Part shown: in pieces, positions 1-64,000 of the stretch
Position numbering within the stretch: position 1 is the first letter of the stretch
How the letters are laid out: the number at the start of each line of letters is the position of its first letter
Assembly: GCF_039655865.1 (NCBI RefSeq)
Contig: NZ_JBBYXL010000005.1
Coordinates: 1 to 64,000, forward strand
Direction: 5' to 3'
DNA: 64,000 nucleotides
DNA from: Prosthecobacter sp. SYSU 5D2
Lineage (GTDB): Bacteria; Verrucomicrobiota; Verrucomicrobiia; Verrucomicrobiales; Verrucomicrobiaceae
The notes under the pieces: generated by a model
What the model was told of the DNA's origin: nothing
What the model saw: only the letters and a program-made list of their open reading frames with translations
Databases searched by the model: none
Made by a program: the position numbers and the translations under genes

Positions 1-331
1 TCTTGTCGGTCTTCACCTGCGCCTCGGCGATGATGCGGGTCTTGAAGGGATTGGCCAGGGTGAGGTGTTGCGATGGCATGGACTGCTCCAGCACCTCGTG
101 GAGCCAGTGCCAGTTCATGGAGGCTTCAAAGACGACGCGGGGATTGGGCCAGCGCTTCACCAGGGTGGCGAAGTCGTGAGGTGAATGGTGTTCGATGCGG
201 CCTTTGCCGAGGTCGGTTCCGGCCGCATCAATGGCGTGCCAGACGCTGTATTTTTTGTGGTAGTCAATGCCGATGAAGGTGGCTACTTCAGTGCTGATGG
301 AGGGTGGCGATGTTTGGATTGGAGTGCTCAT
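1..331 (-). CDS. IS110-family transposase, N-terminal part (cut by window edge)
   Basis: The reverse strand reads from an ATG at 331 into an open frame that runs off the left edge. The translation has the IS110-type DEDD (RuvC-like) N-terminus: FIGIDYHKKYSVWHA gives the first Asp, VVFEASMNWHWL gives the Glu, and LANPFKTRIIAEAQVKTDK is the family's typical region before the third acidic position. About 110 residues are visible; the family is usually 300-400 residues, so the C-terminal Ser-containing transposase_20 half lies outside. IS110 elements normally lack terminal inverted repeats, so the right boundary cannot be fixed here. Whether the copy is intact cannot be told. Confidence 0.85.
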   Translation of the reverse strand, partial: MSTPIQTSPPSISTEVATFIGIDYHKKYSVWHAIDAAGTDLGKGRIEHHSPHDFATLVKRWPNPRVVFEASMNWHWLHEVLEQSMPSQHLTLANPFKTRIIAEAQVKTDK

Positions 332-843
332 GACACCGCCACTATAACAAACGCCATTTTACCCAGGAAATACCGCTGGAACCCTTGATTTATCAGGCTT
401 CATGTCGCCTGACCCCGTTTTCCCCGGAGACAACAGCACAACGGCCACAGCAGAAGAATGTACGTACGCGCCAACCAATAGCCTTGACCATGCCAAGCTA
501 TTCGAAAAGTTGAAGTGCAGCGAGCTTCTCGGCTATGAAAACCCCGTGTGTTCAAGGATCCTGCCCGATCTTCATCCCCCGTGCCGGAGCCACGTGAAGA
601 GGGATGAAGAAGGGGCAAAATCGCATGGATTGGAAAGGGCCAAGTTCGCCTACGTCTGACTCAACATCCCAACGCCTTGCCCGCCCCGGAGCGATGTCCT
701 GGTCAACCGGCCTTTCCCCTGCGGCATGTGGATGCGGTGAGGAGAATGGGCCACGACTTCAGTGAGGGATGCGACTGGCTGCAAGATGTCCTGTCTCCAT
801 GAACCGCACCCGCCCCTTGGAAAAATGTGATCAGTCTAGTCAA
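332..843. other. intergenic stretch beside the IS110 element; no gene supported
   Basis: About 510 bases lie between the transposase start and the end of the Spy-like gene. Short open frames exist on both strands (for example 402-659 plus and 400-618 minus), but they overlap each other, lack recognisable domains and have no start signal. The stretch probably holds the end of the insertion element and old flanking DNA. I see no repeat, tRNA or terminator in it. Confidence 0.5.
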
Positions 844-1677
844 CTACAGCCCCAGTATCTTCTCTGCCCAGGTGAGGATGCGGCCAACGGTTTCGGCGTC
901 TTCGAGGGCTTTGGCTTCTTCGAGGGCTTGGCGGGCTTGGATGAGCTGGCGGAGGAGGGGGAGGGAGAGGACGGACTGGGCGGCGGTTTCGACGGCCTGG
1001 TAGCGCTGCTTCAGCGTTTCCACATCGGTCTCGCCGGGGTCGTAGGTTGAGAAATCCAGGGAGGCAGGAGATTCGGGGGCATCCACCTGGCTTTCGACCA
1101 CGAGGCGATCCAGGGCGGCATCGGCGGCGGCGAGATCGCCTTCTTTGACGAGGGCTTCCACCTCGCTGCCGCGCTGGACCATGCTGGTGGTGGCGGGGAC
1201 GCCGAGGGACTGGACGGCGAGCCGGAGGCGGGCGGCTTTTTCGCGCACACGGGTTTCCAGATCGGCACGCTTCACCTGCCGGGGCTGGGCCAGGGCGACG
1301 GCTTTTTTTTGCTGTTCCAGAGTCAGGACATCCCGCAGGCCGAGGAGGGTGCGGAGTTGCAGCTGTTTCACAGCGGCTTCGGCCTCCATGAGACGGGCCA
1401 GGGCAGCGCTCGCCACCTCGGGGGTGGAATCTGGCTGGCGGAGGATCTGGTTGAAGGCTTTTTGCTGTTCTTTCACCTGCATCTCCAAGGGTTCCGACTC
1501 GGCGCGGGCGGCGGTGACGATGCCGGTCATGCGGCTTTCCTGTTCTTCCGTCAGGTCCAGCTCCGGCTTGATGACGGTGATGATGTCTGCCGACAGCAGC
1601 CCGCTTTGCAACAAGGCCTCCGGCCCGGCGGCGAGGCAGCCGGTGGTGATCAGCAAGGATAACAAAAAGTGTTTCAT
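844..1677 (-). CDS. Spy/CnrX-like periplasmic helical protein, putative sensor of the ECF module
   Basis: This 277-residue protein starts with a signal peptide (MKHFLLSLLITTGCLAAG) and then has DLTEEQESRM at about residues 40-50, the LTxxQ-like signature of the Spy/CpxP/CnrX group of periplasmic all-helical proteins. The remainder is almost entirely predicted helix with many Ala, Glu, Gln and Leu. Its ATG overlaps the TGA of the upstream putative anti-sigma gene (ATGA at 1674-1677), so the two are translationally coupled. By analogy with the cnr/ncc metal-resistance loci, where a periplasmic sensor works with an anti-sigma factor and an ECF sigma factor, it may be the signal-sensing member. 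The signal is not known, and no metal-binding His cluster is obvious. A lipobox is not convincing (Thr at -3). Confidence 0.75.
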   Translation of the reverse strand: MKHFLLSLLITTGCLAAGPEALLQSGLLSADIITVIKPELDLTEEQESRMTGIVTAARAESEPLEMQVKEQQKAFNQILRQPDSTPEVASAALARLMEAEAAVKQLQLRTLLGLRDVLTLEQQKKAVALAQPRQVKRADLETRVREKAARLRLAVQSLGVPATTSMVQRGSEVEALVKEGDLAAADAALDRLVVESQVDAPESPASLDFSTYDPGETDVETLKQRYQAVETAAQSVLSLPLLRQLIQARQALEEAKALEDAETVGRILTWAEKILGL

Positions 1678-2024
1678 GGCATTTGAAGAGTCAGGTAGGC
1701 GGGCAGGAGAAAATCACTCGGGGCGCTGGCCGGGGCGGCGTTCAGGCTGGCGAAGAGGGAGTGCGCGGGGGCGTCCAGCAAGGGTGGCAGTGCCTCCGAA
1801 AGCCGGGGAGGCGGGACGTCCGGAGGCTGGGGGATGAAGATGCCCAGTGCCAGCGCCGCCGCTGCGGTGACAGGCAGCCACAGCCGCCATGACGGGCCAT
1901 TGCGCACGGATGCCGGGGAGGTCAAAAGACGCGGATCCCAGGCAGGAGCTTCTGCGCGCTCACATCGGCGCTGCGCCTGGAAGCGTTGTTGCAGATCGGG
2001 ATCGTTAACGTTGTCAGGATTCAT
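1674..2024 (-). CDS. small single-TM protein, putative anti-sigma factor
   Basis: I chose the ATG at 2024, inside the last codons of the sigma factor gene, because a longer frame would only re-read sigma coding DNA. The 116-residue product has a cytoplasmic N-terminus of about 45 residues, one membrane segment at about 47-64 (WLPVTAAAALALGIFI) and a proline/alanine-rich outer part. Size, topology and position directly after an ECF sigma gene and before a Spy-like gene fit a membrane anti-sigma factor such as CnrY. There is no zinc-binding HxxxCxxC motif, so it is not a ZAS-type anti-sigma factor. The function is inferred from context only. Confidence 0.6.
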   Translation of the reverse strand: MNPDNVNDPDLQQRFQAQRRCERAEAPAWDPRLLTSPASVRNGPSWRLWLPVTAAAALALGIFIPQPPDVPPPRLSEALPPLLDAPAHSLFASLNAAPASAPSDFLLPAYLTLQMP

Positions 2025-2541
2025 GAGTTTCAGATGATGGTTGCAGCAGGCTGCGCAGGCGGGCTTTGCCACGTTCGTAATGCTGGCGCACGGAGCCCAG
2101 GCTGACTTTCATCACCCCCGCCGCCTCGCTCAGGGAAAGGTCCTGATAAAAGACCAGATGCAGCACCTCCGCCTGCCGGGCGGGAAGCTGGGCCAGGGCG
2201 GTGCGCAATTGCAAAGTTTGTTCGTCCAGCTCCGCCTGGCGGGAGGGTGACGGGCGTGGATCGGCGGAGTCTCCGCTGAGCTGCAGCCAGAGCCTGCCCA
2301 AAAGCGATTCGCGATAGCGCAGGCGGCGGAACTCCTCGTGCGCGGTGAAGCGGATGACGCCGAACCACCAGGTCTTGAAGCTGGAGGCACCGGTGTTTTG
2401 CAGCCGCCCCTGCGCCATTTTCAGATAGGCGTTTTGCAGAACCTCCTCCGCCCGGCAGACATCCCCGCCGCAGCAGTGCAGCGCCCAGCCAAAGGCGTCG
2501 GCATGCAGGGCTTCGAGGTTGTCGGCGAGTTCGCGCTCCAT
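2014..2541 (-). CDS. ECF-type RNA polymerase sigma factor
   Basis: The protein has 175 residues. Region 2 is visible at about residues 15-60 (AEEVLQNAYLKMAQG, then SFKTWWFGVIRFTAHEEFRR) and region 4 at the C-terminus (LPARQAEVLHLVFYQDLSLSEAA, then a VSLGSVRQHYERGKARLR helix-turn-helix). It lacks the extra domains of group 1-3 sigma factors. The gene overlaps the next gene by 11 bases and follows the sensor kinase gene by about 50 bases on the same strand. It likely directs RNA polymerase to promoters of an envelope or metal stress regulon, held back by the membrane protein encoded next. Confidence 0.9.
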   Translation of the reverse strand: MERELADNLEALHADAFGWALHCCGGDVCRAEEVLQNAYLKMAQGRLQNTGASSFKTWWFGVIRFTAHEEFRRLRYRESLLGRLWLQLSGDSADPRPSPSRQAELDEQTLQLRTALAQLPARQAEVLHLVFYQDLSLSEAAGVMKVSLGSVRQHYERGKARLRSLLQPSSETHES

Positions 2542-2593
2542 TCATTTGTCCGCTGAGTGTCCCAGGCTGCCGGTTTGTATGACAGCCACCCGT

Positions 2594-3985
2594 CTATGCA
2601 CCTGGAATATGGATCCAGAAAACCGCGCCGCCACCCTCGCGGTTCTGCCCGCCCGCATTGCCGCCATGCGCCATGGCGATGGAGCGCACCAGGCTGAGCC
2701 CCAGGCCCATGCCGGATGTCTTGGGCCGCGCGGCGGAGCCACGGGTGTAGCGGTCCCAGATGATGTCTATTTCCTCCGGCAGGATGCCCGGCCCGGTATC
2801 CTCCACATAAATGATGGCCCCTGTGCCCTCCCCCTGCCAGCGCACGGTGATGCGCCCTCCTGCACGGGTGTAGGCAAGGGCATTGTCCAGGAGATTGGAA
2901 ACCGCCTGGGTGAGGAGCTCGCGGTCCATGTTCAGTGTGAGGCTTAATCCGGGGACGAGTTTCAGGCTCAGCTTGCGGTCCTCCGCAGCGGGAATGAAGA
3001 GCTCGACGAGATTGGTGAGCATCTGGTCCAGGGAGGTAACCTGCCGGTGCAGCCTCAGCGCAGCATGGTCACCCGCGCGGATGGTCAGCAGCGTTTGTAC
3101 GAGCTGTGTCGCCCGGTCAATTTCCTCCAGGCCACGGGCGGCGGATTCACGGGCGGTGTCATTGTCCGTTTCATCGTGCAGATGCTCCAGATTTCCGCGA
3201 ATGCGTGCCAGCGGGGTGCGCAACTCATGAGCGAGGAAGTCATTGGTGGACTGCAGCTCACGCGTCAGCGTCTGAATCTGATCCAGCCCGGCATTGACCA
3301 CGGAAGCCAGGGCCTTTAGCTCCGGGATGGCCTTGGGCGCGCGCAGGCGCATGCGGCTGCCAGGTACCCGCATGCGCTCCGCACTCAGGGTGAAGGAAAG
3401 GATGGGGCGCAAAACGTCATTCAGAAACCACATCACCGGCAGAAAGGCAATCAGGGCGGCGGTCAGCCCGGCAAACCAGATGTGCTGCTCAATGTTGGAA
3501 AGGTAGCGCCGCGACTGCGCATCCGTGCGGCCAAGCCACAGGATGTTCCCATCCCACAGGCGGATGGCTCCCGTTTGCAGCCGGTAGGGCATCTCTTCCA
3601 CGGTCAGCTCCATCAAGTCCATGTCCCCTTTTCCCAGCAGGGTTCTGCGGGGCTGCTGCGGCCAGGGATAGGCCTTCATCGCGCCGGGGATGTCCTCATG
3701 CAGCACCTGCCCTGCTCCCGTAGTCACCCGCAGGCCGTTGCGGTCCAGCGGCTGGCTGATCTGAAACACTTTTTTTAATCCCCCCAGGCCGCCTTCATCA
3801 TACCAGGCGGCATGTTGCAGCAGGTCATCGGCGATCCGGCTGCGGTTCACCGTCCGCACTTCCTGAATGACCGCGATGCGCACAAAAATGAGGATCATCA
3901 GGATGATGACGATGACGACCAGCAGCATGAGAAAACCCAGCCGCCAGGGAGAGGGCACCTTGTCAGGCCAGAGTTTTAAAAACAT
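2594..3985 (-). CDS. sensor histidine kinase (HAMP, HisKA, HATPase)
   Basis: I placed the start at the ATG at 3985, which overlaps the response regulator gene by 23 bases; upstream in-frame codons only re-read that gene. The 463-residue product has TM1 at about 15-40, a periplasmic domain of about 125 residues, TM2 at about 169-190, a HAMP linker and a HisKA box with His253 in FLAHELRTPLARIRGN. The N box (AVSNLLDNALAY), G1 (VEDTGPGI) and G2 (GMGLGLSLVRSIA) of the ATPase domain are intact. The layout is that of CusS/CzcS/EnvZ-type kinases. The ligand is unknown; the downstream Spy-like gene makes metal or envelope stress a reasonable guess. Confidence 0.92.
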   Translation of the reverse strand: MFLKLWPDKVPSPWRLGFLMLLVVIVIILMILIFVRIAVIQEVRTVNRSRIADDLLQHAAWYDEGGLGGLKKVFQISQPLDRNGLRVTTGAGQVLHEDIPGAMKAYPWPQQPRRTLLGKGDMDLMELTVEEMPYRLQTGAIRLWDGNILWLGRTDAQSRRYLSNIEQHIWFAGLTAALIAFLPVMWFLNDVLRPILSFTLSAERMRVPGSRMRLRAPKAIPELKALASVVNAGLDQIQTLTRELQSTNDFLAHELRTPLARIRGNLEHLHDETDNDTARESAARGLEEIDRATQLVQTLLTIRAGDHAALRLHRQVTSLDQMLTNLVELFIPAAEDRKLSLKLVPGLSLTLNMDRELLTQAVSNLLDNALAYTRAGGRITVRWQGEGTGAIIYVEDTGPGILPEEIDIIWDRYTRGSAARPKTSGMGLGLSLVRSIAMAHGGNAGGQNREGGGAVFWIHIPGA

Positions 3986-4637
3986 ATCCTTTTCCCCGGA
4001 TGGTCTCGATCTGAACGTTGCAATCTGGCATCTCCAGCTTGCGGCGGAGGCGGCAGACCATGGCATCCACCACATTGGTGCCGGGATCAAAGTGAATGTC
4101 CCAGACCTGCTCCAGCAAAAATTTCTTCGGCAGGACCCGGCCCTCGTGGCTCATCAGCACCTCCAGCAGGGTCCACTCACGCGGCTGCAGTTCCACGCTT
4201 TCCCCGCCACAGCTGACCCGCCGTTTCATCAGGTCCAGCCGGCATTTTCCGAGTGTGCGGTGGGTGGGCACGTGGTTGGTGGCCCGGCGGTGCAGGGCCT
4301 CCAGCCGGGCCAGCAGCTCCTCAAAAGCAAACGGCTTGGTCAGATAATCATCCCCCCCGGCGGAAAAGCCGCGCACCCGGTCAGAGACTTCCGCCCGCGC
4401 TGTCAGGAACAGCACCGGCATGCGCACGCCCTCCCGGCGCAGCTTTTCCACCAGGCTGAAGCCGTTCATGTCCGGCAGGCCCACATCCAGGATGACCACA
4501 TCACACTCACCTTTACGGATGGCTTCCAGCGCGGTGGCCGCCGTCTTTACCCACTCCAGTCCATGCCCCACATCCTGCATCCAGGCCATCACCTGGCGGC
4601 CGAGTTCAGGGTCATCTTCGACGAGGAGGAGATTCAT
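3963..4637 (-). CDS. OmpR-family response regulator
   Basis: The 224-residue protein has a receiver domain with acidic pocket E7/D8/D9, phosphoacceptor Asp51 (VVILDVGLPDMNG), Thr79 and Lys101 (DDYLTKPFAFEEL), followed by an OmpR/PhoB winged helix (DLMKRRVSCGGESVELQPRE through VETIRGKGYVFK-like ending). It is the first gene of a five-gene minus-strand run: regulator, kinase, sigma factor, putative anti-sigma factor, Spy-like protein. The bases before the ATG are pyrimidine-rich (TTCTCCAACTCTCCT), with no Shine-Dalgarno motif. It would bind promoter DNA after phosphorylation by the neighbouring kinase. Confidence 0.95.
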   Translation of the reverse strand: MNLLLVEDDPELGRQVMAWMQDVGHGLEWVKTAATALEAIRKGECDVVILDVGLPDMNGFSLVEKLRREGVRMPVLFLTARAEVSDRVRGFSAGGDDYLTKPFAFEELLARLEALHRRATNHVPTHRTLGKCRLDLMKRRVSCGGESVELQPREWTLLEVLMSHEGRVLPKKFLLEQVWDIHFDPGTNVVDAMVCRLRRKLEMPDCNVQIETIRGKGYVFKTLA

Positions 4638-4858
4638 AGGAGAGTTGGAGAATCACTAAAGGGAGGGCGGGTCACCATGACAATTCTCGATTCTGAAAAC
4701 TTTGGCCAATTATTCATCATCATTACCAAACGGTAAGGTGACTTCATGGGGGAAAGGCAGGTATGATATGGATGTTCGGGTATCCCACGAACACTCTCTC
4801 TAAATCCCCCCCTCTGATACAAACGCGAGCATTGAATTGCTTATTCTTTCCCTCCGTC

Positions 4859-5047
4859 ATGCATCGCTACCTGGCATTCTCCATCGTCGTCCTCACCCTC
4901 GCGGGTGCAGTTTCGGCTGCTTTGAATGGATGGACCGTGCAAAAGGCCCAAAGCTTGCTTGATGGAAACAATTCTGGGAGATCCACCGCTCCGGGGGGGG
5001 TTGGTGGACACCAGTCGCAACTCTCGGCGGTACCAGGAAACATCTGA
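4859..5047 (+). CDS. possible small secreted protein (62 aa)
   Basis: From the ATG at 4859 the frame begins with a good signal peptide (MHRYLAFSIVVLTLAGAVSA) and then reads about 40 residues with no known domain, rich in Gly and Ser. The stop codon falls in the loop of the hairpin at 5023-5064. The leader is pyrimidine-rich (TTTCCCTCCGTC before the ATG), as in other genes of this window. It could be a real small periplasmic protein, or the 5' fragment of a larger gene lost after a frameshift. It diverges from the two-component operon and converges on the transglutaminase gene. Confidence 0.45.
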   Translation: MHRYLAFSIVVLTLAGAVSAALNGWTVQKAQSLLDGNNSGRSTAPGGVGGHQSQLSAVPGNI

Positions 5048-5064
5048 TTCCTGGTGCCGCCGAG
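5023..5064. terminator. strong hairpin between convergent genes
   Basis: CTCGGCGGTACCAGGAA at 5023-5039 pairs with TTCCTGGTGCCGCCGAG at 5048-5064, giving a 17-bp stem with one G:T wobble and an 8-base loop. It lies between the small plus-strand ORF and the minus-strand transglutaminase gene that ends at 5088. There is no long U tract on either side, so it may act as a bidirectional terminator or RNA-stabilising hairpin. Confidence 0.6.
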
Positions 5065-5087
5065 ATTGTTAGCGACTTTCAGCCTGA

Positions 5088-8069
5088 CTAGCGCAGCATG
5101 CGCACCGCCTTGTTAAAGGTCTTCAAAGAAACCGCAGCCGTGCCGTATCGCGCCGCCGCATACTGGGCAGCGAGTTCCTCAATGCCAGGCCGCACCGCAC
5201 TGATACGCCTGCCATAGGCCAGCGGGCCCTCATTGGGCCGCCGCACCGGCAGGCCCAGGCTTTCCAGCCGCTGGCAAAGCCGCACCCACGCCCGCCGCCA
5301 GGGATCGCCATCACGCGCAGGACGTCGCAGCCAGGCATTCAGCAAACCCAGCCCCAGAACCACCAGGAAAAAACTGACCAGGAACAAGTAGATGTTCTTC
5401 GCCCCGTCCCCTCCCAGGAAAATCACACCCAGCCGGCTCCACCAGCCAAACTGGGTCTCTTCATCAAAGCTGACCACCCAGTTGTACCATTGGTCATTGA
5501 CCTGGTCCATCACCACCTGGGCACGCTCCCGTGCCTGCCACCACCAGCTGTTGCGCTGCCGCTCCAGCTCTTCATCCCCGCCCAGCATGAAGCTTTGCAG
5601 CCCCCGGTTGACCCGCCCGGGGGCCAGCGCCGCCGTGGGGTCCACCCGTGTCCAGCCGCTTCCCTCCAGCCAGACTTCCGTCCAGGAATGCGCATCCGAT
5701 TGGCGGACGATCAAGTGCGTCCCCATGTAGGGCACCTCACCGCCCTGATAGCCCATCACCACCCGCGATGGCACCCCGGCCGCCCGCATCATGGTGGCAA
5801 AGGCGGCGGCGAAATGCTCACAAAAACCCTGCCGTCGCCGCAGAAAGAACTCCTCCAGGGCCCTCCGCCCCAGATAAGTACCTGGCTCCAGGGTGTAACT
5901 GTATCCCTGCGTACGCAGGTGGGTCAGCCCCGCCTCCACCACATCCCGGTCTGTAGGGGATGTGGCACGCCATTGCGCAGCCAGCTTTTGCAGATCCTCC
6001 CCCAGGCCGCCGGGGAGTTGCAGCGCTGCCTCACGCTGCGCATACGTTATCGGCTCCCAGTCCATTTGGGGGCGGGACACTGCGTCAAACCGGCGCAGCT
6101 TCCGCACAGTATCGTGGGCATTCAGCACCCGCTCCGCGAACAGAGGATAGACGGACTTGCCATCGCTGCCCCGCAGTGGAAAATCCAGGGCTGGCAGCCA
6201 GATCTGGCCATGAGGCTCCAGGGTGATGATCTGGCGGATGTCACCTTCCTGGCGCTCGCGCAGGCCTGGAGCATATGTCGTGCGTAGCCCCCGACTCCAA
6301 CTTAGCCCCTGGCAGTTCCACAGCACCACACAGCGCCAGTACCGCTGGTCATTTCTCGGGATCTCGCCGTCGGGAAACTCCACCCGAAATGCCTTTTCAT
6401 TGCTCTTCGCCACCTCCAGCACATTGCCAGGGTCCAGGGACGAAGGCACCCCTGTCATCGCCGTTCTTCGCGCTCCCATGCGAAAGGGGTCCAGATTCAT
6501 GCGCGGGAAGAGAATAAACAGCAGCAGCACCAGCGGCAGGGCCTGCAAAATGAGCCGCCCCGTCAGCCACGCCGGAGTCTTCGCCCCTGGCACGCCACGC
6601 CGGAAACGCACCATGCACCCGGCGATGAGCACATACGCGGAGAACATCATGACCGCGCTCAGGATGCTTTGGTCCGCCAGCAGTCCGCAGAGGCATAGAA
6701 ACCAACCTATCATGGCGATAACCTGGAAATCATGCGGACTCCGGGATTCCAGCAGCTTACCCCCGGCAAGCACAATCAGCAGGGCCATGCCAGCTTCCAT
6801 CGCCAACAAGTCTCCCTGGCTCAAATACACCCCCACTACCCCCACAGCGGTCATTGTCAGCGGCAACCAGCGCTGCTTCACCGGCCCCTTCATCAGGCTG
6901 CGGTAGGCCAGGCACAGGAAAAGAAAAATCAGCACCGGGGCTGCCACCACTTCATGCAGCGGGAGCACCGTCAAAAATAAGACCGCACTCAGCAGCACCA
7001 AGGGTCCGCGCGGCACCCCCGCACGGTGTTCATGACTGGGGGCGATCCGCACCGGTTTCCCCGTCTCCGTGCCGGCCAGCCCCCCGGCATGAACCTCCGC
7101 CAACGCCGCCAGGCAGCGCCGCGCATGGGCCTCCCCCTGCCCCGCAAGGATCTCCTGCCCCGGCAGGCGGATGCCATAGCTCAGTCCCTGCTGCTCGCTC
7201 ATCTGGATCCAGCGCACCAGCTGCCCCACCCGCTCTCCTTCCGGCAGCGGTATGGCAGCCCAGTCCATCATGACCGCCTCACTGGCACCGCGTGACCACA
7301 TTTTCACCATCATCGGCCTGCCACGCGCCACCGCGCGCCAGTCCACATGCTTGGGGGAATCCCCCGGATGCCATTCCCGCACCCCGGCAAAGTCATCCCC
7401 CTCCCGTCCAGGTGGGGAGCTGGTCCGGCTGCGGCCATCCACGCCCGCAGCCTCCACGGTGGAGGATGGCAGCGGCAGGTTTCCCGCAGCCGGTGGCACA
7501 GCATGGCGTGTCATCTCCACATTCACCACCCGCTGCGCCTGCAGAAGCCCCAGCGGATACGCGCTTCGCAGCATCAGCCGCACCGGCTGCCCTGCCGGAG
7601 GCAGGCGCAATTGCAACCGTACCGTCTGCCCTGCTGGCACCTGGTCCACAAACGCCGCCTTCGAAGCACCGGCCAGCAGCACCTCGATCCCGCAGGGCGT
7701 ATGTCCGGAGGCCGCCCGCAGTTCCACGGGCAGCAGCTCGCCCTGTCCGGTATGAAACAGGGGTTGCTCCCCCACGCGCACCTCCAGACCGCGCAGATTC
7801 GCCCTGGCATACACATAGCTCATCACGCCCAGCGCCCCGGTCATGAAAGCCAGCAGATAAGCAGCGCCGTTGGACTGCACAGACCCCGCATACCCCATCG
7901 TACAGCACAGCCCGAACCAGGAAAACGTGTGGAGATTCCACTTCACCCGGGTGGTGGAGGGCAGTTCCGAGACCCGCTTTGGTCTGAAAAAAGACATCCC
8001 CCACGCCCACGCCCTGCCCATCATGGTGGGCGGTGCATTCAGGTGGCCTTCATGGGTCATGGCGCTCAC
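5088..8069 (-). CDS. fused DUF58 - TgpA-type transglutaminase membrane protein
   Basis: The 993-residue protein joins two modules that are usually separate genes. The N-terminal third has two TM segments (about 48-90) and the DUF58 signature REWHPGDSPKHVDWRAVARG at about 231-250. The middle (about 365-515) has a run of TM helices as in TgpA. A periplasmic transglutaminase core follows, with Cys750 (RRQGFCEHFAAAFATMMR), a His in RQSDAHSWTEVW and an Asp in TRVDPTAAL, completing the Cys-His-Asp triad. A final TM helix lies near 905-930. The ATG overlaps the MoxR stop (ATGA 8066-8069). MoxR, DUF58 and transglutaminase proteins typically form one envelope-associated system; the substrate is unknown. 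Confidence 0.88.
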   Translation of the reverse strand: MSAMTHEGHLNAPPTMMGRAWAWGMSFFRPKRVSELPSTTRVKWNLHTFSWFGLCCTMGYAGSVQSNGAAYLLAFMTGALGVMSYVYARANLRGLEVRVGEQPLFHTGQGELLPVELRAASGHTPCGIEVLLAGASKAAFVDQVPAGQTVRLQLRLPPAGQPVRLMLRSAYPLGLLQAQRVVNVEMTRHAVPPAAGNLPLPSSTVEAAGVDGRSRTSSPPGREGDDFAGVREWHPGDSPKHVDWRAVARGRPMMVKMWSRGASEAVMMDWAAIPLPEGERVGQLVRWIQMSEQQGLSYGIRLPGQEILAGQGEAHARRCLAALAEVHAGGLAGTETGKPVRIAPSHEHRAGVPRGPLVLLSAVLFLTVLPLHEVVAAPVLIFLFLCLAYRSLMKGPVKQRWLPLTMTAVGVVGVYLSQGDLLAMEAGMALLIVLAGGKLLESRSPHDFQVIAMIGWFLCLCGLLADQSILSAVMMFSAYVLIAGCMVRFRRGVPGAKTPAWLTGRLILQALPLVLLLFILFPRMNLDPFRMGARRTAMTGVPSSLDPGNVLEVAKSNEKAFRVEFPDGEIPRNDQRYWRCVVLWNCQGLSWSRGLRTTYAPGLRERQEGDIRQIITLEPHGQIWLPALDFPLRGSDGKSVYPLFAERVLNAHDTVRKLRRFDAVSRPQMDWEPITYAQREAALQLPGGLGEDLQKLAAQWRATSPTDRDVVEAGLTHLRTQGYSYTLEPGTYLGRRALEEFFLRRRQGFCEHFAAAFATMMRAAGVPSRVVMGYQGGEVPYMGTHLIVRQSDAHSWTEVWLEGSGWTRVDPTAALAPGRVNRGLQSFMLGGDEELERQRNSWWWQARERAQVVMDQVNDQWYNWVVSFDEETQFGWWSRLGVIFLGGDGAKNIYLFLVSFFLVVLGLGLLNAWLRRPARDGDPWRRAWVRLCQRLESLGLPVRRPNEGPLAYGRRISAVRPGIEELAAQYAAARYGTAAVSLKTFNKAVRMLR

Positions 8070-9085
8070 GGAATCGCAGTTTCCTCCAGCAGGCGCAGTG
8101 CCGTCTCCCCATCCCCGTCCAGGCGGTGAGCCATCACCGGCGCACCGACATCCTGCACATCCTCCGGCAGCACCATCGTCCGCCCCTGCAGCAACGCCCA
8201 GGCACGGGCCGCATTCAGCAACGCCAGTCCGCCACGGGGTGAAAGCCCGCGCCCCTGCGCCCGGCTGGCCTCTAAAAGATCCTGCACATAGTCCAGCAGC
8301 GCAGCGGAGACATGCACCTTCCGCACATTCCCCTGCATCTCCTGCATCTCCGCCCAGGACAAAATCTCCGGCATCGCCCGCAGCATTTCTCGACGGTCCT
8401 GTCCTTGTAAAATGGACCTCTCCGCCACCCGGTCAGGCACCCCCAGCGCCAGCCGCATCAGAAAGCGGTCCAATTGCGACTCCGGCAGCATGAACGTCCC
8501 GATCTGCGAGGACGGATTCTGCGTGGCGATCACAAAAAACGGCTGCGGCAAAGCATGGGTGATGCCGTCCGACGTTACCTTTCCTTCCTCCATCGCCTCC
8601 AGCAGGGCCGACTGCGTCTTCGGAGTCGCCCGGTTGATCTCATCCGCCAGGAGCACCTGGGTGAAAACCGGCCCCTGGTGGAAGACAAACGTCCCCGCTT
8701 CCCGGTCAAAGATGGACGCTCCTAAAATATCCGCCGGCAGCAGGTCACTGGTGAACTGCACCCGCCGGAACTGTAATCCCAGCGCCTGCGCCAGCGCCTG
8801 CGAAAGCAGCGTCTTGCCCACCCCCGGCTGGTCTTCAAACAGCAGATGTCCACGCGCCAGCAGGCAGGTCACTGCCAGCCGGATCACACCTTCCTTTCCC
8901 ACAATGATCTGAGAGACTCCCTCGATCAGGCGTTTCAGACGGTCATGGCATTGGAGCGCCACGGATTCAGGCAACGTGGCATCAGCGAGGGAAATGGGGC
9001 GGGCAGACACAAAAGTGGGGGGATTGGTGATATTTGGAGTGTCGCTTTTTGACCGCCCCGATGGCAAGCCTGTTCCACGATTCAC
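8066..9085 (-). CDS. MoxR-family AAA+ ATPase
   Basis: The protein has an AAA_3 core: Walker A in FEDQPGVGKTLLSQAL, Walker B in VLLADEINRATPKTQSALLEAM, sensor 1 in FVIATQNPSSQ, and a C-terminal AAA_lid region with RGGLALLNAARAWA. Length (about 339 residues) is typical for MoxR. The frame opens with GTG at 9085; an in-frame later start is possible because the first 35 residues are not conserved-looking. It is translationally coupled to the DUF58-transglutaminase gene and likely acts on that membrane protein as a chaperone-like ATPase. The gene diverges from the aminotransferase gene. Confidence 0.92.
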   Translation of the reverse strand: MNRGTGLPSGRSKSDTPNITNPPTFVSARPISLADATLPESVALQCHDRLKRLIEGVSQIIVGKEGVIRLAVTCLLARGHLLFEDQPGVGKTLLSQALAQALGLQFRRVQFTSDLLPADILGASIFDREAGTFVFHQGPVFTQVLLADEINRATPKTQSALLEAMEEGKVTSDGITHALPQPFFVIATQNPSSQIGTFMLPESQLDRFLMRLALGVPDRVAERSILQGQDRREMLRAMPEILSWAEMQEMQGNVRKVHVSAALLDYVQDLLEASRAQGRGLSPRGGLALLNAARAWALLQGRTMVLPEDVQDVGAPVMAHRLDGDGETALRLLEETAIP

Positions 9086-9141
9086 ATTGTTTTTACGTCC
9101 GTTAGTTCCCGCCTGGCCATACCGTATTGTCCTCCTTCCCC

Positions 9142-10479
9142 ATGTCCTATACCTTTCCTCGCTCCACCGAACTCTTCGCCCGCGCCCAAAAAAGCATTGC
9201 TGGCGGCATTAACAGCGGCATCCGCAAAATGGAAGTGCCCGTGCCCCTTTACTTCGACCACGGGCAGGGCAGCCGCCTTTGGGACGTGGATGGCAATGAA
9301 TACGTGGACTTCCAGACCGGTCAGGGTGCCCTCCTCTATGGCCACGCTCCAGCCGGCATGGCGGATGCCATCGCCGCACAGGCCAAAAAGGGCACCCACT
9401 GGGCCGCCCAATGCGAGCTGGAAATTGAGGTGGCCGAGCGCCTGCAAAAGATGATCCCCGGGGCAGAGCGCGTGCGCTTTAACAACTCCGCGACGGAGGT
9501 GGTGCTGGCCGCCTTCCGCCTGGCCCGCGCCCACACGGGGCGCAAGCTCATCCTCAAGTTTGAAGGCCACTACCACGGTTGGGCGGATGAGGGCCTCGTC
9601 GGTTTTTGTCCACCGCCGGACAAGTGGGGCAGCGAGGACGAGCCCACCAATCTGCACCCCAGCCAGGGCGTGATCCCGGAGGTGCTGGACCAGTTTGTCG
9701 TCGTCCGCTGGAATGATTTGGAGCACCTCCGCCGCCGGGTGGACCAGTATCGCGGCCAGATCGCCGCCATCGTTTTTGAGCCGGTACTTTGCAACACCTG
9801 CTGCATGGAGCCTGCCACGGGTCTGCTCCAGACCATCCGCGAGCTGTGCGACCGCGACGGCATGATGATGATCGCCGATGAAACCATCACCGGTTTCCGT
9901 TTCGGCGCAGGCTGCGCGCAGACGCATTACGGCGTCGTGCCGGACCTGACCATCCTGGGCAAGGCCATCGGTGGCGGAGTCCCCTTCGCCGCCCTGGTTG
10001 GAAAGGAAGCCTCCTTTGCCAAATTCCTCAGCGGCGAGGCCGTGCACGCTGGCACCCTCAATGCCAACCCGCTCTGCCTGGCCGCCGCCAAGTGGTGCCT
10101 GGACCAGGTCATCAATCTGGGAGATTCCCACCCGCACCAGATCATCGGCCTCGGCAAAAAGCTCATGGCCGGCCTCCGCACCCTGGCGGATGAACACAGC
10201 ATTCCGCTGCGTCCGCAAGGCCCCGGCCTCGTCTTCCACACCGTTATGCTCAAGCCGGGCGCTGCCGAAGGCCACGTCACCAGCTATCGCGATTACGTGC
10301 AGCGCCACGATGCCCCCCGCTGGGCGCATTTGCGACGCTGTTTGTTAGAAAACGGCCTCCGTGCCATCGAGCGTGGCTTGTGGTTCCTCAGCCTCGCCCA
10401 TACAGAGGCCGACGTGGATGAAGGCCTCAAACGTGCCTCCGCCGCCTTTGCGCGCCATGCGGTGGAATGGAAGGCGTGA
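9142..10479 (+). CDS. class III PLP-dependent aminotransferase (glutamate-1-semialdehyde mutase-like)
   Basis: The 445-residue protein has the class III fold marks: NNSATEVVLAAFRLARAHTG (phosphate-binding), EGHYHGW, the PLP-ring Asp in IADETITGFRFG, and the Schiff-base lysine Lys274 in ILGKAIGGGVPFAAL. It resembles the HemL-like subgroup, but the sequence differs from canonical HemL in several places and the neighbour is an M81 protein, so a catabolic or unknown amino donor reaction is more likely than tetrapyrrole synthesis. I start at ATG 9142, preceded by CCTTCCCC and no Shine-Dalgarno; a TTG at 9127 is in frame. Confidence 0.88.
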   Translation: MSYTFPRSTELFARAQKSIAGGINSGIRKMEVPVPLYFDHGQGSRLWDVDGNEYVDFQTGQGALLYGHAPAGMADAIAAQAKKGTHWAAQCELEIEVAERLQKMIPGAERVRFNNSATEVVLAAFRLARAHTGRKLILKFEGHYHGWADEGLVGFCPPPDKWGSEDEPTNLHPSQGVIPEVLDQFVVVRWNDLEHLRRRVDQYRGQIAAIVFEPVLCNTCCMEPATGLLQTIRELCDRDGMMMIADETITGFRFGAGCAQTHYGVVPDLTILGKAIGGGVPFAALVGKEASFAKFLSGEAVHAGTLNANPLCLAAAKWCLDQVINLGDSHPHQIIGLGKKLMAGLRTLADEHSIPLRPQGPGLVFHTVMLKPGAAEGHVTSYRDYVQRHDAPRWAHLRRCLLENGLRAIERGLWFLSLAHTEADVDEGLKRASAAFARHAVEWKA

Positions 10480-10504
10480 TCCGACATTGGCAGGAGATAA
10501 AAAA

Positions 10505-10574
10505 CCACTAATGCCCAGCAATGAGCACTAATAAAAAAGACAAAACATTAGTGACTATTGCTGGGCATTAGTGG
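10505..10574. repeat. 70-base imperfect palindrome between two plus-strand genes
   Basis: CCACTAATGCCCAGCAAT at 10505-10522 is the reverse complement of ATTGCTGGGCATTAGTGG at 10557-10574, and CACTAAT/ATTAGTG inside continues the pairing. The result is a long cruciform or RNA hairpin with an A-rich loop. It follows the aminotransferase stop by 25 bases, so it can end that transcript, but its length and the repeated ATTAGTG word suggest a dispersed REP-like or MITE-like repeat. Confidence 0.75.
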
Positions 10575-10656
10575 TTTAAAAATTCCCTTCCCCGAATCCT
10601 CGCTCCCCTCATCGTCCCTCTTGAAACCAGCGGATGCACGGAATTTAGATCTTCTT

Positions 10657-10683
10657 TTCCGTGTGTTTCGTGTATTCCGTGGT
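10657..10683 (+). repeat. 9-base tandem repeat, three degenerate units
   Basis: TTCCGTGTG, TTTCGTGTA and TTCCGTGGT stand in direct tandem at 10657-10683, ending 31 bases before the M81 gene start. I recall similar CCGTG/TTCGTG strings in intergenic DNA of Planctomycetes and Verrucomicrobia, but a search would be needed to show it. It may be a regulatory or dispersed repeat. Confidence 0.55.
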
Positions 10684-10713
10684 TGTCTTTGGTCTCAGTG
10701 ACCGACCCCTGAT

Positions 10714-12204
10714 ATGAGCCAGCCCCCCCGCATCCTCTTCGCCGGACTTTTCCATGAAACACACACGTTTCTGGATGGCCTCACCGTCCTGGCCGACTTC
10801 GCCATCCAGCGTGGCGATGACCTGCTGGCGCAAAAGGGCGATGCCTCCCCCTTCGGCGGGGTGCTGGAGCTGGCAGATGAATTCGGCTGGGAAATGCTGC
10901 CCACCGTGGACTACCGCACCCAGCCCAGCGCCATGGTGGAGGATCTCGTCGTCGAAGCCTTCTGGGCCGACTTCCTGGACCACGCCACCCCGCACCTGGA
11001 AGCAGGTATTGATGCCATTTACCTCGTCCTTCACGGGGCCATGGTCTCGCAGTCTTTAGACGATGTGGAGGGCGAGATTTTGGAGCGCCTGCGCGCCCTG
11101 CCCGCTGCGGCCCAGGTGCCTATCTTTGGCGTCTTTGACCTTCATGCCAGCTTCACCCCGCGTATGGCGGCCCTTTCCAACGGCCTCGTCGCCTATCGTG
11201 AAAATCCCCACACCGATGCCCGCGAAGCCGCCTGCGATGCCGCCCGCCTGCTCCAGCGCTGCCTGACCAGCGGTGAAATGCCTAACCAACAATACATTCA
11301 CCCGCCCCTCATGTGGCCGCCCACCGGCACCGGCACGGACAGCGAGCCCATGAAGACGCTGGAGGCCATGGCCCGCGAGATAGAAAAGGAACCCGGTATC
11401 TGGTCCGTCAGCGTCGTCGCGGGCTTCTCCTTTGCCGATACGCCGGATACCGGCGTCAGCTTCGTCATCGCCGCCACCACGGATGCCAGTGCCCACCTGC
11501 AAAAGCTCAGCGACACCGCCTGGGCCATGCGCGAGCAGGGCAACGTCATCGAGCAGCCCGTCTCCCAGATCATCGGCGACCTCGCCACCCCGCCGCCCGG
11601 CCTCACTGTCCTGGTGGAACCGGCGGACAACATCGGCGGCGGTGCCCCAGGTGACTGCACCGGCCTCATGCGCTCCCTCATCCACTGGCGCATCCCAAAC
11701 TGCGCCGTCTGCATGGTGGATGCCGAGGCCGTCGCCAAAGCCCGCCAGTTCCGCGTGGGTGACCGCACCATGGTCTCCATCGGCGGCAAAGGCAGCCGGC
11801 TGGATGCCGGACCTGTCGAGATCGAGGTCGAAGTCATCTCCCACAGCGATGGCCAGTTTGACCTCGAAGACGCCCAAAGCCACCTCGCCTCCATGAGCGG
11901 CGGCAGCTTTGACATGGGCCCCTGCGCCGTCGTCCGGCACAAGGAGCTGACCATCCTCCTCACCAGCGTCAAGACCCCGCCTTTTGACCTCGGCCAGTGG
12001 CGCAGCCAGGGCCTGGAGCCCACCAGCTTCTCCGTCATCGGAGTGAAAGCCGCCGTCGCCCACCGCCGCGCTTATGACCCCATCGCCGCGCAGATGATCT
12101 GGGTCAACACCCCCGGCCCCTGCAGCAGCCAGCTCTCCGCTCTCCCGTATGAAAAAATCCGCCGTCCCATCTACCCACTGGATGTGGATTTTGACAATGC
12201 GTGA
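10714..12204 (+). CDS. M81-family (MlrC-like) metallopeptidase
   Basis: The 496-residue protein has the M81 marks: GLFHETHTF near residue 11, VLHGAMVSQSLDDVEGEIL near 108, FGVFDLHASFTPRM near 140 and YRENPHTDAREAA near 160, supplying the His/Asp ligands of the metal site, plus the C-terminal region with VKAAVAHRRAYDPIA. The type member MlrC degrades linearised microcystin, but most relatives have unknown substrates. There is no signal peptide, so the protein is cytoplasmic. It lies 234 bases after the aminotransferase on the same strand, and the two probably belong to one catabolic step series. No Shine-Dalgarno is seen (GACCCCTGAT before ATG). Confidence 0.9.
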   Translation: MSQPPRILFAGLFHETHTFLDGLTVLADFAIQRGDDLLAQKGDASPFGGVLELADEFGWEMLPTVDYRTQPSAMVEDLVVEAFWADFLDHATPHLEAGIDAIYLVLHGAMVSQSLDDVEGEILERLRALPAAAQVPIFGVFDLHASFTPRMAALSNGLVAYRENPHTDAREAACDAARLLQRCLTSGEMPNQQYIHPPLMWPPTGTGTDSEPMKTLEAMAREIEKEPGIWSVSVVAGFSFADTPDTGVSFVIAATTDASAHLQKLSDTAWAMREQGNVIEQPVSQIIGDLATPPPGLTVLVEPADNIGGGAPGDCTGLMRSLIHWRIPNCAVCMVDAEAVAKARQFRVGDRTMVSIGGKGSRLDAGPVEIEVEVISHSDGQFDLEDAQSHLASMSGGSFDMGPCAVVRHKELTILLTSVKTPPFDLGQWRSQGLEPTSFSVIGVKAAVAHRRAYDPIAAQMIWVNTPGPCSSQLSALPYEKIRRPIYPLDVDFDNA

Positions 12205-12236
12205 CCACGCAACTTTACGTTGCCCAGGATTGCGGC

Positions 12237-12992
12237 TCAACGCCTGCTTTGCACCGCCCGGTTGAGCGTTTCGTCATAAATTTTTCGACGCTCATCCAGG
12301 CCGAGTCCTTTGTTACGGAGGCCGAGCATCTGGCGGTTAATGTCCTCACGCTGGCTGACGCTCAGGCGGGAAAGTTTTTCCACCACTTCTGCCGGCGGTT
12401 TCCTGGGGTAGCCGTCTCCAGAAAAACCTTCGCGATAGTCCACGGCGGCTTTTTTTGCCTCCGCCATCTGGGAGGAGCTTAACGGCGGGAGACTGCCGCC
12501 TGAGCTGCTTCTGGAACTGCTGCCGCCCGTGCTGGACCGGGCTGATTTGGCGGGAGGTTTTTGATAACGGATGGAGACGACCTCACCTCCCTCAATCTGG
12601 ACCTGCGCGGTCCAGGTCTGGCTCCGTGCGGGATCTCCGCCGAGGCCTACCAGCTGCCACCCCTGGAAATTGGCGGTGCGTGAGACCACCTGCGATTGCA
12701 TGGTCTGAGTGTCCAGGAGAGTCGCGAAGACATCCTCCTCCACTTGGGCGACACCTGTGAGGATGAGGTTGTCAGAAATACCCAAGGACCGGGTGAAAGG
12801 AGAACTTTTTGTTAGGGCCTCAAAAGCCTCCCCGTTCATGGGTTGCGGGATCGCCCCGTCATCGGCGGATGAGGTCTGCGCCGGATCAGCGCTTTCCACG
12901 CCCGGCAAGGTAACAGCACTGAATAAACCGGCAATGAGAACACCCCGGGCAATCCCCAGGGCTTTCTTCGTCACGTCATGCGACTGCGTCAT
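12237..12992 (-). CDS. secreted hypothetical protein
   Basis: The product (251 residues from the ATG at 12992; an alternative ATG is at 13016) has a signal-peptide-like region (GIARGVLIAGLFSAVTLPG), a predicted beta-rich middle (about 80-150), a low-complexity serine/glycine linker (SSTGGSSSRSSSGGS) and a charged helical C-terminus (VEKLSRLSVSQREDINRQM). I do not recognise a family. The gene converges on the M81 gene, with 32 bases between stops, and stands alone on its strand. Confidence 0.65.
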   Translation of the reverse strand: MTQSHDVTKKALGIARGVLIAGLFSAVTLPGVESADPAQTSSADDGAIPQPMNGEAFEALTKSSPFTRSLGISDNLILTGVAQVEEDVFATLLDTQTMQSQVVSRTANFQGWQLVGLGGDPARSQTWTAQVQIEGGEVVSIRYQKPPAKSARSSTGGSSSRSSSGGSLPPLSSSQMAEAKKAAVDYREGFSGDGYPRKPPAEVVEKLSRLSVSQREDINRQMLGLRNKGLGLDERRKIYDETLNRAVQSRR

Positions 12993-13120
12993 GAAACCCT
13001 CTACGAGGAGAGTCATGGAAATCCATCAACGCACTCTCTGAAAATCGAACAAGCCTTCTTGCTCCAGTGCCGTCAACCAGCCTTACGGCTAACTTGAAGT
13101 TCGACGTCGGCCGCCGCGGC

Positions 13121-13138
13121 GCACCTGGCAAAAGGTGC
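13121..13138 (-). terminator. weak hairpin downstream of the small basic ORF
   Basis: GCACCT at 13121-13126 pairs with AGGTGC at 13133-13138, and the read on the minus strand places it about 13 bases after the stop of the 53-residue ORF. It has no U tract and is followed by a GC-rich stretch, so termination is only a possibility. Confidence 0.25.
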
Positions 13139-13150
13139 TGTCTTCCATTT

Positions 13151-13312
13151 TCACCCCGCCGCCACACCTGCCTCCGCACTGGACGGAGGTGTCTTTTTGG
13201 CGGTGCCTGAGCGTGCTTTGAGGCTGTTGGCACGGATTTTTTTCAGGCGGCGCAGGAAGCTGGGGCTCAGGCTGTGGAGTTTCAGTCGGCTGTCGAGGTT
13301 GGTGTAGTTCAT
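13151..13312 (-). CDS. possible small basic protein (53 aa)
   Basis: On the minus strand an ATG at 13312 opens MNYTNLDSRLKLHSLSPSFL and continues to a TGA at 13151. The product is 53 residues, strongly basic in its first 40 (many Lys and Arg) and then Ala/Ser/Pro-rich. It fills most of the gap between the secreted protein and the AraC gene. No Shine-Dalgarno is seen. The amino acid mix looks coding and not random, but I know no family for it; an RNA- or DNA-binding role would be a guess from charge alone. Confidence 0.45.
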   Translation of the reverse strand: MNYTNLDSRLKLHSLSPSFLRRLKKIRANSLKARSGTAKKTPPSSAEAGVAAG

Positions 13313-13375
13313 TGCAGAGGGTTTAAGGTTAGACGTGGGGTAGCTTCATTTGTTCGCTTTAAGATGCTGTCGGCC

Positions 13376-14317
13376 TCATGCGGAGAGTTGTCGGGCATTT
13401 GCAAGCGGGGCCGGACCGCGCACCCAGGCACTGGGAGAAATGCCTTTTTCCGCCCGGAAAGCCTGGCTGAAATGGCTCAGGCTGCGGTATCCCACCTCCA
13501 AAGCGGCCTCGCTCGCATTGGCCTGTCCGGCGGCCAGCATCTCCGCCGCTTTTTCAATGCGCAGACGGCGCAAATACAGGCTGATGGTCGTGCCAGCCGC
13601 CTCAGAAAAGGTGCGGGAAAGGTATTGCGGATTGCACCCGCAAAGCCGTGCCAGCTCCTCCAGTGGTGGCGGATCTTCCAGATTGGCCAGCAGCGCCTGC
13701 CGCACCTTGCCAACGCGCTCCAGCGCCACCCGTCGCGTCCGTGTGCAGAACAGCTCCTCGCCCTTTGATTCCGTCAATACCTTGCGGAAGAAAAACTCGC
13801 TCATCCGGCTGCCTTCCAGCAGCTGCCGGGCGGCGGAGCAAAGTGTTGGTGCCATCAGGGACCGGCTCCAGGCCCGGTCCTCAGCCTCCAATGGCCGGGT
13901 GATCAGCGGTGTGACCGGGTGCGGCCCCAGCAGCAGGCTGCGGAAATCGGCGGACATTTCCTGCCGCAGGCTGGTCAGGCTGCCATGCACCCACTCCAGC
14001 GGGAAATGCAGCACCAGGGCCTCATTTCCGCCACCGCCGAGCAGCCGCACTCCTTCAGGCAGCGCTGCCCCAGTGTTCATCCAGACCAGGCTGTTTCCCG
14101 CGATCTCCCGGTGGCGGTGCATGGTCCAGTCCACCCGGATGCCACCATCCAGCAGCAGCAGCGCCATGATGGCTCTGGGCCGCAGCGCTTGCAGCCAATG
14201 CCTGCCCCCGTGCTGGGCATCTGCACCCAGCCAGCGGCTTTCAAAAGCAGGATAAAGCAGGTACACAGGCAGGCAAATGGAAGTGAAGCGTCCCTTCGCG
14301 GACGCACGACGACCCAT
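13376..14317 (-). CDS. AraC-family transcriptional regulator
   Basis: The 313-residue product (ATG at 14317; another at 14350 is in frame) has an unassigned N-terminal sensing half of about 200 residues (HRHREIAGNSLVWMNTG) and a C-terminal double helix-turn-helix: PPPLEELARLCGCNPQYLSR then EAALEVGYRSLSHFSQAFRA, ending in the AraC signature with GISPSAWVR. The layout resembles PchR-like regulators. Its target is unclear; the nearest genes are a membrane protein and a secreted lactonase on the same strand upstream. Confidence 0.9.
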   Translation of the reverse strand: MGRRASAKGRFTSICLPVYLLYPAFESRWLGADAQHGGRHWLQALRPRAIMALLLLDGGIRVDWTMHRHREIAGNSLVWMNTGAALPEGVRLLGGGGNEALVLHFPLEWVHGSLTSLRQEMSADFRSLLLGPHPVTPLITRPLEAEDRAWSRSLMAPTLCSAARQLLEGSRMSEFFFRKVLTESKGEELFCTRTRRVALERVGKVRQALLANLEDPPPLEELARLCGCNPQYLSRTFSEAAGTTISLYLRRLRIEKAAEMLAAGQANASEAALEVGYRSLSHFSQAFRAEKGISPSAWVRGPAPLANARQLSA

Positions 14318-14377
14318 TGCTAGCCAGCAAACCCCTGTCTGGCAACCCATATTTGCGACTGCGTTTCAATAGCATCA

Positions 14378-14764
14378 TCAGCTAAACTTATCCCGCCACT
14401 GTTTGGCGATGATCTCATATAGCTCATACCCCACCTTCACCACATCCTGCGCGATGAAGACCCAGCCTGGCAATACTGCCAGGGCGCAGAACAGGCAGAT
14501 CAGCCCATTGACAATCCGGCCATGAATCATCATCCGGATAGAAAAAACGGTCATGATCAGAGCGACCCCGCCCACCAGATACCACTTCCATTCCGCCGTG
14601 CCCACGAAAGGCGTGGCCAGAGCGGCCATGCCGATCACCAGGAAGGCAGTCGCCCAGCGGTAGCTGGACTGGGCGATACCCTCATGATAGTCAGCAATAT
14701 TCCGTTCCCGCTCGCGCTCCCGCGCGTCAGTCCGATGGTCTGGAGTAAGAAAGGCACCGCTCAT
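14378..14764 (-). CDS. three-TM membrane protein, unknown function
   Basis: The 128-residue product has a charged N-terminus (RERERERNIADYHEG) and three hydrophobic segments at about 38-57, 63-80 and 88-108. It has no motif I recognise; size and layout recall small DUF202-like membrane proteins, but the match is not convincing. It is encoded just after the lactonase gene (6 bases apart) on the same strand, so the two may be co-transcribed. Confidence 0.65.
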   Translation of the reverse strand: MSGAFLTPDHRTDARERERERNIADYHEGIAQSSYRWATAFLVIGMAALATPFVGTAEWKWYLVGGVALIMTVFSIRMMIHGRIVNGLICLFCALAVLPGWVFIAQDVVKVGYELYEIIAKQWRDKFS

Positions 14765-14770
14765 GGCGCA

Positions 14771-15910
14771 CTATTCCAACGCAAGGAAACGAACGCAAAT
14801 GGAGCCTCCTACATTTACCTTTTTCCCAGTGAAGGCCACCTTGCCGGTTTCCTGATCCACCTTAAAGAGCGCTGCCGTGCCGCTGTTCTGGTGGGCCACG
14901 ATCATCCACTTGCCCGTTGGGTCCAGGTTGAAATTGCGCGGGATCTGCCCCTCCGCCGCCGCATTCTGGATCAGCTTCAGCTTCCCTGTCGCTTCATCAC
15001 AGGCGAAAACAGCGATCGTATCGTGCGTGCGGTTGGAGACATAGACAAACTTCCCGTTAGGGTGAACCACCGTCTCCGCCGTGCTGAAGCCCTCCTTGCC
15101 ACGGTCCGCCTCCGGCAGCGTGGAGACGGTCTCGACCTCCGTCAGAGTCCCCTTCTCCGCATCATAGGCAAAGGTCGTCTCCGTCATGGACAGCTCGTTG
15201 TTCACAAAGACAAACTTGCCATTGGGATGAAAGGCCAGATGACGTGGCCCCCCGCCTGCAGGCGTCTTAGCATAGCCATGGTCTGTCATCTCGCCCGTGT
15301 CCGGGTTGATCTTATAAATCAGCACCTTGTCCAGACCCAGGTCACAGGCAAAGGCATAGCGGTTGTCCGGGCTGGCATTGATGCTGTGCGCATGTGGCCC
15401 CGCCTGGCGGCGCTCATTCACACTGCTGCCCTCATGCTGGACAAAAGTCACCGCCTCGCTCAGCGCCCCATCGTCGCCAATCGCATAGCTCGCCACGCTG
15501 CCGCCACTGTAGTTGGCGATCATCGCCATTTTACCTGTCTTGTCCAAGCCCACATGACAGGGCCCTGCGCCCATGGATGAAACTTGGTTGATCAGGCTCA
15601 GTTTGCCATCCGGCAGGTGAATTTGAAACGCGCTCACCCCGCCTTTAGTCTTGTCTCCACCCGGCAGTTCCCCGATGGCATACAGATACTTCTTGCCCGG
15701 ATGGATGGCCAGAAACCCCGGGTTACCTGTCTCCACCGCCAGCGTCGGCTCGCTCAGCTCGCCGGTTGCCGAGTTAAAACTGGAGACATAGATCCCCTTG
15801 CTGCCTGTCTTCGGCGTGGTCTGGCAGCCAAAATACACCAGGTAATTGTCCCCTGCGATGGCAGTGGTCGTCAGGGCGGCAAAGAGAAAGGAAAGGGAAG
15901 CGCGGTTCAT
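14771..15910 (-). CDS. secreted lactonase-family seven-bladed beta-propeller protein
   Basis: I use the ATG at 15910, which gives a clean signal peptide (MNRASLSFLFAALTTTAIAG); an ATG at 15922 is in frame. The 379-residue product belongs to the YbhE/6-phosphogluconolactonase-like lactonase family: repeated blade motifs such as NPGFLAIHPGKKYLYAIGE, GPRHLAFHPNGKFVFVNNE and ETVVHPNGKFVYVSNRTHD, and the His of AGPHAHSINASPDNRYAF. Export to the periplasm argues against a role in the cytoplasmic pentose phosphate pathway; hydrolysis of an extracellular sugar lactone is more likely. A 45-residue-scale repeat periodicity is visible across the whole protein. Confidence 0.9.
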   Translation of the reverse strand: MNRASLSFLFAALTTTAIAGDNYLVYFGCQTTPKTGSKGIYVSSFNSATGELSEPTLAVETGNPGFLAIHPGKKYLYAIGELPGGDKTKGGVSAFQIHLPDGKLSLINQVSSMGAGPCHVGLDKTGKMAMIANYSGGSVASYAIGDDGALSEAVTFVQHEGSSVNERRQAGPHAHSINASPDNRYAFACDLGLDKVLIYKINPDTGEMTDHGYAKTPAGGGPRHLAFHPNGKFVFVNNELSMTETTFAYDAEKGTLTEVETVSTLPEADRGKEGFSTAETVVHPNGKFVYVSNRTHDTIAVFACDEATGKLKLIQNAAAEGQIPRNFNLDPTGKWMIVAHQNSGTAALFKVDQETGKVAFTGKKVNVGGSICVRFLALE

Positions 15911-15999
15911 AAAGGTAAACATGGACCCTGATGAAAACGTTCCTTTCCGTCAAGCCCTCGCATGATATCGCATTGGCAAAAATATCCGCTACTCCTCCG

Positions 16000-16482
16000 T
16001 CACTGGGAATAATGCAGCCTATGCCGCAGTTCCTCGGGCAGTTCCTCTGGGGAGATTTTTTGCACGCCGGAAGGCACGATGACGGACAGGCCGCTGTCAT
16101 CCACTTTCAGGACCCTTACGGTCTGAAGTTTCCGTCCGTCCGCCAGGACAAGTTCAGGTAACGTCTGCCCCATGTAGGACTGCCGGGCAGCCAGGATGAT
16201 GGCCACCTTTTCTTTCCTTAGGCGGTTGAGTTCCTCCTGCAGTTTCTTATCACTCGCCACGACTTCGTTCACCTCTGCTTTCTTGGCCTGGACCTTGTTT
16301 TGCAGATCCAGAAGCTGGGCATAGGCTTGAATTTCAGCCCGTCTGGCTGCTACCCCCTGCTCCTGAACGGCCAGGTTTTTCGCGTAATCCGCGTTCAGCG
16401 CCTTCGCTTCGCTGTATTGGTGATAGAAATACCAGGCGGTTCCACCGGCGGCAAAGATGAGTAGGGCGATGAAGTTTTTCAT
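16000..16482 (-). CDS. membrane-anchored coiled-coil protein, unknown function
   Basis: The 160-residue product has an N-terminal TM anchor (residues 4-20), a long charged coiled coil (about 22-100, with QNKVQAKKAEVNEV and EELNRLRKEKVA) and a small C-terminal region of about 50 residues (LADGRKLQTVRVLKVDDSG) that looks like a compact beta domain. No family recognised. It follows the lipoprotein gene by 36 bases on the same strand, and both are coiled-coil envelope proteins, so a shared structural role is plausible. Confidence 0.65.
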   Translation of the reverse strand: MKNFIALLIFAAGGTAWYFYHQYSEAKALNADYAKNLAVQEQGVAARRAEIQAYAQLLDLQNKVQAKKAEVNEVVASDKKLQEELNRLRKEKVAIILAARQSYMGQTLPELVLADGRKLQTVRVLKVDDSGLSVIVPSGVQKISPEELPEELRHRLHYSQ

Positions 16483-16518
16483 GCGGATGGTGGGAATCTG
16501 GGGTGGGAGGACGCAGCC

Positions 16519-16875
16519 TCAGGCTCCTGCTCTCTTGCGCAGGCTTTCGTTCTCTTTCTCGGCGGCTTTCACCTGTTCAGCGGTCTTTTCAAGATTCTGA
16601 TTTTCCTTCACCAGTTGCTGCTCCAGGGACTGCATCTGCTGCAGCATTTGCTCCACCCGCGTGGCGGCGACCTGACCGTTCGGCACATCCGGTGGCACCG
16701 CTTTTTTCAGGGCCGCCATGTTTTCATCCAGCTCCTTGTTTTCAGCGATCAGGGCATTCAGTTTCAGAATGTTCCGGTCTCTCTCCGCCAGCTCAGTCTT
16801 CACTTTATCACAGCCAGCCAGACTGAGGCAGAGGACAGGCAAAAGGGCGCGGATGAGAGGAGACAACGGTTTCAT
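16519..16875 (-). CDS. small coiled-coil lipoprotein
   Basis: The ATG at 16875 gives a lipoprotein signal peptide with a good lipobox (LSLAGC, Cys at about residue 22). The rest of the 118-residue product is almost all heptad-like helix (LAERDRNILKLNALIAENKE, MLQQMQSLEQQLVKENQNLE). An in-frame upstream start at 16932 would bury the signal peptide and was rejected. It resembles Lpp-like or spacer-type lipoproteins only in form. The gene diverges from uppP. Confidence 0.7.
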   Translation of the reverse strand: MKPLSPLIRALLPVLCLSLAGCDKVKTELAERDRNILKLNALIAENKELDENMAALKKAVPPDVPNGQVAATRVEQMLQQMQSLEQQLVKENQNLEKTAEQVKAAEKENESLRKRAGA

Positions 16876-17069
16876 AAGCTTTAGGTGAGCCCAATTTCCG
16901 ACAAGGCTATCAGGACGCCAAAAAACTGTCAATCCCCCAAGTCCGCCAGGAGCGCCACGACTGGCGCGAAGTTGTCACCAGATTGCATTTGGCCAGCCCC
17001 CTGGGCTTGCAATCATCCTCAACGGCCCGTAAGTGCGGCTTTCCTCTTCTTCCCCTTGAACAATTCCCC

Positions 17070-17870
17070 ATGCCAGACTGGCTCTCCGTTATCTTGCTAG
17101 GCATCATCGAAGGTGTCACCGAGTTTCTTCCCATCTCCTCCACAGGTCATCTTCTGATCCCGCAGACGCTGGGCTGGCTGCCCACCAAGAGCGACCTCTT
17201 CAATGTGGTCATCCAGAGCGGTGCGGTGCTGGCGGTGCTTGCCGTCTTCAGCCAGCGGGTCGGCCACATGGCGCGGACCCTCCACAGCCCGGAAACCCGC
17301 GACTACCTGGGCAAGCTGGCCGCCGCCTTTGCCATCACCGGGGCCGGAGGCCTTGTCATCAAGCTCCTGGACATCAAGCTGCCTGAAACCGTCACCCCGG
17401 TGGCCCTGGCCACCCTGATTGGCGGCTTCATCATCCTCATCCTGGAGCGGCTTTACCGGGGCAAAAACGGTGCGGTGGAGATCACCTGGGCTGTCGTGGT
17501 GGCCGTGGCCGTGGCGCAGTTGCTCGCGGCCATTTTTCCCGGTCTCTCACGCTCAGGCTCCAGCATCATGATGGCCATGGCCTTTGGCATCGCCCGCCCG
17601 GCCGCCACGGAGTTCTCCTTCCTCCTGGGCATCCCCACCCTCATGGCGGCGGGGGCGTTGCAGATCTATTCCGAAGTCAGTGAAAACGGCGCGGCTGGGG
17701 AAGACTGGGGCATGATCGCCCTCGGAACACTGGTCAGCGCCCTGTCCGCCTTTGTCGTGGTGAAATGGCTCATCCGCTTTGTCCAGAGCCATACATTCAA
17801 CGGCTTTGCCATTTACCGAATCATTCTGGGCAGCGGCTTGCTCATCTATGCAGCCAGTGCGATGAGATAG
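17070..17870 (+). CDS. uppP: undecaprenyl-diphosphate phosphatase UppP
   Basis: The 266-residue integral membrane enzyme removes a phosphate from undecaprenyl diphosphate so that the lipid carrier for peptidoglycan and other glycans can be reused. Both family motifs are present: EGVTEFLPISSTGH at residues 14-27 and FPGLSRSGSSIMMAMAFG near residue 160. Seven to eight hydrophobic segments and the length fit the BacA/UppP family. The ATG at 17070 is preceded by AATTCCCC and no Shine-Dalgarno. The DUF2062 gene starts 14 bases after the stop, so they are probably one operon. Confidence 0.95.
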   Translation: MPDWLSVILLGIIEGVTEFLPISSTGHLLIPQTLGWLPTKSDLFNVVIQSGAVLAVLAVFSQRVGHMARTLHSPETRDYLGKLAAAFAITGAGGLVIKLLDIKLPETVTPVALATLIGGFIILILERLYRGKNGAVEITWAVVVAVAVAQLLAAIFPGLSRSGSSIMMAMAFGIARPAATEFSFLLGIPTLMAAGALQIYSEVSENGAAGEDWGMIALGTLVSALSAFVVVKWLIRFVQSHTFNGFAIYRIILGSGLLIYAASAMR

Positions 17871-17884
17871 AGATCCCTCCACCC

Positions 17885-18469
17885 ATGGTCGATTTCGCCA
17901 AAGGCTATTTTCGTCGCTCCGTCTTCAAGACGTACCGCTTCTTCAAGCATCCCCGGAAGCTGAAGACACGGCCGGTCATGCGCTGGTTCGCCCGGCATTT
18001 CCTGGACAAGCGGGTCTGGCGGCCCACGCAGCACACCTTTGCAGGCGGGATGGCCATCGGCAGCTTCATCACGCTCCAGCTTCTGCCCATCCAGATGCCT
18101 TCCGCCGCCATCCTGGCCGCCGTCTTCCGGGTGAATATACCCATTGCCATCATCATGTGCTGGGTAAGCAATCCGGTGACCCTGGCCGCGCTGGTGCCGT
18201 TGGAATACCAGGTGGGCAAATGGGCCCTGGCCTTCCTCACGGAGGTACCTTCCACCCCCTTCCCCACCAAGTTCCCCGATGACATGGCCGCAATGTGGCT
18301 GGCGCTGAAGGAGCATACGCCGGTCATGCTTTTTGGCGGCGTCATCTTGGGGGCCTTGCTGTCTCCCATCTCCTACATCCTCAGCTACGTCATCTGGGGC
18401 AGCATTGACCGGTGGAACAAGTACCGCAAGCAGCCCGCCCTGCCTCTGGAAAAGGCAGCCGGCGAGTGA
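17885..18469 (+). CDS. DUF2062 membrane protein
   Basis: The 194-residue product has a basic N-terminus (RRSVFKTYRFFKHPRKLKTR), then the DUF2062 pattern of membrane segments with GGMAIGSFITLQLLPIQMPS and IIMCWVSNPVTLAALVPLEY, a cytoplasmic insertion, and a last membrane segment near 150-180. The family is widespread in Gram-negative bacteria, often next to envelope or glycosyltransferase genes, with no firm function. Here it follows uppP closely, which fits an envelope role. Confidence 0.85.
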   Translation: MVDFAKGYFRRSVFKTYRFFKHPRKLKTRPVMRWFARHFLDKRVWRPTQHTFAGGMAIGSFITLQLLPIQMPSAAILAAVFRVNIPIAIIMCWVSNPVTLAALVPLEYQVGKWALAFLTEVPSTPFPTKFPDDMAAMWLALKEHTPVMLFGGVILGALLSPISYILSYVIWGSIDRWNKYRKQPALPLEKAAGE

Positions 18470-18513
18470 CAGGCCGGTCTTGCGTATAGTCCTCCGTTGC
18501 GTAAGCATCCCCC

Positions 18514-18837
18514 ATGCCCCGCAGCCGTCGCGTCCACTTTGACTGCCTCACCGCCATGCGTGCGCTCGGCGAGCCGACGCGCTTCGCTTTGGTGCGGGCT
18601 TTGTTAGGCGGACCCCGCTGTGTCAATGACCTCTGCGAGGAGCTGACTGCCACGCCCTACAATGCCTCCAAGCACCTCCGCGTCCTGCGCGAGGCCGGCC
18701 TCATCGAGGTGGAAAAGCACAGCCAGCAGCGCCTCTATTCCCTGGCCGAGGCCTTCCGCTCCCGCATGAAACCCGGCACCCAGACCCTGGACCTCGGCTG
18801 CTGCCAGTTTCACCTGGACCAGTTTGACGAGGAATAG
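18514..18837 (+). CDS. ArsR-family transcriptional regulator
   Basis: The 107-residue protein is a bare winged helix: MRALGEPTRFALVRALLGG, then VNDLCEELTATPYNASKHLR as the recognition helix region and HSQQRLYSLAEAF as the wing. The canonical metal-binding ELCVC motif is replaced by DLCEEL, although a CC pair occurs near the C-terminus (LGCCQFHLDQ), so metal sensing is uncertain. The leader is GCATCCCCC before the ATG. It is 44 bases downstream of the DUF2062 gene and converges on the DUF1501 gene. Confidence 0.88.
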   Translation: MPRSRRVHFDCLTAMRALGEPTRFALVRALLGGPRCVNDLCEELTATPYNASKHLRVLREAGLIEVEKHSQQRLYSLAEAFRSRMKPGTQTLDLGCCQFHLDQFDEE

Positions 18838-18850
18838 AAAACACTCTTGG

Positions 18851-20326
18851 TTAGGCCAGCAGCCCCTTCACCACCTCGCCATGCACATCCGTGAGGCGGA
18901 ACTCGCGGCCTTGGAATCGGTAGGTCAGCTTGGTGTGGTCCATGCCAAAGAGGTGCAGGATGGTCGCATGGAAGTCATGGATGGAGACCGGGTCCTTGGC
19001 CACGTTCCAGGCGAAGTCGTCACTCTCGCCATACACCTGGCCGCCTTTGATGCCGCCACCCGCCATCCACAGGGAAAACGCGCCCGGATGATGATCCCGG
19101 CCCGTGATCGTCTTGGCTCCCGGGCGATTCTCGCCCAGCGCCGTGCGTCCAAATTCACTGCCCCAGACCACCAGTGTCGTATCCAGCAGACCGCGCAGCT
19201 TCAGGTCTTTTAAAAGCGCCGCAATGGGCTGGTCCACCATGCCGCAGTTGTGCTCCAGTTGCGGATCCAGCTTGCTGTGATGATCCCAGGAAGCATGGAT
19301 GATGTTCACATACCGCACCCCGCGCTCCACCATGCGGCGGGCCTGCAGGCACTGGCGGGAAAAGATCTGGTAATTGCCGATGCCGCCCAGGTTGCTCTTG
19401 ATCGGCGGCTCGATGCGGTTGATGCCATAGGCATCCAGGGTGGACTGGGATTCCCCGGTGATGTCCACCAGCTCCGGGGCCGCGCTTTGCATCTTAAAGG
19501 CCAGCTCGTAGCTGTTGATCCGGCTGGCGATCTCCGGGTCGCCGATGTGGCGGTGGCGCAGGCGGTTCAGGTCATTCAGCGCCCCCAGGCTGGACTGCTG
19601 CATGTCCCGCGTGATGCCGTCCGGGTTCGCCAGATTCAGCACCGGCGAGGCCCCATTGCGGAACATCACCCCGCCATAGGAAGAAGGCAAAAAGCCGCTC
19701 GCCCAGGTGGAGCTCCCGCCCGGCAGCCCGCGTCCCTTCGACACCATCACCACATAAGACGGCAGTTCCTGGGAGGCATTCCCCAGGCCATACGTCACCC
19801 AGGACCCCACGCTCGGGCGGCCCAGCAAAGGCGCGCCGCAGTTCAGCATGAGCTGCCCCGGCAGGTGGTTAAACTGCGTCGTGTGCATGGACCGGATCAG
19901 CGCGATGTCATCCGCGCAGGTGGCGATGTGTGGCAGCAGGTCCGACAGCTCCATGCCGCACTTGCCATGCTTTTTAAAGACCCGCTTCGTGCCCATCACC
20001 CGCGCCGTTTCCTTTTGCAGGAAGGCAAACTTCGCATCGCCCACAATCGAGTCCGGCAGCGCCTGGCCGTCATACTTGTTCAGCAGCGGCTTCGGATCAA
20101 AGAGGTCCATCTGGCTCGGCCCCCCCTCCAGGAAAATGAAGATGCACCGCTCCGCCTTCGGCGCAAAATGCGGCTTCCGCGAAGCCAGCGGATTCGCCGG
20201 CATCCCCTCCGCCCCCATCAACCCGTCCTGCCCCAGCAACGAAGCCAGCGCCGCCGTCCCCAGCCCACAAGAACTCGTGGCCAGGAAATCGCGCCGGGTC
20301 TGGGTGAAATAATCTTGGGGGGACAT
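18851..20326 (-). CDS. DUF1501 secreted protein with Tat signal
   Basis: The 491-residue product starts with a twin-arginine signal (TRRDFLATSSCGLGTAALAS) and continues as a DUF1501 protein of the alkaline-phosphatase-like superfamily: FIFLEGGPSQMDLFDPKP, GMELSDLLPHIATCADDI, LVVWGSEFGRTALGENRPG and GRDHHPGAFSLWMAGGG are characteristic. The family is common in Verrucomicrobia and Planctomycetes, almost always beside a DUF1549/DUF1553 cytochrome gene on the same strand. Its partner here lies at 26257-28470, separated by the restriction island. The function is unproven; sulfatase-like or glycan-related roles have been suggested for the fold. Confidence 0.93.
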   Translation of the reverse strand: MSPQDYFTQTRRDFLATSSCGLGTAALASLLGQDGLMGAEGMPANPLASRKPHFAPKAERCIFIFLEGGPSQMDLFDPKPLLNKYDGQALPDSIVGDAKFAFLQKETARVMGTKRVFKKHGKCGMELSDLLPHIATCADDIALIRSMHTTQFNHLPGQLMLNCGAPLLGRPSVGSWVTYGLGNASQELPSYVVMVSKGRGLPGGSSTWASGFLPSSYGGVMFRNGASPVLNLANPDGITRDMQQSSLGALNDLNRLRHRHIGDPEIASRINSYELAFKMQSAAPELVDITGESQSTLDAYGINRIEPPIKSNLGGIGNYQIFSRQCLQARRMVERGVRYVNIIHASWDHHSKLDPQLEHNCGMVDQPIAALLKDLKLRGLLDTTLVVWGSEFGRTALGENRPGAKTITGRDHHPGAFSLWMAGGGIKGGQVYGESDDFAWNVAKDPVSIHDFHATILHLFGMDHTKLTYRFQGREFRLTDVHGEVVKGLLA

Positions 20327-20871
20327 GGTGAGAAGACTACGCAGCGGGGATCAGGGGTATTGCGGAGGGAGTGAACCGGGGGCGAAAATAAAATGATCGC
20401 GCTTGGGGATGGAATGGTTGCAGTTGGTTGTGGATGAAGGCGTTAGGATGGGGATTTTTGGCTCTCCAACCCCACCCCAGGGAACCGGTGGGGAAAATTG
20501 AGGTGTAAGGGGTTGAGGTTGAAGGGATTGGGATGGGGTTTTGTTGGGGAAAACGGGGTTTGGCTGGGGATTTTCGCAGGTTTGAGAGTGGGGATGAGGT
20601 GACGCTGCGGGTCTGCGGCGAGGAGGGGGATTGAGGGCGATGGAGGACCTCGGAAACCTCACTCGGATCGCCGCAGTCGCGGGACAGGGAGTGAGGAGTA
20701 CTGTACGGCGGGCCTGCAAACATCGGTAAATATCGCTCACTATAGAAGGGGAGACAACTTGGGAAACAGGGTGGGTTCGGCAATCTGGCATTTTGCCTGT
20801 ATCTTTCTTGCCAGGGTGTTCAAGGGCAGCTTTTATAGGTGAAATCATCCATCGTTATTCCCCTCTCCCGA
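20327..20871. other. 545-base non-coding stretch upstream of the DUF1501 gene, at the island edge
   Basis: Frames on the minus strand here are proline- and serine-rich and look like translated repeats of a G+T-rich plus strand, so I call no gene. The stretch holds a G-run array at 20524-20569 and an imperfect palindrome-like patch near 20655-20705 (CCTCACTCGG... and ...GGGAGTGAGGAGTACTG). It probably carries the DUF1501 promoter or leader and the left junction of the inserted island. I found no flanking direct repeat by eye. Confidence 0.5.
20524..20569 (+). other. G-quadruplex-capable G-run array
   Basis: Six runs of at least three G lie in 46 bases: GGG 20524-20526, GGG 20530-20532, GGGG 20535-20538, GGGG 20546-20549, GGGG 20555-20558 and GGGG 20566-20569. 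The first four have loops of 3, 2 and 7 bases, which meets the usual G3N1-7 rule. The G strand is the template strand for the DUF1501 gene. Confidence 0.6.
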
Positions 20872-21122
20872 ATGCCTCGCGTCGCCAAAGCCAAGTCCGC
20901 ATCCAAGGAATCCTCCACTGCCAACAGCGGTTTCGAGGCCAAGCTCTGGCTTACTGCCTACAAGCTGAGGAATAACATGGACGCTGCCAAGCACGAGCAC
21001 GTCCACCACTTCGTGTCTCACGGTATTGCCGGTTTCGTCCTTGCGAATGTAACATGTCCTCCAACCCGTCCAGCCAAAGCGACCTCCGACGCGCTGCCCA
21101 CCCAAAACCTTGGCACAATTAA
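20872..21122 (+). pseudogene. hsdM: hsdM remnant (type I restriction methyltransferase), internally deleted and frameshifted
   Basis: From the ATG at 20872 the frame reads FEAKLWLTAYKLRNNMDAA, the classic HsdM N-terminus, up to KHEHV. It then jumps to HGIAGFVLAN, which belongs far downstream in HsdM, just before the conserved NGSMSSNQSGEG region. After AAT G a base seems lost and the match goes on in another frame from 21054 (MSSNPSSQSDLRRA), stopping at 21122. So roughly 300 codons are missing internally and the rest of the gene after this point is gone; the NPPF catalytic region is absent. It cannot code for a working methyltransferase. The McrB-like gene begins three bases later. Confidence 0.8.
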
Positions 21123-21125
21123 CTT

Positions 21126-23717
21126 ATGGCACGACTAACCAAAGAACGAAGTCTTGAACCAGTCATCACTGCTGCCCAAGAGTGGGTCCGAAACTGTCTT
21201 ATCGCCGACAACTCGGTTTTCTCAAAGCGGTCACTTTGGACGCCGGAGAATGTGGAGGAAGTTCGCCGCGCATTTGTCGGCAATTTAGACCGCGGGAAGG
21301 ACGACTTCTCAACCAAGTTGAAGGGACAAATGGCCCCCACTTCTCCTCCAGCAAAACAACTGATGGCAGAGATGATGTGGGCGCTTCTGCTTTTTCCTTC
21401 AAATATCAAGACTTCAACTAAGCGTCAGCAGATTGGCGAAATGTGGTCAATGTCTGGCGAATCATTGAGCGAAAGTCAGTTGCTACTCAGTGACAATGTC
21501 CTCGCGGGTATTGGCTCTGGTGGTACCGGCTTCAATAACCATCGCTGGCGGGAAATGGTTTTTCTAATCTCGCTAGTCGGTGACTTGAAAGCACGAACTA
21601 TGGCTGAGCGAGAGAAGCTAATGTTAGATTATGATGTGTTCCTTGATTGGATCGCCCAGGTACCGCAAGAAGGGTATCGGCAGTTTAGGCATATGCTGAG
21701 GTTTTTTTGCTTTCCAGACCGTGTTGAGCGTATGTGCTCAAACGGAGAGCGCTGGGCAGTGCTTGCAGGCTTCGGGGTTGCACCGGAAAAACAAACAAAA
21801 AATTGGGGTGATCGTCAGCTTGACGATGCATTGTTGACACTGCGTCAAAAACTGGAGGGGGAGAATCCGGGAGAAATACTGGACTTTTATGAAGACCCGC
21901 TTCGAGAAAAATGGAAATTCCAAGGCGATTCTCAAACTCGCTTACTAGCAGTATTTGTCGGTCAAGCGAGTCAAACAAACCTGAACCACGGACTAGGGAA
22001 CGGAATATGGGGGTTTAAAGATTCTGCAAAACCCGAAGACTTAGAGCAGCTAAAAGCTGGGGACATCATCATTTTGGGTTCAGGATATTCAGGAGGAAGT
22101 CCACGCACCACTTTTGAGGTGTGGAAACAACAGAAGCTATCGCAGGTTAAATACGCACGCATTATTGGGAGACCGTACCAAAGCGGCGAGGTTGAGTGGC
22201 CCGATGAGCAAAGTCTTGACGAACGGGATCGATACCTTTGGCGAATAAAATTCGATCCGAAGAGCGTGAGAACACTTTCCAATATTGCATTGAATGATGA
22301 GACCATCCTCACGCCTGAACTTTCCGAGTCTCTTCGCAAGTCTGGAAGCGCAAACGGTAGAGGTTATGTTTTGTCCGCGTCAAATTTCATAATCATCGAG
22401 GATGAAGATGTTTCAGCCCCAGAAGAGCCAAGCCTACCTAGGCCGCCAATTCTCGCGTTCGATGCTGCCGCATTCAGTGAGGCAGTAATTGCCATCGGAG
22501 CCACCAACTTTCGTGTTGAAGAAGGATTCCTTGGTCGGTTTATCGCCTCCTTAGCTGCCAAGCCTTTTTTAATTCTCACCGGCAATTCCGGAACAGGAAA
22601 AACCAAGTTGACAGAACTTTTTGTTCAGTGGCTGAGCGGCAATCGTTCGGGGCAGTTTGCGATCGTCCCCGTAGGTGCTGATTGGACTGATAATCGAAAC
22701 GTCCTCGGTTTTGTGAATCACTTGCGCACAACAATCCTGAAGGAGGCAGGAACCGACATTCCCGTGCCAGTCTATCAGACGACCAAGATTCTCGACCTGC
22801 TTCTAGATGCCGGCCGAAAGGAAAACGAGGGAAAGCCATTCTTCTTGATTCTGGACGAAATGAACCTCTCCCACGTGGAGCGATACTTTGCAGATTTTCT
22901 GAGCACCATGGAGTCGAAGGAAGGGCGATTACTGCTTCACGGCGAGGGGCGATTGCTTCCACGCAGACAGGGGGGGCAATGTGATGTGCCTGAGTCATTG
23001 GCACTACCGCGAAATGTCTTCGTCATTGGTACTGTGAATGTTGACGAAACGACTTACATGTTCAGCCCAAAGGTCTTGGACCGTGCTAACGTCATCGAAT
23101 TTCGAGTGGAGGCAGGTGTGCCGGTGAGATTTCTGGAATCGGGTGGCCGAGGAATCGGCAGCATTGTCCCTGCCTCGGCAGGATACGATGCGGGCTTTCT
23201 CGAATTGTCCCTCCGTGCACGAAGCGAAAAAGGTCTGGCACTGGCTCTTGTCGCCCATCCAGATAGGCCACCGGCAGACGCGAAAGAAGGCATTGAAAAA
23301 TGCCACACCACGATCACTGACCTTTTTTTCCTGATGCAGAGGCGACACCTGGAGTTTGCCTTCAGAACCATAGCTGAAATCCTTCGTTTCCTGGCAGTAA
23401 ATTACGAACTCAAGCCCGCCGATGTTGCCTGGAATTGGAGGAGTGCAATGGATGCACAGATTCTTCAGAAAGTTTTGCCCAAGCTTCACGGATCCAAACG
23501 AAAAATTGGTTCATTGCTAGCGGCCCTCGCCAAATACTGTGAGCATGGTATCCTCACGGACGCAGATGCCTTGATGATAGACGAAACCAAGGCCGAAGCT
23601 TACCTCGCGGCAGAAGACAGGCGGGAGAAATCCCCAGCGTTTATGGGGAGCTACAGTAAGTTGTGCGAAATGATGGAAGCTGTCAGACGTGATCAATTCG
23701 TGAGCTTTATCCAATAA
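21126..23717 (+). CDS. McrB-like AAA+ GTPase/ATPase with PUA/EVE-like middle region
   Basis: The 863-residue protein has an unassigned helical N-terminal region (about 1-270), a middle part (about 275-420) that reads like an EVE/PUA-fold base-reading domain (FVGQASQTNLNHGLGNGIWG, LKAGDIIILGSG, ARIIGRPYQSGEVEWPDE, YLWRIKFDP), and an AAA+ motor. The motor has Walker A at 486-493 (GNSGTGKT), Walker B near 572-580 (FFLILDEMNLSHVERYF) and sensor 1 GTVNVDETT in place of McrB's NTAD-type motif. In McrBC, McrB reads modified DNA and powers translocation while McrC cuts. The DUF2357 nuclease gene follows 3 bases later. Base composition is clearly less GC-rich than the flanks. Confidence 0.85.
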   Translation: MARLTKERSLEPVITAAQEWVRNCLIADNSVFSKRSLWTPENVEEVRRAFVGNLDRGKDDFSTKLKGQMAPTSPPAKQLMAEMMWALLLFPSNIKTSTKRQQIGEMWSMSGESLSESQLLLSDNVLAGIGSGGTGFNNHRWREMVFLISLVGDLKARTMAEREKLMLDYDVFLDWIAQVPQEGYRQFRHMLRFFCFPDRVERMCSNGERWAVLAGFGVAPEKQTKNWGDRQLDDALLTLRQKLEGENPGEILDFYEDPLREKWKFQGDSQTRLLAVFVGQASQTNLNHGLGNGIWGFKDSAKPEDLEQLKAGDIIILGSGYSGGSPRTTFEVWKQQKLSQVKYARIIGRPYQSGEVEWPDEQSLDERDRYLWRIKFDPKSVRTLSNIALNDETILTPELSESLRKSGSANGRGYVLSASNFIIIEDEDVSAPEEPSLPRPPILAFDAAAFSEAVIAIGATNFRVEEGFLGRFIASLAAKPFLILTGNSGTGKTKLTELFVQWLSGNRSGQFAIVPVGADWTDNRNVLGFVNHLRTTILKEAGTDIPVPVYQTTKILDLLLDAGRKENEGKPFFLILDEMNLSHVERYFADFLSTMESKEGRLLLHGEGRLLPRRQGGQCDVPESLALPRNVFVIGTVNVDETTYMFSPKVLDRANVIEFRVEAGVPVRFLESGGRGIGSIVPASAGYDAGFLELSLRARSEKGLALALVAHPDRPPADAKEGIEKCHTTITDLFFLMQRRHLEFAFRTIAEILRFLAVNYELKPADVAWNWRSAMDAQILQKVLPKLHGSKRKIGSLLAALAKYCEHGILTDADALMIDETKAEAYLAAEDRREKSPAFMGSYSKLCEMMEAVRRDQFVSFIQ

Positions 23718-23720
23718 ACC

Positions 23721-26189
23721 GTGGACTCGTTATTCTGTGAATCGATGCTGATTCCGCTCGGCGGAGGGCTATCGCTGCTCATCAAGGAGGAGGCATCGCC
23801 CCAATCTGCACGGGATGGGGAGTTTCGGTTGATTCCCGGTTTACCTGAAGGCTGGCAAGCCATCCCCAGTAGTCGTCGACTCGACGCTTTGACACCCGCA
23901 GGCCGTCCGCCTGTTCTTTACGATCCTGTTGCCACCGAGCGAGGCCTTCACAATCTACGCATATTTGAATTGCGCGATTACTACTGGGAACTGCGTGGTG
24001 GCCAGAACGGGTATCACACCGTTGCCGAGGTAACATCGAGTTTAGAGCACTCGGTTGATCATGCTTTGTGGCTTCCTCAGGTCAGTCACGGCCGGTTCCG
24101 ATTTGTCAATTACCTTGGCTCTGCCTGGGTCGAAGCGACGGTGGCCGGGCTCCCGCCGGTTCGCATCTCTTTCGAGGTTGCTTCACCGAAGCTTGATTAC
24201 GAGAAAGAATATCGTTCAATGATTGAAACAATCGGCGAGGAGTGTCAGCAATTACTTTTGGAATGGGGTACTCCGGCATCATTAAATCTAGCTGTTGATC
24301 CAGAAAAACGGACTCAGACTCTGCTCGAACAATTCCTTTTCCTCCGTCACGTGCTAGGGCCGGATAAGCTCGATCTATATCTCGAAACCATCATCCGCCA
24401 TTCGCATTCGCGATTGGAGCGGGAACTTGAATGGAAACATTCCGGCACGGCTGACCCTGCATTTCTGGCTGCCGACCCACTCCGTCGAGGTCGCGATTGG
24501 CAACACTTCGATGGCCGAGTTGTCCCTGCTAAGATGCAAACCGAACGCAAATTCGAATCCGCCGACACCCCGCCAAATCGGTTCGTGAAGTTTGCGCTTC
24601 TGCAGTTCCGTGAACTCTGCAATTCAGTATTGCAGGCCAAGCGGAACGGTAAACAAGCCTTCGCGCCAGACGACTCCGTCTCCCTTGAGGCGACTTCCAT
24701 GCTACGTTCCCTTGAGGCACTGCTGGCGCGGCCGCTGTTCGATGATGTCGGCGAGTTGCGAAGAATTCCGTTTGAGAGCACGACTCTTCAGCGCAGCAAA
24801 GGTTACCGCGAGATATTGCTTGCCTGGCTGATGCTCGATGCTGCAGCCCATTTGGATTGGCCAGGTCGTGAGGATGCCTATGACGGCACTACGCGTGATG
24901 TCGCCACACTATATGAATTCTGGCTTTACTTCCTGATGGTTCGCGCATTTCGCGACAGACTCGGAATGGTTTCCGAACAAGACCCGCTCGCAAAAGTTGA
25001 CGGTGCTTTGCCGTTTTGTTGCCGAGCAGGAGACGGGCGCTTGGTAATCAATCTCCGCCAAAGTGAGGCGTCGTTTTCGCGGTTTCGTTGGGAGAATGAT
25101 GGTCGTGCACTTCGAGTGCATTTTTTCTATAACCGCTCGTTTGGTCGAAGAGGGATTGGTGAGCGCGGCAGCTACAGCAAAACGTTTCGCCCTGACTACA
25201 CTCTCGTGATCATTCCCGAGGAATTCGATCAACCGGACTGGAGCGCAGCAGAACGTGCTGCCGAAAAAGCCGGTCGAATAGCCTATCTACATTTCGATGC
25301 AAAATATCGCGGCGAGAATCTACCAGGTCTTTTTGGGGACGCTGAAAAAGAGGAAGATGAACCTGAAGACCGCCCCTCCCGGGCAACAGGAACGGTGAAG
25401 CGGGTCGATCTCTACAAGATGCACACTTACAACGAGGCAATTAGACGCACGGTCGGCTCATACGTGCTTTATCCTGGCCTACCTCCCCAAAGTGGTGAAG
25501 CTCCGCGGTACGAACGTTATCATGAGGTCATGCCGGGTATTGGTGCGTTTGCCTTGCGCCCAGCAAAGCGAGGGGAGACACCCGCTGGTCTTGATAGCGT
25601 CTGTGAATTTATCAGTGAGATTCTGGCGCATCAACTCGATCGATTCACGCAGAGCTATCGGATCAACACTTTTACCGAGGACATCATTCGCGAAGAGCCG
25701 TTAAAATACATACGAACAGACTCAATTGAAGAAATTGTTTCGCTACCTGGTGCCACTGCAATTCTTGGGTACATGAGGAAGGGCGATGTTCACACATTTG
25801 CAGCCGACAAATTCTTTTACTGCCGAGCTACCGACGAAAATGGTCGACCATTATCGCTCGATCTTTCTACCACTCAAGGGGTTATTCTCATTGGTTGGTC
25901 TGGTCCGCTCACCGGCCCCTTCGTCACAGTCGGCTGGATGGCGCGAGTGATCTCCTGTCGGCTGGTGAGCAGGGAAATCGTCATCCAAGAGACAAGTCTA
26001 GAACCGTCCAGTGGAGCGGTTCACTACCTTCTTTTCAAGCTGGCCGATGTTTCCAATTTTCCCCCGAGAGAGATTACCAACTTGGTATTCGCTGCGAACA
26101 TGGACGGCGAAGGGGGTAAATTTAGGACGTTTGAATCCACGTTTTCTGAAGTCTGCCGTCAGAATCTAGCAAACACCACTAGCGATTGA
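23721..26189 (+). CDS. DUF2357 / PD-(D/E)XK nuclease, McrC-like partner
   Basis: The 822-residue protein begins with GTG at 23721 (ATG at 23745 is an alternative). An N-terminal beta-rich DUF2357 region (FELRDYYWELRGGQNGYHTV) covers roughly the first third. The C-terminal half has a PD-(D/E)XK-type site: FRPDYTLVI with Pro491-Asp492, then HFDAKYRG with Asp526-x-Lys528, followed by YKMHTYNEAIRRTVGSYVLY, as in the PDDEXK_7 (DUF524) group. This is the nuclease that should act with the McrB-like motor, cutting foreign DNA. A last region of about 180 residues (from GATAILGYM) is unassigned. Same lower GC as the motor gene. Confidence 0.85.
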   Translation: MDSLFCESMLIPLGGGLSLLIKEEASPQSARDGEFRLIPGLPEGWQAIPSSRRLDALTPAGRPPVLYDPVATERGLHNLRIFELRDYYWELRGGQNGYHTVAEVTSSLEHSVDHALWLPQVSHGRFRFVNYLGSAWVEATVAGLPPVRISFEVASPKLDYEKEYRSMIETIGEECQQLLLEWGTPASLNLAVDPEKRTQTLLEQFLFLRHVLGPDKLDLYLETIIRHSHSRLERELEWKHSGTADPAFLAADPLRRGRDWQHFDGRVVPAKMQTERKFESADTPPNRFVKFALLQFRELCNSVLQAKRNGKQAFAPDDSVSLEATSMLRSLEALLARPLFDDVGELRRIPFESTTLQRSKGYREILLAWLMLDAAAHLDWPGREDAYDGTTRDVATLYEFWLYFLMVRAFRDRLGMVSEQDPLAKVDGALPFCCRAGDGRLVINLRQSEASFSRFRWENDGRALRVHFFYNRSFGRRGIGERGSYSKTFRPDYTLVIIPEEFDQPDWSAAERAAEKAGRIAYLHFDAKYRGENLPGLFGDAEKEEDEPEDRPSRATGTVKRVDLYKMHTYNEAIRRTVGSYVLYPGLPPQSGEAPRYERYHEVMPGIGAFALRPAKRGETPAGLDSVCEFISEILAHQLDRFTQSYRINTFTEDIIREEPLKYIRTDSIEEIVSLPGATAILGYMRKGDVHTFAADKFFYCRATDENGRPLSLDLSTTQGVILIGWSGPLTGPFVTVGWMARVISCRLVSREIVIQETSLEPSSGAVHYLLFKLADVSNFPPREITNLVFAANMDGEGGKFRTFESTFSEVCRQNLANTTSD

Positions 26190-26256
26190 CAGGTGCTAGG
26201 GGGTGATCTGAAAACCATGCGCCGATCAAGTTGCAGCCTGAGTTTGTAAATCGGGA

Positions 26257-28470
26257 CTACTCCCTATTGATGAACTCATCGAGGTTGAGGAGGACGCGGG
26301 CGAGGGCGACGAGGACGGCGGTTTCTTGGGCTTCGCTGGCGGGGACTTGGGGCTGGATGAAGCTGAGTACTTGGAGGGAGGCGGGGCCGCCGGCGGCGAC
26401 GCGGGCTTTTTGCTCGGCGTGGAAGGCGAGGAGGCGCTGGGTTTCCTCGGGACGCGGTTGGCGGGAGAGGCAGCGGTGGAAGAGGTTTTCGAGACGGGCG
26501 GGGGTGTCGGGAGGGCTTTCCTGGATGACGCGGAGGGCGAGGGACTGGGCGGCCTCGACAAATACGGGGTCGTTCATCAGGGTGAGGGCCTGGAGGGGGG
26601 TGTTGGAGCGGTCGCGCTTGACGCAGGCCTCGCTGGCATCGGGGGCATCGAAGGTGGTGAGCATCGGATACAGGATGCTGCGCATGGTGAGGATGTAGAG
26701 GCCGCGGCGGTAGCGGTCGCTGCCCTCGCTGAGCTCCCATTTGACGGAGCGGCCGACATCGAAGACATCGCCAGGGAGAGGGGGCTTGATGCTGGGGCCG
26801 CCGATGTTGCGGGAGAGGAGGCCGCTGGCGGTGAGGAAGGCATCGCGGAGGATTTCGGCCTCGAGCCGGAGGCGGTTCTGGCGGGAGAGGAGGCGGTTCA
26901 GGGGGTCGGTCTCCAGGATGTCGGCACGGTGTAAGGAGGACTGGCGGTAGGTGGCGGAGGTGACGATGAGGCGGATGAGCTCCTTGCGGCTCCAGCCGGT
27001 GTCCATGAAGCGGGTGGCGAGCCAGTCGAGCAGCGCGGGATGGGAGGGGGACTCGCCGCTGGTGCCGAAGTCATCCGGGGTGCTGACGATGCCGGTGCCG
27101 AAGAGCTTGCTCCAGACCTGGTTCACGGCGACGCGGCTGGTGAGGGGATTTTGACGGGAGACGAGCCACTGGGCAAGATCCAGCCGGGTCTGCTCGGTGC
27201 CGGTTTCGGCATTGCCGCTGGCATTGGCGGTGGCGGGTTTTTCGAGCTTGGGCAGGGCGGAGAGGGTGGCGGGGACGACATCCGGGCCGCGACGGGCGTA
27301 ATCCCCCGCGAGGTGGACATAGGCCTGGCGGCGGCCGGTGGTGACCTCAGCCAGGGTTTGCGCCTGGGTGGTGGGCTCGGGCTTGTCCTGGGTGTTATTG
27401 AAGTAGGCGTAGAAGCTGTAGTAATCCCGGATGGTGATGGGATCGTACTTGTGGGTGTGGCACTGGGCGCAGCCGAGGGTGAGGCCCATCCAGACGCGGG
27501 AGGTGGTATTGACGCGGTCGGCGAGGTTTTGGAAACGGGCTTCTTCCTTGTCCACACCGGCCTCGGTATTCAGGGCGGCATTGCGATGGAAACCGGCGGC
27601 CTTGAGCTGGGAAACGCCGGCGTCCGGGAGGAGATCGCCGGCGATCTGCTGGATGGTGAACTGGTCGAACGGGAGGTCGTTGTTGATGGCCTCGATGGTC
27701 CAGTCGCGGAAGTGGTAGGCGTTTTCGCGGACTTTGTCGCCGAGGAAACCTTCGCTGTCGGCATACCGGGCGAGATCGAGCCAGTGGCGGCCCCAGCGCT
27801 CGCCATAGTGCGGGGAGGCGAGGAGGCGGTCCACGAGCTGGTCATAGGCGCGGGGGGAGGCCTGGTATTCGGCGGTGAAGGCATTCACTTCCTCCGGGGT
27901 GGGCGGCAGGCCGGTGATGTCCAGGGAGACGCGGCGGATGAGGGTGACGGGGTCGGCCTCGGCGGAGGGCGGGAAGCGGTGTTTTTCCAGCTCGGCGCGG
28001 ATGAAGAGGTCAATGGGGTTGCGGATGCCGGCGGTGTTTTGGACGGCGGGCGGCGGGGGATTCTGGATGGGGAGGAAGGACCAGTGCTGCTGGTATTCGG
28101 CGCCGGTTTGGATCCAGCGGTTGAGGAGGTCGCGCTCCTTGTCGGTGAGCTGTTTGGGGGAGGACGGCGGCGGCATGACGTCGTCCTTGTCGGTGGTGGT
28201 GACGCGGTGCCAGAACTCGCTCTTGTCCGGGGAGCCGGGGACGATGGCTTCCTTCACGGCGTCCTCGCGGACGTCCAGGCGCAGGCCGGCCTCGCGGCTG
28301 TCCTCATCCGGGCCGTGGCAGGCGTAGCATTTGGAGGAGAGGATGGGGCGGATGTCGCGGTTGAAGTCCGGTTTTTCAGCAGGGGCAGACAGGCCCAGGC
28401 CAGCGGAGGCTGACAGGGCGGTGAGCGTCAGGGTTTGGAGACGTGACGAAATGAACGGACCGGATAACAT
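26257..28470 (-). CDS. secreted DUF1549/DUF1553 protein with planctomycete-type cytochrome c domain
   Basis: The ATG at 28470 gives a signal peptide (LTLTALSASAGLGLSA). The 737-residue product then has a PSCyt1 domain with a heme site CYACHG (about residue 50), a DUF1549 region (WSFLPIQNPPPP; RRVSLDITGLPPTPEEVNAF; YGERWGRHWLDLARYADSEG) and a DUF1553 region (PLTSRVAVNQVWSKLFGTGI, CVKRDRSNTPLQALTLMNDP, ending in LVALARVLLNLDEFINRE). This is the usual upstream partner of a DUF1501 gene. It is found across PVC bacteria; the biochemical role is unknown. It converges on the restriction island, whose last gene stops 67 bases away. Confidence 0.93.
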   Translation of the reverse strand: MLSGPFISSRLQTLTLTALSASAGLGLSAPAEKPDFNRDIRPILSSKCYACHGPDEDSREAGLRLDVREDAVKEAIVPGSPDKSEFWHRVTTTDKDDVMPPPSSPKQLTDKERDLLNRWIQTGAEYQQHWSFLPIQNPPPPAVQNTAGIRNPIDLFIRAELEKHRFPPSAEADPVTLIRRVSLDITGLPPTPEEVNAFTAEYQASPRAYDQLVDRLLASPHYGERWGRHWLDLARYADSEGFLGDKVRENAYHFRDWTIEAINNDLPFDQFTIQQIAGDLLPDAGVSQLKAAGFHRNAALNTEAGVDKEEARFQNLADRVNTTSRVWMGLTLGCAQCHTHKYDPITIRDYYSFYAYFNNTQDKPEPTTQAQTLAEVTTGRRQAYVHLAGDYARRGPDVVPATLSALPKLEKPATANASGNAETGTEQTRLDLAQWLVSRQNPLTSRVAVNQVWSKLFGTGIVSTPDDFGTSGESPSHPALLDWLATRFMDTGWSRKELIRLIVTSATYRQSSLHRADILETDPLNRLLSRQNRLRLEAEILRDAFLTASGLLSRNIGGPSIKPPLPGDVFDVGRSVKWELSEGSDRYRRGLYILTMRSILYPMLTTFDAPDASEACVKRDRSNTPLQALTLMNDPVFVEAAQSLALRVIQESPPDTPARLENLFHRCLSRQPRPEETQRLLAFHAEQKARVAAGGPASLQVLSFIQPQVPASEAQETAVLVALARVLLNLDEFINRE

Positions 28471-28644
28471 GCGATTAACTACTACGGCGGATGCAGCAAG
28501 GAGCTTGCCGGAAGGGCACAATCGGTGTGAAAGAGGTCATTTTGGGGAGGGGGTTAAGAGGTGGGTAAAAAGATTTGGGGTAGAAAGATTTTTTTATTGG
28601 GCATGGAGCTGGGAGGACTGAGGACTGGGGACTGGGAGTAGAAT

Positions 28645-28661
28645 CAGTTGGGGCCCAACTG
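28645..28661. promoter_or_regulatory. perfect 8-1-8 palindrome upstream of the G3E GTPase gene, possible operator
   Basis: CAGTTGGGGCCCAACTG at 28645-28661 has 8-base arms around one central base and sits 44 bases before the GTPase start. Such symmetry and position suit a dimeric repressor, but I do not recognise the operator and it lacks the AT-rich look of Zur or Fur boxes. Confidence 0.4.
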
Positions 28662-28688
28662 AGCTACTTGCTTGCGAAAGGAGGGCAG

Positions 28689-28733
28689 ATGATTCAAAAG
28701 AAGCCATGCCAACCAAAGCACGTTACATCATGA
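28689..28733 (+). CDS. possible 14-codon leader ORF overlapping the GTPase start
   Basis: AAAGGAGGG at 28677-28685, the clearest Shine-Dalgarno in this part of the window, is well spaced for the ATG at 28689, not for the GTPase ATG at 28706. The frame reads MIQKKPCQPKHVTS and stops with TGA at 28731-28733, overlapping the first nine codons of the GTPase in another frame. It might be a translated leader that couples or limits GTPase synthesis, or merely a chance frame next to a shared ribosome site. Confidence 0.35.
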   Translation: MIQKKPCQPKHVTS

Positions 28734-29824
28734 TCGGCGGTTTCCTCGGAGCCGGAAAGACCACGACGGTGGGGCGTCTGGCGAAGTACCTGACGGACCA
28801 GGGGCTGCGGGTGGGGCTGATCACGAATGACCAGGCGGGCGGGCTGGTGGATACGAAGCTGCTGCGCGGCCAGGGTTATGCGACGGAGGAGATCGCGGGG
28901 GGGTGCTTCTGCTGCCGGTTCAATACCCTGGTGGAGGCGGCTAACAAACTGTCTGACCAGGCGAAGCCGGATGTCTTCATTGCGGAGCCTGTGGGGAGCT
29001 GCACGGACTTGGTGGCGACGGTGACGTATCCGCTGCGGCGGATGTATGGAGACGCCTTTACGGTGGCGCCGCTGAGCGTACTGGTGGACCCGGTGCGGGC
29101 GCGGCGGGTCTTCGGCCTGGATGCGGGGGGCAGCTTCTCCAGCAAGGTGGCGTATATTTTCAAAAAGCAGCTCGAGGAGGCGGACATCATCGTAATCAGC
29201 AAGAGCGACATCATCGGCGAAGAGGCGCGCGAGGAGCTTCGGGCGGTTTTGCAGAAGGAGTTTCCGGTGGCGCGGATTGTGACGGCCTCTCCGCGTGAGG
29301 AGACGGGGCTGGTGGAGCTTTTTTCCCAACTGATGACGGATGAGCAGGCGCGACGGAACCCGATGGCAGTGGACTATGAGGTGTATGCGGACGGGGAAGC
29401 GCTGCTAGGCTGGCTGAATGCCACGGTGACGCTGAAGGCGGCGGAGGAGTTCGAGGCGAATGAGTTTCTGCGCGCGCTGGCGGCAAATGTACAGGAGAGG
29501 CTGCAGAAGGCAGGGACGGAGATCGCCCATTTTAAAATGACGTACAGCCCGGATGACGGGATCGCCGGGGAGCTGGCCTCCATCAATCTGGTGCGGAGCG
29601 ACTATATCCCGGAGCTGGGCATGGAGCTGGATGAGCCAAGCGAGGGCGGGCAGCTCATCGTGAATCTGCGCGCGGAAGCGGACCCGGCGGCGCTGATGGA
29701 GGCCGTGAAGACGGGCCTGGGAGATACGACGGCCACCTTCCCGACGCTGACGGCGACGCTGGAGCACGAGGAGCATTTTCGCCCAGGGAAACCGGAGCCG
29801 ACGCATCGTGATGGAGCGGAGTAA
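28706..29824 (+). CDS. G3E-family GTPase (CobW/metal chaperone-like)
   Basis: The 372-residue protein has Walker A GFLGAGKTTTVGRL at its start, GLITNDQAGGLVDTKL (switch region), the metal-site motif GGCFCC (CxCC) near residue 67, Walker B-like VFIAEPVGSCTDL and the guanine-specificity SKSD (VISKSDII). These are marks of the COG0523/CobW group of GTP-dependent metal chaperones, which deliver Zn, Co or nitrile hydratase cofactors. The C-terminal half is diverged from the standard CobW C-domain (AAEEFEANEFLRALAANVQ). There is no metal-uptake gene nearby, so the client is unknown. See the palindrome and leader ORF just upstream. Confidence 0.88.
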   Translation: MPTKARYIMIGGFLGAGKTTTVGRLAKYLTDQGLRVGLITNDQAGGLVDTKLLRGQGYATEEIAGGCFCCRFNTLVEAANKLSDQAKPDVFIAEPVGSCTDLVATVTYPLRRMYGDAFTVAPLSVLVDPVRARRVFGLDAGGSFSSKVAYIFKKQLEEADIIVISKSDIIGEEAREELRAVLQKEFPVARIVTASPREETGLVELFSQLMTDEQARRNPMAVDYEVYADGEALLGWLNATVTLKAAEEFEANEFLRALAANVQERLQKAGTEIAHFKMTYSPDDGIAGELASINLVRSDYIPELGMELDEPSEGGQLIVNLRAEADPAALMEAVKTGLGDTTATFPTLTATLEHEEHFRPGKPEPTHRDGAE

Positions 29825-29908
29825 GGACGTGCAAAATGCGGGCTTTTGCCGCACTGATTTCTGACATTTCGGGGGTTGCCCGCTGGAGATAATCGGCGAG
29901 GATTCGTG

Positions 29909-32900
29909 ATGAACGCCGGAGTTTTGCTAGGGGTCCTGTTGATGACCGCAACGTGTGTGTGGAGCCAGGGCACGACGCTCTATTCCATCGGGCAGCCGAC
30001 GGATGAAGAGCAGCTCTACCTGGAGATGATCAACCGGGCGCGGGCGAATCCAACCGAGGAAGGGCTGAGGCTTGCGGCGAGCACAAACGCAGATGTGCTG
30101 CATGCGTTTGAAGTACATGGGGTGGACCTGGAGCTGATGAAGCAGGAATTTGCCGCGCTGCCGGTGAGGCCGCCGCTGGCGATGAATGCGAAGCTTATGC
30201 AAATGGCGCGGGCCCATACGCAGGACATGTTTGACCATGCATTTCAAGGGCATACAAGCTTCAATGGCGATGTGCTGGCGGACCGGGTGGCGGATGTGGG
30301 CTATGCGTTTTTCAGCCTGGGGGAGAATGTGTTTTCCTTTGCGAACTCCGTCTATCATGGCCATGCAGGCTTCCAGGTGGACTGGGGGACAGTCCCGGGG
30401 GAGGAGCCCGACGAGGACGGAATGCAAGCCGGTCGCGGGCACCGGGTGAACATCCAAGGAAATTATCGTGAAATCGGCCTGGGGGTGAAGCTGGGCATGA
30501 ACACGGTGGGAGAAACCACGGTAGGGCCGCAACTGGTGACGCAGAATTTTGGCAGCCAGGTGGGGAGCTCCGCCTATGTGACAGGGGTGGCTTTTTATGA
30601 TGTGAACGGCAATGGTTTTTATGACCTGGGGGAAGGCATCCGCGGCCTAACTGTGAATGTGGAAGGATCGCTGTTTCATGCGGTGACCAGCACCTCCGGA
30701 GGGTATGCGGTGCCGGTGCCAACGGTGAATGCGACGCGCGAGGTGACTTTTACCGGGCTGGGTCTGAACGGGGAATTTGTGGCAGTGATCACCGACGGCC
30801 AGAACGTCAAGACAGACTATAAACTCGATTACTCACCGCCCACCCCTGCAGGACCGGTGGTGGCGGACACAGGCAGCCCCACCACTTATACGTTTAATGC
30901 CGTGGGCGGTGCGACGGGATATGACTGGCAGGCCATGAAAGCGGTGCCGCTGGCCAATGACGGAGCCAATGATCTGACGAGGGTGACGCCCCAGACGACC
31001 GGGACCTACAGTGCCCTGTCCACAACAGTAAAGCATTCCGGCACCGGTGCCTACCGGCTCACCCACCCTGCCGTGGCGATCAGCTCAGAGAGTGTGATCT
31101 ATCAGGAAACATTTTATGTTCAGGAAGGGGCGGGCCTTTCCTTCCGCAGCCGTCTGCGCACTGCTTCCGAAGATCAGGTGGCGAAAGTGCAGGTATCCAC
31201 CAATAACGGCAGCAGCTGGGAGGATGTGTATGCGCAGCCAGGGGCGACACCGGCGGAAGAGAATGGCCTGCCTGGAGAAGGCAGTTTTCAGTTGCGGGAG
31301 ATTTCTCTCCAACCTTATGCCGGACGGCAGATCCGGCTGAGATTTTTATACGAATTCCTGGGCGGATCGCTTTTCCCAGGGACCGGGGATGCGCTGGGGT
31401 GGTATGTGGATGAGGTGAACTTCAGCGGTCTTTTGGATGCTTCCCATGTGGTGAATACAGCCGTGGCAGAAGGAGAGACGGAGTTTGAATTTACCCCGGC
31501 GGAAGCAGGCCAGTATCTGCTGGCCGTGCGACCCAAAATCTCCGGCCGGGACTGGGCCTTCAGTCCGCCGCTGGCAGTGGCGTCAGCAGATACGGGCACC
31601 TTCTCCATCCTTGCCATCGCCCCGGCCCAGGTCGTTAAAGCCGGAGGCAAGGCGGAGTTCCAAATCATGACCACCATGGAGGCCGACTCCTGCCGGTGGC
31701 TGAAGAATGGCAAGGTGATCAAAGGGGCCACGGAAACGACGCTGACCCTCTATCCTGCGGGGCTCCAGGCGGCAGGCACCTATACGGCGGAGGCCACAAA
31801 AAACGGCCTGACAAGCACCAGCCTGCCCTTTCTTCTTGGAGTGGTGGAAGATGTGGAGAAAACCGTGGCACTGGCAGAAGGCAAGTCAGTGAAGCTGACG
31901 GCCAAAGCTGCGGGACCCGGACTGAGCTATGAATGGAAACGCAACGGGGAACCGCTGGAGGACAGCGACCAGATCACCGGGAGGCTGACCAAGACCCTGC
32001 AGCTCAAAGGATTGCAGAGCGGGCAAAGCGGCACTTATACCTGCGAAGTGAAAACGGGAGGAAGTGAACCCACGGCGGGCGGCACCACGCATCTGGGCGT
32101 CTTTGATCAGGCACCGGCACTCCTGCCAGGGCAGGAGCTGGAAGATTCGATTGTGGGTGGTGCCTACAGCTATTGGGTCCGGTTCGATGAAACGCCCGGC
32201 CTCGCCCCAGCCACCTTCTCAGCCAAGAACCTGCCCTCTGGTATGAAGATCAATTCGAAGACGGGGGAAATTTATGGCCGTCCTACCAAACCCGTGAACG
32301 CCACCATTACAGTGACGGCCAAAAACAGTTTTGGCTCCAGCGTGACCACACTGAACCTTGTGGTGCATGAATTTCCCGCCAATCTGGCAGGAAGCTATGC
32401 AGGCCTGCTTGGCCGGCATGACGGCATGAACCAGCAGATGGGCGGACGACTGGACCTGAAGGTGACCTCACTCGGGACCTTCAGCGGCAGCCTGATGATG
32501 GGAACGCGAAAAGTGCCGGTCAAAGGGGGGCTGAACATCACGGCGGATGGAAGTGAGCTACCCCATGGCATCGTGGAAATCCCGGCCACAGCCAAACATC
32601 CGGGCCTGCCCATGGAACTGGCCTTTTATGTGGATACGGCAAAACATCTGCTTAATGAGGAAAAGAGCCGCATCACCCAGGGAGAAACAAAGCTGGGAAT
32701 CACCGGCTGGCGGCAGAAGTGGAGAGCGAAAGGGGAAGCGGCGACGGCTTATCTGGGACTGCATACCTTTGGCTTGCGGCTGACGGTGGCCGGCGATGAG
32801 GCTGTGCCACAGGGGTGGGGCTTCGGCTCACTGAAGCCGGCCGCTGACGGAAAGATCAAGCTGGCGGGCCGGACGGCGGACGGGGAGGCGTTTACTTCAG

Positions 32901-33550
32901 CCTCCTTCATCGGGCCGGAGGGCGAGGTGCTGGTTTATCAGCCTCTCTATAAGACGCCAGTGAAAGGCAGCTTGCTGGGAACACTGCAAATCCTGAAGGG
33001 GAATGAAACGGACACTGCGGATAACACGATGAGCGGCGGAGTGTCCTGGACGCGACCTGCGACGGCGGGGACCAAGGCGCGGGTTTATGCGGCGGGATTC
33101 GGGCTGGCTGCGCCGGTGGCAACGCCAGTTGAGCTGGAGGCGGTGGGAGGAAGCTTTTTCCCGCCAGCGGCAGACAAGGTGGTCTTAAATCTGGCCCCTG
33201 GTGAGGATAATGCGGAAGTGAAGTTTGAAGAAGGCGGGCTGGAGACGGCCATCGTGGCATTGAACATTGCTGCGAAGAGCAAGATCACGCCCGTGACACC
33301 TGCGGAAAGCCCTTCGGCTTTCAAGCTGGCGGCGAATGTGAAGACGGGGGCCATCACGGGCAGTTTCATGCTGTTGGATACGCCAAAGCGCAAGGTGCCG
33401 CTGCTGGGGATGCTGATCCGCGAAGGAGAAGATTATCTGGGCGCTGGCTACCTGCTGGTGCCTGAACTGCCCTCCCAGGCCTTCCCCAAGATCACACCCA
33501 TCTGGTCAGGAAGAATGACTTTAGAAAAGAAAGCGGACGTGCCGGACTGA
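29909..33550 (+). CDS. large secreted CAP-domain protein with Ig-like modules
   Basis: From ATG 29909 the 1213-residue product has a signal peptide (AGVLLGVLLMTATCVWSQ), then a CAP/SCP-like domain at about 25-220 (YLEMINRARANPTEEG, MARAHTQDMFDHAFQGHTS, SLGENVFSFA, GHRVNIQGNYREIGLG). Next come a calcium-binding-type repeat (YDVNGNGFYDLGEGIRG, about 230), a jelly-roll-like region, two Ig-like modules at about 570-720 (CRWLKNGKVIKG; YEWKRNGEPLEDSD), a putative-Ig module near 760-810 (LPSGMKINSKTGEIYGRPT) and a long beta-rich C-terminus with two related halves (GSYAGLLGRHDG-type). There is no anchor or sorting tag I recognise. It is probably exported to the surface or medium. Confidence 0.85.
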   Translation: MNAGVLLGVLLMTATCVWSQGTTLYSIGQPTDEEQLYLEMINRARANPTEEGLRLAASTNADVLHAFEVHGVDLELMKQEFAALPVRPPLAMNAKLMQMARAHTQDMFDHAFQGHTSFNGDVLADRVADVGYAFFSLGENVFSFANSVYHGHAGFQVDWGTVPGEEPDEDGMQAGRGHRVNIQGNYREIGLGVKLGMNTVGETTVGPQLVTQNFGSQVGSSAYVTGVAFYDVNGNGFYDLGEGIRGLTVNVEGSLFHAVTSTSGGYAVPVPTVNATREVTFTGLGLNGEFVAVITDGQNVKTDYKLDYSPPTPAGPVVADTGSPTTYTFNAVGGATGYDWQAMKAVPLANDGANDLTRVTPQTTGTYSALSTTVKHSGTGAYRLTHPAVAISSESVIYQETFYVQEGAGLSFRSRLRTASEDQVAKVQVSTNNGSSWEDVYAQPGATPAEENGLPGEGSFQLREISLQPYAGRQIRLRFLYEFLGGSLFPGTGDALGWYVDEVNFSGLLDASHVVNTAVAEGETEFEFTPAEAGQYLLAVRPKISGRDWAFSPPLAVASADTGTFSILAIAPAQVVKAGGKAEFQIMTTMEADSCRWLKNGKVIKGATETTLTLYPAGLQAAGTYTAEATKNGLTSTSLPFLLGVVEDVEKTVALAEGKSVKLTAKAAGPGLSYEWKRNGEPLEDSDQITGRLTKTLQLKGLQSGQSGTYTCEVKTGGSEPTAGGTTHLGVFDQAPALLPGQELEDSIVGGAYSYWVRFDETPGLAPATFSAKNLPSGMKINSKTGEIYGRPTKPVNATITVTAKNSFGSSVTTLNLVVHEFPANLAGSYAGLLGRHDGMNQQMGGRLDLKVTSLGTFSGSLMMGTRKVPVKGGLNITADGSELPHGIVEIPATAKHPGLPMELAFYVDTAKHLLNEEKSRITQGETKLGITGWRQKWRAKGEAATAYLGLHTFGLRLTVAGDEAVPQGWGFGSLKPAADGKIKLAGRTADGEAFTSASFIGPEGEVLVYQPLYKTPVKGSLLGTLQILKGNETDTADNTMSGGVSWTRPATAGTKARVYAAGFGLAAPVATPVELEAVGGSFFPPAADKVVLNLAPGEDNAEVKFEEGGLETAIVALNIAAKSKITPVTPAESPSAFKLAANVKTGAITGSFMLLDTPKRKVPLLGMLIREGEDYLGAGYLLVPELPSQAFPKITPIWSGRMTLEKKADVPD

Positions 33551-33615
33551 GATTTTGGAAAGGTCTGCATCTGAGGCTTGCGCTTGAGGTGTGAACCTCC
33601 CAGTATGCGACCTTC

Positions 33616-34026
33616 ATGGCCGTCCTGAACCGACATGCCCGGCTTCTTTACCTGCTCGCCCTGTTTCAACTGCTGGGCGGGCCGATTGTCTTGGGCGGGC
33701 TGATGATGGTGATGAAGCTGACGGCGGAGAAGGAGATGACGCTCTCTCAGAGCGTGGCGCATACGCTGGAACGAATGGCGCATTTTGAGGCGGAAGCCGA
33801 TGCCATCCGTGACTGGAACGAAGATGATTCTTTACCGCCTGCAAAACCAGAACCGAAGCCCCGTAAGGCGAAAGATTCCAAGGACAAGCTGTGGGCAGTG
33901 AATGATCTGGGCAAGGTGGTGTGGGCAAAAATAGAGCCGCTGAAAGTGACGGCGATGGCCTGGCATGATCCGGTGCCGCGAAAGCTGGCCAATGCGCCGC
34001 CGCTGCCGCCACCACGAGCGGTCTGA
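33616..34026 (+). CDS. small single-TM protein, unknown function
   Basis: The 136-residue product has one TM segment near the N-terminus (about 10-33, LLYLLALFQLLGGPIVLGGLM), a helical stretch (TLSQSVAHTLERMAHFEAEA) and a Pro/Lys-rich disordered section (PPAKPEPKPRKAKDSKDK). It has no recognised domain. The basic proline-rich stretch resembles TonB-type linkers only in composition. It is 65 bases after the CAP gene and 140 bases before the TonB receptor gene on the same strand. Confidence 0.6.
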   Translation: MAVLNRHARLLYLLALFQLLGGPIVLGGLMMVMKLTAEKEMTLSQSVAHTLERMAHFEAEADAIRDWNEDDSLPPAKPEPKPRKAKDSKDKLWAVNDLGKVVWAKIEPLKVTAMAWHDPVPRKLANAPPLPPPRAV

Positions 34027-34106
34027 AAACAAGGGTGAACTGAGGCGAGGCCCTTTTCACGCGCACCCCCGTGGCCTGATTCCAGGTCGGCCATTCCCCC
34101 CCTTGC

Positions 34107-34124
34107 AACGGTGTGTACACCGTT
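34107..34124. promoter_or_regulatory. perfect 8-2-8 palindrome upstream of the TonB receptor gene, possible operator
   Basis: AACGGTGTGTACACCGTT at 34107-34124 has two perfect 8-base arms around GT and ends 42 bases before the receptor ATG. It is in a good place for a repressor or activator site. No regulator gene is adjacent, so the binder is unknown. Confidence 0.45.
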
Positions 34125-34166
34125 CTGCGATGTTTTCAATTATACGTATCTCACTCCCGATTTTTT

Positions 34167-36236
34167 ATGCATCTCTCCCGATTGATTTTTCAAAGTTTCC
34201 TGGTGCTGGCTGTGGCCGGCCAGGCCTCCGGCCAGGAAGCGGCCCCGACAGACACAGAAACCACCACCCTGCCTGAAGTGGTGGTGGAAGGCAAAGCCAG
34301 CAATCTGCTGGGCAGCACCGATGGTGCGTCCAAAGGACGTGCCACGCAGGAAGACTTCCTCTCCCGCCCGCTGATGCGGCGCGGGGAGATCCTGGAGACC
34401 ATCCCCGGGGTCATCATCACCCAGCATGCGGGGGGCGGAAAGGCCAACCAGTATTTCCTGCGCGGCTTCAACCTGGACCATGGAACTGATTTTGCCATCA
34501 GCCTGGACGGCATGCCGCTGAACATGCGCACCCACGCGCACGGCCAGGGATATACTGACCTGAATCCGATCATCCCGGAGATGATCCAGGCGATTGACTA
34601 TGCCAAAGGCACCTACATAGCAGCGGACGGTGACCTTTCCACCGCAGGCAGCGCGAACTTTTTGCTCTGGGACCTGATGCCGCAAAACATGGTTAGACTG
34701 GAGTTTGGAGAATACAACTATTACCGGGCGCTGATCGCCGGATCGCTACCCGTCGCGGCGGCGGAAGGACAGGCGGTGCAGCAGGGCCTGACGTATGGCT
34801 TGGAATACAATTACTATGACGGCCCGTGGCAGCAGCCCGAAGAGTTCAGCCGCTGGAACGGCATCCTGCGCTACTTCGCCGGGGACGAGGACAACAAGTT
34901 TTCAGTGACCTTCATGGGTTATTCCGGAACCTGGACGAGCACGGACCAGATCTCCAACCGGGCGATACGCAGCGGGCTGCTGGACCGGTATGACACGCTG
35001 GACCCGACGGCGGGCGGTGAGAGCCAGCGCTACAGCCTGAACGTGGCCTATGAACACCGCGATGATGATGTGGTGACCCGGGCGAATGTGTATGGCATCT
35101 ATTACTCGCTGGAGCTGTTTTCCAACTTCACCTATTTCACCAAGGGAGCGCTTGGCGACCAGTTTGAGCAGTCGGAGCAGCGCTGGGTGTTTGGTGGCCA
35201 GGTGTCGCGCACCTGGGAGGACCGCAATCTGTTTGGCATTGAATCTGACCTTACATTTGGATTCCAGACGCGGCATGATCTGATTGACGGCATCGGCCTG
35301 TATGACACGCGCAACCGCAACCGCCTGGCCAGGACGCGGCAGGATGACATCTGGGAAGGCAGCGCGGGAGTCTATGGCGAAATGGTGAACCGCTGGACCC
35401 CCTGGTTCCGTACAGTGCTGGGGCTACGCGGGGACCTGTACTACTTTGACTCCCTGGAAAGCACGGTATCCGGCGAGGACACGGAGTGGGCGGGCATCGT
35501 GAGCCCGAAGTTCAGCGCCATCTTCGGCCCCTGGCATGAGACGGAGCTTTACCTGAACTTTGGCACCGGTTTTCACAGCAATGACTCGCGCGGTGTGACG
35601 GCGCGCACAAATGCAGCGGATGCTCTGGTGCGGACGATGGGAGCGGAGATCGGCCTGCGCACGCAGGCCATCCCGACGACCACGACGACGTTGGCGCTCT
35701 TCTGGCTGCAGAGCGACAGCGAACTGCTGTATGTGGGCGATGCCGGCACCAATGAACCCGGCCCCGGCTCAGAGCGCTATGGCGTGGAGCTGGCCACCTA
35801 CTGGCGACCTAACCACTGGTTCAGCGCCGATGCGGAAGTGGCCCTGACCTATGCGCGGCTCAAGGACAGCGGAAACGCAGACCGCATCCCAAACAGCGTG
35901 CCTGTCATGTTCAGCGGTGGCATCAACCTGGGTGCCCAGGGCAATGCGGACGGCTGGTTCTCCGGCATGCGGGTGCGCGCTTTCACCGGCCGGCCGCTGG
36001 ATGAAACGGGCAATATCCGTGGCCGCGAAAGCATCATGGTGAATGCGACGGTGGGCTACCGGCGCAAAAACTGGGAAGCCGCCGTGGACTGCCTGAACCT
36101 CCTGAACCGCAATGACAACGACATTGAGTACGCCTATGAAAGCCAGCTCCGCAATGAAGCAGCACCCATCAATGGCACGCACATCCATCCGGTGGAGCCG
36201 AGGATGTTCCGCCTCCGGGTGACCTACCGGTTTTAA
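34167..36236 (+). CDS. TonB-dependent outer membrane receptor
   Basis: The ATG at 34167 gives a signal peptide (LIFQSFLVLAVAGQASGQ) and a TonB box-like LPEVVVEG. The plug domain is visible at about 40-170 (GEILETIPGVIITQHAGGGK, YFLRGFNLDHGTDFAISLDG), followed by a 22-strand-type barrel rich in aromatic beta segments, and the C-terminus ends in the outer membrane assembly signal FRLRVTYRF. At 689 residues it is normal for the family. Substrate is unknown; no siderophore or vitamin genes are near. An intrinsic terminator follows the stop. Confidence 0.93.
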   Translation: MHLSRLIFQSFLVLAVAGQASGQEAAPTDTETTTLPEVVVEGKASNLLGSTDGASKGRATQEDFLSRPLMRRGEILETIPGVIITQHAGGGKANQYFLRGFNLDHGTDFAISLDGMPLNMRTHAHGQGYTDLNPIIPEMIQAIDYAKGTYIAADGDLSTAGSANFLLWDLMPQNMVRLEFGEYNYYRALIAGSLPVAAAEGQAVQQGLTYGLEYNYYDGPWQQPEEFSRWNGILRYFAGDEDNKFSVTFMGYSGTWTSTDQISNRAIRSGLLDRYDTLDPTAGGESQRYSLNVAYEHRDDDVVTRANVYGIYYSLELFSNFTYFTKGALGDQFEQSEQRWVFGGQVSRTWEDRNLFGIESDLTFGFQTRHDLIDGIGLYDTRNRNRLARTRQDDIWEGSAGVYGEMVNRWTPWFRTVLGLRGDLYYFDSLESTVSGEDTEWAGIVSPKFSAIFGPWHETELYLNFGTGFHSNDSRGVTARTNAADALVRTMGAEIGLRTQAIPTTTTTLALFWLQSDSELLYVGDAGTNEPGPGSERYGVELATYWRPNHWFSADAEVALTYARLKDSGNADRIPNSVPVMFSGGINLGAQGNADGWFSGMRVRAFTGRPLDETGNIRGRESIMVNATVGYRRKNWEAAVDCLNLLNRNDNDIEYAYESQLRNEAAPINGTHIHPVEPRMFRLRVTYRF

Positions 36237-36282
36237 TGATTCTCTCATCCTCTGAGTGCTTTCGAAGATGCCAGAGGGCATG

Positions 36283-36324
36283 AAACCCAGGGCTATGGAT
36301 TTCAATCCTGTCCCTGGGTTTTTC
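36283..36324 (+). terminator. intrinsic terminator of the TonB receptor gene
   Basis: AAACCCAGGG at 36283-36292 pairs with CCCTGGGTTT at 36312-36321, and the run of five T plus C follows. The hairpin lies 46 bases after the receptor stop. Confidence 0.75.
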
Positions 36325-36433
36325 TTGGCCTGGGGAAGCGCTCTGGCCAGAACATGCGGAATGGGTGAAAGCTGCCCCAATGCCCCCGCCACCTGCTGGC
36401 GTAGGTAGAGACGACGATAGGGCTTCTACAAGA

Positions 36434-38413
36434 TCACGCGGACATGACAGGCTGCATTTCGCGGGCGAATTCCTCCGGCGGCTGGGCGGTCTTGATGGCT
36501 TTGGCCATGGATTTGCTGAGGCCGTCCAATGAGTAGGGCTTGAGCATGATGTCCACGGGAGGATTGCGGCCTTCACCCAGGATGACGAATTCATCTGGAT
36601 CAATAACGAAGCCGCTGCAGACGACGACGGGAATGTCATTGCCGGCGGCGCGGAGCTGCTTGAAGGTGTCGCGACCGCTGAGCTTGGGCATGTAGATGTC
36701 CAGGAGCATGACGTCCACGCGCTCCTGGCCACCCAGAACGATATCGAGCGCTTGCTGGCCGTCCGCAGCTTCCAGCACACGATAACCAAGGAAGGTGAGC
36801 ATGTTGACGGCGATGGAGCGGACCGGTGCTTCATCATCCACGACGAGGATGTTGCCGCGTGAGCCTGCGGGGGAGGCAAGACTGGAAGAATCCGGCGTGA
36901 CTTCTTCCTCGACATTTTCCGGGTCGGCGGTGCGGGGGAGATAAATGCGGAATTCAGAGCCCTGACCTTCCACGCTGTCGAACTCGATCCAGCCGCCGTG
37001 CTCGCGGATGATGTCCTGGGCCATGCTGAGGCCGAGGCCGGTACCTTTGCCATTGTTCTTGGTGGTGAAGAATGGCTCGAAGACACGGCCGCGTGCGTCT
37101 TCGGGAATGCCATGGCCGTTGTCGCGGACGACAATCATGGCAAACTCGGCGGGGCCCATGTCGCCGGTAGGGCTGCGATGGGTGACGTTTTCGATGGCGA
37201 TTTCGATCACGCCTTTGTCCTCAGGAAGGGCATCGCGGGCATTGAGGCAGAGGTTCAGGATGACCTGCTCAAGCTGGGTGGCATCCGAGACCACAAAGGA
37301 GGCGTCCATGCCGGCGCGGATGCGGATGTCCACGCGGGGATCCACGCTGTGCTTGAGCAGGGTCTGGACTTCGGCCAGAAGCTTTTTGACATTGGTGACC
37401 TTGCGCAGGCTCTGGCCGGTGCTGCGGCGGGAGTAACCGAGGAGGCTTTTGACGAGATCTGCCGCGCGCTGGGTGGCCTGATTGGCACACTGCAGCTTTT
37501 CCCGGACCTCGCTCTGGTTGGAAGCGGGCTGGAGCTCGGCAAGGGTCAGATTGCCACGGATGGCGGTGAGCATGTTGTTAAAATCATGGGCGATGCCGCC
37601 GGCGAGCTGGCCGAGGTTGCCGAGTTTTTGTGACTCGCGAAGCTGGCGCTGAAGGCCCCGCATCTGGCTGCAATCCCGCACCATCCAGAGGCGGCCGATG
37701 ACTTCGCCCGTATCGGTCTGCATGGGAGTGGTGCGAATGCTGAAAGTACCGGCATTTTTATCCGCCAAGTCAGCTTCGACGATGTCCTGGAACTGGGGAT
37801 CCAGTCGGGCCTGCTCCAGCCAGAGGGTCATTTTATCGGCTTCTACAAAGCGGCTGGCGATGGCTTTAACGAGGGTGGTGACATCGCGCCCGCCGAGCTC
37901 TTCGAGCGGTTTGCCCAGAAATTCATCCAGCTTCGCGTTGGAGGCAATGATGCTGCCCTGGGAATCCACCACGGCGACACCCTCATCACTGGCGGCAAAG
38001 ATGCCTTGCAGGGCGGTGAAGGCCTCGCGCAGAAGGCGCTCCGCATTCATCAGCCGCTGGGCGGTCTGGCAGGCGTGGGTTTCGGCTGCATTGAGCGACT
38101 GGCGGTGCTTGGCAAAAAGCATGTTGATGTCACAACGCAGCTTCCAGAAATCAGTAGGCAGCCATTGGGCGATGTCTTTGGTGGGCGGTACGCCGCGCAG
38201 CACGGAGGCGGTGGCATTCATGACCGAGGCGACCGGCTTAAGCACCCAGCCGCTGAGGAGATAACCGGTAAGAACAACACCGCCGCCCAGCAGCACGCCC
38301 TCCAGTCCAAAAAACCACTCCAGAGAATGGCCCATGAGACGGACTGTACCGATGGCCGGCAGAAAGCCAAACAGGACGAACGGCAGCAGGAATCTAAGTC
38401 GGAGCGAGTTCAT
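36434..38413 (-). CDS. hybrid histidine kinase (2 TM, PAS, HisKA, HATPase, receiver), CckA-like layout
   Basis: The 659-residue protein has two TM helices near the N-terminus (about 7-23 and 34-54), a PAS domain at about 140-255 (FAASDEGVAVVDSQGSIIAS), HisKA with GQLAGGIAHDFNNMLTAIRG near 270, the N box ILNLCLNARDALPEDKG, G1 VVRDNGHGIPE, G2 GKGTGLGLSMAQDIIREHGG, and a C-terminal receiver (NILVVDDEAPVRS, MLLDIYMPKLSGRD, LKPYSLDGL). This is the layout of CckA and related NtrB-like hybrid kinases. Its ATG overlaps the stop of the upstream gene (ATGA at 38410-38413), pointing to a tight functional link. Confidence 0.93.
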   Translation of the reverse strand: MNSLRLRFLLPFVLFGFLPAIGTVRLMGHSLEWFFGLEGVLLGGGVVLTGYLLSGWVLKPVASVMNATASVLRGVPPTKDIAQWLPTDFWKLRCDINMLFAKHRQSLNAAETHACQTAQRLMNAERLLREAFTALQGIFAASDEGVAVVDSQGSIIASNAKLDEFLGKPLEELGGRDVTTLVKAIASRFVEADKMTLWLEQARLDPQFQDIVEADLADKNAGTFSIRTTPMQTDTGEVIGRLWMVRDCSQMRGLQRQLRESQKLGNLGQLAGGIAHDFNNMLTAIRGNLTLAELQPASNQSEVREKLQCANQATQRAADLVKSLLGYSRRSTGQSLRKVTNVKKLLAEVQTLLKHSVDPRVDIRIRAGMDASFVVSDATQLEQVILNLCLNARDALPEDKGVIEIAIENVTHRSPTGDMGPAEFAMIVVRDNGHGIPEDARGRVFEPFFTTKNNGKGTGLGLSMAQDIIREHGGWIEFDSVEGQGSEFRIYLPRTADPENVEEEVTPDSSSLASPAGSRGNILVVDDEAPVRSIAVNMLTFLGYRVLEAADGQQALDIVLGGQERVDVMLLDIYMPKLSGRDTFKQLRAAGNDIPVVVCSGFVIDPDEFVILGEGRNPPVDIMLKPYSLDGLSKSMAKAIKTAQPPEEFAREMQPVMSA

Positions 38414-39174
38414 GAGAGGGAGGATGAGAGAATCTGCGGGGCCTGGGAGAGGATGCGTTCGGCGTTCAGGCCCGAAGTATGCACGGGCATGCGAAAAAAT
38501 TCAGTGCTGCTGAGCGTGGAAACAGTGTGCTGCAGCGCCCGGTCCAGACTGTGCTGGACCGCCTGCTGCAAGTAGGATGGCAGGTGGCTGTCCAGCCAGC
38601 TGCGGATAAGCATCTCTGCTTCTGCAGGTGAAAAAGCAGCGGCAGGCGCAGGAGGTTTCACTGCCGTTGTCTCCAGATCATCCAGTCGGTCCTTGAGAGC
38701 ACTGACGCCCATGGCAGCGCCGAAGAGATCCTGGCGCACTTGCTCAATCTCACGTTCCAGATCCATTCGCAGCTGGGCCAGATCGCGGCTTTGCAGACTC
38801 TGCACAGCATTGAAATGGCTGGCCGGTGGTGGGCTTGAAGGGGGAATTTCCATCGGTGCAGGCATGCTTCCGGGGCCTTGGGCGGCCAGAGCCAGACTGG
38901 CCGCAATGGCGGAGCCTGGTGCCATATAATCTGCCAGCCGCCTGGAGGGTGGGGCCAGAGGAGCAGAGGTGCTCTGCTGCACGGCCAGCGCGGCAAGTCC
39001 ACCGGTCATGGATGCCTGGGCCTGGCTGGCTTGATGCATCTGGATCTGCTCATGCTCCATCCAGGGCAGTGGATCGGCTTTGTTGATACCCTCAACATCA
39101 GATGGCGCTGCCACAGGCCCGAGAAATGACTCGTCGGGGCTGGCATCGCCAAAGAATGAAAACGGGAAGGGCAT
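38410..39174 (-). CDS. Ala/Pro-rich protein with coiled coil and PopZ-like C-terminal motif, unknown function
   Basis: The ATG at 39174 opens a 254-residue product. The first 130 residues are low-complexity (Ala, Pro, Gln, Ser), followed by a coiled coil at about 150-190 (LRMDLEREIEQVRQDLFGA), another proline stretch, and a C-terminal helical block with AEMLIRSWLDSHLPSYLQQ. The WLDxxLP wording recalls the C-terminus of PopZ/DUF2497 polar organisers of Alphaproteobacteria, and the disordered middle fits too, but one short motif is weak evidence. It is translationally coupled to the hybrid kinase gene. The intergenic DNA up to the topoisomerase gene is AT-rich. Confidence 0.6.
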   Translation of the reverse strand: MPFPFSFFGDASPDESFLGPVAAPSDVEGINKADPLPWMEHEQIQMHQASQAQASMTGGLAALAVQQSTSAPLAPPSRRLADYMAPGSAIAASLALAAQGPGSMPAPMEIPPSSPPPASHFNAVQSLQSRDLAQLRMDLEREIEQVRQDLFGAAMGVSALKDRLDDLETTAVKPPAPAAAFSPAEAEMLIRSWLDSHLPSYLQQAVQHSLDRALQHTVSTLSSTEFFRMPVHTSGLNAERILSQAPQILSSSLS

Positions 39175-39449
39175 ATGATATTTGTAACTGTTATGTAAAT
39201 TTATATAAAATATCAAGAAAATCCACAAGAAATTCAACTTTTTTTGAATATCTGTGTCACTGAGGAGAGACGCAGAGTGCACGAATGCCTGGCATGGAGG
39301 CCATTCAGAGGGCGGATAATTCGAAAAAAGTTTATCTGGGGATCTTGTACTGCGGATCCCCCTGTTTACCCCACCTTGACGCAACCTCATTCCGCCTTAC
39401 CAAGAGTGTGAACCATTCGGTCAGTCATTCAGCTCATCCGATTTTCCCC
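39175..39449. promoter_or_regulatory. AT-rich divergent promoter region
   Basis: The 275 bases between the Ala/Pro-rich gene and the topoisomerase gene hold an unusually AT-rich block at about 39178-39250 (TTTGTAACTGTTATGTAAAT and following), against a GC-rich background. It likely contains both promoters. I cannot fix -35/-10 boxes with confidence. Confidence 0.45.
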
Positions 39450-41336
39450 ATGTCCACCCCAGCCCATAACTACACTGAAGACAGCATCAAGTCCCTCGAC
39501 TGGCGGGAGCACATCCGCCTGCGACCTGGGATGTACATTGGCAAGCTGGGGGACGGGTCCCAGCCGGAAGACGGCATCTATGTGCTGCTGAAAGAGGTGA
39601 TTGATAACTGCATTGACGAGCATGTGATGGGCTTCGGAAAGCTCATCGAGGTGGACATTACCGAGAATCACCGCGTGACCATCCGCGACTACGGGCGGGG
39701 CATCCCGCTAGGGAAACTGATGGAGTGCTGTGCGCAGATCAATACCGGGGCCAAGTATGACAGCGAGGTCTTCAAGCGGTCCGTGGGCCTCAACGGCGTG
39801 GGGATCAAGGCGGTGAATGCGCTGAGCATTGAGTTCAAAATCCAGGCCTATCGTGACAAGCAGACGCGGGCCATGGAATTCAGCCAGGGCATCGTGCAAA
39901 AGAACATGAAGTCTCCCCAGGCGACGGAGGAGGCGGACGGCACGCGCATTTCTTTCCGGCCCGATCCGGAGAACTTCACGCCGCACGTACACTTCAAGCT
40001 GGATTACGTGCGCGAGATGCTGCGCTTTTATTCCTGGCTGAACCCGGGGCTGACGCTGAAGCTGAATGGAGAAACCTTTAAATCCAAAGACGGCCTGCGC
40101 GACCTCATCGCAGCGAAGCTGACGGAGGAGCCGCAGTATCCGGTGATCCATCTGGACGGGACGGACGTGGAGGTGGCCTTCACCCACGGGGCCGGTTATG
40201 GGGAGGAATTTTACACCTTCGTCAACGGCCAGCACACCACGCAAGGTGGCACGCACATGGCGGCTTTTCGCGAAGCCATCGTCCAGGAATGCCGGGAGTT
40301 TTATAAAAAGCAGTTCGAGCCGGGAGATGTGCGCACAGGGATCATCGCCGCCGTTTCGGTGAAAGTGCAGGAGCCCATCTTTGAGAGCCAGACGAAAACC
40401 AAACTTGGCTCCACCCACATGGAGCCGAAGGGGCGCAACCTGCGCAGCCACATCATCAACACGGTGGTGAAGGAACTGGACAACTTCCTGCATAAGAAGC
40501 CGGACATCGCCAAGGCGCTTCAAGAAAAGATCCTCTCCAATGAGAAGGAGCGGAAGGAGATCTCCGGCATCCAGAAAGCGGCGCGCGAATCCGCCCGCAA
40601 GGCCAAGGTGCATAACAAAAAGCTGCGCGACTGCCGCATCCACTTTGATACCAAGGACAAGCAGCGTGAAGAAAGCACCCTCTTCATCACCGAGGGTGAC
40701 AGCGCCTCCGGCTCCATCACCAAAAGCCGCGATGTGAATACGCAAGGCGTGTTCTCCCTGCGCGGCAAGCCGCTGAACTGCTACGGGCTGAGCCGCAAGA
40801 TCGTCTATGAAAACGAGGAGTTCTACCTGCTGGCCAATGCGCTGCAGATTGACGAGAACATCGAGGACCTGCGGTATAACAAAATCATCCTGGCCACCGA
40901 TGCCGATGTGGACGGCATGCACATCCGGCTGCTGATGATCACCTTCTTTTTGCAGTTCTTCCCGGAGATCGTACGCGCCGGCCACTTGTACATTTTGCAG
41001 ACGCCCCTGTTCCGTGTGCGCAACAAGAAGGAGACCTTCTATTGCTACAGCGATGAGGAGCGCCAGCGCGCCATCCACAAGTGCGGCAAAAATGCCGAGA
41101 TCACCCGCTTCAAAGGCCTCGGAGAAATATCCCCCGATGAGTTCAAGCACTTCATCGGCCCCAAGATCCGCCTGGAACCGGTGATGATGCCGGAGCATAA
41201 AAGCATCAAGGAACTGCTGACCTTCTACATGGGCAAAAACACCCCCGACCGCCAGATGTACATCGTGGACAACCTGCGCATTGAGAAGGAACTGGACTTC
41301 AAGGGTGAGGACGGAGCGCTGCCGGAGGCGGCGTAA
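39450..41336 (+). CDS. parE: DNA topoisomerase IV / gyrase subunit B-like ATPase
   Basis: The 628-residue protein starts at ATG 39450 (leader ATTTTCCCC). It has the GHKL ATPase domain ([61 protein letters not shown]), a transducer domain and a TOPRIM domain with [10 protein letters not shown] and [12 protein letters not shown]. Length and lack of the long gyrase insertion fit ParE. The enzyme, with the A subunit, passes DNA duplexes through each other to decatenate or relax chromosomes. No A-subunit gene follows; the next gene is a sigma factor. Confidence 0.9.
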
Positions 41337-41412
41337 CGTTTTCTGTTTTTGCGCACTCGGCGGATTTCATTGCAACTTTTGCAGCGGGCGGCGTCATGCA
41401 CAGGTTATACTG

Positions 41413-42186
41413 ATGCCGATGAAGACGCCTTTTGATGTTCCTGGAAAGCTGCCGCCGGGTGGCCAGGGGGCGGGGCATTTTCATACGACGCGGTGGACGC
41501 GGGTGGCACGGGCGAAGGAGGCTTCTCATGAAGGGCAGGATGCGCTGAGGGAGCTGTGCGGGGCTTATTATGCGCCGGTGCTGGCCTTTATACGCTGGCA
41601 GGGCCGGGATGCGGAGGCGGCGAGGGAGGTGGCGCATGAGTTCTTCGCTTACATGCTGAAAGGCGAGGCCATCCGCACGGCGGACCAGATCAAGGGCCGG
41701 TTCCGGTCTTATCTGCTGGGGGCGGTGAAGCATTTCCTCTCGCGCCAGCAGGAGGCGGCGCGCAGCCTGCGGCGGGGTGGGGGAATAGAGATGATCCCCA
41801 TCGCCGGGCCGGAGGTGGAGACGCAGCTGGCGGTACCGCTGGTGGATGAAAGTCAGCTTTCCCCGGACATGGCCTTTGACCGCCAGTGGGCGCTGACGGT
41901 GCTGGAGCGGGCGCTGCGGACCCTGGCACAAGAGTGGGAGAATGAGGGGAGGCAGGAGGTTTTTGAGAAACTACAGCCGTGGCTGACCGGAGAGTCCGGG
42001 CATGGTGACCAAAAGGCGCTGGCCGAGGAAGTGGGGATGAACCTGAACTCGCTGAAAACCCTGGTTCACCGGCTGAAGCAGCGCTTCCGCATACTGGTGC
42101 GGGAAGAGGTGGGCGCGACGCTGGAGGACGGGGCGGATGTGGAGGCGGAAATCCGTGTTCTTTTCAATGCCTTGCGAAGCCGTTAA
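41413..42186 (+). CDS. ECF-type sigma factor paired with a Ser/Thr kinase
   Basis: The start is taken at ATG 41413 (a second ATG follows at 41419). The 257-residue product has a sigma region 2-like part (YYAPVLAFIRWQGRDAEAAR, VAHEFFAYMLKGEAIRTADQ, KGRFRSYLLGAVKHFLSRQQ) and a region 4-like helix-turn-helix (DQKALAEEVGMNLNSLKTLV). It is a diverged sigma factor of the type found beside protein kinase genes in Planctomycetes and Verrucomicrobia. The kinase gene follows 43 bases after the stop; the kinase may phosphorylate and switch on the sigma factor, as reported for ECF-kinase pairs in other bacteria. Confidence 0.8.
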   Translation: MPMKTPFDVPGKLPPGGQGAGHFHTTRWTRVARAKEASHEGQDALRELCGAYYAPVLAFIRWQGRDAEAAREVAHEFFAYMLKGEAIRTADQIKGRFRSYLLGAVKHFLSRQQEAARSLRRGGGIEMIPIAGPEVETQLAVPLVDESQLSPDMAFDRQWALTVLERALRTLAQEWENEGRQEVFEKLQPWLTGESGHGDQKALAEEVGMNLNSLKTLVHRLKQRFRILVREEVGATLEDGADVEAEIRVLFNALRSR

Positions 42187-42229
42187 GATTTTTTGAAACT
42201 GTTTCCGGCGAATCCTTCAGGCATCCGGT

Positions 42230-44644
42230 ATGAGCGAATCTTTCTCTTCCTCCAAACCCTGTCCTAAATGCGGCGAGCTGATGACCGAAGAATCGGCGAC
42301 TGGCCTGTGCCCGGTGTGCCTGATGAGCCTGGCCATGAACTGGACGGCGCAAACCCAGCCGGTGGCACCACCGCTGAAAGTCCTGACGCCGGAAGAACTG
42401 GCTCCCCACTTCCCGCAACTGGAGGTGCTGGAGCTGATTGGCCGAGGTGGCATGGGGGTAGTCTATAAGGCGAAGCAGAAAAGCCTGAACCGCTACGTTG
42501 CGCTGAAACTGCTGGCTCCGGACTCGAAAAAGGACGGCAGCTTTGCCGGGCGTTTTGCCAAGGAGGCCCAGGCGCTGGCCAAGATGGACCATCCGAACAT
42601 TGTGACGGTGTATGACTTCGGCGAGAGCGGGGGTTTCTTTTATCTGCTGATGGAATATGTGGACGGGGTGAATCTGCGCCAGGCCATGCGTGCGGAAAAG
42701 TTCACGCCGGAGCAGGCGCTGGCCATCGTGCCGCCAGTCTGCGAGGCGCTGCAATATGCACATGAGCACGGCATTGTACACCGCGACATCAAGCCGGAGA
42801 ACCTGCTGATGAACAAACAGGGGCGGGTGAAAATCGCCGACTTCGGAATTGCCAAAATCATCGCCCACCCGGCTGCGGATGATGACAGCCGCTTTGCCCC
42901 AGGTGGAGCCACTGGCGACACGGTCAGTGCCGGCACACCGCAATACATGGCCCCGGAGCAACGGCAGGCGGATGCGAAGACCGACCACCGCTCAGACATC
43001 TATTCCTTGGGGGTGGTGCTCTATGAGCTGCTGACCGGAGAACTGCCAGGAGCGACGCTGCAGCCGCTTTCGAAGCGGATCCAGGTGGATGTGAAGCTGG
43101 ACGAGATCGTCCTGCGAGCGCTGGAGGTGAGGCCTGAGATGCGCTACCAAACGGCGGGCGAAATGCGGACGCAGCTGGCGGAGGTGAGGCTGGCGGGCGA
43201 TGGTGCTGCATCTGCATCCATTCCTGTTCAGAACAGGAAATCCAGGCGGCTTGCGTCTGTTTTGTGGGGCGCCGCTTCAGCGGCGGCTTTGGTCTTCATT
43301 TTGTTAGCCGCCCGCAAGCTGTTGCTGCCCTCACGGCCGCTTCCGCGGGTGGCGGCCGCGTCACAGATGACGGCGAAGACAGATTCCCCGCCCCTCCCGA
43401 CCGGCCCTCAGGAAGTGAAGCTGACTTATTTTAAAGAAGGAGGTTATGATAAAACACGCTCGTACCGGCCTAACACATTGCGCACGCTGCCGGATAAACC
43501 TGCGAACGTGACGCGGCTTCCTGAGGGGCTGACGGAGGCTTATTACGGCCAGCTTAAAATGGGACCGACCCAATCCCGCACGGCGATCACCGTGCTGATT
43601 GACGACATCCCGGAGAAAAGCCCGCGAATCTTTGTGGATACCAATGCCAATGGCGATCTGACTGATGATCCGCCCGCCCAGAATAACAATACCTCCCCGA
43701 CCGGCACTCTGACTTTCAGCGGACATGGATGGGTGGACCTGCCCTATGGCCCCATGACCCAAGGAGTAAGGCTGAACATGCGTACGATGGTCCGTCAGCC
43801 GTCCTACCCGCCACGTCCCAAAGCGGCACCCATGCTGGTCTATCATCTGGACTGCTTCAGTGAGGGGGAAGTGAGGCTGGCCGATGGACGGGCGGTGAAA
43901 GTGCTGCTCAAAGACGCCAACAGCGACGGCGACTTCACCACGGATCCGATGCTGTATGCGGACCTGGGCGACGGAAGCGGATATTCGGCGCGCAAAGGTG
44001 TGTTCAGGGCACTGGATGCAATCCAGATTTTGGGCAGCCAATACGAGATCAGGAACCTGTCTCCCACCGGGGAAAGCTTCACCTGGATCAAATCCAGTGC
44101 ACCGATTCTGGCGGAGCCTGAAGCGAAAGTCATCACCCCTCCCTTCGAGCTCAGCCTGGTTCAGGCAAAAGCGACCCCTGGTCCCGGCCTGCTGGCTGCG
44201 GGAATGGAGGCTCCCGCCTTTGACGCCCTTGCAGTGGACCGGCGGCCCATCAGATTCCCCTTTGCATACAAAGGGAAAGTGGTTCTGCTGGATTTTTGGT
44301 CCACGTGGTGCGGACCGTGCCTGAAGGAAATACCCTATCTGAAGGCGACCTATCAAAAACACCATCAGGAGGGGCTGGAGATCATCAGCATCAGCCTGGA
44401 TGAAAACGAATCTCTGCTCAAGCTCCTGCCTTTTATCACGGATCACCAGATGACCTGGCCGCAGATTTGTGAAGGGCGGAGTTTTAGCTCCTCGTTATGC
44501 CGGCTCTACAAAGTCAGCGGCATTCCTGCAGCCTATCTGGTTGATGGGGATACGGGGATCATCCTGGCGACCCAGCTGCGTGGCGAAACCATCCAGCAAG
44601 AGGTAGCGAAGGCATTGGCCCTCAAAAGAAATCAGCCCCAATAA
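42230..44644 (+). CDS. Ser/Thr protein kinase fused through a TM helix to a TlpA-like thioredoxin domain
   Basis: The 804-residue protein starts with a zinc ribbon (Cys11, Cys14, Cys27, Cys30), then a full Hanks-type kinase: GRGGMGVVYKA at 71-81, Lys93 in VALKLL, HRDIKPEN with Asp186, DFGIA with Asp204, and GTPQYMAPEQ. A TM helix follows at about 340-365. Outside come a region of about 250 residues (FVDTNANGDLTDD; LKDANSDGDFTTDP) with Asp-rich turns and a TlpA/ResA-type thioredoxin domain with WCGPC (Cys694, Cys697) and the cis-Pro site VSGIPAAYLVD. The outer domain could sense periplasmic redox state. Normally such kinases end in PASTA, WD40 or TPR domains; this fusion is unusual. Confidence 0.9.
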   Translation: MSESFSSSKPCPKCGELMTEESATGLCPVCLMSLAMNWTAQTQPVAPPLKVLTPEELAPHFPQLEVLELIGRGGMGVVYKAKQKSLNRYVALKLLAPDSKKDGSFAGRFAKEAQALAKMDHPNIVTVYDFGESGGFFYLLMEYVDGVNLRQAMRAEKFTPEQALAIVPPVCEALQYAHEHGIVHRDIKPENLLMNKQGRVKIADFGIAKIIAHPAADDDSRFAPGGATGDTVSAGTPQYMAPEQRQADAKTDHRSDIYSLGVVLYELLTGELPGATLQPLSKRIQVDVKLDEIVLRALEVRPEMRYQTAGEMRTQLAEVRLAGDGAASASIPVQNRKSRRLASVLWGAASAAALVFILLAARKLLLPSRPLPRVAAASQMTAKTDSPPLPTGPQEVKLTYFKEGGYDKTRSYRPNTLRTLPDKPANVTRLPEGLTEAYYGQLKMGPTQSRTAITVLIDDIPEKSPRIFVDTNANGDLTDDPPAQNNNTSPTGTLTFSGHGWVDLPYGPMTQGVRLNMRTMVRQPSYPPRPKAAPMLVYHLDCFSEGEVRLADGRAVKVLLKDANSDGDFTTDPMLYADLGDGSGYSARKGVFRALDAIQILGSQYEIRNLSPTGESFTWIKSSAPILAEPEAKVITPPFELSLVQAKATPGPGLLAAGMEAPAFDALAVDRRPIRFPFAYKGKVVLLDFWSTWCGPCLKEIPYLKATYQKHHQEGLEIISISLDENESLLKLLPFITDHQMTWPQICEGRSFSSSLCRLYKVSGIPAAYLVDGDTGIILATQLRGETIQQEVAKALALKRNQPQ

Positions 44645-44735
44645 AGGCATCATCGCGGTGGGGGCAGGCATTCTGCCCGGTGGTGGCTTTTACATTGCGT
44701 CCGTCATCTCCATGCATTCTGGTGGGTGCATCTGC

Positions 44736-46019
44736 ATGTGCATCTTCCGCCCCTCGCCGCTGTTAACCGCTGTTTTTTTATTTCCGGGCCTAACCGGTTG
44801 TGTGACCACCAAACCGGCGCGCACGCCGACAGAACATGTGTTTGTGAAACACTGGCCGGCACCTGAGGGCTATGAGGGGGTGCGGCTGGCGGTGAAAGAC
44901 TTCATTGATATCAAAGGGGAGGTGACGACGGCGGGGTCCGCCTACCTTGCCCGGACCAGCCCGCCAGCCACTCAGGATGCGGCCAGCCTGAGACTAACCC
45001 GTCAGCAGGGGGTTCATATTGTGGGCAAGACAAATGCCAGCGAATTTGGTGTGACCGCTTCCGGAGTGAATCCGCATTTCGGCACACCTCGCAGCCCGCT
45101 GACGGTGGACCGGAAGAACCGGCTGATCTCCGGCGGCTCCTCCAGCGGATCGGCAGTGGCAGTGGCCACCGGGATGGCGGATGTGGCCTTTGGGACGGAT
45201 ACGGGCGGGTCTGTGCGGATCCCGGCGGCCTGCTGCGGGGTTTATGGGCTGAAGACGACCTATGGCCTGGTCTCGCTAAAAGGAGTATTTCCGATGTCAC
45301 CGGACAATCTGGATACCGTCGGACCGCTGGCCAAAAACATTCCCAATCTGGCACGTGGCATGGCCTTGCTGAAGGAGGGGTTTGATGGGGAATACCAGGA
45401 GGCAGTGGCGGACAAACCCGTGGGACGCAACTTTGATGTGGGCCGCCTGTATGTGGACGGTACTGCCCCTGAGGTGGACAAGGCCGTGGACGAGGCACTC
45501 CGAAAAGCTGGCTTCCGAATTATCAATCTCAATGACCGCTTCAAAGCCGCATTTGAGCGGGCACAGAAAGACGGCCTGACTGTGGCCGTGGGCGATGCCT
45601 GGACAAATGATGAGCAGTACCGGAACAAGCGCGGCGTATCCGGCGTAACGAAGGCAGCCATTTTGTTAGGCCAGATTGAGCACCTGACTGGCGGCTACGA
45701 TGCCGCCCTGAAACGCCGCATCGAATGGCAGCGGGCCCTCGCGCAGGTCTTCCGGCAGGTGGACATGATCGCCCTGCCGACCCTGAAGACGCTTCCCCCG
45801 CGCATTCCGAGCTTTGGCGGATCAGCCATTTTCGAGGCGTATAACTTCACATTGCAAAATACGGTAGGCTTCAATTATTCAGGAAATCCTGCCATCGCCA
45901 TTCCGATTCCAATGGAGGGTGAATTGGTGAAAACGACCAGCCTGCAACTGGTGGGTCCCCGCCTGAGCGAAGCTCAACTTTTGAACGCCGGGCGTATTGT
46001 GAGTTCCAAGCTGAAATGA
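44736..46019 (+). CDS. amidase-signature family lipoprotein
   Basis: I use the ATG at 44736, giving a lipoprotein signal with lipobox LTGC at about residue 21; an ATG at 44712 is in frame. The catalytic Ser-Ser-Lys set is visible: Lys in VKDFIDIKG, Ser in ISGGSSSGSAVAVATG and GTDTGGSVRIPAA. The N-terminus is shorter than in typical amidases (start of mature domain to the Lys is brief). It should hydrolyse an amide in the periplasm or at the membrane. The stop overlaps the ATG of the TPR gene (ATGA 46016-46019). Confidence 0.85.
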   Translation: MCIFRPSPLLTAVFLFPGLTGCVTTKPARTPTEHVFVKHWPAPEGYEGVRLAVKDFIDIKGEVTTAGSAYLARTSPPATQDAASLRLTRQQGVHIVGKTNASEFGVTASGVNPHFGTPRSPLTVDRKNRLISGGSSSGSAVAVATGMADVAFGTDTGGSVRIPAACCGVYGLKTTYGLVSLKGVFPMSPDNLDTVGPLAKNIPNLARGMALLKEGFDGEYQEAVADKPVGRNFDVGRLYVDGTAPEVDKAVDEALRKAGFRIINLNDRFKAAFERAQKDGLTVAVGDAWTNDEQYRNKRGVSGVTKAAILLGQIEHLTGGYDAALKRRIEWQRALAQVFRQVDMIALPTLKTLPPRIPSFGGSAIFEAYNFTLQNTVGFNYSGNPAIAIPIPMEGELVKTTSLQLVGPRLSEAQLLNAGRIVSSKLK

Positions 46020-46792
46020 ATGTCACCATGCTGCGGGCCGGTATTAGCGCCCTGATCTGTTCGGCCACCCTCTTTGTCAGCCCCCCTTCCCTGCACGCCC
46101 AGACGGCGGAGGAACTCATCCAGGCAGGACAGGTTTATGACCTCAAACTGGATGCAAAACAGGCGCTCACCTATTATCTGGCAGCGGAAAAACTGCAGCC
46201 GGACAATGCGGACCTCCTGGTGTACATCGCCCGCCAATATCGCCACCTGATGGCCGACACCTCCTCCACAAATGAGAAACTACGGCTGGGCGGCATCGCC
46301 CTGCAATATGGCCAGCGGGCGGCCAAGATCGCACCAAGGAATTCAGATGCGCAGCTTTCCACGGCCATCAGCTACGGCAAGATGCTGCCTTACCAAAGCT
46401 CCAAAGAGCAGGTGGCCTGCTCCAAGCTGATCAAGGAAGGTGCGGAGCGGGCCATCAAGCTGAATCCGCGCAATGACCTGGCCTGGCACATCATCGGCCG
46501 CTGGCACCGGAATGTGGCAGACATCAGCGGCATCAAAAAGGCGCTGGCGTCCCTGATCTATGAAAAGCTTCCGGAGGCGACCAACGAAGCAGCCATCGCC
46601 AGCCTCGAGCGGGCCGTGGCCATCAATCCCAACCGGCTGATGCACTACATTGAGTTAGGCCGCGCCCATGCGCAGGCGGGCAATAAAGACGATGCCCGCA
46701 AATATCTGGCCAAAGGATTGAAAATGCCTGCGGTGGAAAAGGATGACGCGGAAGCAAAGGCGACCGGGCGGACGCTGCTGGCCTCATTGTGA
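46016..46792 (+). CDS. secreted TPR protein of the RMDN-like type
   Basis: The 258-residue product has a signal peptide (ISALICSATLFVSPPSLHAQ) and then tetratricopeptide repeats (ADLLVYIARQYRHLM, NDLAWHIIGRWHRNVADISG, LMHYIELGRAHAQAGNKDDA). The HIIGRWHRNVADISG wording is typical of the regulator-of-microtubule-dynamics (FAM82/RMDN) TPR family, which has many bacterial secreted members with unknown roles. It is translationally coupled to the amidase gene, so it may scaffold the amidase or its substrate. Confidence 0.82.
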   Translation: MNVTMLRAGISALICSATLFVSPPSLHAQTAEELIQAGQVYDLKLDAKQALTYYLAAEKLQPDNADLLVYIARQYRHLMADTSSTNEKLRLGGIALQYGQRAAKIAPRNSDAQLSTAISYGKMLPYQSSKEQVACSKLIKEGAERAIKLNPRNDLAWHIIGRWHRNVADISGIKKALASLIYEKLPEATNEAAIASLERAVAINPNRLMHYIELGRAHAQAGNKDDARKYLAKGLKMPAVEKDDAEAKATGRTLLASL

Positions 46793-47077
46793 GCACCCCG
46801 GCGGGGTGATGCAATCTGGCAGAATGACAAGGCGAACAACAGCCACGTGGCTGTTTCATCAGCTCGGCCATGGCCGCAGTCACTGGAAAGTCCCGAGTCC
46901 TGGACAACCTTAGGGAAAGCGGTATAAGCGCGGATTCCAGGATTCAGCCGATGCCCGTGACTTAGCAAGGGGTCTTTCCGGGGGGGACGCACGCATCGCG
47001 GCCATTGGGATGCAGTTGGCCAAGGTGTCAGAAACTATGAGAAAGAACCGCCCGCGCGCGTGTATCTTTTCAGAAGG
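46793..47077. other. 285-base gap with two hairpins
   Basis: CACCCC/GGGGTG at 46794-46808 forms a small hairpin right after the TPR stop, and AACAGCCACGTGGCTGTT at 46838-46855 is a perfect 18-base palindrome. Either could end or process the amidase-TPR transcript. The rest carries no gene that I can support; the next gene's promoter must lie here. Confidence 0.5.
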
Positions 47078-47719
47078 ATGAACTGCCCCCACCCTGCTCT
47101 CTGCGCCCTGCTGCCAATGTCACTGTCCCTGCTGTTGGCAGCCACCTGTCATGCCGGGGACGGGGCGGAAGCACTGAGCCCGCGTGTTTACCGCACCTTC
47201 ATGCCGGAGGCCGGACCATCCGCTTTTGCGGTGGAGCTATCTCCGGGGGTTTCCCTTTGTTATGACCCCTTGCGCGGGGGCATCAATCAGATCTGGGCCG
47301 GTGGCGTGGACCTGTCCCCCACTTTTCAGGCCAAGATCAACAAGCCTGCCAAACCGCCAGGCCGGCCCTTTTATACCGAGCATCTGCTGCATCCGCTGCG
47401 CCTGGGAGAGGCGGCGGCGGACCCGGGGCACCGCTTCAAAGGCTACCGTTATGAGAAGAACATGGTCGTCTTTGAGTTCACCCTGCATGGGCTACCGGTG
47501 ACGGAAAGCCTGCGGCTGAGCCAGGATGGACACGGGGTGGTGCGCACCTTTACGCTGCCTGCGGGCGGCGGCCCGGCCTTTCTGACCGTGGAACCGCAGG
47601 AGAATGCCACGGTCACTCTGGAGGGAGGGACGGAAGTCACACCGGGGAAGTGGCGATTTGCGGAGGGCAGCCTCTTCACCGTCCGAATCAGTCCCGCCTC
47701 TGACATCCTCACGAAATGA
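47078..47719 (+). CDS. secreted protein, companion of the propeller-cytochrome gene, unknown function
   Basis: The 213-residue product has a signal peptide (ALCALLPMSLSLLLAATCHA). The mature part has beta-strand-rich sequence (ELSPGVSLCYDPLRGGINQI, GYRYEKNMVVFEFTLHG, ESLRLSQDGHGVVRTFTLPA). No domain recognised with certainty; similar short proteins accompany heme- and propeller-bearing dehydrogenase genes in PVC bacteria. Its stop overlaps the ATG of the next gene (ATGA 47716-47719). An in-frame start at 47060 is possible. Confidence 0.65.
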   Translation: MNCPHPALCALLPMSLSLLLAATCHAGDGAEALSPRVYRTFMPEAGPSAFAVELSPGVSLCYDPLRGGINQIWAGGVDLSPTFQAKINKPAKPPGRPFYTEHLLHPLRLGEAAADPGHRFKGYRYEKNMVVFEFTLHGLPVTESLRLSQDGHGVVRTFTLPAGGGPAFLTVEPQENATVTLEGGTEVTPGKWRFAEGSLFTVRISPASDILTK

Positions 47720-49731
47720 CACCCTCCCGCTTCTTTTTCACGGCCGGAAGATTCAACGCCAGCAATCGCGTGAACACCCTTTTTGTTAATCCCCTCCCCG
47801 GCCGCTGCCTGCGCAGCCTGGCTTGGGGCATCGTCGGCCTGGCCGCCCTGGCCGCCGCCAATACCTATGAGATCCAGGAGATACCGCTACCGGAGGCCAT
47901 GGTGCCGGAGATCTCCGCCGTGGCCTTCACCCCGGGCGGCAGCCTGGTCGTGGCGAACCGGCACGGGGAGGTGTGGGTGACCGCGCAGCCGGCCACCGGC
48001 CCCTGGCGAAGGTTTGCCTTTGGCCTGCATGAGCCGCTGGGCGTGCTGGCCCTGTCGGAGAGCGAGATCCTGGTCACTCAGCGGCCAGAGCTCACCCGCC
48101 TGCGGGATACCGTCGGGGACGGCGTGGCGGATCATTATGAAACCGTCAACGATGACTGGTGCGTCACGGATAACTGGCACGAGTTCACCTTTGGCCTGCG
48201 GCAGGATGCCCAGGGGCATTTTCTCCTCGCCACGGGGCTGCCGGATGTGGCGGGTCCCATCAGCACCCGTTATCCCCGCGTACCTCTGAGCCTGGAAAAA
48301 GTTCACCGTGAGGCCAAGCCCTCCCCCGGCCAGTATGAGGGTTGGGTGCTGCGCGTGGCCCCGGATGGCGCGATGACACCGCTGGCCTGCGGATTCCGTG
48401 CCGCCGCCGGCCTCGGCCTCAGCCCGCAGGGGGATGTCTTTGTCACCGATCAGCAGGGGGATTACATCGCCACCAGCACACTGGTCCACGTACAGCCCGG
48501 CAGGTTTTATGGGCACCCGGCCTCGCTGAAATGGCGGCAGGATTATCGCGGCCCCATCCAGGACCTGGACACGCTGGCCGCCATGCGCAGCCCGGAGGCC
48601 GTGGCCCTGCCCCATGGCGCCTTGGGCGGCAGCCCAGGGGAGCCCGTGTGGGACACCACTGCAGGAAGATTCGGCCCCTTTGAAGGCCAGATTTTCATCG
48701 GCGATTTCACCAAGCTCATCAGCCGGGTGTTTCTGGAAAAAGTGGCCGGCGAATTCCAGGGCGCGGCCTTCCCCTTCATCCGCGATGCCGTGGGGCTGGA
48801 GGCCATCCTGGCCAACAGCGGTGCCGACAACCTCACCATCCCCGCCGGCAAGGACGGCCTGAAGCACTTCCGCGATGTCCCCCCGCGCTCCGGCACACCG
48901 CTGCGCGCGGGAAACATGCGCATGGCCTTCGCTCCGGATGGCAGCCTTTACCTGGGTCAAACCACCCGGGGCTGGGGTCAGGGGGACGGCCTGCAGCGCA
49001 TCGTCTGGAGCGGCAAGACACCCGTGGAAATTGAAAAAATCCAGCTCACGCCAGCCGGCTTCCGCCTCACCTTCACCACCGCCATGGATGCAGAGGAACT
49101 CGCTTCCCCGCAGACCTGGCGCGTCCGCCGCTTCCGTTACCTCTACCTCCCCACCGGCTCCCCGCGCACGGATGAAGCCACCTGCCAGGTCACCACCATC
49201 CGTCCCGCCGCAGACGCCCGCTCTGTGGAACTGCGACTGGCAGATCTGGACCCCGGCTACATTTACGAGATCGAGCCGGAAAAACTCCACTCCGCCAATG
49301 GTGCCGCGTTGGAAAATCCGCTCGCCTTCTACACCCTCACCCGCCTGCTGGACGGGAAGGTCTTCACCGGCCCTCTGTCCAGCCCGCTGCTGGCCGCCGC
49401 AGAGAGAAAAACCACCGGCCCCAATGCCGAAGCCGGCCGCCAGGTCTATGCCACCTTTTGCGTCACCTGCCACCAGGCGGACGGCAGCGGTGGCGGCCTC
49501 CCCGGCGCGCCCCAGCTCGCAGCGGCGAATTTCCGTCAGCGCGGCCCGGAGGCACCCCTGGCCAAAACCGACGACCAGCTCCTCCACATCATCACCCACG
49601 GTGCCCAGGGCAAACCCATGCCCCCCTTTGGCGGAGTCCTTCAGCCACAGCAGATCCACGATGTCCTGGCCTATCTTCGCGCAGCTTTTGGCGAAAAAAC
49701 CGCCGCCTCTTCAACCTCCCCCAACCCCTGA
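47716..49731 (+). CDS. secreted beta-propeller (sugar dehydrogenase-like) protein with C-terminal cytochrome c domain
   Basis: The 671-residue product has a long n-region and a signal helix (LAWGIVGLAALAAAN). A GTG at 47770 could be the true start. The middle is a propeller of the aldose sugar dehydrogenase/PVC type (ISAVAFTPGGSLVVANRHGE, GLGLSPQGDVFVTDQQGDYI, MRMAFAPDGSLYLGQTTRG). The C-terminus is a class I cytochrome c with CVTCH, GAPQL and the distal Met in GKPMPPFGG. It may pass electrons from an oxidised substrate to the periplasmic chain. It is ATGA-coupled with the preceding gene. Confidence 0.88.
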   Translation: MTPSRFFFTAGRFNASNRVNTLFVNPLPGRCLRSLAWGIVGLAALAAANTYEIQEIPLPEAMVPEISAVAFTPGGSLVVANRHGEVWVTAQPATGPWRRFAFGLHEPLGVLALSESEILVTQRPELTRLRDTVGDGVADHYETVNDDWCVTDNWHEFTFGLRQDAQGHFLLATGLPDVAGPISTRYPRVPLSLEKVHREAKPSPGQYEGWVLRVAPDGAMTPLACGFRAAAGLGLSPQGDVFVTDQQGDYIATSTLVHVQPGRFYGHPASLKWRQDYRGPIQDLDTLAAMRSPEAVALPHGALGGSPGEPVWDTTAGRFGPFEGQIFIGDFTKLISRVFLEKVAGEFQGAAFPFIRDAVGLEAILANSGADNLTIPAGKDGLKHFRDVPPRSGTPLRAGNMRMAFAPDGSLYLGQTTRGWGQGDGLQRIVWSGKTPVEIEKIQLTPAGFRLTFTTAMDAEELASPQTWRVRRFRYLYLPTGSPRTDEATCQVTTIRPAADARSVELRLADLDPGYIYEIEPEKLHSANGAALENPLAFYTLTRLLDGKVFTGPLSSPLLAAAERKTTGPNAEAGRQVYATFCVTCHQADGSGGGLPGAPQLAAANFRQRGPEAPLAKTDDQLLHIITHGAQGKPMPPFGGVLQPQQIHDVLAYLRAAFGEKTAASSTSPNP

Positions 49732-49743
49732 CCTGATCACCCC

Positions 49744-50673
49744 ATGCGCCCTTTCATCCCCGCCTTGCTTTCCCTCTGTACCTTCACCCTGCCCGCCCTG
49801 GCCCAGGAGCCTCCAGCCAAAACCCACCTCAACCGCTTTGCCGAGCTCATGGAGACCGGCAAGCCCGCCTTTGGCGTCTTTTCCTCCAATGTCTCCGTGC
49901 GCACCGGTGCCAGCATGGCAGACAGCGGTTTGGATTTTGTCATCATTGACCTGGAGCATTCCCCCTATGACGTCACCCGGCTGGAGGGCTACCTGCTGGG
50001 CATGGTGAACAAGCGCGAGCTGCTGAAAAACGGCCTGCAACCGCGCACCGTACCCTTTGTCCGCGTGCCCGCCGCCGGGCGTGAGCAGCTCCAGTTCATC
50101 ATCAAGCAGGTGCTGGACCTCGGTCCTATGGGCCTGGTGGTGCCGCATGTGGATACGGCGGAAGATGCCCGCGCCATGGTCCAGGCCAGCCGTTTCCCCC
50201 AGCTCAAAGGGGCACCCGATTTCAGCCCCGAAGGCCAGCGCGGCATCGGCTACGGCTGGGCCGCGAGATACTGGGGCCTCAGCGGCGATGAATACGCCCG
50301 CCGGGCCGACCTCTGGCCGCTGGACCCGCAGGGCGGCCTTGTACTCTGGGTCATGATTGAGAGCGCCGCCGCCATCGAGAACATCCGCGCCATCGCCACC
50401 ACCCCCGGCATCGGCGGCCTCTTCATCGGCCCCTCCGACCTCGCCTTCTCCCTCGGCGTCCCGCTGGGGGATCCGGCGGTGGAAGAAGCCATTGAAAAAG
50501 TGGCCGCCATTGCTAAAGAAACCGGCGTTCCCCTGGGCACCCTCTGCGGGGCTAAAGACGTGGAGCGCCGCCTGTCCCAGGGCTTCCGCTTCCTCGCCGT
50601 CGGCAGCGATGGAGGGCCCTCTGGCAGCGTGCAGGAGGCCGTGAAAACCGGGCGCGCCTATCGCAGCAAGTAA
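49744..50673 (+). CDS. HpcH/HpaI-family aldolase with a signal peptide
   Basis: The 309-residue product begins with a clear signal peptide (FIPALLSLCTFTLPALAQ). The mature part is an HpcH/HpaI aldolase/citrate lyase-type TIM barrel: FGVFSSNVSVRTGASMADSG, FVIIDLEHSPYD, MGLVVPHVDTAEDARAMVQ, LVLWVMIESAAAIENI and GGLFIGPSDLAFSLG supply the metal (Glu, Asp) and Arg/His sites. These enzymes normally work in the cytoplasm on 2-oxo acids, so export is unusual. The gene starts 12 bases after the cytochrome gene. The function outside the cytoplasm is unknown. Confidence 0.85.
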   Translation: MRPFIPALLSLCTFTLPALAQEPPAKTHLNRFAELMETGKPAFGVFSSNVSVRTGASMADSGLDFVIIDLEHSPYDVTRLEGYLLGMVNKRELLKNGLQPRTVPFVRVPAAGREQLQFIIKQVLDLGPMGLVVPHVDTAEDARAMVQASRFPQLKGAPDFSPEGQRGIGYGWAARYWGLSGDEYARRADLWPLDPQGGLVLWVMIESAAAIENIRAIATTPGIGGLFIGPSDLAFSLGVPLGDPAVEEAIEKVAAIAKETGVPLGTLCGAKDVERRLSQGFRFLAVGSDGGPSGSVQEAVKTGRAYRSK

Positions 50674-50708
50674 TGCCGCACTGTGGCAGCATGGACTCTG
50701 ATCCAGGA

Positions 50709-50728
50709 CGCTGCGTTTCCACGCGGCG
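50709..50728. terminator. hairpin between convergent genes
   Basis: CGCTGCGT (50709-50716) pairs with ACGCGGCG (50721-50728) with one G:T and a TTCC loop. It sits between the aldolase stop (50673) and the kinase stop (50748). No U tract, so termination is plausible but not proven. Confidence 0.4.
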
Positions 50729-50747
50729 TGTGAAGGTTCAGCCAGGC

Positions 50748-53700
50748 TTATTCCCCGGCAGGCTCTTCCGGAAGCATCTTCTGGACTTCCTTCAGGAGTT
50801 GTGCCGCCGTATAGGGCTTGCGCAGCAGAACGGCATCGTCCGGCAGGACGGAGTCCCGGCGGTAGGTCTCCGCTGAATAACCGCTGGAATAGATGATCTT
50901 GAGACTGGGCTTGCGGGCAAGGAGCTCTTTTCCCAACTGATGGCCGGTCACGCCACCGGGCATGACCATGTCCGTGAGCACCAGGTCCACCTCTTCCGAG
51001 ATCTGATCCCACACTTCCAGCGCGTCCTTGCCGCTGGCGGCTTCATGAACTTTGTAGCCGTGGGAGGCAAGCACGTGTTTGACGATGGTACGGACTGTCG
51101 TCTCATCCTCGACAATGAGGATGGTCGCACTGCCTGAGGCCCCCATGAGGGCAACGGATGCCTCCTCCTCGACGGGGGCTGCCACGGGATGGGTTTGCAC
51201 TGGCAGATAAACGGAAAAAGTGGCGCCGGCACCAGGCTGGCTATCCACCGTGACCCAGCCTCCATGCTGCTGGGCAATGCCGAAAACCGTGGCCAGACCG
51301 ATTCCCGTGCCCTGACCGACAGCCTTGGTGGTAAAAAAGGGCTCAAAAATACGATTGAGATGCTCTGCCGCGATGCCCGTGCCCGTATCCCGGACCTCCA
51401 GGCACACATATTCCCCAGGGACAGATTCGGCCGGGGCCTGTGGCGGGAGCTGCTTCAATGGCAGCAGACGGGTGGTGAGGGTCAGCATGCCGCCTTGGGG
51501 CATGGCATCCCTGGCATTGACGGTCAGGTTCAGGATGATCTGCTCCATCATGCTGGCGTCCGCATGGATGAGCGCAGGAGCCGGGGTCAGCCGAAGATGG
51601 ACCTGGATGTGCTCCCCGATGAGGCGCTGCAGCATGCGGTTCATTTCAGCGACCACCTGGTTGAGGTTCAGCGTGGTTTTGTTAACTGGCTGCTGGCGGC
51701 TGAAGGTCAGAAGCTGGCGGGTGAGGGCTCCCGCGCGGCTGGCGGCATCCAGGATTTCACTGAAGGCGCGGGTGGTCATCTCCGGGGAGAGCTTCATGAT
51801 CCGGGCCAGCGAGGCATTGGCCTGGATGACGGTGAGCAGGTTGTTGAAATCATGCGCCACCCCCCCGGCGAGCTGGCCGATGGCGTCCATCTTTTGCGAC
51901 TGGCGCAACTGGTTTTCCAGGTGCTTCTGCTCCGTCACATCATCGCTGAAAATGGACACCCCAGTGACCTCCCCGGCATTCCGGATGGGGTTGAAAGAAG
52001 CCTGGAAGACCCGTGCCTTGCCGCGCACTTCCTGGTCAAAGGAGGCCTTGAACCGCTCCCCTTTCAGAGCGCGCTCGTAGTGGGGATGCCAGATGGCGAA
52101 ATGAGCGGCGGATTCCACCTCATCCACCCGCTGCCCGATCTGCGCCTTGTGACCGCCCAGGGACAGGATATGGTCCTGGTAGCGTGAGTTAAAGGTCAGG
52201 TACCGCAGGTCACGGTCCAGGGACCAGATGGCACCGGAGCTGTTTTCCAGCAGCGCCAGGAGGTTGGCCTCGGAGACACGACGGGCGTTTTCGGCAAGCT
52301 TGCGGTCTGTGATGTCATAGCCCTCCACCATCAAGTAGCGGATCTGCCCGTCTTCATCCCGCACGGCACGGACAGAAAAGTCCATGACATGGGGCGTGCC
52401 GGTCCGGTCCGGCAGGACAGTCTCAAAGCGCACGCTCTCCTGGCCGTGGCGGATCTGCTGGATGGCCTGGCGCAGCTTGTCCTGCTCGGCCGGAGAATGC
52501 GTCCACCAAACCGTTTCCCAAAACCATTTTCCTTCGACTTCGGGCAGCTCCACCCCGGCAAAAGCGCGGGCAGTGCTGTTGACTTCCATCAGCCGCCCTT
52601 CCGGATCCAGCAGGCCCTGGAGCTGAAAGGTATTGTCCAGGATGGCGGAAAGCTTCTGCTGCCCTTCCTTCACCTCGCGGGTGCGGAGTTCCACCTGGCG
52701 GCGAAGCTGCATCGTCCAGAGAACGCCCAGCCCCCCCAGGATGCCCAGGATGGCCAGGCTCCAGAGAAGAGGATTCAAATTGGGCTTGGTATCCGGCTCG
52801 AAGATGAAGCCTTTGAGGTTGGACGTGACCGGGACGACGCCTGTCTCGACAAAAGTCCGGGCGATGCGCTCCCAGCGGCCCGCATTCATATGACCGACCT
52901 CCACCAAGTCGGCCTGGATGAGCTCCACCATTTCACGGGCCTCCACCTCCAGGTTCTCCCGGCGGATGCCGCGCTCCTTCACGCCCGGCATGAGGAGGAT
53001 GCGCTCAATCATCTCCTCCGGGTGATGCATGGCGTAATTCCAGCCTTTGAGGGAGGCCTCCACAAAGGCGCGCACCACCGCGCGGTCCTTGTTGATGAAG
53101 GACTCGGTGGTGAAGAGCGTGTCACCGTAAAAATCCACTCCGTAATCGCTGAACCGGATCAAGGCCGGCTCCTCCCCTAGGAGGCGGAGTTGAGTAGGCT
53201 CCACAGTGCTGTAAGCGGAGATGGCATCCACCCGCCCGGCCAGGAGGTCCTGGTTGTTCCAGGTATGCGGAAGAAACTGGATGCGGTCAGCCGGCAGCCC
53301 TTCGCGGATGATCATGGCCCGCACCTCGGCCTCCCCCTGATCCGTGGCGACCATGACACGCTTGCCGACGAGGTCTGACGGCTTGGTGATGCCATTTCTG
53401 GCCAGGCTGAGCATGATGTACGGTGAGTGCTGAAAGACGGCGGCGCAGACCACCACAGGCTTCCCCTGCATACGGGCCAGCAGGACATCACAATCCGTGA
53501 CGCCAAAGTCTGCGTCTCCAGACTGCACCACCTCCAGGGATCTGCGGCTGGGGGAACCCTCCTTCAGCTCCACATCCAGGCCGGCTGCACGATAATAACC
53601 CTGGGCCTGGGCGGCATAATATCCTGCAAACTGGAACTGGTGATGCCATTTGAGCTGGATGCGCACTTTCTTCAGCCGTCCTTCCGGGGAATCTGCGGCA

Positions 53701-53840
53701 ACACCCAAGGAGGGAACACCCAAGAACAATAAGAGGAGCAGCTGGCGGGGCAGCTTCTGCCATCTGGGCGCAGCCAGGCGCTTCCTTTGGGACAACGATG
53801 AATTGACCTGGTAACAGGGCAATGAAGTCGGTGAATCCAT
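50748..53840 (-). CDS. hybrid histidine kinase with NMT1/SsuA-like sensor, two PAS domains and receiver
   Basis: I take the ATG at 53840; upstream frame is not protein-like. The 1030-residue product has a signal segment (LPRQLLLLLFLGVPSLGVAA), a substrate-binding domain of the NMT1/THI5 type at about 55-300 (RIQLKWHHQFQFAGYYAAQA, LEVVQSGDADFGVTDCDVLL), a TM helix near 360-380, PAS domains near 410 and 530, HisKA (QLAGGVAHDFNNLLTVIQAN), N box ILNLTVNARDAMPQGG, G2 GQGTGIGLATVFGIAQQHGG, and a receiver (ATILIVEDETTVR, LTDMVMPGG, LRKPY). The sensor family binds thiamine-pyrimidine, taurine or similar small molecules. No cognate transporter is near. Confidence 0.92.
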   Translation of the reverse strand: MDSPTSLPCYQVNSSLSQRKRLAAPRWQKLPRQLLLLLFLGVPSLGVAADSPEGRLKKVRIQLKWHHQFQFAGYYAAQAQGYYRAAGLDVELKEGSPSRRSLEVVQSGDADFGVTDCDVLLARMQGKPVVVCAAVFQHSPYIMLSLARNGITKPSDLVGKRVMVATDQGEAEVRAMIIREGLPADRIQFLPHTWNNQDLLAGRVDAISAYSTVEPTQLRLLGEEPALIRFSDYGVDFYGDTLFTTESFINKDRAVVRAFVEASLKGWNYAMHHPEEMIERILLMPGVKERGIRRENLEVEAREMVELIQADLVEVGHMNAGRWERIARTFVETGVVPVTSNLKGFIFEPDTKPNLNPLLWSLAILGILGGLGVLWTMQLRRQVELRTREVKEGQQKLSAILDNTFQLQGLLDPEGRLMEVNSTARAFAGVELPEVEGKWFWETVWWTHSPAEQDKLRQAIQQIRHGQESVRFETVLPDRTGTPHVMDFSVRAVRDEDGQIRYLMVEGYDITDRKLAENARRVSEANLLALLENSSGAIWSLDRDLRYLTFNSRYQDHILSLGGHKAQIGQRVDEVESAAHFAIWHPHYERALKGERFKASFDQEVRGKARVFQASFNPIRNAGEVTGVSIFSDDVTEQKHLENQLRQSQKMDAIGQLAGGVAHDFNNLLTVIQANASLARIMKLSPEMTTRAFSEILDAASRAGALTRQLLTFSRQQPVNKTTLNLNQVVAEMNRMLQRLIGEHIQVHLRLTPAPALIHADASMMEQIILNLTVNARDAMPQGGMLTLTTRLLPLKQLPPQAPAESVPGEYVCLEVRDTGTGIAAEHLNRIFEPFFTTKAVGQGTGIGLATVFGIAQQHGGWVTVDSQPGAGATFSVYLPVQTHPVAAPVEEEASVALMGASGSATILIVEDETTVRTIVKHVLASHGYKVHEAASGKDALEVWDQISEEVDLVLTDMVMPGGVTGHQLGKELLARKPSLKIIYSSGYSAETYRRDSVLPDDAVLLRKPYTAAQLLKEVQKMLPEEPAGE

Positions 53841-53865
53841 GGAGCGATCTTGTGGGTAAGTCGTG

Positions 53866-55593
53866 TCAGTCCGCCTCAGCAGTACGCACTGCGTCCAGCG
53901 TAAGCTGCCATTGTTCTTCACCGCGCCAGAAATTACGCTGCACACGCATGGCAACATCCCACGGCGGTTTCGGCAGGTTTTTTAAAGGGGCATTGAACCA
54001 GCGTGCTTCCATGGAAGCCCCGTCCTGGCTGAGCATGACGCGGAGATGCTTTTCCTTCATCAGCCGGCCCGGCAGACGCGGGGTGACCCGGCGGCAGAGG
54101 AAGACAGGTTCATGATTGCGCTGGCCGAAGGGCTCCATGAGACGGAAATTGCGGAGGAAATCCAGGGACAGATCCCGCAGGCGCACCTCCACATCCAGCT
54201 CCAGGACCGGGGTCAGGGCTTCCTCGCTGAGCGCCCGGCGGGCGGCTTCTGAAAAGCGCTCGCGGAAGACCTCCAGCTTATCCTCATGCACAGAGACGCC
54301 CGCTGCCATGGCATGACCGCCCCCCCGGGTGATGTGCTCGCGGCAGAATTCGATGGCCTCCACCAGGGAGAATCCGGGAATGCTGCGCCCGCTGCCTTTG
54401 CCCATGCCGTTTTCATCAAAGGAAAAAAGGATGGTGGGACGGTGCACCAGCCGGGAAAGCCGGGAGGCGACGATGCCGACAACTCCAGGGTGCCACTTGC
54501 GCGAGCCAAGAACGATGGCCGGAATGTGCTCCAAGTCTCCCATGGCCAGAAGCTGCTGCTCAGCTTCGTTGAACACCTCCAGCTCCACCGCCTGGCGGTC
54601 GCGGTTGTGGTTTTCCAGGAGGGTGGCGTAATCAGCAGCGACGAGCGGATCCTCAGCTAGCAAAAGCTGCAGGGCGGTGGAGGCCGTATCCAGCCGGCCG
54701 GCGGCATTGAGCCGCGGCCCGAGGCGGAAACCGACGTGATGGGTCTGGATGAAACCGTCCACCCCGGCGATCTCCTTCAGCGCCCGCAGGCCGGTGCGCT
54801 GGGTCTGCGCCAGGGCCTCGAGACCACGGCGCACCAACAGGCGGTTTTCATCCACCAGCGGCACCAGGTCAGCCACCGTGCCGAGCGCCACCAGGTCCAG
54901 GGCTTCTTTGAGGTCAAACTCCACGCGGCGTGTTTTCAGCAGGGCATGGGCCACCTTGAACACAAGACCAGCGGTGCAGAAATAATGATACTCGGTGCCC
55001 AGCTTGGGATTCACCAGCGCCACACACGGCGGGCGGCCAAAAGGGGAAAGCTCATGGTGGTCCACGATGACACAGTCCACGCCCTGCTCCTGCAGCCAGG
55101 TCAGCTCCTTGATGGAGGTGGTGCCGCAGTCCAGCGCCAGCAGCAGGTCCGGCTTGCCAAATTCCTCAAACAGCCGGGCAAAGCCGTCCATGCTGAGGCC
55201 ATAGCCTTCCTCCATGCGGGAGGGCAGAAACAAATGCGTCTCCAGCCCGTACGCCTTCAGCGTCAGATGCATGAGCGCCATGGAGGTGACACCGTCCACA
55301 TCGTAGTCTCCATAGAGGGCCACGCGCTGTTTTTCATCCACCGCTTTGAGGATGCGCGCCACGGCGATGCCCATCTCCGGCAGCACGGTGGGATCCCCCA
55401 GGGAGGCCAGTTTGGGCACCAGGAAATCCTGCACCTGCTCCGCCGTCTCAAACCCGCGCTGGGTCAGCAGTTTGGTCAGCAGCAAAGGGAGGCCTGTGTC
55501 CGCAGCCAGTTCCGCCGCGCCCTCGGGCACTGGCTTTAGCAGCCAGCGCGGGGGCAGGGTGTTCGGAAGGGGGATTTCAGACGCAAGAGCCAT
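53866..55593 (-). CDS. recJ: single-stranded-DNA-specific exonuclease RecJ
   Basis: The 575-residue protein has the DHH phosphoesterase motifs: GDYDVDGVTSMALMHLTL (motif I), LALDCGTT (motif II), CVIVDHHELSPF (motif III, DHH) and NPKLG, followed by a DHHA1 part (GGGHAMAAGVSVHED; VLGSRKWHPGVVGIVASRLS) and a C-terminal OB domain. RecJ degrades single-stranded DNA 5' to 3' in recombination and mismatch repair. A Shine-Dalgarno-like AAGGAGG lies about 12 bases before the ATG, one of few clear ones here. The kinase gene starts 26 bases after its stop on the same strand. Confidence 0.95.
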   Translation of the reverse strand: MALASEIPLPNTLPPRWLLKPVPEGAAELAADTGLPLLLTKLLTQRGFETAEQVQDFLVPKLASLGDPTVLPEMGIAVARILKAVDEKQRVALYGDYDVDGVTSMALMHLTLKAYGLETHLFLPSRMEEGYGLSMDGFARLFEEFGKPDLLLALDCGTTSIKELTWLQEQGVDCVIVDHHELSPFGRPPCVALVNPKLGTEYHYFCTAGLVFKVAHALLKTRRVEFDLKEALDLVALGTVADLVPLVDENRLLVRRGLEALAQTQRTGLRALKEIAGVDGFIQTHHVGFRLGPRLNAAGRLDTASTALQLLLAEDPLVAADYATLLENHNRDRQAVELEVFNEAEQQLLAMGDLEHIPAIVLGSRKWHPGVVGIVASRLSRLVHRPTILFSFDENGMGKGSGRSIPGFSLVEAIEFCREHITRGGGHAMAAGVSVHEDKLEVFRERFSEAARRALSEEALTPVLELDVEVRLRDLSLDFLRNFRLMEPFGQRNHEPVFLCRRVTPRLPGRLMKEKHLRVMLSQDGASMEARWFNAPLKNLPKPPWDVAMRVQRNFWRGEEQWQLTLDAVRTAEAD

Positions 55594-55658
55594 TTAGATG
55601 TGCAACCTCCTTGTATGCAGCACGCGCGTAAGCTAGTCAAAGCATCCCTCCCCCATTC

Positions 55659-56159
55659 ATGTCATCTGCGTCTGTTTCTTCACTCCCTGGCCGCCTCTGG
55701 CTGGCCGGCATGGGCCTGTTTTTAGCCCTGGCCGGCATGCTGTTTACCTGGGTGCTGTGGACCTCCTGGCAACGTGCGGAGGAGACCCGCCGCTGGACGG
55801 CGACACCGTGCCGGATTATTTCTGCCCAAGTCCTCAGCGAGCGGCCCACCCCGCACTCCAACCCGGCTCACAAGGCCAGCGTGCGGTATGCTTACACCTT
55901 TGAAAACCAGGCGCTGACCGGCACCCAGATCAAACGGGTGGACTCTGCCAGCCAGCACGAAGAAGTGGCCCGCAAGAAGCTTGAGGAATTCCCCATCGGC
56001 CAGGAAACCACCTGCTACGTGAACCCCGCCCAGCCAGCCCAGGCCGTACTGAAGCATGACAGCCGCGCGGCCTTGTATTCCATCTGGTTTCCCCTGCTGT
56101 TTGTGCTTGGGGGTCTGGGGATGGCGTGGAATGCGATGCGGAGGCGGACTGGGGTATAA
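55659..56159 (+). CDS. DUF3592 membrane protein
   Basis: The 166-residue product has a TM helix near 15-38 (LFLALAGMLFTWVLWTSW), a soluble beta-rich part with RIISAQV, VRYAYTFENQALTGTQIKRV and TTCYVNPAQPAQAVLKHD, and a second TM near 137-155 (IWFPLLFVLGGLGMAWNAM). This is the standard DUF3592 layout; function unknown. The leader is CATCCCTCCCCCATTC before the ATG. It diverges from recJ. Confidence 0.85.
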   Translation: MSSASVSSLPGRLWLAGMGLFLALAGMLFTWVLWTSWQRAEETRRWTATPCRIISAQVLSERPTPHSNPAHKASVRYAYTFENQALTGTQIKRVDSASQHEEVARKKLEEFPIGQETTCYVNPAQPAQAVLKHDSRAALYSIWFPLLFVLGGLGMAWNAMRRRTGV

Positions 56160-56246
56160 AGATGCTCAGGTGAGCTTTAGCCAACGTTTAATTCGCGCAC
56201 GGGCCTTCAGTCTTCCAAAATCGCTCCAGTCCCTTAAATTTCATTT

Positions 56247-56525
56247 ATGAGCACGCTTGCCCTCCCCAGCCTCAAGAACTGCTTCGTAAGCCAGGTCCGC
56301 GTCACAGGCGACCACCGGCTTGCCGTGAAATTTCAGGATGCTCTCATTGCCGAATTGCACATGGGAGAATGGATTTCCCGCCAACACGGTTCCATGATTG
56401 AACCACTCAAATCCCCCGCCTTCTTTGCCGATGTCAGCATTCAACGCGGTGTGTTAACCTGGCCGAACGGTTATGACATTGACCCGTTCAGCATCCGCCA
56501 TTGGGCCGAACACGGCATGGACTGA
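56247..56525 (+). CDS. DUF2442 protein
   Basis: The 92-residue protein matches DUF2442 by VTGDHRLAVKFQDALIAELHM, and by the C-terminal WPNGYDIDPFSIRHWAEHG. Members are small, mostly beta, and often found beside DUF4160 genes in toxin-antitoxin-like settings; no DUF4160 gene is near here. Function unknown. Confidence 0.8.
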   Translation: MSTLALPSLKNCFVSQVRVTGDHRLAVKFQDALIAELHMGEWISRQHGSMIEPLKSPAFFADVSIQRGVLTWPNGYDIDPFSIRHWAEHGMD

Positions 56526-56547
56526 CGAGCCGCCAAAAGCCTGACAG

Positions 56548-56582
56548 ATAAAAAAGAGCGGTGCCGTTGCGGGCACCGCTCT
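56548..56582 (-). terminator. intrinsic terminator of the oxidoreductase gene at 56644
   Basis: AGAGCGGTGCC at 56555-56565 and GGCACCGCTCT at 56572-56582 form a perfect 11-bp stem. Read on the minus strand it is followed by TTTTTTATC, so it ends the Gfo/Idh/MocA transcript; it also lies just after the DUF2442 stop on the plus strand. Confidence 0.8.
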
Positions 56583-56643
56583 GAGATTTGAAGTGAAGGA
56601 TTTTGAAACCTTCCTGAAAGCGGACGGGGGCGTCCGCGCTGCG

Positions 56644-57801
56644 TTAACGGAAGCTTTTCGCGAAGTCGTCGGCGCTGGCTTTGGCCACCACCTTAGTCTT
56701 CTCGAAGGTGCTCTTTTCACCCTTTTCAATGAGGATGCGCTCATAGTCGGCAGCGCTCATGGGCAGCTCGATGGCCTTGTCCTGCCAGGTGCTGAGGAGG
56801 ATGGCATTGGCCAGCTCCACGCTGTGGATGCCCTGCTCGGCGGGGCTGAGCAGTTTTTCCCCTTTCAGGATGGCGTTGGCGAAGTTTTGCAGGATCTCCA
56901 CATGCTGGCCGCCGCTGTCGGCCACCGGGATCTCCATGTGCCAGCTTTCCGGCATTGCAAAGGCGGCTTCGGCCTCCATGCAGAATTTGCTCATCGGCAC
57001 CCGATTGCGCTGGAAGTGGATCTTGCTGCCGTCGGTCACGGTCAGGCGGCCCATCTCGGCGGAGATTTCCAGCCGGTTGATGCCAGGAGCTTCGCCGGTG
57101 GAGGTGATGAAAGTGGCGGTGGTGCCGTTTTCATACTGCAAAACGGCGGTCACGTTGTCCTCGACCTCAATCTCATGGAACCTGCCGAACTGGCAAAAAC
57201 CGCGCACGGTTTTTGGCACGCCGAACATCCACTGGAAAAGGTCCAGGTTGTGCGGGCACTGGTTCATCAGCACGCCGCCGCCTTCGCCCTTCCAGGTGCC
57301 GCGCCAGCCGCCGGTGGCATAGTAGTAATTGGTGCGGAACCAGTTCGTCACCTCCCAATGCACGCGGCGGATCTCGCCCAGCTCGCCACTGTCAATGAGG
57401 TCCTTGACCTTCTTGAAGCAGGCATTCGTGCGCATGTTGAACATGGCGGCAAAAATTTTGCTCTTGTCCGTGTGGGCGGCGATCAGACGCTCGCAGTCGG
57501 CCTTATGAACGGAGATCGGCTTTTCCACGAGGACGTGAAGGCCGTTTTGCAGCGCCTCAATGCCGATGGTCGTGTGGCTGAAGTGCGGGGTGCAGATCAG
57601 GATCGCGTCAATGTGGCCGGATTTGATCATCGCGCTGACATCTGTGAAAGGCTGCTCGCCCTCCAGCTGAGCCGGAAGGGTGCCCACGCTTTCACACATG
57701 GCGGTCACGCGCATGCCGGGCACTTTGCCCGCGCGAATGTTTGCGAGATGGGCCTTGCCCATGTTGCCAAGTCCAACGATGCCGAGTCTGACGGTTTCCA
57801 T
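56644..57801 (-). CDS. Gfo/Idh/MocA-family oxidoreductase
   Basis: The ATG at 57801 opens a 385-residue cytoplasmic protein with Rossmann start RLGIVGLGNMGKAHLANI and the family EKP motif (HVLVEKPISVHKADCERLI), then the C-terminal domain with GGWRGTWKGEGGGVLMNQCP and HNLDLFQWMFGVPKTVRGF, in which the His and Asp are the catalytic pair. The family oxidises or reduces sugars and inositols with NAD(P). The extra in-frame 18 codons upstream are not family-like. The substrate is unknown. Confidence 0.9.
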   Translation of the reverse strand: METVRLGIVGLGNMGKAHLANIRAGKVPGMRVTAMCESVGTLPAQLEGEQPFTDVSAMIKSGHIDAILICTPHFSHTTIGIEALQNGLHVLVEKPISVHKADCERLIAAHTDKSKIFAAMFNMRTNACFKKVKDLIDSGELGEIRRVHWEVTNWFRTNYYYATGGWRGTWKGEGGGVLMNQCPHNLDLFQWMFGVPKTVRGFCQFGRFHEIEVEDNVTAVLQYENGTTATFITSTGEAPGINRLEISAEMGRLTVTDGSKIHFQRNRVPMSKFCMEAEAAFAMPESWHMEIPVADSGGQHVEILQNFANAILKGEKLLSPAEQGIHSVELANAILLSTWQDKAIELPMSAADYERILIEKGEKSTFEKTKVVAKASADDFAKSFR

Positions 57802-57901
57802 AGAGGCGTTCAGGCTAGCGAGGCACAAAGCAGAGGTCAACCTCGATAAAGTCACCGGATTTGGTATTGCGGAATCACCCAGGGATGACTAAAGGCTCCC
57901 C

Positions 57902-58909
57902 ATGGCAGTAAACGGCACCCTTTTAGTCACTGGCGGCGCAGGATACATCGGCTCACACACGGTAAAGCATCTGCTTGCCCTGGGGGAAAAAATCGTCGTT
58001 TTGGACAATCTCGTCTTCGGTCATCGCGATGCCCTGCCCATGGACAAGGTAACCTTTGTGCACGGGGACATGAGCGATACCAGCCTGCTGGAGGAGCTGT
58101 TTACCGAGCATCAACCGGAGGCAGTGCTGCACTTCGCCGCCTTTGCCTATGTGGGGGAATCGGTGACGGACCCGCTGAAGTACTACCGCAACAACCTGGC
58201 CGCCCCGCTCGTGCTGCTAGAAACGATGCAGCGCCATGGCTGCAAGCGGTTCATTTTCTCCTCCACCTGCGCCACGTATGGCAATCCGGTCTATGTGCCA
58301 ATGGACGAAGACCATCCCCAGGCCCCGGTGAACCCTTATGGAGCCAGCAAGTGGATGCTGGAGCGGGTGCTGAAGGACTGCGATCATGCCTGGGGGCTGA
58401 AGTGCGTCTTCCTGCGCTACTTCAATGCCAGCGGCTGTGATGCGGACGGGGAGATCGGCGAGGATCATGATCCAGAGACCCATCTCATCCCGCGCATCCT
58501 CATGGCCGCCACCGGCGAGATTGAAAACATCACCGTCTTCGGCACCGACTACCCCACCCCGGACGGCACCTGCATCCGCGACTACATTCATGTCAACGAC
58601 CTGGCCAGCGCGCATGCCCTGGCGCTGGATTATCTGCGCAAAGGCGGTGAAACCACGCCCGTCAATCTCGGCACCGGTCGCGGTTTCAGCGTCAACGAAA
58701 TCATCCAGACCGCCGAAGCCGTCACGGGCAAGACCATCCCCGTGAGCTATGGCCCGCGCCGTGCTGGCGACCCGCCGGAGCTCATCTGCCAGCCCGCCAA
58801 AGCCAAAGCCGTGCTCGGCTGGGAAGCGCAGCACAAGGATCCGAGGGCCCACATCGAAAGCGCCTGGAAATGGATGACCGGGCCGCGTAAGGGACGCTAC
58901 GAGGACTAA
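57902..58909 (+). CDS. galE: UDP-glucose 4-epimerase
   Basis: The 335-residue protein has the extended SDR marks: TGGAGYIGSHTVKHLL at the start, SSTCATYGNP with the Ser/Thr, and PYGASKWMLERVL with the Tyr-x3-Lys catalytic pair; DGTCIRDYIHVNDLASAH is the GalE substrate-site signature. It interconverts UDP-glucose and UDP-galactose for surface sugars. The leader is GGCTCCCC before the ATG at 57902. It diverges from the preceding oxidoreductase gene. Confidence 0.92.
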   Translation: MAVNGTLLVTGGAGYIGSHTVKHLLALGEKIVVLDNLVFGHRDALPMDKVTFVHGDMSDTSLLEELFTEHQPEAVLHFAAFAYVGESVTDPLKYYRNNLAAPLVLLETMQRHGCKRFIFSSTCATYGNPVYVPMDEDHPQAPVNPYGASKWMLERVLKDCDHAWGLKCVFLRYFNASGCDADGEIGEDHDPETHLIPRILMAATGEIENITVFGTDYPTPDGTCIRDYIHVNDLASAHALALDYLRKGGETTPVNLGTGRGFSVNEIIQTAEAVTGKTIPVSYGPRRAGDPPELICQPAKAKAVLGWEAQHKDPRAHIESAWKWMTGPRKGRYED

Positions 58910-59000
58910 CAAGATTTTTTGCCACGGACCGCAACTCAGTCTTGTCGTCTGCATCGCATCCCGATAGAACAGCGGCGGAAATTCCAACCCAACCACCGCC

Positions 59001-59741
59001 ATGACTCCCTTCCTCGCCGAGGTTATCGGCACCCTCATCCTTGTGCTCCTCGGTGACGGGGTCGTCGCCAACGTCGTGCTCGGTAAAACCAAAGGCAACA
59101 ATGGCGGCTGGATCGTCATCACCGCCGGCTGGGCCTTTGCCGTCACCATCGCGGTGTATTGTACCAGCGCCATCAGCGGAGCTCATTTGAACCCCGCCGT
59201 CACCGTGGCCATGGCCAGCCTGGGCAAGTTCGATTGGGCGCTGGTCCCTGGTTATATCGCCGCCCAGATGATCGGTGCCTTTTTAGGAGCCGTGCTCGTC
59301 TGGCTGAGCTACCTGCCGCACTGGAAGGAAACCGCCGACAAGGGTGCCAAGCTGGGCACCTTTGCCACCATCCCCGCCATCCGCCATCCCGTCTCCAACC
59401 TCATCTGCGAGGCCATCGGCACCGCCATGCTGGTTCTCGGCATCCTGACCATCATCACGCCGGAAAACCTGGTCCCTGATACCGGCTTCGACAAAGCCTT
59501 CTCCCCTGCCCTCGTCGGCCTCATTGTCTGGTCCATCGGCCTGTCCCTCGGCGGACCCACCGGCTACGCCATCAATCCAGCCCGCGATCTCGGCCCCCGC
59601 ATCGCCCACGCCCTCCTGCCTATCCCCGGCAAAGGCGGCTCCGACTGGGGATACGCCTGGGTTCCCGTGGTCGGCCCCATCATCGGCGGACTGGTGGGTG
59701 CCTTTCTTTACAAAATGCTGTGGAATGCGGCAGTGATGTGA
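59001..59741 (+). CDS. glycerol facilitator-type aquaporin
   Basis: The 246-residue membrane protein has two NPA motifs: SGAHLNPAVTVAMA and GYAINPARDLGPR. The Asp right after NPAR is the GlpF-type residue, so an aquaglyceroporin is more likely than a pure water channel. Six membrane segments and the AEVIGTLILVLLGDGVVAN start fit the MIP family. No glpK gene follows; the next gene is a secreted oxidoreductase on the same strand. Confidence 0.92.
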   Translation: MTPFLAEVIGTLILVLLGDGVVANVVLGKTKGNNGGWIVITAGWAFAVTIAVYCTSAISGAHLNPAVTVAMASLGKFDWALVPGYIAAQMIGAFLGAVLVWLSYLPHWKETADKGAKLGTFATIPAIRHPVSNLICEAIGTAMLVLGILTIITPENLVPDTGFDKAFSPALVGLIVWSIGLSLGGPTGYAINPARDLGPRIAHALLPIPGKGGSDWGYAWVPVVGPIIGGLVGAFLYKMLWNAAVM

Positions 59742-59824
59742 GCTGATGGTAGGATTTCGCAGCCCCACTTTTTTCCCATCCATGATTGACCCTCATGGCG
59801 GACTTCGTTCATGCTTTCTCCGCC

Positions 59825-61135
59825 ATGACATCCCGTCGTACTTTTCTCACCTCGGCCACAGCCGCGTCCCTTTCCCTTTCTGCCCTCCCCCTGCTGGGCC
59901 AGCAGGCTAAAAAATTCCGCGTCGCCCTCATCGGCAGCGGCTGGTGGGGGATGAATCTCTTGCGGGAGGCCATGGCCTCCGGGCGGACCCAGGTGGTGGC
60001 ACTCTGCGATGTGGATGCCAATGTGCTGGAGAACAGCATCGAGGATGTGAAGACGGAAAGTGGCGATGTGCCCAAGGGCTACAAAGACTACCGCGAGCTG
60101 CTGGCGGAAGCGAAGCCAGAGATCGTCATCATCGCCACGCCGGACCACTGGCACGCATTGCAAACCATCGCCTGCTGCCAGGCAGGTGCCCATGTGCTGG
60201 TGGAAAAACCCACCGGCCACACCATCAATGAAAGCAAGGCCATGGTGAAGGCGGCCAAAGATTCCGGCGTGGTGGTGCAAGTGGGCCTTCATCGCCGCAT
60301 CGGCCCGCATCATGTGGAGGCCATGGAGTTCCTGAAATCCGGCAAGATTGGCAAGGTCGGCATGGTTCGCCTTTTTGCCGCCAGCAAAGGCGGCCCGGAA
60401 ACGCCCAAGCCTAACAGCAAGGTTCCCGACGGCATGGACTGGGACATGTGGTGCGGCCCTGCGCCCATGCGCCCCTTCAATTCCAAGATGCATCCCGGCG
60501 GCTGGCGCAGTTTCCTTGATTACGCCAATGGCACCATGGGAGACTGGGGCATCCACTGGCTGGACCAGGTGCTGTGGTGGAGCGGTGAGAAGGGACCAAA
60601 GACCGTCTTCTGCACCGGCGGCCGGCCCATCTTCGGCCCGCCTGTGCTCAATGACCAGGAACAGACCACCGATGTGCCCGACCACCAGGTGGCTACCTTT
60701 GAATTTGAAAATTTCACCGCTGTGTGGGAGCACCGTAAGTTCGCGGAAAACAACAACGAGAAGCACAAGATCGGCGCTTATTTCTACGGTGAAAAAGGCG
60801 TGCTGCACATCGGCTGGCGCGATGGCTGGACCTTCTACCCAGTGAACCCCAAGGAGCCACCCGCCCATGGCGAGCACCAGCTTCAGGAGCCGGACGGTCA
60901 CAACATCGCCCTCCTGTGGGCCGACCTGATCCAGGCCATCGAAACCGGCAGCAAACCGGTCGCCGACATCGAGATCGGACACCGCTCCAGCTGCCTGCCC
61001 ATGCTCGGCATGCTGAGCTGGAAGCTGGGCCGCAGCATCCGCTGGGATGCGGAGAAAGAGGAGATCATCGGTGACCCGGAGGCCAGCCAGCTTCTGAGCC
61101 GGCCGTATCGGGCACCTTGGGTGTATCCGGTATAA
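59825..61135 (+). CDS. Tat-exported Gfo/Idh/MocA oxidoreductase
   Basis: The ATG at 59825 gives a Tat signal (SRRTFLTSATAASLSLSALP). The mature part starts FRVALIGSGWWGMNLLREAM, with GHTINESKAMVKAAKDSGV after EKPT, and GPAPMRPFNSKMHPGGWRSF plus GDWGIHWLDQVLWW as seen in the secreted PVC subgroup. 436 residues in all. Export by Tat implies a cofactor bound before transport. These proteins are abundant in PVC bacteria and probably act on periplasmic sugars. An in-frame upstream start at 59786 adds residues with no signal logic. Confidence 0.92.
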   Translation: MTSRRTFLTSATAASLSLSALPLLGQQAKKFRVALIGSGWWGMNLLREAMASGRTQVVALCDVDANVLENSIEDVKTESGDVPKGYKDYRELLAEAKPEIVIIATPDHWHALQTIACCQAGAHVLVEKPTGHTINESKAMVKAAKDSGVVVQVGLHRRIGPHHVEAMEFLKSGKIGKVGMVRLFAASKGGPETPKPNSKVPDGMDWDMWCGPAPMRPFNSKMHPGGWRSFLDYANGTMGDWGIHWLDQVLWWSGEKGPKTVFCTGGRPIFGPPVLNDQEQTTDVPDHQVATFEFENFTAVWEHRKFAENNNEKHKIGAYFYGEKGVLHIGWRDGWTFYPVNPKEPPAHGEHQLQEPDGHNIALLWADLIQAIETGSKPVADIEIGHRSSCLPMLGMLSWKLGRSIRWDAEKEEIIGDPEASQLLSRPYRAPWVYPV

Positions 61136-61185
61136 CCATTGGGCAAGTCAGTCTGAGACAGGCGAGAGCGGTCCGTACTCCGGGG

Positions 61186-62388
61186 TCACTGCGCATCGGG
61201 CCGCTCGCCGATGACGGCGGCGACTTCGGCGAGCTGTCCGTCGCGGACGATGGTGAGCAGGATCTTCGTGCCGGGCGGCAGGGAAAGAATGATGTCCAGC
61301 AGCTCAGCAGGCGTCTTGAATTTGCGACCATTGATGGCAGTGACCACATCTCCAATGGCCAGCCCGGAGGCGGCTGCGGGGGATTGCGGATCCAGATCCG
61401 TGATGTAGGCCCCGACCACCGGTGTCCCCACCCCGCCCAGGCCGCTGCTCATGATCACCGGCTCCGCATTCAGCTCCAGACCGAGGTAACCCTTGCGCTT
61501 GATGGTAGCCTGGCCGCCGCGCGCCTGGTTGCCGATGGCTTCCACCACTTTTTTCACGTCATTGGCCGGCACCGCCAGGCCCACGCCCTGCCAGGCACGC
61601 ACGTTTTCATCCCCGCGATAAATGGCCACATTGATACCCACAATCTCCCCGAGGATGTTGACCAGCGGCCCGCCGGAATTCCCAGGATTGATGACGGTAT
61701 CCGTCTGCAAATAGTTGAACTGGCTGTCGCTCAAGTGCCGGTCGCGGGCGCTGATGATGCCCTGGGTGACCGTGCCGCTAAGGCCGAAGGGATTTCCTAC
61801 GGCGAAAACGAGCTGCCCCACCCGAGCCTCATCTGAATTGGCAAAAGAAAGAGCCTCGAAGTCCTTGCCACCGCCTTCGATTTTGATCAGCGCAATGTCC
61901 CGCTCCCGGTGGGCTCCCAAGACGCGTGCAGGGTACTGCTTGTTGTCATTGGTGGTCACAATGACCTCGCTCACATCCGCGATGACGTGATAATTCGTCA
62001 CCACATGCCCCTCTTTGGAAATGATGGCCCCGGACCCCAGCCCGGGAATGATCTGGGCGCGTCCGCTGACGATGCCATACAGCGGATGCCAGGCTGTCTG
62101 CCCCCGGCGCACCGTCTTCGTGGTTACACTGACCACACTCGGCAGCACCGCCGCCGAGAGCCGGGAAAACTCATCATTCATCGCGCTCAGGATCTTCACA
62201 TCCTCCAGGTCCAGTTTGGGCGCTGAAGTGGAAACGATCCCTGCTTCCTTCGGCGGCTCTCCACGCAGAAAATTCAGCACTCCATATCCCTCCTGTCCGC
62301 GCCGCCACATGGAAAAGACCAGTGAGGCGACGAGGAAAACCGTGATGGCGAAGACAATGCGGCGGATAGTTTCCATGGAGATGTCCAT
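61186..62388 (-). CDS. HtrA/DegP-type serine protease with PDZ domain
   Basis: The start is at ATG 62388 (ATG 62376 is an alternative). The 400-residue protein has an N-terminal TM anchor (IRRIVFAITVFLVASLVFSM), a trypsin-like domain with His in HVVTNYHVIADVSE, Asp in RERDIALIKIEGG and Ser in VINPGNSGGPLVNILGEIVG, and one C-terminal PDZ domain (SPAAASGLAIGDVVTAINGR). This layout is the DegS type: membrane-anchored with a single PDZ. DegS cuts anti-sigma factors in other bacteria, but its target here is unknown. Confidence 0.93.
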   Translation of the reverse strand: MDISMETIRRIVFAITVFLVASLVFSMWRRGQEGYGVLNFLRGEPPKEAGIVSTSAPKLDLEDVKILSAMNDEFSRLSAAVLPSVVSVTTKTVRRGQTAWHPLYGIVSGRAQIIPGLGSGAIISKEGHVVTNYHVIADVSEVIVTTNDNKQYPARVLGAHRERDIALIKIEGGGKDFEALSFANSDEARVGQLVFAVGNPFGLSGTVTQGIISARDRHLSDSQFNYLQTDTVINPGNSGGPLVNILGEIVGINVAIYRGDENVRAWQGVGLAVPANDVKKVVEAIGNQARGGQATIKRKGYLGLELNAEPVIMSSGLGGVGTPVVGAYITDLDPQSPAAASGLAIGDVVTAINGRKFKTPAELLDIILSLPPGTKILLTIVRDGQLAEVAAVIGERPDAQ

Positions 62389-62558
62389 ACCTTGCGTAAT
62401 TGCGCGCCAATCGCAACCCGCTGCCGCCAGCTTCTTCTTTGGCATCCAGCCTGCCCTTCCCGCCCGATCTCAGTTTTGATAATGATGACCCAACGCTTTC
62501 ACCTTCCGGGTTGTCAGAACCCGTTGCGTCCCATAGTTTCCCCCCACGCGCCGCTCTC

Positions 62559-63530
62559 ATGATTTACGATCCTGCCCCGGACAACGGTGGGCCGCCCCTT
62601 TTGGGCAGCTCCAAGCAAGCAGCATTGGCCCAGGCCGCCCAAAAAGCCACCCGTGTGGGCCTTATGCCGACCGAAGGCTGGCGCAAGCGCAACCTGCAGT
62701 TCCTGGGGGAGATCCTCATCCCCACCCTGCTGTCCGCACGCACTCCCCGCCGCATCATCGATGGCGTTCCCCTCGTCGGTGACAAAGAAATCGGCGTCAC
62801 CTGGCTCGGCCACGCAGGGTTTTTTGCCCAAATTGCGGGTGTGAATCTGCTCATCGACCCCAACTGGGCCATGTGGCACGGCCCCATTAAGCGGATTCAC
62901 CACCCCAGCATCTGGGCCAGCGACTTGCCGCCCATTGACCTCGTCCTCGTCACCCATGCCCACTATGACCACCTGCACATGCCCAGCCTGCGCCGGGTGG
63001 CACGCGGCCAGCCCATCATCGTCCCCACCGGCGTGGGCAGCATTGTCAAAAAAGCCGGGTTTGGCCAGATCATCGAGCTGAACACCTGGCAACGCGCCAA
63101 GTTCCGCGACCTCCATATCATGCTCACCCCCGCCCGCCACTGGGGTGCCCGCATGATCCACGACACCCATCGCGGTTTCGGCGGCTATTTGATCACCTCC
63201 CCCACCCGCAGCCTTTTTCATTGCGGCGACAGCAGCATGTTCGACGGTTTTGAGGAGATCGGCAAACGCGCCGACATTGACCTCGCCCTCATGCCCATCG
63301 GCGCCTACCTGGCCCCCAGCGGCCGTCCTGTGCACATGAACCCTGAGGAAGCCCTGGAAGCCTTCGACATGCTCGGCGCCCGCCACATGATCCCCATGCA
63401 CCACAACACCTTCCCCCTCGGCGGCGAGCCCCTCCACGAGCCCGAAGAACGCCTCGCCAAAGCCGCCCTCACCCGCCAGATCCAGGACAAAGTCCGCATC
63501 ATGCACGAAGGCGAATCGGCGATGTATTGA
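62559..63530 (+). CDS. metallo-beta-lactamase-fold hydrolase (NAPE-PLD/UlaG-like)
   Basis: The ATG at 62559 starts a 323-residue protein with VTWLGHAGFFAQIAGVNLLI, LVTHAHYDHLHMPSLRRVA (HxHxDH metal site), TPARHWGARMIHDTHRGFGG, FHCGDSSMFDGFEEIG and MPMHHNTFPLGG, giving all metal ligands. The wording is closest to the NAPE-PLD-like lipid hydrolase branch. There is no signal peptide. It may act on a phospholipid or ester; the gene diverges from the protease gene. Confidence 0.88.
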   Translation: MIYDPAPDNGGPPLLGSSKQAALAQAAQKATRVGLMPTEGWRKRNLQFLGEILIPTLLSARTPRRIIDGVPLVGDKEIGVTWLGHAGFFAQIAGVNLLIDPNWAMWHGPIKRIHHPSIWASDLPPIDLVLVTHAHYDHLHMPSLRRVARGQPIIVPTGVGSIVKKAGFGQIIELNTWQRAKFRDLHIMLTPARHWGARMIHDTHRGFGGYLITSPTRSLFHCGDSSMFDGFEEIGKRADIDLALMPIGAYLAPSGRPVHMNPEEALEAFDMLGARHMIPMHHNTFPLGGEPLHEPEERLAKAALTRQIQDKVRIMHEGESAMY

Positions 63531-63577
63531 GTTTGGCCAGTCTTGATCCCGGCGCACTTCTCGTGCATCATGTCACC

Positions 63578-64000
63578 ATGAAACCTTGCCTGTCACTCAT
63601 CGCAGTCATTTCGGCGGATGGCTTTATTTCAACAGGTGACGGCGTGCCCTGGAGCCTGCCCAAGGACCGCGACCACTTTCGCGAATACACGCATGGGAAA
63701 TGGTTGTTGTTAGGCCACAAGACCTATGAGGAAATGCTCGGCTGGTTTTCCGATCATCATCCCCTGGTGCTCAGCCGCAATGACAAATTTATCCCCTTCA
63801 TCGGCCAGCGCGTCTCCAATGTGGAGCAGGCCGTCCAGCTCGCCACGGAGGCCCATCAGCCGGAGCTCGTCGTCTGCGGCGGAGAGGCGGCATATAATGC
63901 CGCCATGCCCCTGGCGGACCGCCTCATCATCACCCATGTGGACCATCTCCTGGGCGGCGGTGTGCCCTTCCCCGCCTTCAGCCAGCAGGACTGGGAGCCC
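63578..64000 (+). CDS. folA: dihydrofolate reductase (3' end outside the window)
   Basis: From ATG 63578 an open frame runs to the window end (141 residues seen). It reads LIAVISADGFISTGDGVPWS, LPKDRDHFREYTHGKWLLLG, HKTYEEML and VVCGGEAAYNAAMPLADRLI, which match the DHFR fold: active-site Asp/Trp region, the GxKTYE cofactor part and the GGxxxY segment. DHFR makes tetrahydrofolate with NADPH. A RibD C-terminal-like reductase is the alternative. The remaining 20 or so codons lie beyond the edge. No thyA gene is seen nearby. Confidence 0.85.
   Translation, partial: MKPCLSLIAVISADGFISTGDGVPWSLPKDRDHFREYTHGKWLLLGHKTYEEMLGWFSDHHPLVLSRNDKFIPFIGQRVSNVEQAVQLATEAHQPELVVCGGEAAYNAAMPLADRLIITHVDHLLGGGVPFPAFSQQDWEP

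Follow-up and report, generated by a model that had tools for sequence, protein, structure and literature searches.

A sigma factor gene and a receptor kinase gene with a TlpA-like outer end in Prosthecobacter sp. SYSU 5D2: a candidate thiol-responsive signalling pair

Can a single membrane protein connect the thiol state of the cell envelope to a sigma factor? The question is raised by two adjacent genes in the window analyzed here, a stretch of 64,000 nucleotides (contig NZ_JBBYXL010000005.1, positions 1 to 64,000). The first-pass annotation had described a sigma factor gene followed by the gene of a Ser/Thr kinase that crosses the membrane once and ends, beyond an unassigned Asp-rich module, in a TlpA-like thioredoxin domain with a WCGPC motif. 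It had proposed that periplasmic thiol state controls the kinase and, through it, the sigma factor. Both open reading frames were located where the annotation had placed them, as were the two cysteines of the motif; the kinase has one hydrophobic stretch, its end matches TlpA-type proteins, and the module belongs to no Pfam family (Table 1). Two features lie beyond that description, a Cys4 N-terminus and a promoter-like element. Orthologous pairs occur in four other genomes, which argues that the architecture is more than chance.

Table 1. Coordinates of the features in the window.
Feature	Position	Strand	Residues	Basis
Promoter-like element AACTTTT-N12-GTCATG, candidate autoregulatory ECF promoter	41374..41398	+		Upstream of sigma gene
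Divergent ECF-like sigma factor gene	41413..42186	+		TIGR02937 match below cut-off; alignment with 28 relatives; adjacent orthologs
Receptor Ser/Thr kinase with module+TlpA outer end	42230..44644	+	804 in total	
N-terminal Cys4 zinc-ribbon-like motif	42260..42319	+	11-30	CPKC-x12-CPVC
Hanks-type kinase domain	42422..43054	+	65-275	Pfam Pkinase E 3.1e-53; motifs
Single membrane helix	43250..43312	+	341-361	Hydropathy; one hydrophobic stretch in protein
All-beta module, Asp/Asn loops	43406..44113	+	393-628	AlphaFold2; alignment A2
First Asp loop DTNANGDLTDD, candidate metal-binding loop	43637..43669	+	470-480	
Second Asp-rich loop DANSDGDFTTD	43913..43945	+	562-572	
TlpA/ResA-type thioredoxin domain	44198..44554	+	657-775 (about)	Pfam AhpC-TSA; ResA; 4grf
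WCGPC redox motif (Cys694/Cys697)	44306..44320	+	693-697	WCGPC in 5/5 orthologs

Translated from the ATG at 41413, the sigma gene, whose coordinates include the stop codon, yields a product of 257 amino acids. An in-frame TTG upstream would yield 301; this start is disfavored because the alignments of three of the four orthologs begin at window residue 2-3. The adjacent orthologs share 63-68% identity. The annotation had called the protein an ECF-type sigma factor. Its own score against TIGR02937 (sigma-70 ECF) was 24.8 bits (E 1.4e-5), under the curated cut-off of 42.9; a Pfam scan returned no sigma domain, and a search of solved structures gave no match at E 1. When six relatives were scored with the same model, three exceeded the cut-off (L083, 49.6; L086, 50.3; L106, 52.2), one fell just below it (L082, 42.2), and two were well below (L094, 27.4; L039, 20.9). 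The window's protein can be aligned over its full length with relatives that pass. We therefore use the name ECF-like: the assignment stands by kinship with these relatives and not by the protein's own model score. The alignment placed AARE in region 2.2 where the paralogs L082 and L083 have DAED. The four other orthologs have VARE, AGRE, AAQE, and AAQE at this position; DAED is absent from all five, and none of the five has Ser or Thr in the degenerate segment.

The kinase gene starts 43 bases downstream of the sigma gene. The kinase motifs are all intact (GGMG at 73, HRD at 184, DFG at 204, APE at 241), and with the domain match and its Gly loop they predict a Hanks-type Ser/Thr kinase. Defence kinase models were rejected, as their matches run through the kinase domain. 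The Cys4 motif, which may bind metal, is present in all five orthologs and in 22 of the 31 kinases examined, and is absent from one kinase fusion described below, G048. With respect to topology, we infer that the kinase domain lies inside the cell and the module+TlpA unit outside. The positive-inside rule proved uninformative, since K+R counts within 25 residues of the helix were equal on both sides in three of six fusions and differed by 1-2 in the others. All eight stand-alone relatives of the unit have a signal-peptide-like start, as judged by eye and in many cases read from a Met inside the listed frame, which supports the extracytoplasmic location that the annotation had assumed.

The outer thioredoxin domain found its best matches among ResA/TlpA types. 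Specifically, Pfam AhpC-TSA matched residues 658-775 above the Pfam cut-off (E 5.1e-15), the ResA structure 4nmu was matched by sequence (E 4.6e-18), and 4grf was matched by fold (E 3.3e-11). Scores against the NCBIfam models for ResA (NF002854, 85.3 bits; curated cut-off 170) and TlpA (NF047696, 45.4 bits; curated cut-off 230) were below cut-off, and by this measure the domain is a relative, not an equivalog. The four other orthologous outer parts are 35-45% identical to the window's, and GIPA and WCGPC are kept in all five. The Ile-Pro, which we take to occupy the cis-Pro position, is invariant. The active site of the sixth fusion (G048) is WCPPC, and WCxPC is intact in six of six. The predicted thioredoxin-like fold, the WCxxC site, and the cis-Pro are those of the TlpA/ResA class. 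As the thiol active site is equally strongly conserved in the stand-alone relatives and in the kinase fusions, its conservation may reflect enzymatic function or folding rather than sensing. By a simple method applied to one close pair (G013/G017), dN/dS was lowest for the kinase (0.04), followed by the sigma factor (0.08), the TlpA part (0.09), and the module (0.17), with the linker and helix at 0.58. The genome of Prosthecobacter sp. SYSU 5D2 contains a DsbD_TM gene over cut-off; DsbB and VKOR were also looked for, and neither was found.

Modelled alone using AlphaFold2, the module was all-beta (pLDDT 86.7, pTM 0.81); the model of the whole outer part alone was moderate (pLDDT 77.3, pTM 0.53). 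The module matched no curated family above cut-off, and its fold had no match in the PDB at E 1e-3. An avidin permutant was rejected as too weak (best VIA-align Z 4.8, rmsd 3.8 over 84 residues). Of six proteins scanned, four had a match to Pfam GEVED below its cut-off, and we do not claim this identity; the match lay near the Asp loop in L039, L044, and L047 and elsewhere in the module in L117. All 11 family sequences share D470, N472, G475, D476, and D480 in the first Asp loop and D562, G567, and F569 in the second. In a wider 8-row set, D470 alone stays invariant in the first loop, and none of the three positions does in the second. Metal binding by the first loop is therefore a guess, its invariance falling from five positions to one in the wider set.

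The annotation had suggested searching for other kinase-TM-TlpA architectures. A search with the outer part across 68 family genomes returned a module+TlpA match in 14, the window's genome included. Six of these have kinase fusions (G000, G014, G039, G013, G017, and G048), five in addition to the window's. An orthologous sigma gene adjoins the kinase in all but G048, for which no sigma match was found within the 16 kb fetched; the sigma-kinase pair with a TlpA outer end thus occurs in 5 of the 68 genomes, all of one genus. G000 and G014 have a common upstream gene, topoisomerase-like by eye, and G013 and G017 share a different neighborhood; the G039 contig is too short to place. The pair persists in two or more genomic contexts.

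The five sigma-linked kinases formed one group in a 31-row tree (support 94/91). Removal of six long rows left a 25-row tree, in which the same group had support of 74/87, not starred. Constraining all six kinases to one clade was rejected (log-likelihood 121 lower, p-AU 5.8e-49), and holding the six outer parts as one clade was not (p-AU 0.19). The different lineage of the G048 kinase argues that kinases acquired the module+TlpA unit on two or more occasions, whether it was captured twice or passed from one kinase to another. In a further kinase, that of G003, a 3-keto-disaccharide hydrolase domain is followed by the module without TlpA.

The unit occurs without a kinase in 8 of the 68 genomes. 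These stand-alone forms carry a further C-terminal region, which was trypsin-like by Pfam in both of those scanned (L044 and L047). Among the matches listed, stand-alone forms were also present in named MAG records of Planctomycetota, Spirochaetes, and Armatimonadetes. Ordinary TlpA proteins dominated this named-genome scan with alignment A1, whose patterns match the thioredoxin motif. Among the matches listed (80 loci plus 7 of the phylum search), none of 100 TlpA-bearing ORFs also matched a kinase, a result that does not imply that the fusion is absent elsewhere. In the phylum search, performed with the module alone, 7 of 387 sampled genomes matched, with the fusion only in G000 and G014. 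No paper on a TlpA-kinase fusion was found among titles and abstract starts, a partial coverage of the literature from which we claim no absence from print.

Pairing of sigma and kinase genes extends well beyond this locus. The window's genome has eight members of the sigma family, counting the window's own. At six of these loci a kinase gene lies directly beside the sigma gene, in divergent orientation at two of the six; no kinase lay within the 8 kb fetched at the other two loci (L084 and L087). Elsewhere, 17 of 18 sigma loci, which are mostly best matches and no random sample, have an adjacent kinase, the exception being L106; the kinase at L093 is interrupted by masked bases. The post-helix parts of the other sigma-linked kinases of the window's genome include 3-keto-disaccharide hydrolase, lamin tail domain, FGE-sulfatase, WD40, and, with a match below cut-off, TPR. 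In L090, L094, and L101, the parts after the kinase are polytopic membrane regions with no Pfam name. As a cassette, the sigma-kinase pair is common and its outer domains vary, and the pairing singled out by the annotation is supported as usual for this sigma family. No anti-sigma gene was recognized by eye among the neighbors.

The upstream element has the form AACTTTT-N12-[AG][GT]CA and lies 33-43 bases before the start codon of all five orthologous sigma genes, with the same 12-base gap. AAC-containing -35 elements of ECF promoters resemble it. A shared 7-mer arose in 0 of 5000 Markov-1 resamples of four of the regions (the near-duplicate L042, G017, was left out), a figure that is no formal p-value because the motif was noticed before the test and the genes are related. 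AACTTTT was found neither before 18 sister sigma genes, one of which (L107) has a partial GCAACTT, nor before the 7 sigma paralogs of the window's genome. Its presence before all five sigma genes and absence before the 18 sister genes suggest autoregulation, and we regard the element as a candidate autoregulatory promoter and nothing more. Across the five genomes, the pattern AACTTTT-N12-RKCAKG gave 17 matches versus 8 for a reversed control; the window's genome had 4 matches of each. Five of the 17 are the sigma genes, and another (L224) repeats the G039 element on a different contig. The remaining 11 compare with 8 in the control, and the pattern was rejected as a regulon finder on this basis. 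Two matches (L223 and L225) lie inside apparently the same coding frame of ~700 amino acids in two genomes, and no shared promoter target stood out among the remaining matches in the five genomes.

Kinases with outer thioredoxin domains and sigma factors phosphorylated by neighboring kinases are both known, PknE and EcfK being the respective examples. As described in two reports, PknE (Rv1743) of Mycobacterium tuberculosis carries an outer thioredoxin fold (PMC3792642, PMC1262709). The window's kinase resembles PknE in architecture only: an inner Hanks kinase, one membrane helix, and an outer thioredoxin-fold domain with CxxC, in a topology that is predicted. The outer domain of PknE is DsbA-like with CPPC, whereas that of the window's kinase is TlpA/ResA-like with WCGPC and is preceded by the all-beta module. 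Unlike that of PknE, the gene adjoins a sigma gene. The outer end also shares its fold and WCxPC site with the oxidoreductases ResA, TlpA, and StoA. These are small anchored or secreted proteins and not kinase ectodomains, which is the role predicted for the window's TlpA domain.

For the sigma factor, the closest precedents come from two further reports. PknS phosphorylates its cognate sigma factor EcfK and needs its outer domain to function (PMC13147305), and ECF43 sigma factors, which lack DAED and have Thr in that segment, depend on phosphorylation (PMC8999054). The window's pair has in common with PknS/EcfK of Xanthomonas citri and PknT/EcfP of Vibrio parahaemolyticus a receptor kinase and a DAED-less sigma factor (PMC8999054, PMC13147305). 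The outer part of PknS consists of TPR repeats (PMC13147305), whereas that of the window's kinase consists of the module and TlpA domain. The Thr of the ECF43 segment has no Ser/Thr counterpart at the DAED position in the window's lineage, a difference that counts against the phosphorylation analogy. The groups ECF59, ECF61, ECF62, ECF217 (Planctomycetes examples), and ECF283 are STK-associated (PMC8999054) and resemble the window's locus in gene arrangement, a sigma gene beside a Ser/Thr kinase gene. Beyond the first-pass annotation, our analysis shows that the cassette is conserved, that the outer unit was joined to kinases more than once and has relatives that stand alone, and that the five sigma genes share an upstream element.

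Our preferred reading, held tentatively and as somewhat short of probable, is a one-receptor signalling pair: thiol-disulfide input at the TlpA domain would act on the kinase, the kinase on the sigma factor, and the sigma factor on its own operon. By analogy with PknS/EcfK and PknT/EcfP, the sigma factor probably has little or no activity before the neighboring kinase phosphorylates it. Outside the cell, a captured secreted unit would present the all-beta module and a thiol-disulfide domain of the TlpA type. As the most likely input, Cys694/Cys697 would undergo thiol-disulfide exchange with a reductant or partner in the periplasm, and this exchange would alter the state or pairing of the ectodomain and, in turn, the kinase. 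The sigma factor would probably drive its own operon from the AACTTTT element. On these precedents, coupling of kinase to sigma factor is likely, and we infer that it occurs by phosphorylation; dependence on phosphorylation is favored by the missing DAED in all five orthologs, a state so linked in ECF43. Redox input is plausible, being favored by the intact thiol site, the low TlpA dN/dS in one pair, and the DsbD gene. The redox sensor proposed by the annotation is one reading among several: enzyme-like outer domains (3-keto-disaccharide hydrolase, FGE-sulfatase) are found on other sigma-linked kinases of this genome too, and the input does not have to act at an active site. Counting against the signalling pair as a whole are the searches that found neither DsbB nor VKOR, no sigma match within the 16 kb fetched for the G048 fusion, and no regulon by pattern.

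The outer end might instead be a receptor for a ligand or partner, the module (perhaps metal-bound) and TlpA fold binding a peptide, protein, or other ligand; the cysteines would then persist for the sake of the fold or through descent and would not be the input. The unrelated post-helix parts of other sigma-linked kinases look as if recognition domains had been swapped in, the G003 kinase bears the module without TlpA, and the Asp/Asn loop is invariant in 11 of 11. Yet WCxPC in all six fusions and the low TlpA dN/dS, from one pair, fit an active site over a relic, and we judge this reading rather unlikely. Nor do we give much credence to a tethered enzyme, that is, an outer end that is primarily a DsbD-fed thiol reductase whose activity is adjusted or reported on by the kinase and the sigma factor. 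The stand-alone relatives do look like whole secreted redox proteins, trypsin-like domain included in the two scanned, and DsbD_TM is encoded; a receptor would, however, be a poor route of enzyme supply, and the cassette points to signalling. That cassette bears as well on a further possibility, in which the main substrates of the kinase lie elsewhere and the sigma factor is a neighbor rather than a target. The genes adjoin so often (at 6 of 8 loci here and 17 of 18 chosen elsewhere), and are kept together in at least two contexts, that we consider this improbable, even though the G048 TlpA kinase had no sigma match in the 16 kb fetched and no kinase adjoins two of the eight sigma genes here and one of the 18 elsewhere. 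Hanks kinases usually have several substrates (PMC13147305), which also speaks for such a role.

If the thiol site of the proposed signalling pair is indeed the input, a single protein would link envelope redox state directly to a sigma factor, and the pathway would need fewer components than those built on two-component systems or anti-sigma factors. A broader proposition, which we consider credible if doubtful, is that the cassette acquires new senses when entire secreted enzymes are captured as ectodomains; here, a redox-active module+TlpA unit would let one membrane protein turn periplasmic thiol-disulfide state directly into self-amplifying sigma-dependent transcription. The conserved upstream element provides a ready reporter for sigma activity. 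A conserved sigma-kinase core with exchangeable outer domains, some of them enzyme-like, would help in reading the many uncharacterized kinases of this group.

The TlpA domain of the window kinase contains a third cysteine, Cys747, situated within a WPQ-x-C stretch. Based on the alignment, this residue is kept in all five orthologues and in 9 of the 11 aligned sequences. Searching the whole of G000, the genome of the window, for periplasmic redox genes revealed one DsbD_TM gene above the cut-off and a second match under it; DsbB and VKOR had no match in this genome-wide search.

Positions of the features discussed
Feature	Sequence	Coordinates	Strand
Cys747	window	44468-44470	
Hybrid histidine kinase-like gene	window	36434-38413	minus
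Kinase, L197	G003:C32	3949-7278	minus
Tandem kinase genes, L043	G048	7373-12581	minus

By eye, the histidine kinase-like gene of the window appears to include a receiver domain. Near the sigma-kinase pair of G014 (L039) lies a gene whose beginning closely resembles that of this one.

Other kinases were also observed. In the kinase of L197, the Asp-loop module known from the window kinase comes after a 3-keto-disaccharide hydrolase domain, and there is no TlpA domain. In sigma-linked kinases of other genomes (L090, L091, L094, L095, L098, L100, L101, L103 and L107), TlpA is replaced by several predicted membrane segments. Among these, the membrane parts of the L090, L094 and L101 kinases were scanned against Pfam, and no family was detected in the three. 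The TlpA fusion of G048, separate from the sigma-linked fusions, is encoded by the downstream gene of the L043 tandem.

Finally, TlpA domains were found in other proteins. The proteins of one set (L044-L051) are stand-alone, appear to be secreted, and comprise the module, TlpA and an additional C-terminal region, which was trypsin-like in both of the two scanned using Pfam. In a different family (L023-L032), of about 450-500 residues, TlpA lies close to the N-terminal end, and the C-terminal part is long.
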